From an uncultured Ignavibacteriales bacterium (GTDB lineage Bacteria > Bacteroidota > Ignavibacteria > Ignavibacteriales > Ignavibacteriaceae), in contig CAIYTF010000171.1 of assembly GCA_903929035.1 (NCBI GenBank), forward strand, positions 1 through 40,997: a stretch of 40,997 nt of DNA. Direction: 5' to 3'. Position numbers and translations under genes: made by a program. Under the pieces are notes generated by a model, which made no database searches, was not told where the DNA came from, and saw only the letters and a program-made list of their open reading frames with translations. Below are positions 1-40,997 of the stretch, piece by piece. The stretch's first letter is position 1; each line of letters opens with the position of its first letter.

Positions 1-74
1 CGGGCACGTTTGGGATCCGCTTAATAACAGGAGATGATCTTATTTCAATCCGGCAAGAATTAAACTTTGAATAG
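1..74 (+). CDS. C-terminal end of an unidentified protein (partial)
   Basis: Frame 3 is open from the window edge to a TAG at 72-74 and encodes 23 residues beginning GTFGIRLITGDDLISIRQEL. The composition and the gap before the next gene look like a genuine protein tail, but the fragment is too short to assign a family. Its start lies outside the window. Confidence 0.4.
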   Translation, partial: GTFGIRLITGDDLISIRQELNFE

Positions 75-130
75 CTTTGTATTTACGGTTTTTTTTTGTA
101 ATATGCAGTGTCTAATAAAGGAGTTTCCAG

Positions 131-292
131 ATGGCTAAACAACAAACGTTTGTTGATAAATCCAAAAAGCAAAAACAAACCGGTGTTAATGTTAAAGTTG
201 TAAAAGCGGTAAAAGTCGCCAAAGGCAGTTTTAAGTATAACGAAAAGTTTGTCAAACTTGATGACATTGCTAAAGTCACCGAGATTAAGTGA
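131..292 (+). CDS. small basic hypothetical protein (53 aa)
   Basis: ATG at 131 is preceded by a good Shine-Dalgarno (AAAGGAG, 118-124), better than most genes here. The frame runs 53 residues to TGA at 290-292 and is followed at once by a rho-independent terminator, so it forms a complete small transcription unit. The protein starts MAKQQTFVDKSKKQK, is rich in Lys and Val, and has no Cys, signal peptide or membrane segment. The second half (VVKAVKVAKGSFKYNEKFVKL) could form a small beta structure. I do not recognise a family. A role in nucleic acid or ribosome binding would fit the charge but is only a guess. Confidence 0.65.
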   Translation: MAKQQTFVDKSKKQKQTGVNVKVVKAVKVAKGSFKYNEKFVKLDDIAKVTEIK

Positions 293-294
293 TT

Positions 295-319
295 AAAAGC
301 GGCTTATGCCGCTTTTTTT
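295..319 (+). terminator. rho-independent terminator after the 53-aa gene
   Basis: AAAAGCGGC-TTAT-GCCGCTTTT forms a nine-pair stem with a four-base loop followed by a T run ending at 319. It begins three bases after the stop of the small gene. It overlaps the last bases of the convergent rpiB and may serve both strands. Confidence 0.85.
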
Positions 320-764
320 ATTTTTGCTCCAATGCCAATACTTTATCTAATCTCCTTTGGTGTCTTTCCTCAAAGGAATACTCTTCATTGATAAAACCGT
401 CAACTAATTCCTCGGCAAGTGCCCCGCCGATTATTCTTCCGCCTAAGCACAAAATATTCATATCATCGTGGCGGACTCCCTGTTTCGCGGAATAAATATC
501 GTGACATAAACACGCGCGTGCGCCTGCTACCTTATTCGCAGCAATCACCGCGCCAACACCGCTCCCGCAAATCAAAATACCTTTAGCTGCTTCACCGGCG
601 GCAATTCTTCGGGCAACCGGAATGGCAAAATCCGGATAGTCGTCTTTTTCATCATATACAGTGTTTCCCGCGTCAACCACTTCTAAGCCTTTACCTGTTA
701 AATACTTTTTTATTTCCTCTTTCAAACCGAACCCCGCGTGATCACCGCCAATTATTATTTTCAC
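318..764 (-). CDS. rpiB: ribose-5-phosphate isomerase B
   Basis: Interconverts ribose 5-phosphate and ribulose 5-phosphate in the non-oxidative pentose phosphate pathway, in the cytoplasm. The 148-residue length matches the RpiB/LacAB family. The N-terminus IGGDHAGFGLK (5-15) carries the conserved Asp8-His9 substrate site. The segment ICGSGVGAVIAANKV holds Cys66, which aligns with the catalytic cysteine of RpiB. His88, His98 (in GVRHDDMN) and the LGGRIIGG segment also fit the family. It converges on the 53-aa gene and shares its terminator. The related LacA/LacB or sugar-phosphate isomerases are the main alternative, but in this genomic setting RpiB is far more likely. Confidence 0.93.
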   Translation of the reverse strand: MKIIIGGDHAGFGLKEEIKKYLTGKGLEVVDAGNTVYDEKDDYPDFAIPVARRIAAGEAAKGILICGSGVGAVIAANKVAGARACLCHDIYSAKQGVRHDDMNILCLGGRIIGGALAEELVDGFINEEYSFEERHQRRLDKVLALEQK

Positions 765-866
765 TCTTCAACCAAACTATAATTTGTAATTAATAAATAC
801 GTGTCCTCAAATTTAACTATCAACAGCCATTCCGCCATTTACTATTTGGGTTAAAACTCCACATTA

Positions 867-1763
867 TTACTTCTGCACTCTTAATGCAATTAAATAATAT
901 TTCCATAGTTTTTTATGGTAAGCAAAATACTGTGCAAGTCCTGTTCTATAGTGCCTTCTGGAAAAATAACTTCCTGCCTTATATAAATTATAAAGGTCCT
1001 TTTTGGAAAAACAACTTACTCGCTTATATAAAATATAAAAGAAAGTTCCATACATTCCCAAGATTGAAGCAGCAAATATTCTATTTACCGAAGGATAAAC
1101 TTTTTTGGTTACATCCAAAGAATTGAAAACTGAAAATCCAAACGGCGCGGCAGAGGCTTCTATTTCTGAAAATGTAAGTATATCACTCATTGCCCATCCA
1201 TTTATCATTTCCTGCATAACTACCGAGTCGTCAATAGAGTATGAATAAGCTTTACAAACATCTCCAATCAAAAGTCGACCTCCCGGTTTTAGTATCCTAC
1301 GAACTTCTTTGAAGAACAGATTCTTATCTGCAGCGGTCTGAAAACTTTCTATAGCCCAAACAACATCAAATGTATTATCATCAAATGAAGTATTATAGTA
1401 GCTCATCGCCTGAAATGATGTAATATCTGAGACTGAATGTTTTTCTGATTGAGCAGCAGCAGTCTTAACCTGTTTTTCACTAAGAGTAATCCCGACAATT
1501 TTGCATCCAAATTTTTTTGCAATAAAAATAGAAGATCCGCCAACACCGCAGCCGGCATCCAAAACATAATCGCTTGAATTTAATAATCCAATTTCTGCAA
1601 GTAATGCATTTGTGTTGAGAATTGCATCAGCAAGCGTCTTATTTGTTTTATCCCAAACACCATAATGAAGCCCGAGACTCTGCTCGAATTTCCAGAATCT
1701 TCTGTAGTGTACTTCTGTACTGTCGTAATAACTTATAATATCATTTTCAGTAAATTTTTTCAT
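867..1763 (-). CDS. class I SAM-dependent methyltransferase
   Basis: A 298-residue cytoplasmic methyltransferase. SAM-binding motif I is VLDAGCGVGG (67-76), followed by IVGITLSEKQV, where the acidic or hydroxyl end of strand beta-2 would sit, then FDVVWAIESF and ILKPGGRLLIGDV. The N-terminal part (YYDSTEVHYRRFW..LGLHYGVW) and the GITLS motif are typical of the group containing tocopherol, sterol C24 and cyclopropane-type methyltransferases, so a small lipophilic or quinone-like acceptor is plausible. The basic, aromatic C-terminus (about 240-298) may contact membrane. It stands alone, 67 bases downstream of panC, with no obvious Shine-Dalgarno. The substrate cannot be decided from sequence. 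Confidence 0.85.
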   Translation of the reverse strand: MKKFTENDIISYYDSTEVHYRRFWKFEQSLGLHYGVWDKTNKTLADAILNTNALLAEIGLLNSSDYVLDAGCGVGGSSIFIAKKFGCKIVGITLSEKQVKTAAAQSEKHSVSDITSFQAMSYYNTSFDDNTFDVVWAIESFQTAADKNLFFKEVRRILKPGGRLLIGDVCKAYSYSIDDSVVMQEMINGWAMSDILTFSEIEASAAPFGFSVFNSLDVTKKVYPSVNRIFAASILGMYGTFFYILYKRVSCFSKKDLYNLYKAGSYFSRRHYRTGLAQYFAYHKKLWKYYLIALRVQK

Positions 1764-1830
1764 TTGGATTTTGATTTGTTATTAAATATGTAACTTGTTA
1801 CCACTGAGTTTTTTTTCAATCTTCCCTCCT

Positions 1831-2679
1831 TCACTGCATAACCGGAATTTCTTCGCGATAATCAATATACAGATTATCAATAAGCCGTGTCTTTCCAAAC
1901 TTAAATGCTACAAGTATGAAATATTCTCCGCCCTGCTCAATCTTATCTATCGAATGAAATGTTTTTGCATTGACAATTTTTATATAATCCGGCAAGCCTG
2001 TTTTTGCACCGGAAAGATGTTTCTGCATTGCTTTAATAATAACTGCACAATCGTATTTACCGATTTCAATAAACTCTTTTGCTATTTTCAAAGATTGAGA
2101 AATTAATACAGCTTCACTTCTCTCCTCGCTTGAGAGATAAATGTTGCGGGAACTTAACGCGAGTCCATCAGTTTCGCGCACGATCGGTTCGATATGCACT
2201 TTTATAGGGGCACACTGATCAGCTGCCATCTTCGCGAGAATCGTGGCTTGCTGAGCATCTTTTTGCCCGAAATAAGCATTATCTGCAAGCGTTGCATTGA
2301 ACAAAATATTTACAATAGTAGTCACGCCCTTGAAGTGGATTGGGCGAATTTCTCCTTCAATCACGTTTGAAAGTTCTTCAACTGTAATATACGTGCTAAA
2401 TCCAGGTGGATAAATATCAGCTGCTTCAGGCGCAAAAATATAATCTACATTTTCATTTTCTAATATTTTTTTATCCCGCTCTAAGTCACGCGGATATCGG
2501 TTAAAGTCTTCATTAGGCGCAAACTGTGCCGGGTTTACAAATATTGATACAATAGTTACATCATTCGCGGCTTTGGAACCGCGGACAAGTGAAATATGTC
2601 CTTCGTGCAGAAAGCCCATAGTTGGAACTAAACCAAGAGATTTACCTTCTCTTTTTAGATTTTTTGCAATGGACTGCAT
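1831..2679 (-). CDS. panC: pantothenate synthetase (pantoate-beta-alanine ligase)
   Basis: Condenses pantoate with beta-alanine using ATP, the last step of pantothenate synthesis. Visible signatures are VPTMGFLHEGHISLV (ATP site, HIGH-like HEGH), VSIFVNPAQFAPNEDFNRYPRDLE, YFGQKDAQQ and the KMSKS-like LSSRNIYLSSEER. The only canonical start in frame is the ATG at 2679, but this removes the first beta strand. Nine further codons upstream (IKIITSKQE) fit the family N-terminus and begin with ATA at 2706, seven bases after the accD stop and behind GAGG. With that start the VPTM methionine becomes residue 30, as in E. coli PanC. It follows accD closely and is probably co-transcribed with it. Function is certain; the start is not. 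Confidence 0.93.
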   Translation of the reverse strand: MQSIAKNLKREGKSLGLVPTMGFLHEGHISLVRGSKAANDVTIVSIFVNPAQFAPNEDFNRYPRDLERDKKILENENVDYIFAPEAADIYPPGFSTYITVEELSNVIEGEIRPIHFKGVTTIVNILFNATLADNAYFGQKDAQQATILAKMAADQCAPIKVHIEPIVRETDGLALSSRNIYLSSEERSEAVLISQSLKIAKEFIEIGKYDCAVIIKAMQKHLSGAKTGLPDYIKIVNAKTFHSIDKIEQGGEYFILVAFKFGKTRLIDNLYIDYREEIPVMQ

Positions 2680-2713
2680 CTCTTGTTTAGAAGTGATAAT
2701 TTTTATGACAGCC

Positions 2714-3553
2714 TCAACTAACTAATTCCAAAAAAGTGGAAATAGTATTTTTTAGTTCTTTGCGTGATACAACAGTATCAATAAATCCGTGCTCAAGTAA
2801 AAATTCCGAAGTTTGGAATCCGGGCGGCAGATCGCGTCCAATAGTCTGTTTAATAACTCTGGGACCCGCGAATGCAATCAATGCTTTTGGTTCGGCAATA
2901 TTAATATCGCCAAGCATTGCAAAACTTGCAGTTGTTCCGCCGGTCGTTGGGTCGGTGAGAACAGATATGTATGGTAATTTTTCTTCTGAAAGCATCGCGA
3001 GTTTAGCACTTGTTTTAGCCATCTGCATTAGAGACAATGCACCCTCCATCATTCTCGCGCCTCCCGACGCGGAAATAATAATGACGGGCAGCTTGCTTTT
3101 TATTGCTTTATCAATCAGACGCGCGATCTTTTCACCAACCACGGACCCCATACTTCCGCCGATAAACTTAAAATCCATACAAGCTAACGCGACTTCTCTG
3201 CCGTTCATTTTTCCGGTTCCGGTTCGTACAGCATCATAAAGACCCGTTGATTTCATAACGCCCGCGATTCTATCAGAATATTTTTTCGTGTCGGTAAACT
3301 GCAATGGGTCGGCAGATCGGACTTTCTTGTTTATTTCTTTAAAGGAATCGTCATCTAAGAGAACCTTTATGTACTCCGCGCTGCCAATCCTGAAATGAAA
3401 TTGGCATTTAGAACATACCCAAAGATTTTGTTCAAGTTGTTTTTTGTGAAATATTTCCGCGCACTCGCTGCATTTTTCCCATAAACCATCGGGAAGATCA
3501 TTCTTCCGCGATTCCGGATCAATATTTTGCTTAGACCTTTTAAACCAAGCCAT
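2714..3553 (-). CDS. accD: acetyl-CoA carboxylase carboxyltransferase subunit beta
   Basis: Transfers the carboxyl group from biotin to acetyl-CoA, the first step of fatty acid synthesis, together with AccA (not in this window). The 279-residue protein has the N-terminal zinc ribbon C28-x2-C31-x15-C47-x2-C50 and the crotonase-like carboxyltransferase core with [20 protein letters not shown] and [22 protein letters not shown] chose the ATG at 3553 (MAWFKRS) over an upstream in-frame ATG at 3586 because it gives the family N-terminus, has GGAAGG five bases upstream, and lies one base after the DUF1573 stop. panC follows directly. Confidence 0.95.
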
Positions 3554-3554
3554 T

Positions 3555-4274
3555 TCAGCCTTCCTTTTTTTGTATATCCGCGGCAATAGTAAGAACTTTC
3601 ACACCATCTGCCCTTTCATTAGTCGTAATAGTAATTGTTCTTGTTGTATGACCTGAACGATTGGCAGTATCAAACTTAATCTTGATTGTGCCTTTTTCGC
3701 CGGGCTTAAGCAGTTTTGAACTTGCCATAGCGGCAGTACAGCCGCAAGAAGTCTGAATGTTCTTAATTTCTAACCCGCTTGTCCCAATATTCTTAAACGA
3801 GAATTGGTACTCGAGTATTGTTCCTTCCTTCGCGCTTCCAAAATTATGTTCGGTTTCAGCAAACTCAATTTTTGGTCCAACTATCTCTGCTTTTGGTGCC
3901 ATTTCTTCAAGTACTGTTCCTTTCATTGTCAAACGGGTCTGAGGGTTTTCTTTATCGTTTGAAGCGATAGAAATATATTTTGTCTGCGCTCCGACTTTAT
4001 CCATTGAATTAAATTCAACTTTCAAGTTAATTGATTCTCCCTGTAATACTTCTTTCTTCTGCAAATCAAATGCAGTGCAGCCACAAGATGTAATAACACT
4101 TGATATTTTTAAAGTGTCATCGCCTTTGTTCACAATTTGGAACGTGTGCTTAACAATTTCTCCCTGTTTAATAGTGCCGAAATCAAAAGAATCATTCGGT
4201 AAATATATTTTCTGACCAAAAATCTGCGCGTATATGCACAGAGAACCGGCTAAAATAAAAAATAAAGTCCTCAT
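3555..4274 (-). CDS. exported protein with two DUF1573 domains
   Basis: A 239-residue protein with a clear signal peptide (residues 1-21, [20 protein letters not shown]). Two similar immunoglobulin-like DUF1573 repeats follow, at about 25-120 and 138-235. Each has the family hallmark TSCGCTA (62-68 and 175-181) after a strand ending DTLKISSV or GLEIKNIQ. The family is common in Bacteroidota envelopes; its molecular function is not established. Paired cysteines in each repeat suggest disulfides or metal contact. It is the first gene of a probable DUF1573-accD-panC operon (one base between this stop and the accD ATG), although the products have no obvious shared role. Confidence 0.88.
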
Positions 4275-4380
4275 TCATTTTTTCCTTATTTATGATAAAT
4301 ATTGTCTTGAACTATGATTTTTACAAGCTAAATAATTACTGTCATAGTTCGGAGGGTAATTCAACTCCGATAACTAAGTC
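4275..4380. other. inverted-repeat-rich intergenic leader upstream of the DUF1573 gene
   Basis: Two overlapping hairpins lie upstream of the DUF1573 start: AACTATGA (4310-4317) with TCATAGTT (4342-4349), and AGTTCGGAG (4346-4354) with CTCCGATAACT (4365-4375). They cannot both form at once. No T run follows either on the minus strand, so a terminator is unlikely. An mRNA leader structure or repeat debris next to the dispersed repeat at 4381-4474 are both possible. Confidence 0.35.
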
Positions 4381-4474
4381 CTTGTAAAGAAATAACCTTT
4401 ACATCTTCTAAATCTAACCTTTGCGGTCTTCGCGTCTTCGCGTGAGAAATTGTAAATGTTATTTCTTATACAAG
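4381..4474 (-). repeat. dispersed inverted-repeat element, copy 1
   Basis: About 94 bases with imperfect terminal inverted repeats: CTTGTAAAGAAATAACCTTT at one end and, on the other strand, CTTGTATAAGAAATAACATT at the other. The core carries the periodic TTTGCGGTCTTCGCGTCTTCG. Read on the minus strand it aligns across most of its length with 11338-11429, including TCACGC-AAGA, GAAG, GTTA-ATTTA and GAAGATGTAAA-GTTATTT. It contains no ORF. The size and termini resemble a MITE. It fills the gap between the AAA ATPase gene and the DUF1573 operon. Confidence 0.6.
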
Positions 4475-4476
4475 CC

Positions 4477-6030
4477 CTAACAGTTAACTATATGAATCGT
4501 TTTACCGTCAATCTTTTCTGTTTTCCAATGTATTTTTTTGTCCCAGCTTTTCTTTTTGCTCCTGTCGAAAATAATAAGCCAACCGATATTTTCGCCCAGT
4601 GTTGTCAGATAATTGCTTAATTGCTCAAGCCCCTCTTTGACAACGGATTTTGAATACATTATTTTCAATTCAATCGGGTATTTGTTGTTTTCGTAAACCA
4701 CGCATAAATCCATTCGCTCCCTGCCGGAGGCATATTCTCTTATTATTTCACCCCCGCCGTTGATTATTCGCTGTAAAAATGCCTGTAATATTAAATGAGG
4801 AGCTGCTTCTTTATACTCGTATTTTTCCATCCAAATATCGGAGTTTTCACGCCAAAATTGCTGAAAGCCTTTTAACAATCCTGTCATATCGATATTACCT
4901 AAGCTATCTATCCATTTAATCGGCACTTGACTATTTAGATTAAATTGCGTGTTATAACTTAAAGTTCGTATAATAACTTCCGCGTATATTTTATTTGCCG
5001 GACGCAAAATTTTATCGGCATCTTTTATCAATCCCAAATCCAAACAATACCGCGTGTCATCGTCCAAAATATGTAGGTCGTTGGTTTTTCCCAAGATGAT
5101 AGATTCAATAATTTTTTGAACTCTCGGTTCTTTCAATTTATCAAGCAGGCTGTCAATATGAGTTTCCCGCCGCAATATTATGTTTTGGATCGCTTGGTCA
5201 ACAAGTTCAACGGTTATCCGCTTAGTATAATCATTTTCCAATATTTTTTGCGTTATTTCCCGGGCAATAGCATTCACGAGCCAAGGCTGTCCGTCAGTTT
5301 GGTCGAACACTCTATCAATTACCGGCTTTTCAAACACCTGTCCCGTTGCCGCTGTATGCTGCGCGTAAAGGGATTCAATATCCTCTATTGAAAAGTTTCT
5401 AATCGTTAAAGCGTCCGAAATAATATTAAAGGGACTCGCTGAACCGAGCGTAAATTGATTTTCTCTCACTTTGGATTTATAGTCCCTGATATTTCGCATT
5501 CCGACAAGTGCTATGCTGTGAACGAAAGGAACTTCGGGTCTGCTAATATAACCATCCCGCAGCTGCCGCAAAAAGGTCACCAAGGTACCGTCTTGCAATC
5601 CGTCTATTTCATCGATAAACAATATAAAAGGTTTGTCGAGAAGAGCACAATAATCCCTCAATGAATTTTTTACTAATGCCGATACATCATCGGAATTTTG
5701 ATTAACGCCAAAACTATCTTTATGAGGCAATTTCGAATATTTCAATTCCGATTTAATATTGGCGAGAATTTGGGGAATACCATCTTTGGGATCACCAAAA
5801 GCCTCGACCGCTTCCAAAGAACAATATAAAGCGTAATAATCACCGGCGGCGTTATAATAGTTTACCAACGCCTTGATTAACGTGGTTTTACCGGTTTGAC
5901 GCGCCGCGTGAATCACGAAATAATGTCCCTGATCTACTATACCGTAAATTTCTTTGTGCCTATTCAGCACCGGAACCATATAATGGCTTTTGTCGTTGCA
6001 AGGACCGGCTATGTTAAAGTATTTTTTCAT
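4477..6030 (-). CDS. AAA-like P-loop ATPase with C-terminal PD-(D/E)XK-like domain
   Basis: 517 residues. The N-terminal ATPase has Walker A ARQTGKTT (43-50), Walker B PFILFIDEIDGL and a following GMRNIRDYK arginine-rich segment. The middle (about 240-400) looks like a winged-helix or lid region. The C-terminus has the nuclease-superfamily pattern ERMDL..(Asp441)..IELKI (Glu454-x-Lys456). Such proteins are frequent in Bacteroidota and Cyanobacteria and resemble archaeal ATPase and AAA-ATPase-like families; the biological role is unknown. I chose ATG 6030 (MKKYFNIAGP) rather than 6093 because the longer version would lie deep in tsaB. Even so it overlaps the end of tsaB by 17 bases, suggesting read-through from the porX-tsaE-tsaB unit. 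A defence or DNA-repair role is possible but unproven. Confidence 0.8.
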   Translation of the reverse strand: MKKYFNIAGPCNDKSHYMVPVLNRHKEIYGIVDQGHYFVIHAARQTGKTTLIKALVNYYNAAGDYYALYCSLEAVEAFGDPKDGIPQILANIKSELKYSKLPHKDSFGVNQNSDDVSALVKNSLRDYCALLDKPFILFIDEIDGLQDGTLVTFLRQLRDGYISRPEVPFVHSIALVGMRNIRDYKSKVRENQFTLGSASPFNIISDALTIRNFSIEDIESLYAQHTAATGQVFEKPVIDRVFDQTDGQPWLVNAIAREITQKILENDYTKRITVELVDQAIQNIILRRETHIDSLLDKLKEPRVQKIIESIILGKTNDLHILDDDTRYCLDLGLIKDADKILRPANKIYAEVIIRTLSYNTQFNLNSQVPIKWIDSLGNIDMTGLLKGFQQFWRENSDIWMEKYEYKEAAPHLILQAFLQRIINGGGEIIREYASGRERMDLCVVYENNKYPIELKIMYSKSVVKEGLEQLSNYLTTLGENIGWLIIFDRSKKKSWDKKIHWKTEKIDGKTIHIVNC

Positions 6031-6706
6031 TGTTTTCTTTTGTCCGAATCGCGGTTTTATGTACCGTAAATTCTTTATAATATTCGGGTTCAATTAAATC
6101 AATTTCAGCAGGCTGAATTGCTTTGCCGAATTGCTCTGCCCATTTCGCGACAAAAAGCGGAGATGGACATACTAAATTAATAAAATTTCGCGACCTAAAC
6201 CAATTTGTGCTTCCTGCTACAAAATCAGATTCTGTTAGCCGTGTTTTCATTTCATCTTCTGTTACAACTTCCACGCTATGTTCAATTTCGAATCCATTAT
6301 CTATTATGGTGAATTTCGCGACAAAATATTCGGTTGTATTTACTTTAGAAGATACAAAAAAATGACTTCCTAACGGGAGAAAATTACTTAACTCAAAAGC
6401 GGCTGCCGAAAAAGTTGGAACCATAATAAGCGGTATCTGCACACCTGTGCAAATCCCTTTTCCGGCACTTAATCCGATACGCAAACCTGTAAACGACCCC
6501 GGACCCTCACTTACAGCAATACATCCCAGTTCTTTCGCGGTAATGCCGAAATTACTAAGACAATTATCAATAAGCGGGATTATTATTGAAGCGTGTTTCC
6601 TTGTTTCAAAGTGTTGAGTTTGAGTGTAGCGCGTTGAATCAAAGTAAATACCAACCGCGCAAACAGACGATGATGTTTCGACAGCTAAAATAGGGTATTT
6701 ATTCAT
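6014..6706 (-). CDS. tsaB: tRNA threonylcarbamoyladenosine biosynthesis protein TsaB
   Basis: Partner and scaffold of TsaD in the complex that attaches threonylcarbamoyl to A37 of ANN-decoding tRNAs. The 230-residue protein shows the ASKHA-fold start ILAVETSSSVCAVGIY (6-21), the conserved histidine segment ETRKHASIIIPLID and the hallmark EGPGSFTGLRIG (67-78). Its ATG overlaps the end of tsaE by eight bases (ATGAATAA), so TsaE and TsaB, which work in the same complex, are probably translationally coupled. Its own 3' end contains the start of the AAA ATPase gene. Confidence 0.93.
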   Translation of the reverse strand: MNKYPILAVETSSSVCAVGIYFDSTRYTQTQHFETRKHASIIIPLIDNCLSNFGITAKELGCIAVSEGPGSFTGLRIGLSAGKGICTGVQIPLIMVPTFSAAAFELSNFLPLGSHFFVSSKVNTTEYFVAKFTIIDNGFEIEHSVEVVTEDEMKTRLTESDFVAGSTNWFRSRNFINLVCPSPLFVAKWAEQFGKAIQPAEIDLIEPEYYKEFTVHKTAIRTKENNEKIL

Positions 6707-7130
6707 ATTTCAAAACCTTGATAAACCGTTCGGTATCTTCACCAATCTCAATTGAAATATCAATTCTATTTAGAGGAAGCACCTCAGGGAACATATTTGC
6801 CCATTCGATTACAATAATTGATTCAGCATCGCCAATCATTTCAAAATAACCTATATCAAAAAGCTCTTCGCTTAACTGAATCCGGTAGAAGTCCAGATGA
6901 TAGAATTTACAACTGCCTGCATACACGTTTACTAATGAAAAAGTAGGGCTGCTAATTTGCTTGATGCCGAATTTCGATGTAATATATTTGGTTATGAAAG
7001 TTTTTCCTGCACCCAATTCTCCATTCAGTGTTACACAAGTTCCGGGAATAATATACTCAAATATTATATCGATAACTGTTTTTGTTTCTTCTTCGGAAAT
7101 AACCCGTTCATCAACAAGCACTACTGTCAA
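6699..7130 (-). CDS. tsaE: tRNA threonylcarbamoyladenosine biosynthesis ATPase TsaE
   Basis: The small P-loop ATPase that drives the TsaB-TsaD t6A complex. Its 143 residues include Walker A GELGAGKT (37-44), the switch-like SPTFSLVNVY (61-70), FYHLDFYRI (77-84) and VIEWAN (107-112), all diagnostic for the family. The start is a TTG at 7130 embedded in the TTGA overlap with the porX stop, so translation probably re-initiates from porX. No separate promoter is visible. Confidence 0.93.
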   Translation of the reverse strand: MTVVLVDERVISEEETKTVIDIIFEYIIPGTCVTLNGELGAGKTFITKYITSKFGIKQISSPTFSLVNVYAGSCKFYHLDFYRIQLSEELFDIGYFEMIGDAESIIVIEWANMFPEVLPLNRIDISIEIGEDTERFIKVLKYE

Positions 7131-8698
7131 TCTTTGGTCTCCATAGTAATGACAGGGAGTATCATTTCTTCCAATGAAATGCCTCCGTGCTGGAAAGTGT
7201 CTTTATAGTAAGACAGATATTTATGATAATCTGTTGGATAGACAAAATAATAATCTTCTTTTGCAATAATATAATTGACCGTCATTCCTCGTTTGGGTAA
7301 TCTATATTCTCCCGCGTCCCTGATAAATAGCGCGTGTTTATCTTCAACTTTCAAATTCCTTCCATACTTAAAGCGAAGGTTAGTAGAAGTTTCTCTATCG
7401 CCTAATACTTTTGCGCCGCGCATCGATCTTATACTGCCGTGGTCAGTGGTGATTATTACTTTAACATTTTTCATTTTACTGATTGTCTTAAATGTATTCA
7501 GCAAAGAAGAATGCGTAAACCAGCTGTTAGTAAGCGAACGATATGCCGGTTCATTCGGGGCAATCTCTTTTAGTAATTCCGAATCAGACCTGCCATGCGC
7601 GACCATATCAAGAAAATTGACTACAACCGCGGTTAGATTATTATTTCTATAAGACATCACGTTTTGTTCAAAATTGCGTCCGACTTCAGGGTCAATGATT
7701 TTAATATATTTCAGTTCATTACGCAGTTTTACTTTTTTCCTGTCTAACAGAAGCTGAAGAAAATCTTTCTCGTATTTATTCATACTTCTCTCGTCATCAT
7801 CAGAACCTTTCCACAGATCAGGATAATATTTTTCAATGTCACCGGGAAATAAACCGGCGAAAAGAGCATTACGGGAATATGCTGTTGCTGTTGGAAGTAT
7901 CGAATAATAATAATCTTTTTTAATTCGGAAAATATCACTCAGGTGCGATTCCATCAGCATCCACTGGTCAAGTCTGAGGCAGTCAAGCACGAAGAAAAAC
8001 ACGTTTGCATCTTCATTCTTCAATTCAGGAATAACATAGTCGGGAACAATATCAGTGGTTATTAGCGGACGATTATCTCTTTTGCTCGAGTTAATCCATT
8101 TTACATAGTTTTTTTCAACATATTTAGAGAACTCCTGATTACATTCTTTTCGCTGGTCATTAAAAGTTTGGCGTAACCCGATATCAGGGTGTAAGTCTAA
8201 CTCCATATCCCAATTCACTAACTTTAGGTAGATATCAATCCACTCTTCGTAATTGAGAGAATCATTCAACCGCGTAGTTATTCGATTAAAATCCTGTATA
8301 TAATCTTTTGCCGCGTATTGACTTGAAAGCTCTTTACTTTCCAATATTTTTTTGCACACTAATATCAATTGACTTGGATTTACAGGCTTAGTAAGATAAT
8401 CGCTAATCTTTCCGCCGATAGCTTCGTTCATTATGGATTCTTCTTCATTCTTTGTTACCATAACAACAGGAATATTTGTATCAAAGTCTTTAATTTTGCC
8501 AAGCAGCTCTAATCCGCCCATCCCGGGCATCATCTCGTCAAGAAAAATAAGCCCGAACTCATTCTCCTTGAGCATTTCAAGGGCATCAAAACCATTTGTT
8601 GCAGTTAGAACCTCATAGCCTCGTTCTGTAAGTAATATTATATGCGAGCGAAATAGTTCTATCTCGTCATCAACCCAAAGAATTTTTTTTGTTTTCAT
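7127..8698 (-). CDS. porX: PorX-type response regulator with PglZ domain
   Basis: 523 residues, close to the usual PorX length. The N-terminal receiver (1-120) has the acidic pocket Asp10-Asp11, phospho-acceptor Asp54 (IFLDEMMPG) and Lys104 (YLTKP). A helical linker leads to an alkaline-phosphatase-fold PglZ domain (about 215-523) with metal and catalytic elements VLDCLRLDQW (Asp239), LPTATAYSRN (Thr270/Thr272), MVAHGRSDSE and TTDHGS (Asp419-His420). In Bacteroidota PorX, paired with the kinase PorY, controls type IX secretion gene expression; no porY is in this window. It heads a tight operon with tsaE and tsaB. All key residues appear intact, so it should be functional. Confidence 0.88.
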   Translation of the reverse strand: MKTKKILWVDDEIELFRSHIILLTERGYEVLTATNGFDALEMLKENEFGLIFLDEMMPGMGGLELLGKIKDFDTNIPVVMVTKNEEESIMNEAIGGKISDYLTKPVNPSQLILVCKKILESKELSSQYAAKDYIQDFNRITTRLNDSLNYEEWIDIYLKLVNWDMELDLHPDIGLRQTFNDQRKECNQEFSKYVEKNYVKWINSSKRDNRPLITTDIVPDYVIPELKNEDANVFFFVLDCLRLDQWMLMESHLSDIFRIKKDYYYSILPTATAYSRNALFAGLFPGDIEKYYPDLWKGSDDDERSMNKYEKDFLQLLLDRKKVKLRNELKYIKIIDPEVGRNFEQNVMSYRNNNLTAVVVNFLDMVAHGRSDSELLKEIAPNEPAYRSLTNSWFTHSSLLNTFKTISKMKNVKVIITTDHGSIRSMRGAKVLGDRETSTNLRFKYGRNLKVEDKHALFIRDAGEYRLPKRGMTVNYIIAKEDYYFVYPTDYHKYLSYYKDTFQHGGISLEEMILPVITMETKD

Positions 8699-8852
8699 AC
8701 TATCATTATTTTTCTGTAATTACTGTTTAAACTAATTATTTTTCGCGTAACGGAAAATACTAAATTCAATATCTATATTAGAACTATTTTGCTACATAAT
8801 AAGACTATCAAACCGGTAAATAGTTCCCAACAATTATTTCAAAGGTTACAAA
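8699..8852. other. divergent promoter region between porX and the CitE-like gene
   Basis: 154 bases separate two divergently transcribed genes, so promoters for both should lie here. The sequence is AT-rich. TATTTTG at about 8788 resembles a Bacteroidota -7 element but lacks one base of TAnnTTTG. No strong palindrome is evident. Confidence 0.35.
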
Positions 8853-10211
8853 ATGGCAGAGACATCAAGAATACTCGGCGAAAACTATACAGCGTCACAA
8901 GCAGACTCCTTGGGTGATTTTTCGTATCTATCTTCAATAGAAAGCAATAACAGGCAGCCAATGCACACCCTCTATGGCGGTGCGCATCTCTTTAAACGAG
9001 ATAGTTTAGTTAGATTTCAATCAATAATGAATCACTACCGGACAACTTATCTTCCTTATCCTGAATCATTAATGCTGCTGCTTGAAATGTCAGGGCGGGG
9101 AATTATTGCAGAAGATGCGGAGCAGCTTATAAACGAGACATTTCATTTAATTTGCTCGAAAATTGATTCCAATCCCGTTGAAGATTACAGGATTGACTTT
9201 GAAGACGGCTATGGCTGCCATACAGATGATGATGAAAATGCCGCGGCACAGTTCGCGGCAAATGAAGCGGCAATTGCTTTCGCGGAATCTCTCCTGCCAA
9301 ACCGTTTTGGAACCAGAATTAAATCTCTATCCGGTTCAACACGAAAAAGAGCATTAGATACACTTGATATTTTTATCAGTACTTTCTTGGATGCTTCTGC
9401 CGGTAAACTGCCGAAAGGATTCGTGATAACTTTGCCGAAAATTACCCGCCCTGATGAGGTTGAACTTCTTTGTGAAACGCTTAGCGAAATAGAATTTCGT
9501 GCCGGACTAAAACTAAACACCATTAAAATTGAACTTATGGTCGAGGAACCCGCTTTACTTTCTGATGAAAAGGGAAATTCTCAATTACTTAATCTTCTCA
9601 AATCCGGTTTCGGACGTACCATTGGATTGCATATCGGGATTTATGACTATCTTTCCGCGCTTGGAGTTCCCGCGGGCTTTCAAATCTACACGCATCCTTT
9701 TGTAAATGATCTGCGCGGACAAATTTTGCTCTCGACAAATTCTTTTGCTGTTGACGTTGTTGACGGCGTGACAAATACATTGCCGGTTGAAATACATCGC
9801 GGAAAAGATTTGAGCCCTGACCGGAAAGATGAAAATAAGCAGATAGTATTCAAAGGATGGAGTGAGCATTTATATAATGTGACTGAATCCCTAAAGTACG
9901 GTATTTTGCAGGGATGGGATATTCATCCCGCGCAATGTATTGCCCGGTATATCGCGGTGTATATCCACTTGTTAGAAGGCCGTGATAGCACGATTCAACG
10001 TATGAAACGATTTATTTCCGATGCAGCTAAACCGGGACAATCAAAAGGAGTGTTTGATGATGCCGCTACAATTCGCGGATTACTCGTGTATCTCGGGAAT
10101 GCCGCGAATAATGGCGTTATCACCGATGCTCATCTAATCGGATTAAATTTAACAAAAGCTATGCTTGATTTACCATCGGTTGAAATTCTAAAAAGAATAG
10201 GGATATTATAA
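8853..10211 (+). CDS. CitE/HpcH-HpaI-type lyase family protein (DUF6986-like)
   Basis: 452 residues, cytoplasmic, with a TIM-barrel pattern of the HpcH/HpaI aldolase-citrate lyase superfamily. Visible active-site-like segments are YRIDFEDGYG (112-121, acidic metal-binding position), GTRIKSL (153-159), IELMVEEP (226-233), HIGIYDYL (260-267) and GWDIHPAQ (354-361), equivalent to the C-terminal loop of CitE and malate synthase-like enzymes. It is longer than CitE and probably belongs to the uncharacterised DUF6986 group. A malyl-CoA-type lyase or malate-synthase-like reaction is reasonable; the substrate is unknown. It is monocistronic and its last six bases overlap the convergent lrgB. Confidence 0.7.
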   Translation: MAETSRILGENYTASQADSLGDFSYLSSIESNNRQPMHTLYGGAHLFKRDSLVRFQSIMNHYRTTYLPYPESLMLLLEMSGRGIIAEDAEQLINETFHLICSKIDSNPVEDYRIDFEDGYGCHTDDDENAAAQFAANEAAIAFAESLLPNRFGTRIKSLSGSTRKRALDTLDIFISTFLDASAGKLPKGFVITLPKITRPDEVELLCETLSEIEFRAGLKLNTIKIELMVEEPALLSDEKGNSQLLNLLKSGFGRTIGLHIGIYDYLSALGVPAGFQIYTHPFVNDLRGQILLSTNSFAVDVVDGVTNTLPVEIHRGKDLSPDRKDENKQIVFKGWSEHLYNVTESLKYGILQGWDIHPAQCIARYIAVYIHLLEGRDSTIQRMKRFISDAAKPGQSKGVFDDAATIRGLLVYLGNAANNGVITDAHLIGLNLTKAMLDLPSVEILKRIGIL

Positions 10212-10910
10212 CCACTTTTCAAACAGTTTAATTATCCAAGGTGCAAACAGGGCAGTAAAAATACCGTTTAGTATCAAGCCTATTGTAGCAAATGCTCCGT
10301 GCCGTTCACTCAATTCAGCCGCTCGCGCTGTGCCTAAACCGTGAGCGGCAGTACCCATTGCAATACCTGCTGCATCCTGGTGTTTTACGCGGATTATCTT
10401 CAAAAACCAAAGCCCTGCAACTGAACCTAATATCCCGACAGTAACAACAACACCCGCGCTAACCGATGGGATTCCGCCAATTGAATTTGAAATTTCCATT
10501 GCAAGCGGTGTTGTTACCGACTTTGGCACTAAAGACAATATTATCGGTTTAGAAGCTCCAAATATTTTTGCAAAAATTATGACTGACACTATACCCGTTA
10601 CGCACCCTGCAAGTTGTGAAAGAATAATGCCGTTTTTCTGCTTTTTTATGTGTTCCAGATTAAGATATAATGGAACTCCCAATGCAACAATTGCAGGTTT
10701 AAGCAGAAGACTTATAAAATTGCCTCCCTTGCTATACGTACTGTAAGGAATACCGAATATTTGTAAAAAAGCTATTAACGTAATAATGGTTGTTAGCACG
10801 GGATTTAGAAAAAACAAATTAAACCGCGAATACAGTTTCTGAAACACGAAATACAAACCAAAGGTAAGAGCAATTGCAAAAGTATCCGAACCAAGAAGAA
10901 AATTATTCAT
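10206..10910 (-). CDS. lrgB: LrgB/CidB family membrane protein
   Basis: 234 residues with six to eight hydrophobic segments and the family core LVPKSVTTPLAMEIS followed by GTAAHGLGTARAAELSERHGAFA. LrgB/CidB proteins act with the holin-like LrgA/CidA; in other bacteria the pair modulates autolysis and transports pyruvate or, in plastids, glycolate. The ATG at 10910 overlaps the restored end of lrgA by eight bases (ATGAATAA), the normal lrgAB coupling. The 3' end overlaps the convergent lyase gene by six bases. LrgB itself looks intact although its partner is frameshifted. Confidence 0.88.
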   Translation of the reverse strand: MNNFLLGSDTFAIALTFGLYFVFQKLYSRFNLFFLNPVLTTIITLIAFLQIFGIPYSTYSKGGNFISLLLKPAIVALGVPLYLNLEHIKKQKNGIILSQLAGCVTGIVSVIIFAKIFGASKPIILSLVPKSVTTPLAMEISNSIGGIPSVSAGVVVTVGILGSVAGLWFLKIIRVKHQDAAGIAMGTAAHGLGTARAAELSERHGAFATIGLILNGIFTALFAPWIIKLFEKWL

Positions 10911-11245
10911 TTTCTTTCTTGGTTTTTTGATACACCCAGCCGGTTACAGCAAGCACTATCATTGTACTCAATACAGATGACAGCAATATAGCAGCAAGCT
11001 CATTTTTTAATACATCAAAATATAACATTATTGCCACGCCGGGAGGAATGAAAAAAAAAAGAGATATTCGAAACAAAAAATTCAGAAATAGCCTGAACCT
11101 GCCGAAGTTTTACGAATTTTAGTTTTAGCAAACCGGTTAGCAGCAGCATACCTATGATGCTTGCAGGTATTTTGATACCGGTGATAAATACTACTATTTC
11201 ACCAACGAAGAGACAACCGAAAATTATGGCACATTGTTTAATCAT
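10903..11245 (-). pseudogene. lrgA: LrgA/CidA-family holin-like protein, frameshifted at a T10 run
   Basis: Reading from ATG 11245 gives MIKQCAIIFGCLFVGEIVVF..KIPASIIGMLLL, the normal LrgA start with the PxSxxGM motif. After SNISFFF the frame leaves the family pattern and ends at 11015. Removing one T from the ten-T run (11051-11060 on the plus strand as A10) restores FFFIPPGVAIMLYFD and stays open for about 50 more residues to a TAA at 10903, overlapping the lrgB start. The restored product is about 113 residues, the usual LrgA length with four membrane segments. A true inactivating insertion, slippage-tolerant expression, phase variation or a sequencing error are all possible. Confidence 0.8.
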
Positions 11246-11337
11246 TTTTGTAATGCTAAAATACTGATTATTTGTGTTTAGTGAAAGTTTATGCTATTTT
11301 CAAGATTTATATGGAAATGCAGATATTGCAATGCTAT

Positions 11338-11429
11338 GGGTTTGTTCACAAATAACAGTAACACTTTATCACGCTAAGATCGTGAAGGTTATATTTACGA
11401 AGATGTAAATGTTATTTGCGGGCAATCCC
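11338..11429 (+). repeat. dispersed inverted-repeat element, copy 2
   Basis: About 92 bases between lrgA and cysS. The ends (GGGTTTGTTCACAAATAAC and, reverse complemented, GGGATTGCCCGCAAATAAC) are imperfect inverted repeats. The interior TCACGCTAAGATCGTGAAG, then GTTATATTTACGAAGATG, then TAAATGTTATTT aligns with the minus strand of the 4381-4474 element; the main difference is a nine-base gap. There is no coding potential. Its orientation is opposite to copy 1 on the chromosome. Confidence 0.6.
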
Positions 11430-11505
11430 TAAGTAGGTAGTTTTTTTATAACCTTTCCGAATTATTGCGTATTTTCTATTTTATATATTAAAAATTTATG
11501 CGAAA

Positions 11506-12921
11506 ATGCTTGTAATTTATAATACTCTTTCAAAACAAAAAGAAGAATTTATTCCCCTTGAAAAAGGGAAAATTAAAATGTATGTCTGCGGACCAACCGT
11601 CTATGACTTATTTCATATTGGCAACGCGCGTTCTTTTATTAACAGCGATTTTATAAGAAAGTATCTTGAGTACAAAGGTTACGAAGTTTCTTTCGCGATG
11701 AATCTGACTGATGTAGATGACAAAATTATCAATAAGGCTAATGCGGAAAACAAAACTCCAAGGGAAGTTGCTGAATTCTTTACCCGCGCATTTTTTGACG
11801 ATATTGTTAAGTTAGGCGTTAAACCTGCTACCATTTACCCGAAAGCAACGGAACATATAGGCGATATTATATCTATGATAGAGCGGTTGATTCAAAACGG
11901 TTATGCCTATAATCAGGATGGAAATGTATTTTTTGATATTTCGAAATTTAAGAATTACGGTAAACTAAGCGGAAAAAATATTGATGATCTTATTGAAGGA
12001 GCGCGTGTTGAGATTAACACCGCGAAGCAAAACCCTTTAGACTTTGCCCTTTGGAAAAGTGCGAAACCCGGTGAACCGGCTTGGGAAAGCCCCTGGAGTA
12101 CCGGAAGACCCGGATGGCATATAGAATGCTCCGCTATGAGCTGTAAACATTTGGGAGATACTTTTGATATTCACGCCGGCGGCAATGACTTGATTTTTCC
12201 GCATCACGAGAATGAAATCGCGCAAAGCGAAGCCGCTAACGGAAAAACTTTTGTCCGCTATTGGCTGCATTTCGGATTCCTTAATATCAACAATGAAAAA
12301 ATGTCTAAATCACTTGGGAATTTTCAAACAGCGCGTGATTTTCTTGTTCACTATTCTGCTGAAACTATTAGATTTTTCTTTGCCCAAACGCATTATGGCG
12401 CACCGTTAAACTTTGCCAATGAAGGATTGGAAAGTGCAAAACGCGGTTTGCAAAAAATTGATAACCTAATTCAGCGAATTACTAATTCGCTTGAATCAGC
12501 TGTTGATGTACCTGATTCTCTTTCGGCCTTTGATATCGCGCAGTTTAGAACAGCTTTTGAATCTGCAATGGACGATGACTTCAACACTCCGCGAGCCTGC
12601 GGCGTATTATTCGATTTCATAAGGGATGCAAATAAAGCACTTGATGCTTATCCCGCTGCACCGCGTCAATTGCTGATTGCCATAAAGGAGTTTCTTGATA
12701 TAACAGCAGCGGGCATATTTGGGATTGCATCATTTGAACAAGCCAATACTAACGCGCCATCACTTGAAAACGAGTTGATCGAGCTGCTGATTTCAGTACG
12801 CGTTGAAGCAAAAAAGCAAAAACAATATCAACTTTCAGATTTTGTACGTGATGAACTTGCAAAACTTGGTATTGTGCTTCAGGATGGCAAAGATAAAACA
12901 ACATTCAAAAAGCTATCATAA
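11506..12921 (+). CDS. cysS: cysteinyl-tRNA synthetase
   Basis: 471 residues, the usual length. Charges tRNA-Cys with cysteine. The class I catalytic core shows Cys28 (MYVCGPTVYD), the HIGH-type HIGN (37-40), the zinc-site segment GWHIECSAMS (Cys208), FPHHENE (231-237) and KMSKS (265-269, KMSKSLGNF). The C-terminal DALR-like helical domain follows. The ATG at 11506 gives the expected MLVIYNTLSKQKEEF. It is preceded by the dispersed repeat and an AT-rich leader with no clear Shine-Dalgarno. Confidence 0.96.
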   Translation: MLVIYNTLSKQKEEFIPLEKGKIKMYVCGPTVYDLFHIGNARSFINSDFIRKYLEYKGYEVSFAMNLTDVDDKIINKANAENKTPREVAEFFTRAFFDDIVKLGVKPATIYPKATEHIGDIISMIERLIQNGYAYNQDGNVFFDISKFKNYGKLSGKNIDDLIEGARVEINTAKQNPLDFALWKSAKPGEPAWESPWSTGRPGWHIECSAMSCKHLGDTFDIHAGGNDLIFPHHENEIAQSEAANGKTFVRYWLHFGFLNINNEKMSKSLGNFQTARDFLVHYSAETIRFFFAQTHYGAPLNFANEGLESAKRGLQKIDNLIQRITNSLESAVDVPDSLSAFDIAQFRTAFESAMDDDFNTPRACGVLFDFIRDANKALDAYPAAPRQLLIAIKEFLDITAAGIFGIASFEQANTNAPSLENELIELLISVRVEAKKQKQYQLSDFVRDELAKLGIVLQDGKDKTTFKKLS

Positions 12922-12955
12922 ATAATCTTGTAACCAAGTTAGAAAAATAAAAAAT

Positions 12956-13624
12956 TTGCACACGATTGAAGTAAAGGGCAAAATGATACCCTACACGTTG
13001 AAGCACAGCCAGCGTGCGCAGCAAATGATTATCAGGATATCAAAACGTAGAACGCTTGAAGTTGTTGTTCCCATAAAACTATCAATCGAGCTCGGAATCA
13101 AGCTTTTATATGACAATGTAGCTTGGGTAGAAAAGAATTTACATTTACTCGATTTGGAATTATTCAAGTATTATTGGAGAGGGAAAGAACTAACTTTAAA
13201 TTACAGCAAGTCTGATTCAATGCGAAATCACCACGTTCAAGTAACTGACAATGAAGTAATAATACAAAGCCCTTCCAATACAGATATGTCCCCATTTGAT
13301 GTATATATGATTTTTCTAAAGATTCACGCGAAAAAAATATTGCCTGAACGATGTCGTGAACTTGCAAAACAATTCAATTTCAATCCCGCGAAGATTTCTG
13401 TCAGGGGGCAAAAAACCCGATGGGGCAGCTGTTCCTCTCGCGGTACTATATCACTAAATTCCCGGTTAATGCAGCTTTCACAACCATTAATAGACTACCT
13501 TATCATACACGAACTTTGTCATCTCCGCCACCCCAATCACTCGGCAAAATTTTGGGCAGAAGTAGAAAAATACATTCCCAATTACAGGACACTTGATAGC
13601 CAGCTCAGCCGGTTTAAGCAATAA
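12956..13624 (+). CDS. YgjP/WLM-type zinc metalloprotease-like protein
   Basis: 222 residues of the DUF45/YgjP family. The signature is GQKTRWGSCSSRGTISLN (151-168), then the zincin motif HELCH (185-189) in LIIHELCHLRHPNHSAKFW, with the third ligand probably in HPNHSAKFW. The N-terminal half is a beta-rich domain of the kind also seen in type I restriction-associated and stand-alone YgjP proteins. No signal peptide, so cytoplasmic. The start is taken as TTG 12956: the in-frame stop at 12923 leaves no ATG before Met10 (12983), and IEVKGKMIPYTL matches the family N-terminus. It lies 34 bases after cysS and may be co-transcribed. Physiological substrate unknown. Confidence 0.85.
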   Translation: MHTIEVKGKMIPYTLKHSQRAQQMIIRISKRRTLEVVVPIKLSIELGIKLLYDNVAWVEKNLHLLDLELFKYYWRGKELTLNYSKSDSMRNHHVQVTDNEVIIQSPSNTDMSPFDVYMIFLKIHAKKILPERCRELAKQFNFNPAKISVRGQKTRWGSCSSRGTISLNSRLMQLSQPLIDYLIIHELCHLRHPNHSAKFWAEVEKYIPNYRTLDSQLSRFKQ

Positions 13625-13658
13625 AGCACATTTCTAATTTTTAACGAATGCGAAATCG

Positions 13659-14657
13659 TTATTTGCTTGTCATTTCGGTTTTTAGACAGTCCGCCAAAAA
13701 ATTGGCGATGTACTTATGTCCGGTCTCCGAAAAATGAATACCATCTCCATATAAGTAAAGATTCCCAGCGGGGATCTTAGTCCCTTCAAGAAATTCCGCA
13801 GGGTCTATAACAGTAAGTCGTCTTGATTTTAATTTAGAGGCAAGTATTTCCTGCGGTTGAAAGATGCCCGCGCGAGTCGGGTAACGAAGCTGGTATTCAT
13901 AGGGTAACTGAAGAATATATAAATGGATATTTCTATCAGATGCCATTTTAGATATTGACTGCAGCGTATCAACAGAACTTTTAAATAATCCATTATCTTC
14001 ATAATAAAATTGTTTATAAAAATCGAAATAATTTGCAGGACGGTCAAAAATAATATTCTTTGCAAATATATATGTCCGGCTATGGCTTCTGATAAATGTC
14101 AAAAAATCACTGAATATATATCTCATTGTTCCACCGGGCATTTCAATATTATTGACAGACCCGAAGTAAACATCGCTCAAACACCAACATATTACGACAG
14201 CCGAAACATTGAGTGAATCGAATAAATTGCGTGATAAATAATAACGGAATACATTATTAAAATCTGCAAGATTGAAACCGATAACCGATAAATTTAGTAC
14301 ATTTATTTCACTTGTTTTCGCCTGCGTAAATGCAGCAAATGTAGAATCATTATCAACGCCTAATCCAAGAGTTACAGAATTTCCGATAAGTAAAATACTC
14401 TTTTTAGAGAGGTCTATCTTTCGATGTGTCTTCCGGAATCCATACTGATCTACTTCCATTACAGCACCGTTACTATTTCCAAATGAATTCGGGCGTAATC
14501 CGGGCGAATCAAAGTAAACGCTGTCTGCAATGAGATTCCTATCTGTCCCCAGGGGTTTGATGTAGGGGAAGAATAAAAACAGAACCAGTTCGAGAACTAA
14601 TAGGATAACCGCGACCGCGGCCAAGTTATAGAAGATAACAAATAATAATTTTTTCAT
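13659..14657 (-). CDS. membrane-anchored SGNH/GDSL-family hydrolase
   Basis: 332 residues with an N-terminal membrane anchor (about 4-31) and an exported SGNH-fold domain. Block I is ILLIGNSVTLGLG (88-100) with the nucleophile Ser94. The C-terminal block is DGIHFSETGHKYI with the Asp305-x-x-His308 pair. Block III (GxND) is not obvious: Asn or Asp positions around VVICWCLSDVYFG are the nearest match. Proteins of this type deacetylate or esterify extracellular polysaccharides or peptidoglycan; none of those genes is adjacent. Convergent with the YgjP gene. A candidate Bacteroidota promoter lies just upstream. Confidence 0.8.
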   Translation of the reverse strand: MKKLLFVIFYNLAAVAVILLVLELVLFLFFPYIKPLGTDRNLIADSVYFDSPGLRPNSFGNSNGAVMEVDQYGFRKTHRKIDLSKKSILLIGNSVTLGLGVDNDSTFAAFTQAKTSEINVLNLSVIGFNLADFNNVFRYYLSRNLFDSLNVSAVVICWCLSDVYFGSVNNIEMPGGTMRYIFSDFLTFIRSHSRTYIFAKNIIFDRPANYFDFYKQFYYEDNGLFKSSVDTLQSISKMASDRNIHLYILQLPYEYQLRYPTRAGIFQPQEILASKLKSRRLTVIDPAEFLEGTKIPAGNLYLYGDGIHFSETGHKYIANFLADCLKTEMTSK

Positions 14658-14686
14658 TTCCGTGATAGAATAATAATATTATTCGA

Positions 14687-14694
14687 CAAATATA
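14687..14694 (-). promoter_or_regulatory. candidate Bacteroidota -7 element for the SGNH hydrolase gene
   Basis: On the minus strand the sequence is TATATTTG, matching the Bacteroidota -7 consensus TAnnTTTG, about 30 bases upstream of the SGNH ATG. The -33 position falls toward the palindromic repeat at 14708, and I see no good TTTG there. Confidence 0.35.
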
Positions 14695-14707
14695 CCATAT
14701 TTTTTTC

Positions 14708-14788
14708 GTAACTACTCAGCCATCTACCAAAACGAGCTCTGATTATGAAAAAATGATAGCTCCTTTTGGTAGATGGCTGAGTAGTTAC
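14708..14788. repeat. 81-base inverted-repeat element ending GTAACTACTCAGCC
   Basis: A perfect 25-base inverted repeat: the left arm at 14708-14732 starts GTAACTACTCAGCC and ends CTACCAAAA, and the right arm is 14764-14788. The pairing continues imperfectly inward (GAGCT opposite AGCTC), so nearly the whole element can fold. The same 14-base terminus opens the larger element at 25038-25304, so these are two members of one repeat family. No coding content. It looks like a non-autonomous mobile or REP-like element. Confidence 0.75.
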
Positions 14789-14791
14789 AAA

Positions 14792-14817
14792 TTCCTCTAC
14801 AAAAGAGGGATTTTTTT
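14792..14817 (+). terminator. hairpin with T7 tail beside the inverted-repeat element
   Basis: CCTCT-ACAAA-AGAGG (plus outer T-G and T-A pairs) is followed by seven Ts at 14811-14817. On the plus strand this is a plausible rho-independent terminator that would shield the downstream kinase from transcription entering through the repeat. It may instead be part of the repeat unit. Confidence 0.45.
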
Positions 14818-15089
14818 GACTCCGTGTTCCGGTAAATCCGTGCGCGATGTCTTTATGTTCAAATAACATCGATAATCGCATATCTCCAAATAACTCCGTT
14901 TTCGATATATCCCATCGTGAACTTTACTTGTTTTACAGCATACCGAACAGGCAAATTTCAAAGGACTTCACTTATTCCATAACTTTTTATTGTCGCGCAC
15001 CCGTTATAATAAGTATAATTTCAGTAATATTATATTTATATTCACGTTAATGTTTTTCCCATATTGTAACTATTTAGAAAGAGTTTGTC

Positions 15090-17153
15090 TTGACGATTTA
15101 CAGGGTAAGTATTTCGCGTATATTATTATTTGCCGTTTGGATTTTATCCCTTTGGACAATAAACTTATTTCCACAGCCTCGGGCTGGAAAGGGAATTATT
15201 GATCTATCCCAATATGATTTTGCGCGGGATGGCAGCTGCACTTTAGATGGCGAGTGGGAAATATATATCGGGAAGCATTATACTCCATCTGATTTTGATA
15301 CAATAGATAAAACAGGTAAATATAGCTACACTTTACTTCCTGCCAACCTGAATGGAACTAATATCAATGGGCAGGTCACTCCGGCACAAGGCTTCGGCAC
15401 ATATCGTCTTCGTATTATCCTCCCTCATTCTGCAATTTCACGAACAAATGCAATTGCATCACTGGGATTGTATATCATAGAAATTCACTCGGCATATAAC
15501 CTGTGGATTGATACTTCTCTTGTGTTACGTCAAGGAGTTGCTTCACCGGATTCAAAACAATTCAAACCGGAGATACGACCCGGGCGAGTGTTTTTTAGTT
15601 CAAATAAAGATACCGTTCAATTAATAATTAATTTTTCTAACTACTTTGATTCGAAAATGTTCGGTGCAGATGATCATTTCTATATCGGCATTGAAAAGGA
15701 CCTTATAGCACTCGTAAATAGAAAGCAGTTCTTCTATTTATTTGCATTTGGTGTGCTTATAATAATAGGACTATACCATTTCATTCTCCACTTCTCAAGG
15801 CCTGATGAAAAATTCAATCTTTCGTTTTCAATTACAACATTTCTATTAGCCGTACAAACTCTTGTTGAAGGCGAGCGAGTCATCTATTATATTATACCTG
15901 ATATTAGTACAGAATTAGTTTATAAGGTATGGTTGTTAACCATAAATATGACTGTCACGCTGCTCTTGTTTTTCCGGCACCTTTATCCGGAAGAAACGAA
16001 TAAGACCGTATTAAGATATTTAGCTGCTATTTTCGCGGCATTTTCCATTAGCGTGATTTTCGTTCCCTATTCATTTAATTCAAAACTAATGGATTATATT
16101 TTTCTTACATCCTTTACAGGGGTATTATATATCTTTTATATTTCTGTTCTCGCTGCTAAACGTAAACGGGAATACGCGGTACTTGTATTAATAGGACTCT
16201 CTGTTCCCTTAATCACCGCGATTAACGATCTTCTTTTTGGATTGGATTGGATTGTTACTGGCTACTATATGCCTATAGGTTTTCTGTTTTTTACTGTTTT
16301 CCAGTCAATTATAATATCTCTAAAGAACGCAAAAATGTTTCGCGATATACAGATACTGCGTGATGAACTTCAGGAAAGCAATAACTTGCTTGAAGAGCGT
16401 GTTGAAGCACGAACAGAGGAAGTTCGCGTTGCGAATATTGAACTTAAAAAACTTAATACAGCAAAAGACGGGTTGTTTTCCATTATCGCGCACGATCTAA
16501 AAAATCCATTTCACGTTTTTCTTGGTTATACCGATATTTTGAAAATGCCGAACAACGGACTGAGTAATAAAGACTCTTTAGATATTGCAGTCGCGCTCCA
16601 CGAAACAGCTCAAAGTGGATATAAGTTGTTGGAAAATTTACTCGATTGGTCCCGTTTGCAATTAGGTATCAGTAAAGCCGATCCGGATGAATTAAGTATC
16701 GCGGATGTCTGCAAGTCAGCCATAAGTCTATACAGCGCACAAGCATTAATGAAAAATATAACTTTGCATCTCGATATTAAATCGGATTCTATTGTTTACG
16801 CTGATGAACGAATGATGTCAACAGTTGCACGCAATTTAATAGCAAATGCAATAAAGTTTTCGCATCAGAACAGCGTGATAAACATAACGATAGAGAAAGA
16901 TAACAATTTTGTTATATTAAAAGTTTCCGATACAGGCATTGGAATGGATGAATCTTTGCGGGCGAAATTATATAAAGTTGACGAGCGTGTCAGCCGTAAA
17001 GGAACAAGTGGTGAAATGGGTACCGGTTTGGGTTTGGTATTAGTTAAAGAGTTTATAGAAATTCATAGAGGGAGATTAGAAGTTGAATCTGAGGTTGGTA
17101 AGGGATCAATATTTAAAATCTATATTCCGGTATCCAAAAGCACAATTATGTAA
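15090..17153 (+). CDS. 7TM-DISM sensor histidine kinase
   Basis: 687 residues. Signal or anchor segment (about 8-28), an extracytoplasmic 7TMR-DISM type 2-like beta domain (about 35-200; LDGEWEIYIGKHY, GFGTYRLRIILP, YNLWID) that in this class senses ligands such as carbohydrates, then seven membrane helices (about 214-410), a coiled coil (420-458), HisKA with phospho-acceptor His468 (SIIAHDLKNPF) and HATPase with N box RNLIANAIKFS (Asn582/Asn586), DTGIGM (614-619) and GTGLGL (644-649). The start is a TTG at 15090 that yields the signal-like MTIYRVSISRILLFAVW; no ATG fits. No response regulator is adjacent, so it is an orphan kinase. Confidence 0.88.
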   Translation: MTIYRVSISRILLFAVWILSLWTINLFPQPRAGKGIIDLSQYDFARDGSCTLDGEWEIYIGKHYTPSDFDTIDKTGKYSYTLLPANLNGTNINGQVTPAQGFGTYRLRIILPHSAISRTNAIASLGLYIIEIHSAYNLWIDTSLVLRQGVASPDSKQFKPEIRPGRVFFSSNKDTVQLIINFSNYFDSKMFGADDHFYIGIEKDLIALVNRKQFFYLFAFGVLIIIGLYHFILHFSRPDEKFNLSFSITTFLLAVQTLVEGERVIYYIIPDISTELVYKVWLLTINMTVTLLLFFRHLYPEETNKTVLRYLAAIFAAFSISVIFVPYSFNSKLMDYIFLTSFTGVLYIFYISVLAAKRKREYAVLVLIGLSVPLITAINDLLFGLDWIVTGYYMPIGFLFFTVFQSIIISLKNAKMFRDIQILRDELQESNNLLEERVEARTEEVRVANIELKKLNTAKDGLFSIIAHDLKNPFHVFLGYTDILKMPNNGLSNKDSLDIAVALHETAQSGYKLLENLLDWSRLQLGISKADPDELSIADVCKSAISLYSAQALMKNITLHLDIKSDSIVYADERMMSTVARNLIANAIKFSHQNSVINITIEKDNNFVILKVSDTGIGMDESLRAKLYKVDERVSRKGTSGEMGTGLGLVLVKEFIEIHRGRLEVESEVGKGSIFKIYIPVSKSTIM

Positions 17154-17489
17154 TACAGGCACGATAATTAGGATTTGCTGGAAAAGTATCAATATTTTCG
17201 ATGAACTTACCAATGTTTTCTCTTCATCCAATTTAAATTTCCCAAATTCAACCAAAACAGTTACAATTATTGACCAAAACAGTTACCATATTTCTCAAAT
17301 TGGTTCAGTAGTGTATCATTTTCGATTCAACAATCCTTAAAAATAGTTCAAAAACATACATTTTATAGTGGCACAGAATTTGAACTCTTTTTGTTATAAT
17401 CTTGTTAATATGTTTGTACAAAAACATTGAGACAAATAAACAAAGAATTCAAAAAGAATTATATATTTAGAAAGTGATTTTGGTGTACT
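17154..17489. other. 336-base intergenic region upstream of the orphan sorting-domain ORF
   Basis: AT-rich, with no convincing gene. It contains the 22-base-period direct repeat at 17251-17286. TATGTTTG at 17409-17416 matches the Bacteroidota -7 consensus, but the nearest TTTG (17390-17393) leaves a 15-base spacer, shorter than usual. The region may be remnant sequence of a larger gene now represented only by its C-terminal domain. Confidence 0.5.
17251..17286 (+). promoter_or_regulatory. tandem direct repeat, LytTR-like spacing
   Basis: ACCAAAACAGTTAC occurs at 17251-17264 and again, identically, at 17273-17286, so the units are 22 bases apart, about two helical turns. LytTR-family regulators are known to bind two roughly 9-base direct repeats containing a GTT core, spaced 12-13 bases apart; ACAGTTAC at a 22-base period fits that. 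No LytTR gene is in the window. Confidence 0.4.
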
Positions 17490-17819
17490 ATGAAAGAAAG
17501 TACGGAAATCGGAATAAGAAACCTTGGACATAAGGTTATTATAAATACTTTGGAGCAAAACTATCCAAATCCGTTTACAAGTTCAACGGAAATTGGTTTT
17601 TCTTTAGAGAAAGAAATAGATGTTGCCCTGACAGTTTACGATACACTAGGCACGGAAGTTGAAGTTATAGTCCAAAAAAAATTGAAAAAAGGATTTTATT
17701 CTTATTTTTTTGATGCTTCAAGATTACCTTCAGGAGAATATTATTATAAGCTCACTTCTCGGGAGTTTAGCGCGATGAGAAAAATGGTTCTGCTGGAACG
17801 AATAATAGGGCTTCAGTAA
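17490..17819 (+). CDS. isolated type IX secretion C-terminal sorting domain
   Basis: 109 residues whose body (about 21-105) is a classic T9SS type A sorting domain: LEQNYPNPFTSSTEIGFSL (21-39), YDTLGTEVEV, GFYSYFFDAS, LPSGEYYYKL and the final basic REFSAMRKMVLL. In secreted proteins this domain is attached to a signal peptide and a large cargo. Here the ORF begins at residue 1 with no signal peptide and no cargo, so it would not reach the periplasm. It is probably the leftover end of a decayed secreted protein, or a start further upstream was lost. Expression is doubtful. It shows the genome uses T9SS, consistent with PorX. Confidence 0.7.
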   Translation: MKESTEIGIRNLGHKVIINTLEQNYPNPFTSSTEIGFSLEKEIDVALTVYDTLGTEVEVIVQKKLKKGFYSYFFDASRLPSGEYYYKLTSREFSAMRKMVLLERIIGLQ

Positions 17820-17850
17820 AATTGTATAAAAAGTATTAATTTGCTACATA

Positions 17851-17873
17851 AAAATGCCGGAAAAGAGCATTTT
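17851..17873. terminator. candidate bidirectional terminator between the sorting-domain ORF and cusA
   Basis: AAAATGC-N9-GCATTTT is a perfect seven-pair inverted repeat between convergent genes, with T-rich tails on both strands. The stem is weak (two G-C pairs), so efficiency is uncertain. Confidence 0.4.
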
Positions 17874-17932
17874 GATATCTAAGCGAGTGTTTAAACTTCA
17901 AAGTCCGGTTATGCGGTCATCATACTTTCCCA

Positions 17933-20900
17933 TTATTCACTTTCCTTCATCCAATCAGCCATTTTAGAAACACTAAGTGTTCCTTTTTTTAGGGATCTTT
18001 CTTTCATCATTGTAAATAAAATCGGTGTTACGACAAGCACGTGAATTGCGGAAGTCAGCAGCCCGCCAATCATTGGAGCGGTTAACGGTTTCATCATATC
18101 CGAGCCTGTCCCTGTTGACCACATCACCGGAACTAAACCGACCATAGCGGTTGCAACAGTCATTAGTTTTGGTCTGAGCCGCAAAACTGAACCCTCAACA
18201 GTTGCATCATAGATATCTTCATTAGTAAGCGGTCCCCGCGCTCCTTTTTCAAAAGCCCGCAGTTTTCTATCTAATGCTTCGTGCAGATATATCACCATCA
18301 CAACACCCGTTTCAACCGCGATTCCGTATAACGCGATAAATCCTACCCACACGGCAACCGAAAAATTATATCCCAAAATATATACCATATACATTCCGCC
18401 AATGAGTGCAAAAGGCACGGAAAGCATTACTACACCCGCTTCCACATAATCCTTTAGAGTCATATAAAGCAGCATAAATATTAAAAGAAAAACCAGCGGC
18501 ATAATATATTCAAGTGTTTTTTGCGCGCGCATTTTACTTTCATATTGCCCGCTCCAGCTGTAACTGTATCCCGCAGGAAGATATAAATTCCCTTCAATCG
18601 CTTTTTTCGCGTCAACCATAACGCTGCCCATATCCCTGCCTCTCGTGTTCATAAATACAATCGAACGGAGCATACCGTTTTCACTGCTAATCATCGGGGG
18701 ACCCGTCACAGTTTTAATATCCGCTAATTCCGACAGCGGGAGATATGTAACTGCATTCTGTTCCGTTGATGTTAATGAAAAATCACTTTGGTTGTCTGTA
18801 GGGATGGCGACAGCACTTGCCGTATTAGCTTTACTACCCATCGCGGACATTCCTCTGCCGGAACTATTCCCGCCTGCGCTGCCTATTGTACTAATTCCTG
18901 ATTGCGCTGCCGCCATTGAATTGGACAGAGTAACAGGCACAATCAAATTCTTAAGTTCTTCGACATCGCCGCGATAGTCTTTCTGGTAACGCATCCTGAT
19001 CGGGAAACGCATTCTGCCCTCTATGACGATGCCAAGATTTTGCCCGCCTATTGCTGTTTCAATAATATCCTGCAAGTCGCGAATGTTTATACCATATCTT
19101 GCCGCGGCAGCCCGCTTTATTTGAATATCAAGATAATAACCATTCTGAACCCGCTCGGCGACAACATCGGCAGCACCGTTAATTGTTTTGAGCAAGTTCT
19201 CGGCTTTAATCGCGTACGCTTCGAGCGTATCCAAATTAGGTCCGAATATTTTAAGCCCCACATCGGTACGCACTCCTGTTGAAAGCATATTAATTCGATT
19301 AATAATCGGCTGAGTCCAACCGTTGCGCACACCGGGTATTTGCAATTTATTATCCAATTCTGAAACAATATCTTGTTTGGTGATTCCTTTGCGCCACTCG
19401 GTTTTGGGTTTCAACAAGATGATAGTTTCTATCATACTAAGCGGAGCATTGTCTGTCGCGGTTTCAGCCCTTCCTGTCTTTCCAAGGACGTGATCAACTT
19501 CCGGAATGGATTTTATGATCTTGTCCTGCTCCTGAAGGATTCTGTTTACCTCTCCTATCGATGCCCCGGGCAATGTTACAGGCATATATAAAATCGAACC
19601 TTCATCCAACGGGGGCATAAATTCACTGCCCGTGTTCATAATCATTGGGATAGTAATCAATAACGCGATAATGTTCAACGCGATGGTGATTTTTCTATGC
19701 TTTAACACCCAATGAATTACCGGTTTATACAGTTTGATAAAAAATTTAGTAGTCGGGTTTTTGTCTTCGGGCTTGAAATTGCCCCGCATAAGCATAGTCA
19801 TTAAAACAGGGATGATGGATATTACGACAATCGCCGAACCTGTCATAGCAAAAGTTTTCGTGAATGCTAATGGTCTGAATAGTTTTCCTTCTTGACCTGT
19901 TAATAAAAATACAGGAAGAAAAGACACTAATATAATCAGCTCAGAAAAGAAAATCGCCCTGCCGACTTGTTTCGCGGAATCAATGGAAATTTTCGCGTAT
20001 TCTCCTTTAGTTAAAACTCCTTTCTCTTCAATTGCTTTTGCCAGATTACGATACGCGTTTTCAACAAGCACGATTGATGAATCTACTATTACTCCCACAG
20101 CCAAGACTATGCCCCCAAGACTCATAATATTGGAAGATATGCCGAAGAGATACATAAATATAAACGCGATGAGAATGGATATTGGAAGCTCAATAAGGAT
20201 GCGAATGATACTTCTAAAATGAAGGAGAAATATCATAACCATAATAGCCACGGTTATGGATGCTTCGATTAATGCCCGCTCCAATGTTCCCACCGCTTCG
20301 CGTATGAGCGTGCTTCTGTCATACGATGTGATAATTTCAACACCTTCGGGAAGCCCCGGAGAGATTTCTTTTATTTTTTCCTTTACCCGTTCAATCACTT
20401 TTTGAGCGTTCTCGCCTGTGCGCATAACAACGATTCCCCCAACTGCTTCTCCTTTGCCGTTTTTTTCTAATGCACCGCGCCGTATATCGCCGCCCAATTG
20501 AACCTTGGCAACATCTTTTATAAGAATCGGAATCCCGTTGGCACCGGATTTAATTACAGTTTTTTCTACATCCTCTATCGATTGTATATAACCTTGTCCT
20601 CTTACAAAATATTCAGCATCATTGACCTCTAAAATTTTCCCGCCAACTTCATTATTGCTCCGTTGAATTGCATTGACCACCTCGGAAACAGTCATATTAT
20701 AAGCACGTAAATCCGTTGGGTTAACATCAACTTGATACTGCTTGACATATCCGCCTATGCTCGCCACCTCCGCCACTCCATCGACAGAAGATAATTTATA
20801 TCTAATATACCAATCTTGGATTGATCGCAATGCACCTTGATCAAGGTTTTTGGATTCTACCGTGTACCAAAACACGTGCCCAACGCCTGTTCCATCCGGT

Positions 20901-21289
20901 CCTAAGGAGGGGACAACACCTGCCGGTAATTGTGCCTGCACGGTGTTCATTCTTTCCAAAACCCGAGTGCGGGCAAAGTAAGTATCAACATTATCCTCGA
21001 AAATCACGAACACGAACGACATACCAAACATAGACGATGCGCGGACTGCTTTCACGTGCGGCAATCCCTGCAAGCCCGATACAATGGGGTATGTAACCTG
21101 ATTCTCTATTATTTCCGGCGACCTGCCCATCCATTCGGTAAACACGATAACCTGGTTTTCCGAAAGATCGGGAATAGCATCCACAGGCAAATTAACCACG
21201 CTATATATTCCCGCCCCGATAATCACGAGATAAATAATGATAACAAAAAACCTGTTATCTGCCGACCATTGAATTATTTTTTCTATCAT
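17933..21289 (-). CDS. cusA: CusA/CzcA-family heavy-metal RND efflux pump
   Basis: 1118 residues, an inner-membrane proton-driven pump of the heavy-metal efflux RND family. Clear landmarks are the N-terminal helix and NLPVDAIPDLSENQVIVFTEW, VTYPIVSGLQGLPHVKAVRASSMFGMSFVFVIFED, YDRSTLI, the TM4 segment GGIVLAVGVIVDSSIV with the proton-relay Asp, and the C-terminal RLRPKLMTVATAMVGLVPVMWSTGTGSDMMKPLTAPMIGG. It resembles the Cu/Ag pump CusA more than CzcA in the N-terminal porter region. An unusual Ser/Gly/Ala/Met-rich insert of about 50 residues lies near 785-840 in the second periplasmic loop. Neither the adaptor (CusB) nor the outer-membrane channel (CusC) is adjacent. A palindrome lies 50 bases upstream. 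Confidence 0.92.
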   Translation of the reverse strand: MIEKIIQWSADNRFFVIIIYLVIIGAGIYSVVNLPVDAIPDLSENQVIVFTEWMGRSPEIIENQVTYPIVSGLQGLPHVKAVRASSMFGMSFVFVIFEDNVDTYFARTRVLERMNTVQAQLPAGVVPSLGPDGTGVGHVFWYTVESKNLDQGALRSIQDWYIRYKLSSVDGVAEVASIGGYVKQYQVDVNPTDLRAYNMTVSEVVNAIQRSNNEVGGKILEVNDAEYFVRGQGYIQSIEDVEKTVIKSGANGIPILIKDVAKVQLGGDIRRGALEKNGKGEAVGGIVVMRTGENAQKVIERVKEKIKEISPGLPEGVEIITSYDRSTLIREAVGTLERALIEASITVAIMVMIFLLHFRSIIRILIELPISILIAFIFMYLFGISSNIMSLGGIVLAVGVIVDSSIVLVENAYRNLAKAIEEKGVLTKGEYAKISIDSAKQVGRAIFFSELIILVSFLPVFLLTGQEGKLFRPLAFTKTFAMTGSAIVVISIIPVLMTMLMRGNFKPEDKNPTTKFFIKLYKPVIHWVLKHRKITIALNIIALLITIPMIMNTGSEFMPPLDEGSILYMPVTLPGASIGEVNRILQEQDKIIKSIPEVDHVLGKTGRAETATDNAPLSMIETIILLKPKTEWRKGITKQDIVSELDNKLQIPGVRNGWTQPIINRINMLSTGVRTDVGLKIFGPNLDTLEAYAIKAENLLKTINGAADVVAERVQNGYYLDIQIKRAAAARYGINIRDLQDIIETAIGGQNLGIVIEGRMRFPIRMRYQKDYRGDVEELKNLIVPVTLSNSMAAAQSGISTIGSAGGNSSGRGMSAMGSKANTASAVAIPTDNQSDFSLTSTEQNAVTYLPLSELADIKTVTGPPMISSENGMLRSIVFMNTRGRDMGSVMVDAKKAIEGNLYLPAGYSYSWSGQYESKMRAQKTLEYIMPLVFLLIFMLLYMTLKDYVEAGVVMLSVPFALIGGMYMVYILGYNFSVAVWVGFIALYGIAVETGVVMVIYLHEALDRKLRAFEKGARGPLTNEDIYDATVEGSVLRLRPKLMTVATAMVGLVPVMWSTGTGSDMMKPLTAPMIGGLLTSAIHVLVVTPILFTMMKERSLKKGTLSVSKMADWMKESE

Positions 21290-21338
21290 TTTTAACCTGT
21301 CAATTCTGTATTTTCTTTTTCCCCGTTATTGGAAATAT

Positions 21339-21360
21339 GTTGTCAGCGGTTGTTGACAAC
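21339..21360. promoter_or_regulatory. palindrome upstream of cusA
   Basis: GTTGTCA-N8-TGACAAC is a perfect seven-base dyad, 50 bases before the cusA ATG on its transcribed strand and in the 244-base gap to the fba gene. Its position and size fit an operator for a dimeric metal-responsive regulator, but no regulator gene is adjacent. Confidence 0.35.
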
Positions 21361-21477
21361 AAAACGCAACATACAAGAGCGAATCAAATTTATTAGGATT
21401 TTCACAAAAGATATTGATTGGGGAAAGTGCTTAAGTGGTTCAATTAAAAGGTTATAATAGACACTATTTATATATAA

Positions 21478-21517
21478 AAATAAAGCGGCTATCTCAAAGA
21501 GAACAGCCGCTTTATTT
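21478..21517 (-). terminator. rho-independent terminator after the aldolase gene
   Basis: AAATAAAGCGGCT pairs perfectly with AGCCGCTTTATTT, and inside them TCTC pairs with GAGA around a three-base loop. It lies 16 bases downstream of the minus-strand aldolase stop. The symmetric A/T flanks could also let it act on the plus strand. Confidence 0.85.
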
Positions 21518-21533
21518 ATAACAAAAAAATAAT

Positions 21534-22586
21534 TTAAGCGATTGTCACTTCTTTTGAGAGATAGACATCCTGCACTAGATTAACTAATTTCACACCATCG
21601 GCAAATGGCTTTTGGAATGCTTTTCTTCCCAAGATAAGTCCGGTTCCGCCTGCGCGTTTGTTGATAACCGCGGTTTTTGCTGCTTCGGCAAAGTCGTTGC
21701 TGCCTGATGCGCCTCCGCTATTGATAAGTCCGGCTCTTCCCATATAGCAGTTCATTACCTGATAACGGGTAAGGTCGATAGGATGATCGGTAGTGAGGTC
21801 GGTATAAACTTTAGGACTGGTTTTGCCGTAGTTCTTAAGAGCATTATATCCGCCGTTGTTCTCAGGCAGTTTCTGTTTTATAATATCAGCCTGAATAGTA
21901 ACACCGAGGTGGTTAGCCTGTCCTGTCAAATCAGCCGAAACGTGGTAATCTTTATCTGCTGTTTTGAACGCGTTGTTGCGGGTATAGCACCACAAGATTG
22001 TTGCCAGTCCGAGTTCGTGAGCATAAGAAAAGGCTTCGCTGACTTCAATTATTTGGCGTGAACTGTCTTCGCTGCCAAAATAGATTGTAGCACCGATTGC
22101 TGCTGCACCCATATCAAATGCCTGATCTATTGAAGCAAACATAATTTGCTCAAATTTGTTCGGGTAGGTCATCAATTCATTATGATTGATTTTTAGAATA
22201 AAAGGAATCCTGTGAGCATACTTACGGGCAGTCATACCAAGTACACCGAGAGTTGAAGCAACTGCATTGCAGCCGCCTTCAATAGCAAGTTTCACGATAT
22301 TTTCCGGATCAAAATATGCGGGATTCGGCGCAAATGATGCACCTGCCGAGTGTTCAATACCTTGATCAACAGGAAGAATGGAAAGGAAACCTGTGCCTGC
22401 CAATCTGCCGTGATTATGTAAAGCACGCAGATTTCTCAAGACATTAATGTTTCTATCAGACGGAATAAATATTCTGTCAATAAAGTCTTCTCCGGGAAGA
22501 TGAATTGTTTCTTTAGAAACTTTTGCAGTATAGTTTAATAAACTGTCTGCTTCGGCACCGAGCAACTCGCGAATTTTATCTATCAT
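21534..22586 (-). CDS. fbaB: class I fructose-bisphosphate aldolase (FbaB type)
   Basis: 350 residues, matching FbaB/DhnA length. Cleaves fructose 1,6-bisphosphate to dihydroxyacetone phosphate and glyceraldehyde 3-phosphate through a Schiff-base lysine, without metal. Family segments are [71 protein letters not shown] and [14 protein letters not shown]. It starts at ATG 22586 with a good AGGAG nine bases upstream, ends before a strong terminator and appears monocistronic, as expected for an abundant central-metabolism enzyme. Confidence 0.93.
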
Positions 22587-22675
22587 AAGGAATTCTCCTA
22601 AATTATTATTTAAACGAAATCAAAAAAGCAATTTTATTTACGATTGTAAAGATACGAAGAAAAAGGGTAAGATTC

Positions 22676-23812
22676 CTAAACCGGAAACGATAACATAAAT
22701 GTTGTACCTTGATCAATTGCACTTGTAACAGTAATACTCCCGCCGTGTTTTTCCACCATATCTTTGCACAGTAGTAATCCCAAACCTGTTCCTTTTTCTT
22801 GAGCAGTGCCCAAGGTTGTACGCGACCTGTCTAAACTGAAAATATTGTCAATTTCTTTTTCCGATATTCCTACTCCTGTATCAGTAATGCTAAGTTCAAG
22901 ATTATTTTCAACTATTTCTGAATTAACAATAACCTGTCCGCAGGGAACGGAAAACTTAAGAGCATTATGTACTAAATTTTGAACCATTGAGCGCAGCATA
23001 TATTCATCGGCTTTAATGACTTGTTCAGGTAAAACCTTATTGGATAACAATATGCCTTTACTATTGGCAGCCGGGTTTAAAACGACTATGATTTCGTTTA
23101 CCACAGGGTAAAGCAAAAATGGTTTTGGGTTAAAATCTATCTTGTCCATTTGAAGCCGTCCCCATTCTAATAAGTTTTGGAGCAGCTTAAACTGATTATT
23201 GAGCAGAACATTAAGCTCAACATTAAATTTGAAGAGTTCTTCTTTAGTGAGAGTTTCAAAGTCCTCGATAATAATATTTGAAAGTCCGAGTAAACCGCCA
23301 AATGGAGCTTTCAGGTCGTGAGCAAGAATGGAAAAATACTTGTCTTTCGAATCATTCAATTTTTCCAACTCACTGGTGAACCTCTTTAGCCGCTTCTGAT
23401 ATTCTATTTGCTGGATTTTAATGTTGCCGCGCTCAATTGCATAACGAATAGATTGGGATAGAGTGTTGCTGTTAAGCTGTCCCTTGACAAGGTAATCCTG
23501 CGCTCCCTCGCTGACTGAAGCGAGAGCCATTTCTTTGTCTTCATTTCCCGTCAAAACAATTATCGGTATTGTCTCAAATAAAGAATACATCTTTTGAAAT
23601 GTTTCCAGTCCATAGCTTTCCGGTAAGCCGAGATCGAGAAGAATTACATCTACTTTTTTTTCTTGTAAAAAGTGAATTGCTTTTGTAAAGTTTTCGGTAT
23701 GGGATAAAACGCAATTTTCTATCCCGATACCTTGCAAAATAAAGTCTGTCATTAACTTTGTCGCGATGGGGCTATCTTCCACCAATAATATTTGAATGGG
23801 CTGTAAACTCAT
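22676..23812 (-). CDS. receiver-histidine kinase hybrid protein 1
   Basis: 378 residues, cytoplasmic, with an inverted hybrid order. The N-terminal receiver (about 6-125) has Glu12-Asp13, phospho-acceptor Asp60 (DVILLDLGLP), Thr88 and Lys110. A short coiled coil (130-155) follows, then HisKA with His165 (YFSILAHDLKAPF) and HATPase with NLVHNALKFS, DTGVGIS and GTGLGLLLCK. It has no sensory PAS, GAF or membrane domain, so its input is likely phosphorylation of Asp60 or partner binding. It is the last gene of the chemosensory cluster, 43 bases after its paralogue, and shares identical positions for Asp60, Lys110 and His165 with it. Its downstream regulator is unknown. Confidence 0.9.
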   Translation of the reverse strand: MSLQPIQILLVEDSPIATKLMTDFILQGIGIENCVLSHTENFTKAIHFLQEKKVDVILLDLGLPESYGLETFQKMYSLFETIPIIVLTGNEDKEMALASVSEGAQDYLVKGQLNSNTLSQSIRYAIERGNIKIQQIEYQKRLKRFTSELEKLNDSKDKYFSILAHDLKAPFGGLLGLSNIIIEDFETLTKEELFKFNVELNVLLNNQFKLLQNLLEWGRLQMDKIDFNPKPFLLYPVVNEIIVVLNPAANSKGILLSNKVLPEQVIKADEYMLRSMVQNLVHNALKFSVPCGQVIVNSEIVENNLELSITDTGVGISEKEIDNIFSLDRSRTTLGTAQEKGTGLGLLLCKDMVEKHGGSITVTSAIDQGTTFMLSFPV

Positions 23813-23855
23813 AAATTACTTTTCACCTGCCAAGAATATATCGTTAAAATTAAAA

Positions 23856-25004
23856 TTATAAATCTGTTTTATTCGGTATTGAAAATGAAAACTCGCTGCC
23901 GACTCCCAACCGGCTTTGTACTGAAATATTCCCTCCGTGAGCTTCTATCATTTCCTTTATCAAAATAAGTCCTAATCCAGTTCCTTTTTCCATTTCGGTT
24001 CCAAATGTGGATGTCCGGATGCCAAGGTTAAAGAGATTCTTTATTTGTGTCTCTGACATTCCAACGCCATTGTCTTTTACCGTGATTTGAATCGAATCTT
24101 TCGTTTCGTCCATCAGGATTTCGATCTTCCCGCGATTCATAGAGAATTTTATTGCATTACTAATTAGGTTCAAGAGAATAGCTCTTATCATATTTGCATC
24201 GGCATATAATTCCGCTGCTGCATTTATATTGTTAATAACCGTTATATCTTTATTTAATATATATGCACTTAGGTATCCTATTACTTCATCTGCTTTTGCC
24301 CGCGATAGAAATCTTTCAGGAGCAAACTGCATTTTCCCAAGCTGCATAATCGCCCAGTTTAACAGATTTTCTTGCAAGTTTATGTAGTTATCAACTGTAT
24401 TCTTTAATTCGCGGCTGAGTTCTTTAATTGTATTTCTATCCAGTTGTTCGATCTCTTGAGAAAAAAGAGTAGAAATTCCAACGATATTCTGGAAAGGGCT
24501 TCGCAAATCGTGTGCAATAATTGAAAAGAACTTGTCCTTTGTAGCGTTACTTAATTCAAGCCGCTTAGAGTGCTCTTTTAGTTCTTCAACAAGGTTCATC
24601 AGTTGTTTTTTCATACCGAACCTTTCAATAGCATACCGTAAAGTCCTGACAAGAAAGTGACTGGTAACCTGCCCTTTGATCAGATAATCCTGCGCGCCTT
24701 CTTTTACAGACCGGAGAGCAAGCTGCTCATCCTCATTGCTGCTCAGTATTACAATAGGAATCAAACTGCACTTTTCATACACGTAAAAAAATGTCTGAAT
24801 CCCTTGACTATCGGGCAAACCTAAATCAAGAAGAATTACATCATAGTCTTGATTATCAATTGCATTATCAACCTCAGAGACCTTTTCTATATGAAATATT
24901 TTATACCCATCATTATCAATATCGTGATCTAACAGATCGTGAATCAGCTTCACCGCGAGCGGGCTGTCCTCAATCAACAGAATATTTAATATTTTATCAG
25001 TCAT
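23856..25004 (-). CDS. receiver-histidine kinase hybrid protein 2
   Basis: 382 residues with the same architecture as the neighbouring hybrid. The receiver (about 6-125) has Glu12-Asp13, Asp60 (DVILLDLGLP) and Lys110 (YLIKGQ), followed by a coiled coil, HisKA with His165 (FFSIIAHDLRSPF) and HATPase with NLISNAIKFS, DNGVGMS and GTGLGLILIK. The receivers share GLP, EGAQDYL and RYAIER, showing tandem duplication followed by divergence. It lies downstream of cheB on the same strand, separated by 354 bases that include a hairpin-rich repeat, so it could be in the same transcript or have its own promoter. CheA is the nearest candidate phospho-donor; this is inference. Confidence 0.9.
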   Translation of the reverse strand: MTDKILNILLIEDSPLAVKLIHDLLDHDIDNDGYKIFHIEKVSEVDNAIDNQDYDVILLDLGLPDSQGIQTFFYVYEKCSLIPIVILSSNEDEQLALRSVKEGAQDYLIKGQVTSHFLVRTLRYAIERFGMKKQLMNLVEELKEHSKRLELSNATKDKFFSIIAHDLRSPFQNIVGISTLFSQEIEQLDRNTIKELSRELKNTVDNYINLQENLLNWAIMQLGKMQFAPERFLSRAKADEVIGYLSAYILNKDITVINNINAAAELYADANMIRAILLNLISNAIKFSMNRGKIEILMDETKDSIQITVKDNGVGMSETQIKNLFNLGIRTSTFGTEMEKGTGLGLILIKEMIEAHGGNISVQSRLGVGSEFSFSIPNKTDL

Positions 25005-25358
25005 TTAAATTCCTTTTCTCTATAAGTTACAAATCCTGTAACTACTCAGCCTGTTCTTGAATTTGTCCCTACGGGACTAAATTTGAATAACCGTGAGTGC
25101 TAACTCACGGAAAAGTAAGCCCAAACAAATAACGTCCCCGATAGGGGGCGAACTAACTATGCGGCATAAATTTGCCCCCTTCGGGGATAGATGCTTTTTA
25201 TCATTCTCCCGTGAGTTGTCACTCACGGTTATTCAAATTTAGTCCCTTTGGGACATAATATCCGTACCGTATATTTTCTTGATTTCAGGAGACTGAGCAG
25301 TTACCAAATCCTTAAAGGGCGTTCGCCAATAGTTAATAGTAAGTTCATAATTAACCAT
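25005..25358. other. 354-base gap between cheB and hybrid kinase 2, mostly a repeat element
   Basis: Most of the gap is the 267-base inverted-repeat element (25038-25304). The remaining bases next to cheB and next to the kinase gene are AT-rich and show no gene. Any promoter for the kinase pair would have to lie within or beside the repeat on the minus strand. Confidence 0.6.
25038..25304. repeat. 267-base hairpin-rich repeat ending GTAACTACTCAGCC
   Basis: The outer ends GTAACTACTCAG (25038-25049) and CTGAGCAGTTAC (25293-25304) are inverted. Inside, a 47-base arm at 25064-25110 is nearly perfectly complementary to 25209-25255; each arm itself contains two small hairpins (TGTCCC..GGGAC and CCGTGAGT..ACTCACGG). 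In the centre CCCCGATAGGGGGC (25136-25149) opposes GCCCCCTTCGGGG (25174-25186). There is no ORF. The left end is identical over 14 bases to the element at 14708. The design resembles REP/BIME-type or IS200/IS605-derived non-autonomous elements, but no transposase is present here. Confidence 0.75.
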
Positions 25359-26447
25359 TTACAATTTACCATTAATCAATAATTTTAACAAATCAATAAT
25401 TTGCCGCGGACTTAGAATACGGTCAACGGCACCTATTTCAATTGCCGATTTGGGCATTCCGAATACTACACAACTCTCTTCATCTTGTGCCACGGTAACA
25501 CCTCCCATATCGTGAATATTTTTTAAACCTACTGCTCCATCAGCACCCATTCCTGTAAGGATTATCCCAAGAGCAAACTTAGTGTAATATTGCGCTACAG
25601 AAGTAAACAATTCGTTAACGGACGGACAATGTTCTTTTATAACTGTTTCTTTTGACAGTAATAATCTTCCTGATTTATCTACTTTAAGGTGTGTATTCTC
25701 TCTTGGAAAATAGATGGTCCCTCCGACCGGATATTCCCCTTGCTCGGCAATTTTCACGTTTAACAAACAGCTATTATTAAGCCAATGTACAAAATCATTA
25801 ATAAAACCCTCAGCAATATGTTGAACGCAAAGAATCGGGAGAGGGAAGCTCGCGGGAAGATTTGGCAGTATCTGAGCTAATAATTGAGGACCCCCGGTAG
25901 ATGCCCCAATTGCAATAACTCGTACCGGTGTGTCTGTATTGATAAAACTTTGATTTATCGGTTTGTTATATTGTGCTGTCGGCTTCAAAGATGATCGCCT
26001 GAAAGGGCGCACCTTTGAAACTATTTTTATTCTCTGAATAAGTTCTTCCGCGACCTTCTTATACTCTTCTTCAGTACCTATTATAGGTTTTGGAAAAACA
26101 TCCACCGCACCGGCTTCGAGAAGGTTAAATATGGTCAGCTCATCACCAATGCTCTGAACAGAACTACTGATGATGAGAATCGGTAAAGGATTATTTTCCA
26201 TAATCTCTTTGGTAACTTCATAGCCGTTCATTCCGGGCATATGAAAATCAGTACAGATAACATCAGGTTTTAGGGACTGAGCCATACGATAAACTTCGTT
26301 CCCCCTCGTAGTTTCTCCTACAATTTTTATCTCGTTAGTCGAGGTAATAATCTTCCTGAGAACAGCCAATACTAATGGTGAATCGTCCGCGAGCAATACT
26401 TTAATCGGCTGACGCGCATTTAGTCCATATTCATTGTCAAACAGCAT
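25359..26447 (-). CDS. cheB: chemotaxis protein-glutamate methylesterase CheB
   Basis: 362 residues: receiver (about 14-135) with Asp21-Asp22, phospho-acceptor Asp67 (VICTDFHMPGMNG) and Lys120, a linker, then the methylesterase domain (about 173-355) with the catalytic triad Ser183 (IGASTGGP), His210 (VQHIAEGF) and Asp303 (TGMGADGA). It demethylates or deamidates receptor glutamates when phosphorylated by CheA. It follows cheA by eight bases, so co-transcription is likely. All active-site residues are present. Confidence 0.95.
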   Translation of the reverse strand: MLFDNEYGLNARQPIKVLLADDSPLVLAVLRKIITSTNEIKIVGETTRGNEVYRMAQSLKPDVICTDFHMPGMNGYEVTKEIMENNPLPILIISSSVQSIGDELTIFNLLEAGAVDVFPKPIIGTEEEYKKVAEELIQRIKIVSKVRPFRRSSLKPTAQYNKPINQSFINTDTPVRVIAIGASTGGPQLLAQILPNLPASFPLPILCVQHIAEGFINDFVHWLNNSCLLNVKIAEQGEYPVGGTIYFPRENTHLKVDKSGRLLLSKETVIKEHCPSVNELFTSVAQYYTKFALGIILTGMGADGAVGLKNIHDMGGVTVAQDEESCVVFGMPKSAIEIGAVDRILSPRQIIDLLKLLINGKL

Positions 26448-26455
26448 CTGATACT

Positions 26456-28807
26456 TTACAATAATCTGCTAATGGTTGAAAGAAGTATGGTTTGATCGAA
26501 GGCTCCTTTGGTTATGTATGCATCCGCCCCCGCGTCAAGCCCAAGTTTCTTATCTTCGTCTGAAGAAAGGGAAGTTACCAAAATGATGGGAAGTTCCGAA
26601 TATTTTCTTTCCTGTCTAATCCTTGATGTCAGCGATATTCCGTCCATATTTGGCATTTGTATATCGGAAATAATTAAATCAATATTATCTCCGGCAAATA
26701 ATTTCTGGAATCCATCAACCCCGTCAACCGCGGTTATAACTTCATATCCGGCACTTTCAAGAATCCGTTTTTCCTGAGTTCGTGTTGTAATAGAATCCTC
26801 AACTAACAAAATAACTTTTTTATCGACTTTTTCATTTTCATTGACAACCAAATGGGCAACATTGGATGCAAGTTTTCTGACTGATTTAAGCAGATCATTC
26901 GGATTCAGAATCATACAAATTTCACCTGTTCCCAGTATGGTGGAACTGGCAACATTTCTCACGCGTTTTAAGATCGAGCCAAGCGGCTTAACAATAACTT
27001 CTTGTTCATTCACGAGCGAGTCAACGAGGATTCCAAATTGTTCTCCTCCTACCATCAAGATTATACAATAAAGAGTTTCTTTTGCTGTCTTCCCGTTTCC
27101 TGTTTGGTTTGTATATGGCAATTCGAGAAGAATATCAAGGGACATTACAGAAATGGGCTGATCATTTACTAAAATGGTTTGTTTGCCTTCAATTAGAAAT
27201 ATCTGCTCAGGCGTGAGCGTGACTGTCCTTATAACACTGTCAATTGGAAGTGCAAATATCCGATTATCACTCATCGCTATCATTACCCTGAGTGTTGTCA
27301 TTGTAAGCGGGAGACTAATGGAAAAAGTACAGCCTATATTTTCTTCCGACTCAATGCTGATATTTCCCTTTAATTTTTCAACTGTTGTCTGTACTACATC
27401 CAGACCGACACCGCGGCCTGAAACATCGGTAATAATCTGAGCGGTTGAAAAACCGGGGGTGAAAATAAGTTGATAGATTTGCCGGTCGGAAAATGTTTCA
27501 AGTTCTTCTTTCGAAAACAGGTTTCTCTTTATAGCGTTCCTCTTAATTGCTTCAATCTCTATTCCTTTTCCGTCATCACTTATCTCTATTACAACATTTG
27601 ATGAAGTCTGATATGCACTTAATTTAATAGTACCTATCTCCGGTTTCCCAAGCAATTTTCGTTTCTCGGCAGTTTCAATGCCGTGGTCCAACGCGTTCCT
27701 GAGTAAATGCATTATCGGGTCTTTCATCAGCTCCAATATTTTTTTATCGGCGGTGGTATTTCCTCCGGTAACAATAAGATTCACTTGCTTATTCATTTGA
27801 GAAGATAAGTCGCGTATCATTCTTGGATAGAGATTGAAAATAGTCAATAGCGGAAGCATTCTGAGATGCTGTATTGTGTCATCCATTTGAGAGGTCACGT
27901 AATCCAGCCGCGAGTTATCGTCATATACACTATTCTGCAGTTTGGATAGGTTTGAACTCAATTTTTCTGTTCTTTCCTTCATCCTTTCATAAATATCTAT
28001 AAGATTTCTTGACCGTGTTTTCCCTATTTGACTTGAAATTTCGGACAATATACTTCGCGATAAAAACACATCGCCATTTAGCTGCTCTATAATCGGAGTC
28101 AGCTCCTCCAAATTTGATAGGCGGCCGGATATTTGTATCTTAGCTCCGGTCAATTCACCGGACAGGTTCATAAGCAAATCAAGCTTTTGAGCCGGAACAC
28201 GGATCGTGTCTATATTGAACGAAGAATAATCTGTATGGAACGTATTAGTATAGTTATTATCATTTCTCTTTGAAGAAAACTCTTTTGAAAAAGTATTATT
28301 ACTCTGTTCCGGTGCTTTATCTATAGATTTTTCCTCGGCAGTTAACAATTCAGTCTTTGAATTGAGAGGGATAAAAACGTGAGTATCGGCTGCGGGTATT
28401 TCCTCAGCCGATTCTTCCTTAGTATTAGAGAATTCTTTAGCAAATAAATTTTCAAATAATAATTTAACTTCAGGTTGTACCTGTACTCCTGTAACCGCTT
28501 CAAGTACATACGAACGAATAACATTAATCATCTCGTAAAATTTATCCATTCGTTCTTTTGAGACTATTGCTTTGGCTTTGGAAATTTCTATAATTTTTTC
28601 TTCAAATAAATGCGCGATCTTCACTATCTCGGATAGACCAAGCATTCTTGCCCCTCCCTTCATACTATGCGCGATTCGGGCAATTTCCTGAAGGAGCGAA
28701 ATGTTCTCCGGAGAATTCTCAAACCTGAGTATCAGACTGTCAATCTGCTGCAGATATTCTTCAAATTCAGCCTTAAATATCAGCCGTACTTCATCATCTT
28801 CAATCAT
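26456..28807 (-). CDS. cheA: chemotaxis histidine kinase CheA with C-terminal receiver
   Basis: 783 residues. The N-terminal Hpt domain has phospho-acceptor His47 (IARIAHSMKGGARMLG). An acidic, Ser/Asn-rich linker (about 125-205) takes the place of a P2 CheY-binding domain. Then come dimerisation, HATPase (LLRNALDHGIE, SDDGKGIE, GRGVGLDVV), a CheW-like regulatory domain (about 515-640) and a C-terminal receiver (about 664-783) with Asp715 (ISDIQMPNMDG). This CheA-receiver fusion is typical of Wsp, Frz and Tfp-type or alternative-function systems rather than flagellar ones. The own receiver may act as a phosphate sink or as the first relay step to the hybrid kinases. It follows the MCP gene by four bases. 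Confidence 0.95.
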   Translation of the reverse strand: MIEDDEVRLIFKAEFEEYLQQIDSLILRFENSPENISLLQEIARIAHSMKGGARMLGLSEIVKIAHLFEEKIIEISKAKAIVSKERMDKFYEMINVIRSYVLEAVTGVQVQPEVKLLFENLFAKEFSNTKEESAEEIPAADTHVFIPLNSKTELLTAEEKSIDKAPEQSNNTFSKEFSSKRNDNNYTNTFHTDYSSFNIDTIRVPAQKLDLLMNLSGELTGAKIQISGRLSNLEELTPIIEQLNGDVFLSRSILSEISSQIGKTRSRNLIDIYERMKERTEKLSSNLSKLQNSVYDDNSRLDYVTSQMDDTIQHLRMLPLLTIFNLYPRMIRDLSSQMNKQVNLIVTGGNTTADKKILELMKDPIMHLLRNALDHGIETAEKRKLLGKPEIGTIKLSAYQTSSNVVIEISDDGKGIEIEAIKRNAIKRNLFSKEELETFSDRQIYQLIFTPGFSTAQIITDVSGRGVGLDVVQTTVEKLKGNISIESEENIGCTFSISLPLTMTTLRVMIAMSDNRIFALPIDSVIRTVTLTPEQIFLIEGKQTILVNDQPISVMSLDILLELPYTNQTGNGKTAKETLYCIILMVGGEQFGILVDSLVNEQEVIVKPLGSILKRVRNVASSTILGTGEICMILNPNDLLKSVRKLASNVAHLVVNENEKVDKKVILLVEDSITTRTQEKRILESAGYEVITAVDGVDGFQKLFAGDNIDLIISDIQMPNMDGISLTSRIRQERKYSELPIILVTSLSSDEDKKLGLDAGADAYITKGAFDQTILLSTISRLL

Positions 28808-28811
28808 ATAG

Positions 28812-30260
28812 TTATACTATTAATTTCAGAGAAACCGATGTTTCGTTAAGTTTGTGCATACCGGCTTTTGTCTGCGAAAGACCTGCTGCAGTTTCTTTTA
28901 CACCCGAGTTTATCGCGTTCATTGCTTCAACAACCTGTTTAACCGCGGATACTTGCTGTTTCACGGTCAGTGCTGTTTGCTGGGAGACTTCATACGTGTT
29001 TTTTACGAATACATTTATTTCATTAAAGGCATCACGAGTTTGTTCGGCTGCCCGAAGACTTCTTTCGACATTTTTTGCTCCTTCTTCAGTTACCATCACC
29101 GTTGAGTTTGTGGCTTTCTGAATATCACTAACCAGCGAGCTGATACGTTCAGCAGATTTTTTACTCTGATCGGCAAGTTTTCTAATTTCCATCGCCACAA
29201 CGGTAAACCCTTTCCCGTTTTCTCCCGCCCGGGCGGCTTCAACAGCGGCATTAAAAGCCATTAGGTTTGTTTGGTTGGCTATATCGGTCACTATACCGGT
29301 GATTGAACCAATCTGACTAATTTGTTCACTCAATCTAAGTATTTGCTCGGCAACCGAACCGACTTTATCTTTAAGCTCGGACATTGTACGCATTGATTCA
29401 TCAACTGTTTTTGTTCCGCTGACAACAACTTCGGATGCCTTATTCGCGGAATTTGCCGCAGCGCGCACATATTCGGCTGATTGAGAGAAAGAAACATCAA
29501 ACTCGTTCATCGTGGAAGTGGTTTCACTCACCGAGGCTGCCTGTTGTGAAGCAATCCGCTCGTGTTCATTAATTGTTGCCGCAATTTCCGCTGATGTCGA
29601 GGCTATCGCTCCAATCGCGTCTGAAACAGTTGAAACAGTGCTTTTGGTTATTCGTACCGCGAGAAACAAACCAAGAATAATAGCAATAAAAGTGCCGCCA
29701 ACCGAGGCAAAGATAAGCATATTCTGACTGGTGCGTTGAGAATCGGTACTCACCTTAAACAATTCATCTTCTTTCGAGCTGACTCGAGCAAGTTTTTCAC
29801 GGATTTCATCCATATACTTACGGCTCTGCACGAGGTCGGCTCCTGTGATGGATTTACCGCTTTTTAATTCAATTATCAATTCCTCGCCTCGCGCCACTCT
29901 CTGTTCGGTAAGTTGTTCGATGTCTTTGATAACATCCACCACCGAAGCATTCACATTTCTCTCAAGTTCCCTGATGGTTTCTTTCATTTGTTTCTTTTCA
30001 TCTTCCGCTTTCCCTATGTATGCTTCATCCTTAGTCAGAAGGTAACCGCGTGCGAAAGATTCGAATTGATATAAGCTGGTGGAATATTTTTCAAGTAACA
30101 ATTGCATATCCATAGTATGAAGCACAGCTTCATTATCGATTTCATAAGACTTTATCTCAAAAAAGGTGACAATCGATATGAGTATCATAATAAAAAAGAT
30201 TGTTCCATACCCGAAACTTATCTTTTTCCCGATTCGCATTTTGTTCAGCCAGTTATTCAT
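28812..30260 (-). CDS. methyl-accepting chemotaxis protein
   Basis: 482 residues with two membrane segments (about 14-35 and 181-205) enclosing a helical periplasmic domain of about 140 residues resembling CHASE3/4HB ([24 protein letters not shown]). The cytoplasmic part is a long coiled coil with the conserved hairpin tip [29 protein letters not shown], where CheA and CheW dock; the window copy reads [30 protein letters not shown] in essence. No HAMP is recognisable between TM2 and the coiled coil. Gln/Glu-rich flanks could be methylated by the adjacent CheR. As the only receptor in the cluster it is its likely dedicated sensor; the ligand is unknown. Confidence 0.92.
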
Positions 30261-30349
30261 ATCTGTTTACTCCTATTATTTTACTAATGATTATTAAATT
30301 CTTTTTAAGTGCCGCATTTGCCGATTTGTTCATTCCCTTTATTTGTCTG

Positions 30350-31393
30350 CTAAGCGATTTCTTCGTTAACGGTTAGTTCGCCGTTTTGCATAACCTTTTC
30401 CAGATTCAGAATGCTTACCATCTGATCCCTGTATAGTATTGTTCCGATCAGGTATTCATCGCTTACAAAACGAACTGCAGCGGGCGGGTCAACTATTTCT
30501 TCTCTTTTGAAAAATCGCACATCAAATATTTCATCAATCGGAATACCGATTAATTCCTTTTGATATTGAATTATCATTACCTTTTTATTCTGTGTTTCTC
30601 TCGTTCTGGAAAGACTAAGAACCGATCTGATATCAATAAGAGTAAGTATATCTCCGCGATAATTCATTTGCCCGATTATGTGTGCCGGGCAGCAAGGCAC
30701 CGAAGAAATTTCGCTTATATTGCTGAATCCAATGACAAATTTCAGCTCGATTCCGATAAATTCATCGCTAAGTCCGATAACTGCTAAGGGAAACAACTCC
30801 GAATTATCTGATACACGAATCAGGTGAGAATAAGAAAGCGCGCGTTCTTTGAATATTATTCTCTCCTCGGGTGGTGAAGCTAATGAAAAATACCTTTCAT
30901 CAGGGAAAATTTGTTCTTTTATGTCAGCTGCTTCAACAAATTCAGCTAACTCCACATCATCTATTAGTTTCAGTATATTGTCTATATCAATAATCGTTAC
31001 TAAATTATTGCCTGCACCTGCTATACCGCGGACATTCTTCAGCGCGTATCCGCTGAGAGACAAATTTGCCTTGCTCACATCCGTGATACTTTTCTCCTCG
31101 ATTTCCTCTACGTCAATTATCTCGTTAATAATAATGCCAAATGAAGTATTTTGACTCTCGCAAATGAGTACACGATCGCTAAGCTTATATTTCATTCGCG
31201 GCCGCTTGAATCGTATATTTAGGTCCATAACCGGAACATAAACACCGCGAATATTAAATATTCCAACGATAAAATCAGGCAGTTCCTCTGTGGACGTAAG
31301 TTCAGGAAGAGGGAGAATTTCGCGGACATTTTCAACATTTATCGCGTAACGGACTCCAAATAAGCCAAATACCAGGTAATCTTTGTTCGTCAT
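30350..31393 (-). CDS. cheW: tandem CheW-domain coupling protein
   Basis: 347 residues made of two CheW (SH3-like) domains: about 1-150 (YLVFGLFGVRYAINVENVREIL, IRGVYVPVMDL) and about 195-340 (FPLAVIGLSDEFIGIELKFVIG, MNYRGDILTLIDIR). An ordinary CheW has about 150-170 residues and one domain. CheW links receptors to CheA in the signalling array; a double domain could bridge two partners or replace the two separate CheW proteins of Wsp-like systems. It lies between cheR and the MCP gene on the same strand. No membrane segment or receiver is present. Confidence 0.9.
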   Translation of the reverse strand: MTNKDYLVFGLFGVRYAINVENVREILPLPELTSTEELPDFIVGIFNIRGVYVPVMDLNIRFKRPRMKYKLSDRVLICESQNTSFGIIINEIIDVEEIEEKSITDVSKANLSLSGYALKNVRGIAGAGNNLVTIIDIDNILKLIDDVELAEFVEAADIKEQIFPDERYFSLASPPEERIIFKERALSYSHLIRVSDNSELFPLAVIGLSDEFIGIELKFVIGFSNISEISSVPCCPAHIIGQMNYRGDILTLIDIRSVLSLSRTRETQNKKVMIIQYQKELIGIPIDEIFDVRFFKREEIVDPPAAVRFVSDEYLIGTILYRDQMVSILNLEKVMQNGELTVNEEIA

Positions 31394-31414
31394 ATTTTCT
31401 CTATTCTAATAAAA

Positions 31415-32902
31415 TTATGCTTTAGTAAAATTCTTTTCAAGTTCCATAATAAGTTCGCCGATCTTAATTGCATTATATGGAAAAGCTAAATCACTTGGAG
31501 AAAGTTTTTTGAGATCTTCAATAGCCGCGGATAATAGTTTTTGCGATTTCACATTTTCGCCGCGATTAATATAAATTGCCGCCAATTCAATAGAAGCCGC
31601 GAAATAATTAGGGTTAAGATAAAGTATTTTTTTATAAAGAGTCATTGCTTGGTTTGTATCTCCTCTATCATTGGCAATCTGAGCGAGAATATAGAAAGGT
31701 TCAACCTCAAAAGGATGTGATAATTGCAATTCAGTACAAAGTTGTTCTGCCTTTAAATGCTGCCCAATATTCGCGTAGATATTTGCAGCCAAAACTTTGA
31801 GTTTAAAATCATTTTTATTAATGCTAAGATATTCCTCAATTTCTTGAATTGCTGTACGGTAATCTCCCTTTTCAATAAGCGATTTAATAACTTTTTCAGG
31901 GTCAGGTTTAGGACTTACCGGAATTTCCTTTGATGATAAAATATTACCTTTAACGGGTGCTTCCGGAATAAAGAACATTTTTTCTTCAGCAGCAGGAAAA
32001 AGTTTTGGAAGTTCCGGAATTGGAGTAGTAACAGCGGGTGAAAAAGAGGTGATGCTTTTAGTTGTCTTTTTATAAATAGCCGATTCCGGAGAAAAAATAG
32101 TTTTGAAATCGGCAGCTTTGGATTGAGAGATTTCCGCGTGCCCGCAAAGCAGGTAGCCTTCCCAAGCAATTGAATTATAAAAATTGCCGACACAATGCCG
32201 AATCATTTTTTCGTCAAAATAAATAAAAACATTTCTACAGATGATGAGATCAAACTCCAAACCAAGAGAATAGTACGATTTTGAATCCGGTTGTATCAGG
32301 TTATAATATCTGAAATCCACCATTGAGCGGATATTGCTGTTGAGCTGGTATCCTTGAAATGTATCATAAAAATACCTGTTTTTATAATATGGATTTACAG
32401 CGCGAAATGACCAAGGAGAATAAATTGCTTTTCGTGCTCGATCTAATGCTGAAGTGCAAATATCCGTGCCTATAATGTTTATATTCCAACCAGCGTGATC
32501 AGGGAGTAACTCATCGATGAGCATCGCGATCGAATATGGTTCTTCACCTGTTGAGCATCCGGCACTCCAAATTTTGATGGTTTTTGATAATTTGCCGCAG
32601 TCTATTAACTCGGGGAGAATTACATTCCTTAAGAGTGCTATTTGTCCGGAGTCCCTAAAAAAATAGGTTTCGCCTATTAGCAGTTGATTAAGTAATTCGT
32701 CCCATTCTTTTTCACTTTCCCGTGAAGAACTCAACAGGTAATGGACATATTCATCTGTATTTGTAATACGTAATTTTTTTAGTCTGGATAAAATAATTGC
32801 CTTAAGCTGGTTTTCATCACGGCTTATTTCTTTAATTCCAACTCTGTTAAGAATTATCTGTTTAAGTTTTTCTGTTAGCGAGCCTGAGAGCACAATCGTC
32901 AA
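31415..32902 (-). CDS. cheR: chemotaxis methyltransferase CheR with C-terminal TPR domain
   Basis: 495 residues. The N-terminal helical domain and SAM-dependent methyltransferase show LLIGETYFFRDSGQI, IKIWSAGCSTGEEPYSIAMLI, NIIGTDICTSALDRARKAIYSPWSFR and FDLIICRNVFIYFDEKMI. After a Pro/Ser-rich linker (about 285-335) come tetratricopeptide repeats (about 335-490; AEQLCTELQLSHPFEVEPFYILAQIAND). CheR-TPR fusions such as WspC are typical of alternative chemosensory systems. The start is a TTG at 32902 (MTIVLSGSLTEKL) with weak ribosome binding. It is the first gene of the cluster and probably transfers methyl groups to the adjacent receptor. Confidence 0.92.
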   Translation of the reverse strand: MTIVLSGSLTEKLKQIILNRVGIKEISRDENQLKAIILSRLKKLRITNTDEYVHYLLSSSRESEKEWDELLNQLLIGETYFFRDSGQIALLRNVILPELIDCGKLSKTIKIWSAGCSTGEEPYSIAMLIDELLPDHAGWNINIIGTDICTSALDRARKAIYSPWSFRAVNPYYKNRYFYDTFQGYQLNSNIRSMVDFRYYNLIQPDSKSYYSLGLEFDLIICRNVFIYFDEKMIRHCVGNFYNSIAWEGYLLCGHAEISQSKAADFKTIFSPESAIYKKTTKSITSFSPAVTTPIPELPKLFPAAEEKMFFIPEAPVKGNILSSKEIPVSPKPDPEKVIKSLIEKGDYRTAIQEIEEYLSINKNDFKLKVLAANIYANIGQHLKAEQLCTELQLSHPFEVEPFYILAQIANDRGDTNQAMTLYKKILYLNPNYFAASIELAAIYINRGENVKSQKLLSAAIEDLKKLSPSDLAFPYNAIKIGELIMELEKNFTKA

Positions 32903-33056
32903 TCCATTATTTTGCGCAAATTAATATAATACTCCGGTTAACTTAGAATATTCTTTACCATATTGGGAAATATACAAAAATATCAAGCATTGCTCAAAAA
33001 CAATTCATTAGTATAACAAGCCAGAACCAAAGAGGAATAAATATTCGACTCAATAA

Positions 33057-33097
33057 CGCGTAGCGTGGGTAAAATGATATTTCTTAACGCGCCCTAA
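33057..33097. repeat. possible degenerate remnant of the dispersed repeat, copy 3
   Basis: CGCGTAGCGTGGG, then AAAATGATATTTCTTA and GCCCTAA, line up in order with the right half of the element at 4381-4480 (CGCGTCTTCGCGTGAG, AAATGTTATTTCTTA, GCCCTAA). Only the right half is recognisable, in the gap between cheR and nadK. Confidence 0.35.
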
Positions 33098-33111
33098 GTT
33101 TCAGATAGATT

Positions 33112-34017
33112 TCATATTTGTTCCCGAGACTTATCCCCTATCATCCTAAAGTCCATACCCCAATATAATTTACCGCGTAGTATTTCAAAATAATTAAATG
33201 AATCGGACCTAAGCAGTTTCAGCGGTTTGGGATTTTTGGTAACTATTAGAGTAACAGGCGGAGTAAATTCGTGAACCCGTTGACCATCGCAATTAATGAG
33301 AAGTTTATTATGCGGAGAGGCAACTTCGACTTTTATGGTTTTCCTGCTGTTAATTACCAATGGGCGCATTGAAAGGCTATGTGCAGATATAGGAGAGAGT
33401 GTAATAACATCTGCATCCGGCGTAACAATTGGACCCCCAACTGAGAGTGAATAGCCTGTTGAACCTGCAGGAGTGGCGATTATAAGCCCATCTGATGAAA
33501 ATGAATTTACATAATCTTTTCCAACACTCAATTTAATCTCGATCATTTTTGGCCAGCCGCCTTTATCAATAACAATATCATTAAAAGCCAATAAACTGTA
33601 TTCCGGTTCTCCCGCTATTTTACCTTCAAGTACAATTCTTTCCTCAAAGCTATAACTTTCTGATTGAAGTTCTGCTATAAAGTTGGGTATCTGATCGGTT
33701 CCAACCTCGGCAAGAAACCCGAGTTTACCCAAATTTACACCCACTATTGGTTTGTTATGCTCAAAAGCAGTGAGTGCACTTGCCAATAATGTACCATCAC
33801 CGCCCGCTGAAATAATAAAATCACAACTTTTGCCAAGCAGTTCAGTATTTCCAAAAGAAAACTCACATTGAGATTTTGCTTGATAGTCTGAAACTATTGG
33901 AATGAGAGAATCAGAGAGGATACTTTCAATTCCTGCATTCTTCAGGCAGGAAACCAAATCTATAATGAATTGGCTTCCCTTAAGTTTATTTGTATTTCCA
34001 ATTATGCCTGCAACCAT
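33112..34017 (-). CDS. nadK: NAD kinase
   Basis: 301 residues. Phosphorylates NAD to NADP with ATP or polyphosphate in the cytoplasm. Diagnostic segments are SAGGDGTLLASA (GGDGT at 72-76), VGVNLGKLGFLAEV, LAFNDIVID, IATPAGSTGYSLSVGGPIV and INCDGQR. It starts with ATG 34017 and is 23 bases downstream of the DUF1844 gene on the same strand. Length is normal. Confidence 0.95.
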   Translation of the reverse strand: MVAGIIGNTNKLKGSQFIIDLVSCLKNAGIESILSDSLIPIVSDYQAKSQCEFSFGNTELLGKSCDFIISAGGDGTLLASALTAFEHNKPIVGVNLGKLGFLAEVGTDQIPNFIAELQSESYSFEERIVLEGKIAGEPEYSLLAFNDIVIDKGGWPKMIEIKLSVGKDYVNSFSSDGLIIATPAGSTGYSLSVGGPIVTPDADVITLSPISAHSLSMRPLVINSRKTIKVEVASPHNKLLINCDGQRVHEFTPPVTLIVTKNPKPLKLLRSDSFNYFEILRGKLYWGMDFRMIGDKSREQI

Positions 34018-34040
34018 TCGTGTAATAGTGAACTTATATA

Positions 34041-34307
34041 TTAGGCTTCTTTAGATACTTCAACATATTTAAGTTGAAGCTGTGATATAACACTATTTAC
34101 AAATTCTTCTTCGTAAGCCGTCAGGTTTCCTTTAGTTTTTTCTTTAAGAACAAGAACTGTATCAATTGCCGTTCTCGCGTATTCAAGGTTTACGTCTTTT
34201 GTATTAGTCATAGGATTTTCAAGTAGTCCTAAACCCATAATCGCGAGTTGTTGATGTTGAAAAATAAGCTGTAGAAATATAGATGTTTTTTCACTGTCAG
34301 AGAGCAT
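34041..34307 (-). CDS. DUF1844 protein
   Basis: 88 residues, starting MLSDSEKTSIFLQLIFQHQQLAIMGLGLLENP. This helical, acidic pattern followed by LEYARTAIDTVLVLKEKTKGNLTAYEEEFVNSVISQLQLKYVEV is the DUF1844 family, small soluble proteins found widely next to housekeeping genes and of unknown function. I chose ATG 34307 over 34406: the longer form would add a non-conserved basic stretch lying within the glycosyltransferase gene. The start overlaps the end of that gene by 11 bases, suggesting coupled translation, and nadK follows. Confidence 0.85.
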   Translation of the reverse strand: MLSDSEKTSIFLQLIFQHQQLAIMGLGLLENPMTNTKDVNLEYARTAIDTVLVLKEKTKGNLTAYEEEFVNSVISQLQLKYVEVSKEA

Positions 34308-35070
34308 TTTGTTTTTCCTTATATTGCTGTTCCCAAAGTTTAGCATACTTCGTGAACACGTAGAGTGACGAAAAAATAGATAGAATAAAACCTTGGAGTC
34401 CGTCAAGAAAGCCTGCTTTTAAAATATACATTTTTATAAAAAGAAAAGGCGGGCGAATTAAAAGATCGGAAATCCGGTATTTTTTTTTATACTTGTTCAA
34501 GTCTAAAGCTGCAAGAGTTGTATAGTTGTTAAATTTAGAAAAGTAATGAAAAATAGATGGGTCCGTGTAATGATTTAAATCACTTTTTAATTTTCCGGAA
34601 CAGCTTTTCAGCAAAAGATGTTCGTGTACCGCGGAATCACTCAACTGCACGGATGTTTTGTCAAATAACCGAGTGACATAACCCGGATACCATCCGCTGT
34701 GATAAATCCATCTTCCAAGAAACATCGCGCGTCGCGGAATAGAATATGCCTGAAAATCCGGCACTGCATTTTTTATTGAATTAATTTCCGCTTTGAGTTC
34801 ATCGGACAATTCTTCGTCCGCATCAAGCCAGAGAATCCAATTATTAGATGCCATATCTATTGCCAATTGCTTAGTCTTACTAAATCCCTGCCATTCCACC
34901 AATGAATATTTGACTTCAGGAACAGATGCAAGAATTTTTTCAGTCAAGTCCGTTGTTTTATTGTCAATGAGTACTATAATTTCATCTGCCACGCCGATAA
35001 GACTTTTAATACAACGTTCAATGTTGTTTGCTTCATTAAGGGCAATGGTGACTGATGTAATTTTGTTCAT
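34297..35070 (-). CDS. family 2 glycosyltransferase, WaaE/KdtX-like
   Basis: 257 residues of GT-A fold. N-terminal nucleotide-binding segment ITSVTIALNEANNIERCIKSL, IIVLIDNKTTD (31-41) and the metal-binding D-x-D in ILWLDADEELS (Asp83-Asp85), then RRAMFLGRWIYHSGWYPGYVTRLFDK, characteristic of the WaaE/KdtX group that adds sugar to the lipopolysaccharide inner core. A hydrophobic stretch near 200-240 suggests membrane association. It heads the minus-strand group with DUF1844 and nadK. The exact sugar and acceptor are not determined. Confidence 0.88.
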   Translation of the reverse strand: MNKITSVTIALNEANNIERCIKSLIGVADEIIVLIDNKTTDLTEKILASVPEVKYSLVEWQGFSKTKQLAIDMASNNWILWLDADEELSDELKAEINSIKNAVPDFQAYSIPRRAMFLGRWIYHSGWYPGYVTRLFDKTSVQLSDSAVHEHLLLKSCSGKLKSDLNHYTDPSIFHYFSKFNNYTTLAALDLNKYKKKYRISDLLIRPPFLFIKMYILKAGFLDGLQGFILSIFSSLYVFTKYAKLWEQQYKEKQNAL

Positions 35071-35240
35071 TCGATTCTATAATAATAATTTCCGTAAAGT
35101 TAAGCAACATTGCTTTCAAATAAAAACAAACAAACGTTTAATTCACGAAAGAAATAATAAGATTTAACGATAAAATTCGTTTCATTTCAAAAAATTAATT
35201 ATTTTTACGTCAAATCTTATACCAATAATTAATTTATTAA

Positions 35241-36350
35241 ATGAACAAAAAACCCATTTTCCTTGAACTCTATACCGATATCGGGTTCCAAATAATTTTG
35301 GACCAAAAAACCGGCAAAGTAAGGCAGTATAATAGCTCTATTAATGAAGAGTTACAAGCTTTTCAAACCGGAGCCGCTGTCAGAGACATTTCAACTCATA
35401 CGCTGCTTTCTTTAAAGGGCAAAGATGCATTAAACTTTGTTCATCGGATTTCCACGAATTCCGTGAAAGATATTTTAGTCAATGAAACAGTCAGAACCAC
35501 ATTCACCAATGAAAAGGGAAGAATACTCGATAGTACTCTTCTAATGCGCTTGCAAGAGACATTAACGATTATTGGAAGTGAATCTACGGAAGAAATTCTT
35601 TCATACTGGTTAAATAAATACATTATTACGGATGATATTGCAGTTGAATCATTATACCGGAAAGAATTTGCATTTGAAATAACAGGACCGCAGGCAGATT
35701 CCCTGATGATTTTACTTTTTGGCGAAACTGCTAAAAAACCTGAAGAATTCAAAGTTTATACGGTTTTAATGGATGCTCACGCGATTAAATTTACTGTTCA
35801 GAAAGAACGCAACGGGCAGAAGAAGTATATTATTTTCGGACCTGTAATCGCTGGACGCGAATTAATAAGACAATTTAAATATTCTTCCTCATTATTTGAT
35901 GTGAGGTTTATCGGCATTGAAGCCTATAAACACTACCGAATTGAAGAGGGAATACCAGGGGAGCAGGAATTAAATGATAAATTTAACCCCTTAGAATCGA
36001 ACATTTCGGAAGAAGTCAATTTTAAAAAAGGATATTATATTGGTCAAGAAGTAATTTCTCGTATAGATACTAACGGAAAAACTATAAAGCAATTACGCGG
36101 GTTTATTCTTGAGGAAAAAATAGATAATGGAATTGATTTTATGATTTTTGATGAAGAAAACAGGGAAGTTGGTGTCCTGACAAGTATTGTTTATTCGGAA
36201 GATAGACAAAAGAGTATTGCTTTAGGATACTTAAAAAAGCAGTTGTTGGAACAAGATATAAGACTCTTTATAGAATCAGAAAAAAGAATGCTCCCACTAT
36301 TTAGAAGGAATTTTATTAGTTATGAAAATTTATACCAAAACCGGAGATGA
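35241..36350 (+). CDS. ygfZ: YgfZ/GcvT-family folate-binding protein
   Basis: 369 residues with the tetrahydrofolate-binding GcvT-like fold. YgfZ helps make or repair Fe-S clusters in certain enzymes. N-terminal AAVRDISTHTLLSLKGKDALNFVHRISTN and TTFTNEKGRILDS match the family, as does the C-terminal KKGYYIGQEVISRIDTNGK. The family normally reads KGCYxGQE with a functional cysteine; here that residue is Tyr265, so the thiol is missing. Start ATG 35241. The gene overlaps the adenosyltransferase gene by 29 bases, indicating an operon. Confidence 0.88.
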   Translation: MNKKPIFLELYTDIGFQIILDQKTGKVRQYNSSINEELQAFQTGAAVRDISTHTLLSLKGKDALNFVHRISTNSVKDILVNETVRTTFTNEKGRILDSTLLMRLQETLTIIGSESTEEILSYWLNKYIITDDIAVESLYRKEFAFEITGPQADSLMILLFGETAKKPEEFKVYTVLMDAHAIKFTVQKERNGQKKYIIFGPVIAGRELIRQFKYSSSLFDVRFIGIEAYKHYRIEEGIPGEQELNDKFNPLESNISEEVNFKKGYYIGQEVISRIDTNGKTIKQLRGFILEEKIDNGIDFMIFDEENREVGVLTSIVYSEDRQKSIALGYLKKQLLEQDIRLFIESEKRMLPLFRRNFISYENLYQNRR

Positions 36351-36870
36351 CGGAACTTCGGAACTCTATGGCGGAAAACGAGTTCTAAAAAGCATTTCCC
36401 GGATTGAAGCCTATGGAACTATTGATGAATTAAATAGTTGTATTGGCATAGTACTCCTCGAGGAAATGCAGAAAGATACTAATGAGTCTCTGCAATGGCT
36501 GCAAAATATTTTATTTACTGCTGGAACAGATTTAGCAGCTCCTTATGAACTTGATGAAAAAACTACGCGGGTTGATCGGATTTCCGAAAATGACGTAGTT
36601 ACACTGGAAAAAATGATTGACGCGCTAAGTGATGGATTGCCCGAGTTACAGAATTTTATTCTTCCCGGAGGCACCAAAACAGCAGCACATATTCATTTCG
36701 CGAGATGCGTATGCCGCCGTGCAGAGAGGCAAATCGTTTTGACCAAAATAAATGAAAATATTAACGAAAATTTACTTAAATTTGTAAATAGGTTGTCAGA
36801 TTATTTATTTGTTCTGGCACGCTATGAAAACTTCCGGTCAGGAATAGCCGAAACCCTTTGGAAAAAATAA
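36322..36870 (+). CDS. cobO: PduO-type cob(I)alamin adenosyltransferase
   Basis: 182 residues, a trimeric four-helix-bundle ATP:corrinoid adenosyltransferase (PduO/MMAB type) that makes adenosylcobalamin. Visible: MKIYTKTGDDGTSELYGGKRVLKS with the ATP-binding TGDDGT loop (7-12), RIEAYGTIDELNSCIG and the C-terminal HFARCVCRRAERQIV with Arg and Glu at the active-site interface, and FVNRLSDYLFVLARYEN. It starts inside the end of ygfZ and ends two bases before the tmRNA gene. The PduO type is structurally unrelated to CobA; the symbol is a functional label only. Confidence 0.9.
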   Translation: MKIYTKTGDDGTSELYGGKRVLKSISRIEAYGTIDELNSCIGIVLLEEMQKDTNESLQWLQNILFTAGTDLAAPYELDEKTTRVDRISENDVVTLEKMIDALSDGLPELQNFILPGGTKTAAHIHFARCVCRRAERQIVLTKINENINENLLKFVNRLSDYLFVLARYENFRSGIAETLWKK

Positions 36871-36872
36871 AA

Positions 36873-37226
36873 GGGGGTGAATTTGGCTTCGACGGGATTA
36901 TAGACGCATAGGAATGCAAGCCGTGTTCCCCGCAACAACGTTAAAATTGTGGAAAAAACAATAACTGGCGAATCTAATTACGCCTTAGCCGCTTAATAAA
37001 ATAAGCAGCCGTTCTCATTAAATGTTCGCACCGGTTTAATTGAGAGCGCCGTTTAGGTGCGATTGCCAAATCGAGATTCGGGTAGAAGAGGTGAAAAACC
37101 AACCGTATAGCTTATAGATAATCCTGTTAACCGGAGTTTCAATAAGTGAAATTAAATGATTAACTACGCTTGTAGAGGTCCTTTGGATCATAATTTCGGA
37201 CGCGGGTTCGACTCCCGCCACCTCCA
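36873..37226 (+). ncRNA. ssrA: transfer-messenger RNA (tmRNA)
   Basis: The 5' end GGGGGTGAATTTGGCTTCG and 3' end GGGTTCGACTCCCGCCACCT are hallmarks of one-piece tmRNA. The acceptor stem GGGGGTG (36873-36879) pairs over seven positions with CACCTCC (37219-37225), one pair being G-U. The T arm is GCGGGTTCGACTCCCGC (37202-37218). CCA is not encoded. The tag reading frame at 36967-36996 gives GESNYALAA then TAA TAA, with the Ala-Ala end recognised by proteases and a sequence like Bacteroidetes tags. It rescues stalled ribosomes. It begins two bases after the cobO-type stop, so it may share that transcript or be processed from it. Confidence 0.95.
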
Positions 37227-37233
37227 CTACTGT

Positions 37234-37266
37234 TTTGTAACTCTATATATCCTCAAGAGTTACAAA
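37234..37266 (+). terminator. hairpin downstream of ssrA
   Basis: TTTGTAACTCT pairs perfectly over 11 bases with AGAGTTACAAA around an 11-base loop, starting eight bases after the tmRNA end. It lacks a T run, so it is a weak terminator at best; a 3'-processing or stability element is an alternative. Confidence 0.45.
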
Positions 37267-37369
37267 GAGATAGCAACATTCTGCTCACGCATTTTGAGGC
37301 TATTAGCTCCATTTTTTTGCATCAACTAATGCAAGGGTGCGGGGCAATAAAATAAATTCTGTTATTGTC

Positions 37370-38173
37370 TTAACATTGTAACATTACTCTTTGTCCCGAT
37401 GCATCGCGATGATAACTGCCAAATTCCGTCAACCGCGGTAGCATTGTACCATCAATCACCGGACCATCAATACATAGTCTCAGACCTATCGGGTCAATTG
37501 TACAGCTTCCGCAAATGCCGATACCGCACTTCATATATCGTTCAAGTAAGTATTGACCCCTGATACCGTTTTCCGATGCAACATTGTAAACCGCGTTGAG
37601 CATCAGTTCAGGACCTGAACTGAAGACTGAATCAAAAGATTCCTTTTTCAGCAAATGCTTAAATAGTTCCGCGTTTGTTCCCTTATATCCTTCTGAACCG
37701 TCATTGGTGGCAGTATAGTAATGGATATCAGTATCCGCTAACTCATCGTGAAACAGTAATTCATCTTTTGTTTTCGCGCCGTTAATAAACGCGATATTTG
37801 TTGCTCCCGATGCACGCAGCGTGTTGATAAGAAAACGCAATGGTGCTGTGCCGCATCCTCCACCGATTACTAAAAGTTTTTCATTTTTCGCGGGTATCCT
37901 GAATTTATTTCCATAAGGACCGCGAAAATAGATAGTGTCTCCGACCGATAAGCTGGTTAGAATTGTTGAGAATGTCCCCATCGCGCGGATTGTCAACGAG
38001 AATGTCTCACCGCTGCATTTGGAAATTGAGAATGGTTTCTCACCGTTTTGAAAGTCAGTAACCATCAAAAATTGCCCTGTCGCGGCTTGCAGTGGGTAAT
38101 CGAACACTAATGATTTTGTCGTTGGAGTCTCCGCGATAACCGCTTTGATTTTTATTGGATTATAGTTTATCAT
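37370..38173 (-). CDS. pyrK: dihydroorotate dehydrogenase electron-transfer subunit PyrK-like
   Basis: 267 residues. N-terminal FAD-binding beta barrel (PFSISKCSGETFSLTIRAMG), NAD-binding domain with LLVIGGGCGTAPLRFL and a C-terminal [2Fe-2S] site: Cys216-x4-Cys221-x2-Cys224-x9-Cys234 (MKCGIGICGSC...LRLC). This is the layout of PyrK, which passes electrons between NAD and PyrD in class 1B dihydroorotate dehydrogenase. No pyrD is adjacent, so related sulfhydrogenase-gamma-type or other ferredoxin-NAD reductases remain possible. The ATG at 38173 is 10 bases from the transposase fragment. Confidence 0.85.
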   Translation of the reverse strand: MINYNPIKIKAVIAETPTTKSLVFDYPLQAATGQFLMVTDFQNGEKPFSISKCSGETFSLTIRAMGTFSTILTSLSVGDTIYFRGPYGNKFRIPAKNEKLLVIGGGCGTAPLRFLINTLRASGATNIAFINGAKTKDELLFHDELADTDIHYYTATNDGSEGYKGTNAELFKHLLKKESFDSVFSSGPELMLNAVYNVASENGIRGQYLLERYMKCGIGICGSCTIDPIGLRLCIDGPVIDGTMLPRLTEFGSYHRDASGQRVMLQC

Positions 38174-38183
38174 AAATTAATTA

Positions 38184-38429
38184 TTAATATCTGCTCAACT
38201 GGTTTAGGAATTGTTTGAGAAAATAATTGGATTGACCTAAAAGTAGAGATTCTATCCTGTTGGCAAGTATTTTGTGCTGTTCGGCACAGGTTAATTTTTC
38301 AAGCTTACCTAATAACAATACTTTTTTATGGCGAACATTATTGCCTAAGCGGCAGCTTTCGTAGAGGCGATAATAGAGATATTTTCGCTTGCCGTGCCTA
38401 TCCTTTTTGACTATACTTTTAATAAACAT
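38184..38429 (-). pseudogene. N-terminal fragment of an IS1634-type transposase
   Basis: About 81 residues from MFIKSIVKKDRHGKRKYLYY to a stop at 38184. The pattern YYRLYESCRLGNNVRHKKVLLLGKLEKLT, then ANRIESLLLG, is the start of IS1634 (IS4 superfamily) transposases, which are normally about 500 residues with a DDE catalytic core. None of the core is present. The fragment therefore cannot transpose and marks an old insertion between pyrK and the permease gene. Confidence 0.75.
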
Positions 38430-38524
38430 AAGAATATTATACAAATAAATAGGCAGATATGCAAATATAATTTTCTTTTGTACTTACTTCATTTATTCTT
38501 AGTTTAAATCTTTTAAAACTGCAT

Positions 38525-38532
38525 TACTTTTG
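38525..38532 (+). promoter_or_regulatory. candidate Bacteroidota -7 element for the APC permease gene
   Basis: TACTTTTG matches TAnnTTTG, about 74 bases upstream of the permease ATG. The -33 position has only GTTTAA at about 38502-38507, a partial match to TTTG. Confidence 0.35.
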
Positions 38533-38605
38533 CCTTAATAAAAGGCATAGACGGCTATTACAAAATAATGTTTCACTTAAACAATGCAGGGTTCGCTAAA
38601 AGATT

Positions 38606-40441
38606 ATGCAAACAATAACCCTTATAATACTCAACCTTGTGTTGGCTGTTGTGTTTTTCAGACTGCTTCGCAAGAGCGGTTCACTTAGTTTTTTTCAAGG
38701 CGGGAAATGGTGGCTGACTTGGCTGGCTGTTGGTATCATCACTTTAATGGACGAATTGACTTCAATATATTACGCGCCATCTGAAGCATTCCGGTTCATT
38801 CAATTAAAAGCGATATTTTATATTGCACTAACTTCTATCCTTATTAGGTATCTATCCAATCGTATGGTAGAAATTTCTAATATATTGGAATCTAACGGAA
38901 TTAAAGGCGGCGGTGTTTATTCTTTTTCCTACCTCGTGTTTGGTGAAAATATCTCTTTTGTAGCTGTTTCATCCATAATGGTGGATTATGTATTGACAGC
39001 AACCATCTCCACTGTTTCCGCGGTGGAAAACGGCACATCGTTCCTGCCTATGAGCGCGGCGGTTAAAATGGGACTTATGGTTGTTGTTATTTGGCTGATA
39101 GCGGGGCTTAACATCACGGGGATTCGCGAGAACGCGAAATTTACTTTCTACATTTTTATTTTCGCGACATTCGTATTACTCAACCTGCTCGCCGGAGCGG
39201 CATTTCACGTTGATTCTACATTTACCACGAATTTCACAAAAGGCTTTTCAGAATTTTCCGCTGATTTTATAGGTAAATCGTTCACTCATTCATATTCCGC
39301 GCTCATAATCGGTATTGGCAGCTGTATTCTTGCCTATTCAGGTATTGAATCGGTATTGCAAACTGCTTCTCTCGTGAAAGATTGGAAAGTAATAAAAAAG
39401 GGCTATACTTTCCTTGCATTAACAGTAGGTATCGTCACTCCATTGATTGCTCTTTTCGCCTTGTCATCAATGAGTTCTGAAGAAATTCAAAAACACGAAA
39501 CTGATTTAATTCCCACTTTGGCAGGAATTGTGAACGGACATACTTTCGCCGTAATTGTCGGCATACTGGCGAGCGTAACACTGATTATGGCGGTTAACAC
39601 CGCGATGGTTGCCTCTGCAGAACTAATGGAAAAAGTATGCGAACGGTATAACTATCTCCCGTTAATGAAATTAAACAAACGGCATTCACTATACCGCATA
39701 CATATATTGAATGCTATATTTTATACTGTTATTCTTTTTATCACGGCAGGCAAACAAGCCGCGCTTGCCGAGATGTACGCGGTGGGATTAGTAGCGAGCT
39801 TCTGTATCAACACGGCGGGCTTGATTAAATACCGATACTCGGAAGGCTCTGAAAAAATAGAATATCGGACTTCTCGTATTGGTTCGATAATTATCTTTGT
39901 TATTCTGTTTAGTGCCTTGGTTTATATTATGCTGCATCGTCCATACGGAACTGCAATGTGGGCAACAATTACTCTTGCATTCGTCATTGGCGGTATAAAA
40001 ATTGCCAAAACACGATCTCCGCAAATTGTTCGTCAGCGCAGCACGAGAACACCATTGGATATCGTGTTCGCAATCGCGGAAAGCGTATCAGACGAAGTAC
40101 ATCTGAACTTCAAGCGATTAAAAGAAAGCTCCGCCGACCTAAATAAGGAAGATGTTTTTTACGTGACTTTCTACAAACCGCGTCTTGACGATCCACAACA
40201 GTTGGGAACAAATCATTTCCTGGTCGCGATACCAAGCCGTGCCTCACTCAATGATATGATACGCGGAACATTAGAAATCATCCAATATGAACTTGGCAAT
40301 GAAAAAACAATTCACGTCCATTTTGGATGGCCTCTTTCTTCGTGGTGGGATAGATTAGCAATCGGCACTATGGTGTTTAATCTTTTGAGGCTGCCAAAAC
40401 AATATCCATCGTTTCGATTTCATATAGATTATTTAGAATAA
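38606..40441 (+). CDS. APC-superfamily amino acid permease
   Basis: 611 residues with about 12 hydrophobic helices over residues 1-470 and a soluble C-terminal extension (about 480-611: VFAIAESVSDEVHLNFKRLKES...RFHIDYLE). The first helices (WLAVGIITLMDELTSIYYAPSEAF and GIKGGGVYSFSYLVFGENISF) fit the unwound substrate-binding helix TM1 and the TM2-3 region of APC transporters. The C-terminal domain has an alpha/beta pattern and could be regulatory. The substrate is not predictable. Monocistronic, flanked by transposase fragments on both sides. Confidence 0.85.
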   Translation: MQTITLIILNLVLAVVFFRLLRKSGSLSFFQGGKWWLTWLAVGIITLMDELTSIYYAPSEAFRFIQLKAIFYIALTSILIRYLSNRMVEISNILESNGIKGGGVYSFSYLVFGENISFVAVSSIMVDYVLTATISTVSAVENGTSFLPMSAAVKMGLMVVVIWLIAGLNITGIRENAKFTFYIFIFATFVLLNLLAGAAFHVDSTFTTNFTKGFSEFSADFIGKSFTHSYSALIIGIGSCILAYSGIESVLQTASLVKDWKVIKKGYTFLALTVGIVTPLIALFALSSMSSEEIQKHETDLIPTLAGIVNGHTFAVIVGILASVTLIMAVNTAMVASAELMEKVCERYNYLPLMKLNKRHSLYRIHILNAIFYTVILFITAGKQAALAEMYAVGLVASFCINTAGLIKYRYSEGSEKIEYRTSRIGSIIIFVILFSALVYIMLHRPYGTAMWATITLAFVIGGIKIAKTRSPQIVRQRSTRTPLDIVFAIAESVSDEVHLNFKRLKESSADLNKEDVFYVTFYKPRLDDPQQLGTNHFLVAIPSRASLNDMIRGTLEIIQYELGNEKTIHVHFGWPLSSWWDRLAIGTMVFNLLRLPKQYPSFRFHIDYLE

Positions 40442-40512
40442 GCAGACTTTGTTACTCGGCAGCTAATAATTTATTTAGGGTAACTGTTTAGGTCAAAAAA
40501 ATTAGAAATAAG

Positions 40513-40544
40513 TGTCAAGTTTCTCAAGGTTGTTAAACTTGACA
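40513..40544. repeat. inverted repeat beside the IS66 fragment
   Basis: TGTCAAGTTT (40513-40522) and AAACTTGACA (40535-40544) form a perfect 10-base inverted repeat with a 12-base spacer. It overlaps the palindrome GACATATGTC (40541-40550) and sits between the permease stop and the recognisable transposase fragment. Confidence 0.5.
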
Positions 40545-40576
40545 TATGTCGGAAAGAGAACCCCGCCGAATCAAAA

Positions 40577-40906
40577 CCGGAGTGGAGAGAAGATTATGAT
40601 GCTATTTGCCAAAGGGCGAACATCGTAGAACCTCTGTCTGTATCTTCAGGAAAAAGAGGCAGAAAGAAACAGACCAAGGGAAGAAATTTATTGGTACGGC
40701 TGATAAAACACAAAGAAGCCGTACTCGCGTTCGCTTATAATGATGAAGTGTCGTTTACAAATAATCAAGCTGAAAGGGATATTCGTCCGATGAAGCTGAA
40801 ACAAAAAATATCCGGTTGTTTTTGCTCTTTTCACGGTGCGGAAGTATATGCCTGTATTGAAAGCTATCTTTCCTCTTTAACCCAACTTGCAAGTTTCAAA
40901 TCATAA
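40577..40906 (+). pseudogene. C-terminal fragment of an IS66-family transposase
   Basis: An open frame without a proper start encodes PEWREDYDAICQRA, KRGRKKQTKGRNLLVRLIKHKEAVLAF and FTNNQAERDIRPMKLKQKISGCF, the C-terminal DDE region of IS66 TnpC with the conserved Glu in NNQAERDIR. Full IS66 TnpC has about 500 residues; only the last 110 or so are present. The upstream catalytic domain and accessory TnpA/TnpB are absent, so this is a relic. A possible internal start at TTG 40691 has no biological support. Confidence 0.85.
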
Positions 40907-40997
40907 GTTATGATAAGATAAAGAGATAGGCTATGCGCTATGTAGGCTGGGGTAACACATATTTTTTCATAGAGAAAGGGACTTGTTTAAAGTTGAG

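Follow-up and report, generated by a model that had tools for sequence, protein, structure and literature searches.

Two inverted-repeat sequences in a 40,997-nucleotide stretch of DNA from an uncultured Ignavibacteriales bacterium (contig CAIYTF010000171.1, positions 1 to 40,997; hereafter the window) belong to a large family of dispersed elements in the same genome, and by the features tested this family is a MITE. Comparison of its ends and target sites with those of complete elements in other bacteria points to a type II MITE that very probably owes its spread to an ISAzo13-family DDE transposase acting in trans.

The original prediction held that positions 4381-4474 and 11338-11429 were two opposed copies of one repeat. 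Their alignment score of 62-65 bears this out, since the rest of the window reaches only about 30 when the copies and their own palindromes are excluded. The boundaries predicted for the second copy stand as given, whereas alignment of the family extends the first by 3 bp at each end (Table 1). The repeated TCTTCGCG unit is also genuine, with three units in copy 1 and two in copy 2, and the nine-base indel that had been noted between the copies corresponds to about one inner unit; the data agree with the suggestion of internal unit expansion within a dispersed inverted-repeat mobile element. The left flanking triplet of copy 2, TAT, is probably a decayed TAA. An ORF at 4477-6093 ends in a TAG stop codon (4477-4479, minus strand) that takes its TA from the duplication and its G from the first base of copy 1. 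Folding of both window copies beats that of shuffled sequences on both strands, with z values of -4.7 to -7.3. A third half-copy had been proposed at 33057-33097, but the match there covers 15 bp, has a chance-level score of 25 and is absent from the profile matches at E ≤ 1e-3, and it was rejected.

Table 1. Positions in the window of the two MITE copies, their flanking triplets and their inner arrays.
Feature	Position	Strand	Remarks
MITE copy 1	4378..4477	-	100 bp, three inner units
Target duplication TAA, one side of copy 1	4375..4377	.	Read from sequence; family pattern
Target duplication TAA, other side of copy 1	4478..4480	.	Read from sequence; overlaps TAG stop
Inner array, copy 1	4419..4443	-	Three units of 8-9 bp; core length classes
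MITE copy 2	11338..11429	+	92 bp, two inner units
Left flank triplet TAT, copy 2	11335..11337	.	Read from sequence
Right flank triplet TAA, copy 2	11430..11432	.	Read from sequence
Inner array, copy 2	11371..11387	+	Two units, read from sequence

A genome-wide search for further copies revealed many in the source genome (3.36 Mb in 222 contigs). Scoring the best 40 of 251 candidates with copy 1 as the query gave at least 56 matches, and scoring the best 40 of 126 with copy 2 gave at least 43, these counts including some matches to palindromes or neighbouring copies. The end pattern TWAGGRCTYGTTMAGAAATAAC, with up to three mismatches, occurs 298 times in the genome, against a single match for the reversed control. 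A profile built from 56 copies identified 103 distinct copies within 407,915 bases that were picked mostly for holding copies; 79 of these copies are full length, and scaling by the end matches puts the genome-wide total at roughly 216. Full copies measure 82-107 bp with their triplets, the element itself being mostly 90-100 bp long, and no transposase gene lies within it. The consensus of the two-unit form is GGACTCGTTCAGAAATAACATTAACACTTTCTCACGCGAAGACCGCGAAGGTTAGATTTAGAAGATGTAAAGGTTATTTCTTTACAAGGAC, with TWA on both flanks. The inverted ends ascribed to the window copies are real and imperfect across the family, and they are longer than the GTTATTT originally described, at about 30 bp. Between two fixed points, the core of the element spans 8-11 bp in six of the 79 full copies, 16-19 bp in 40, 25-27 bp in 27 and some other length in six. 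The first three length classes correspond to between one and three units of 8-9 bp, and the number of units probably changes through slippage or unequal exchange.

Target-site duplications had been proposed as a check on mobility, and a 3-bp TWA duplication was found. The triplets on either side are identical in 52/79 full copies (TTA/TTA in 34, TAA/TAA in 18) and non-identical in 27/79, whereas 10,000 shuffles gave 31.8 identical pairs on average and never more than 46. The base preceding the triplet is C or T in 57/79 copies and the base following it is G or A in 66/79, and the target therefore looks like YTWAR. On contig C110 one copy is nested within another, and when the inner copy is taken out with a single TTA retained, the outer copy is recovered (64 bits, model positions 4-95); a second, partial nest is present on contig C82. 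The search for empty sites thus provided one clean pre-insertion site, although it comes from a nested paralogous copy and not from the allele of a relative. No orthologous empty site was readable because the same-genus genome (G001) aligns over only 239 bp, all of it coding DNA.

The same end is found in other bacteria. Scanning the species-genome collection for exact matches to the 22-bp end returned 21 stretches in 13 genomes of unrelated bacteria, the carriers including Omnitrophota, Elusimicrobia, Bacteroidota, Chlorobiota, Desulfocapsa, a cyanobacterium and others. Ten of these 13 genomes contain at least eight ends at no more than two mismatches, while the reversed control gave two matches over all 13. 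For 13 of the 21 stretches a TWA-flanked partner end lies 88-379 bp away and matches at no fewer than 16 of the 22 positions; the triplets are equal in 11 of these 13, in a partner search that imposed TWA and slightly favoured equal triplets. The other eight stretches comprise three that run into contig ends (L138, L139, L150), one intact IS (L144, which is the L188 locus described below), a Bradyrhizobium stretch (L145), a 25-bp palindrome (L133) and two, L142 and L149, in which no clear TWA-flanked partner was found. The interiors vary between genomes, and the elements are mostly MITEs with unrelated interiors. No viral contig matched the end. Among plasmids, a short query gave five weak matches (best E 0.08), and the end of the G460 element described below gave two. 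The palindrome of L133 (1406-1436) has TTA on both sides and resembles two overlapping ISAzo13-type ends with nothing between them.

The transposase with a matching end that had been sought lies not in the window but in a different genome. An intact ISAzo13 IS from an Opitutales genome (L188) begins with TAA followed by GGGCTCGTTAAGAAATAACTATCGCAATTCG and finishes with CAAATTGCAACACTTATTATTTAACAGATCC followed by TAA; its end TAA-GGGCTCGTTAAGAAATAAC fits the 22-bp pattern exactly, with TAA also on the other side. The encoded transposase of 424 aa matches PF07592 (DDE_Tnp_ISAZ013; annotated ISStsp1, ISRop2) over its whole length with 464 bits, and shares up to about 60% identity, among the matches listed, with plasmid proteins annotated as ISAzo13 family. 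The IS and the MITE have the L188 end and the TWA duplication in common. They differ in that the MITE has no transposase gene, is 80-100 bp long compared with approximately 1.3 kb, and has an unrelated interior where this could be seen. Further ISAzo13 elements are built alike at their ends, which come shortly past the stop codon, for example TTA-GGATCTGTTAATAAATAAG in L203 and TTA-GGAAGAATAAATAAATAAC in L200, and a plasmid element bearing an ISAzo13-family annotation (L229) has the ends TAA-GGACACGTCGATAA and TAA-GGACGTGTCGATAA. A TAA/TAA duplication is present in L188, L200, L203 and L229, as in the TWA of the MITE; TWA was imposed by the search for the first three and was free for L229. One of the six named plasmid ISAzo13 elements taken, from Mesorhizobium, showed both ends; the others gave no convincing end pair, and four of the stretches stop inside the annotated gene.

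The source genome itself contains three ISAzo13 remnants (C140:5-286, C1:21575-21884 and C2:57008-57205). The end of the C140 remnant, GGTATAAATTAGAAATAAC, is a partial match to the MITE end, and a MITE-like copy lies directly downstream of the C2 remnant. No intact ISAzo13 was found among the 222 contigs, two of the remnants lying at contig ends, and mobilisation by ISAzo13 is therefore probable, not proven. PF07592 was detected in 5/14 genomes tested, the source included, in 0/14 controls and in 34/395 genomes of the phylum; of the 13 further genomes listed from the window's taxonomic family, none had it. We propose that an ISAzo13 transposase would bind the GGRCTYGTTMAGAAATAAC ends and move the element, that insertion would occur at a YTWAR-like site, and that the surviving copies would be mostly intergenic.

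As regards surroundings, 68/79 full copies fall clear of any ORF of 100 aa or more, compared with 20% of random positions. With every copy entered a single time, 42/79 copies within 150 nt behind a gene are in the sense orientation only, eight in antisense only, three in both and 26 in neither. This sense excess holds across three ORF cut-offs and three distances, with one-sided binomial p values of 1e-6 to 4e-5 that treat copies as independent. The ORFs are greedy open frames as opposed to curated genes, and counting only the larger stretches leaves 18 sense to two antisense. In 12/79 copies, copy 1 among them, the gene ahead of the element has a stop codon that overlaps the target triplet. 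With regard to the replication strand as a possible cause of the bias, the strand of the element matches the sign of the local GC skew in 25/35 copies and the majority gene strand in 22/35.

Such a pattern raises the question of whether the element, whatever its origin, is kept as a host module that provides a stop codon and a 3'-UTR hairpin in one orientation. The excess of sense copies behind genes, the strong hairpins and the overlapping stop codons all speak for this. However, both strands fold about equally well, and an insertion bias would yield the same picture. Moreover, divergence is equal in the two orientations, the median identity to the consensus being 0.897 for sense and 0.901 for antisense copies, which gives no sign of selection, and selection against antisense copies was rejected on the same grounds. 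We consider retention as a host module unlikely. A broader proposal, which we offer as possible but tentative, is that sense placement is not passive, either because ISAzo13 insertion is tied to a DNA strand or to transcription or because the host has retained sense copies as stop-codon and 3'-UTR hairpins, and that one conserved ISAzo13 end seeded separate MITE families in many phyla.

The main weakness of the ISAzo13 link is that 9/13 of the other end-bearing genomes have no PF07592 match, which may reflect incomplete assemblies or the action of another transposase. The latter would fit a MITE moved by a different transposase family with ISAzo13-like ends, for example the G460 element, whose ends TWA-GGCACTGTCAAGAAATAAC and TWA-GTCAGTGTCAAGAAATAAC show the same GG/GT asymmetry as the MITE and whose gene, starting MSKQEVY, is readable only up to contig ends. 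Against this, the exact end sits on a single intact element, which is an ISAzo13, and ISAzo13 remnants are present in the source genome; we judge a different transposase to be unlikely. The G460 IS loci (L169, L177 and L181-L186) have TWA-flanked ends and the MSKQEVY gene and are always cut by a contig end. They came to light through a search for a PF01609 transposase, in which two loci carried the end at four mismatches. PF01609 itself was rejected as the partner, its two matches in the source genome having ends unlike those of the MITE and 0/25 loci in ten other genomes having the MITE end at three or fewer mismatches. Finally, a REP/BIME-like repeat mobilised by a RAYT (Y1) transposase would likewise be short, palindromic, intergenic and of high copy number, but it is contradicted by the 3-bp target duplication and the long terminal inverted repeats, Y1 transposition not being known to leave a target duplication, and is very improbable.

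Returning to the ISAzo13-linked MITE, the copies are well diverged, the median identity being 89% when they are compared with the consensus and 82% when they are compared with one another. Among the 79 full copies, not one of the 3081 pairs is 98% or more identical, which indicates that the burst is old. At no more than two mismatches, the end occurs 218 times in the source genome and not at all in the same-genus genome, and 2/195 relatives carry one match each. From these comparisons the burst is old and, as far as sampled, private to the source species, and it would postdate the split from the sequenced same-genus relative. Because the copies have diverged and the ISAzo13 genes in the source genome are fragments, the burst has probably ended.

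The inner octamer ACGCRAAGACGCRAAG occurs in 30/296 genomes of the phylum, including the source genome, against 3/296 for the reversed control. It was rejected as a marker of the family elsewhere, as the 29 loci in other genomes were, by eye, without the element ends. The contexts of the octamer pair are varied, and some are hairpins with the octamer on both arms (L103-L132, without L118). A text search of the literature for the octamer found no paper.

MITEs as such are a known kind of element; the link to ISAzo13 and the sense orientation are unusual. As described, BrickBuilt of Porphyromonas gingivalis is likewise a MITE of the wider Bacteroidota group that is intergenic and contains inner tandem units, but its units are of 23 bp and its copies number 19, compared with 8-9 bp and about 200 here (PMC4596501). 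Rickettsia palindromic elements, as described, can sit in frame inside genes (PMC10969869). A copy at C48:6069-6173 is similar in this respect, lying within an open 402-aa frame that is read through and gains about 34 readable residues (L089), whereas nearly all copies of the present family are intergenic. A Thiomargarita MITE differs in having, as described, 10-bp direct repeats (PMC4853749). A literature search found no paper on ISAzo13 MITEs, with most subscription journals outside its reach; as far as searched, three findings are new: the MITE-ISAzo13 link, the sense bias, and the presence of one end on separate MITE families in many phyla. Short repeats of obscure origin that have the same 22-bp end across phyla are thereby linked with a single transposase family, which opens them to annotation and testing, and the orientation bias is a concrete and testable oddity.

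Two other features of the window were noted. A tmRNA gene at 36873-37229 is its sole Rfam match at the gathering score. A second dispersed repeat, with the inverted ends GTAACTACTCAGCC/GGCTGAGTAGTTAC, is present at 14708-14788 and at 25038-25305, one end being slightly altered in the latter, and is also carried by several contig ends of the genome; its ends may resemble those of IS66.
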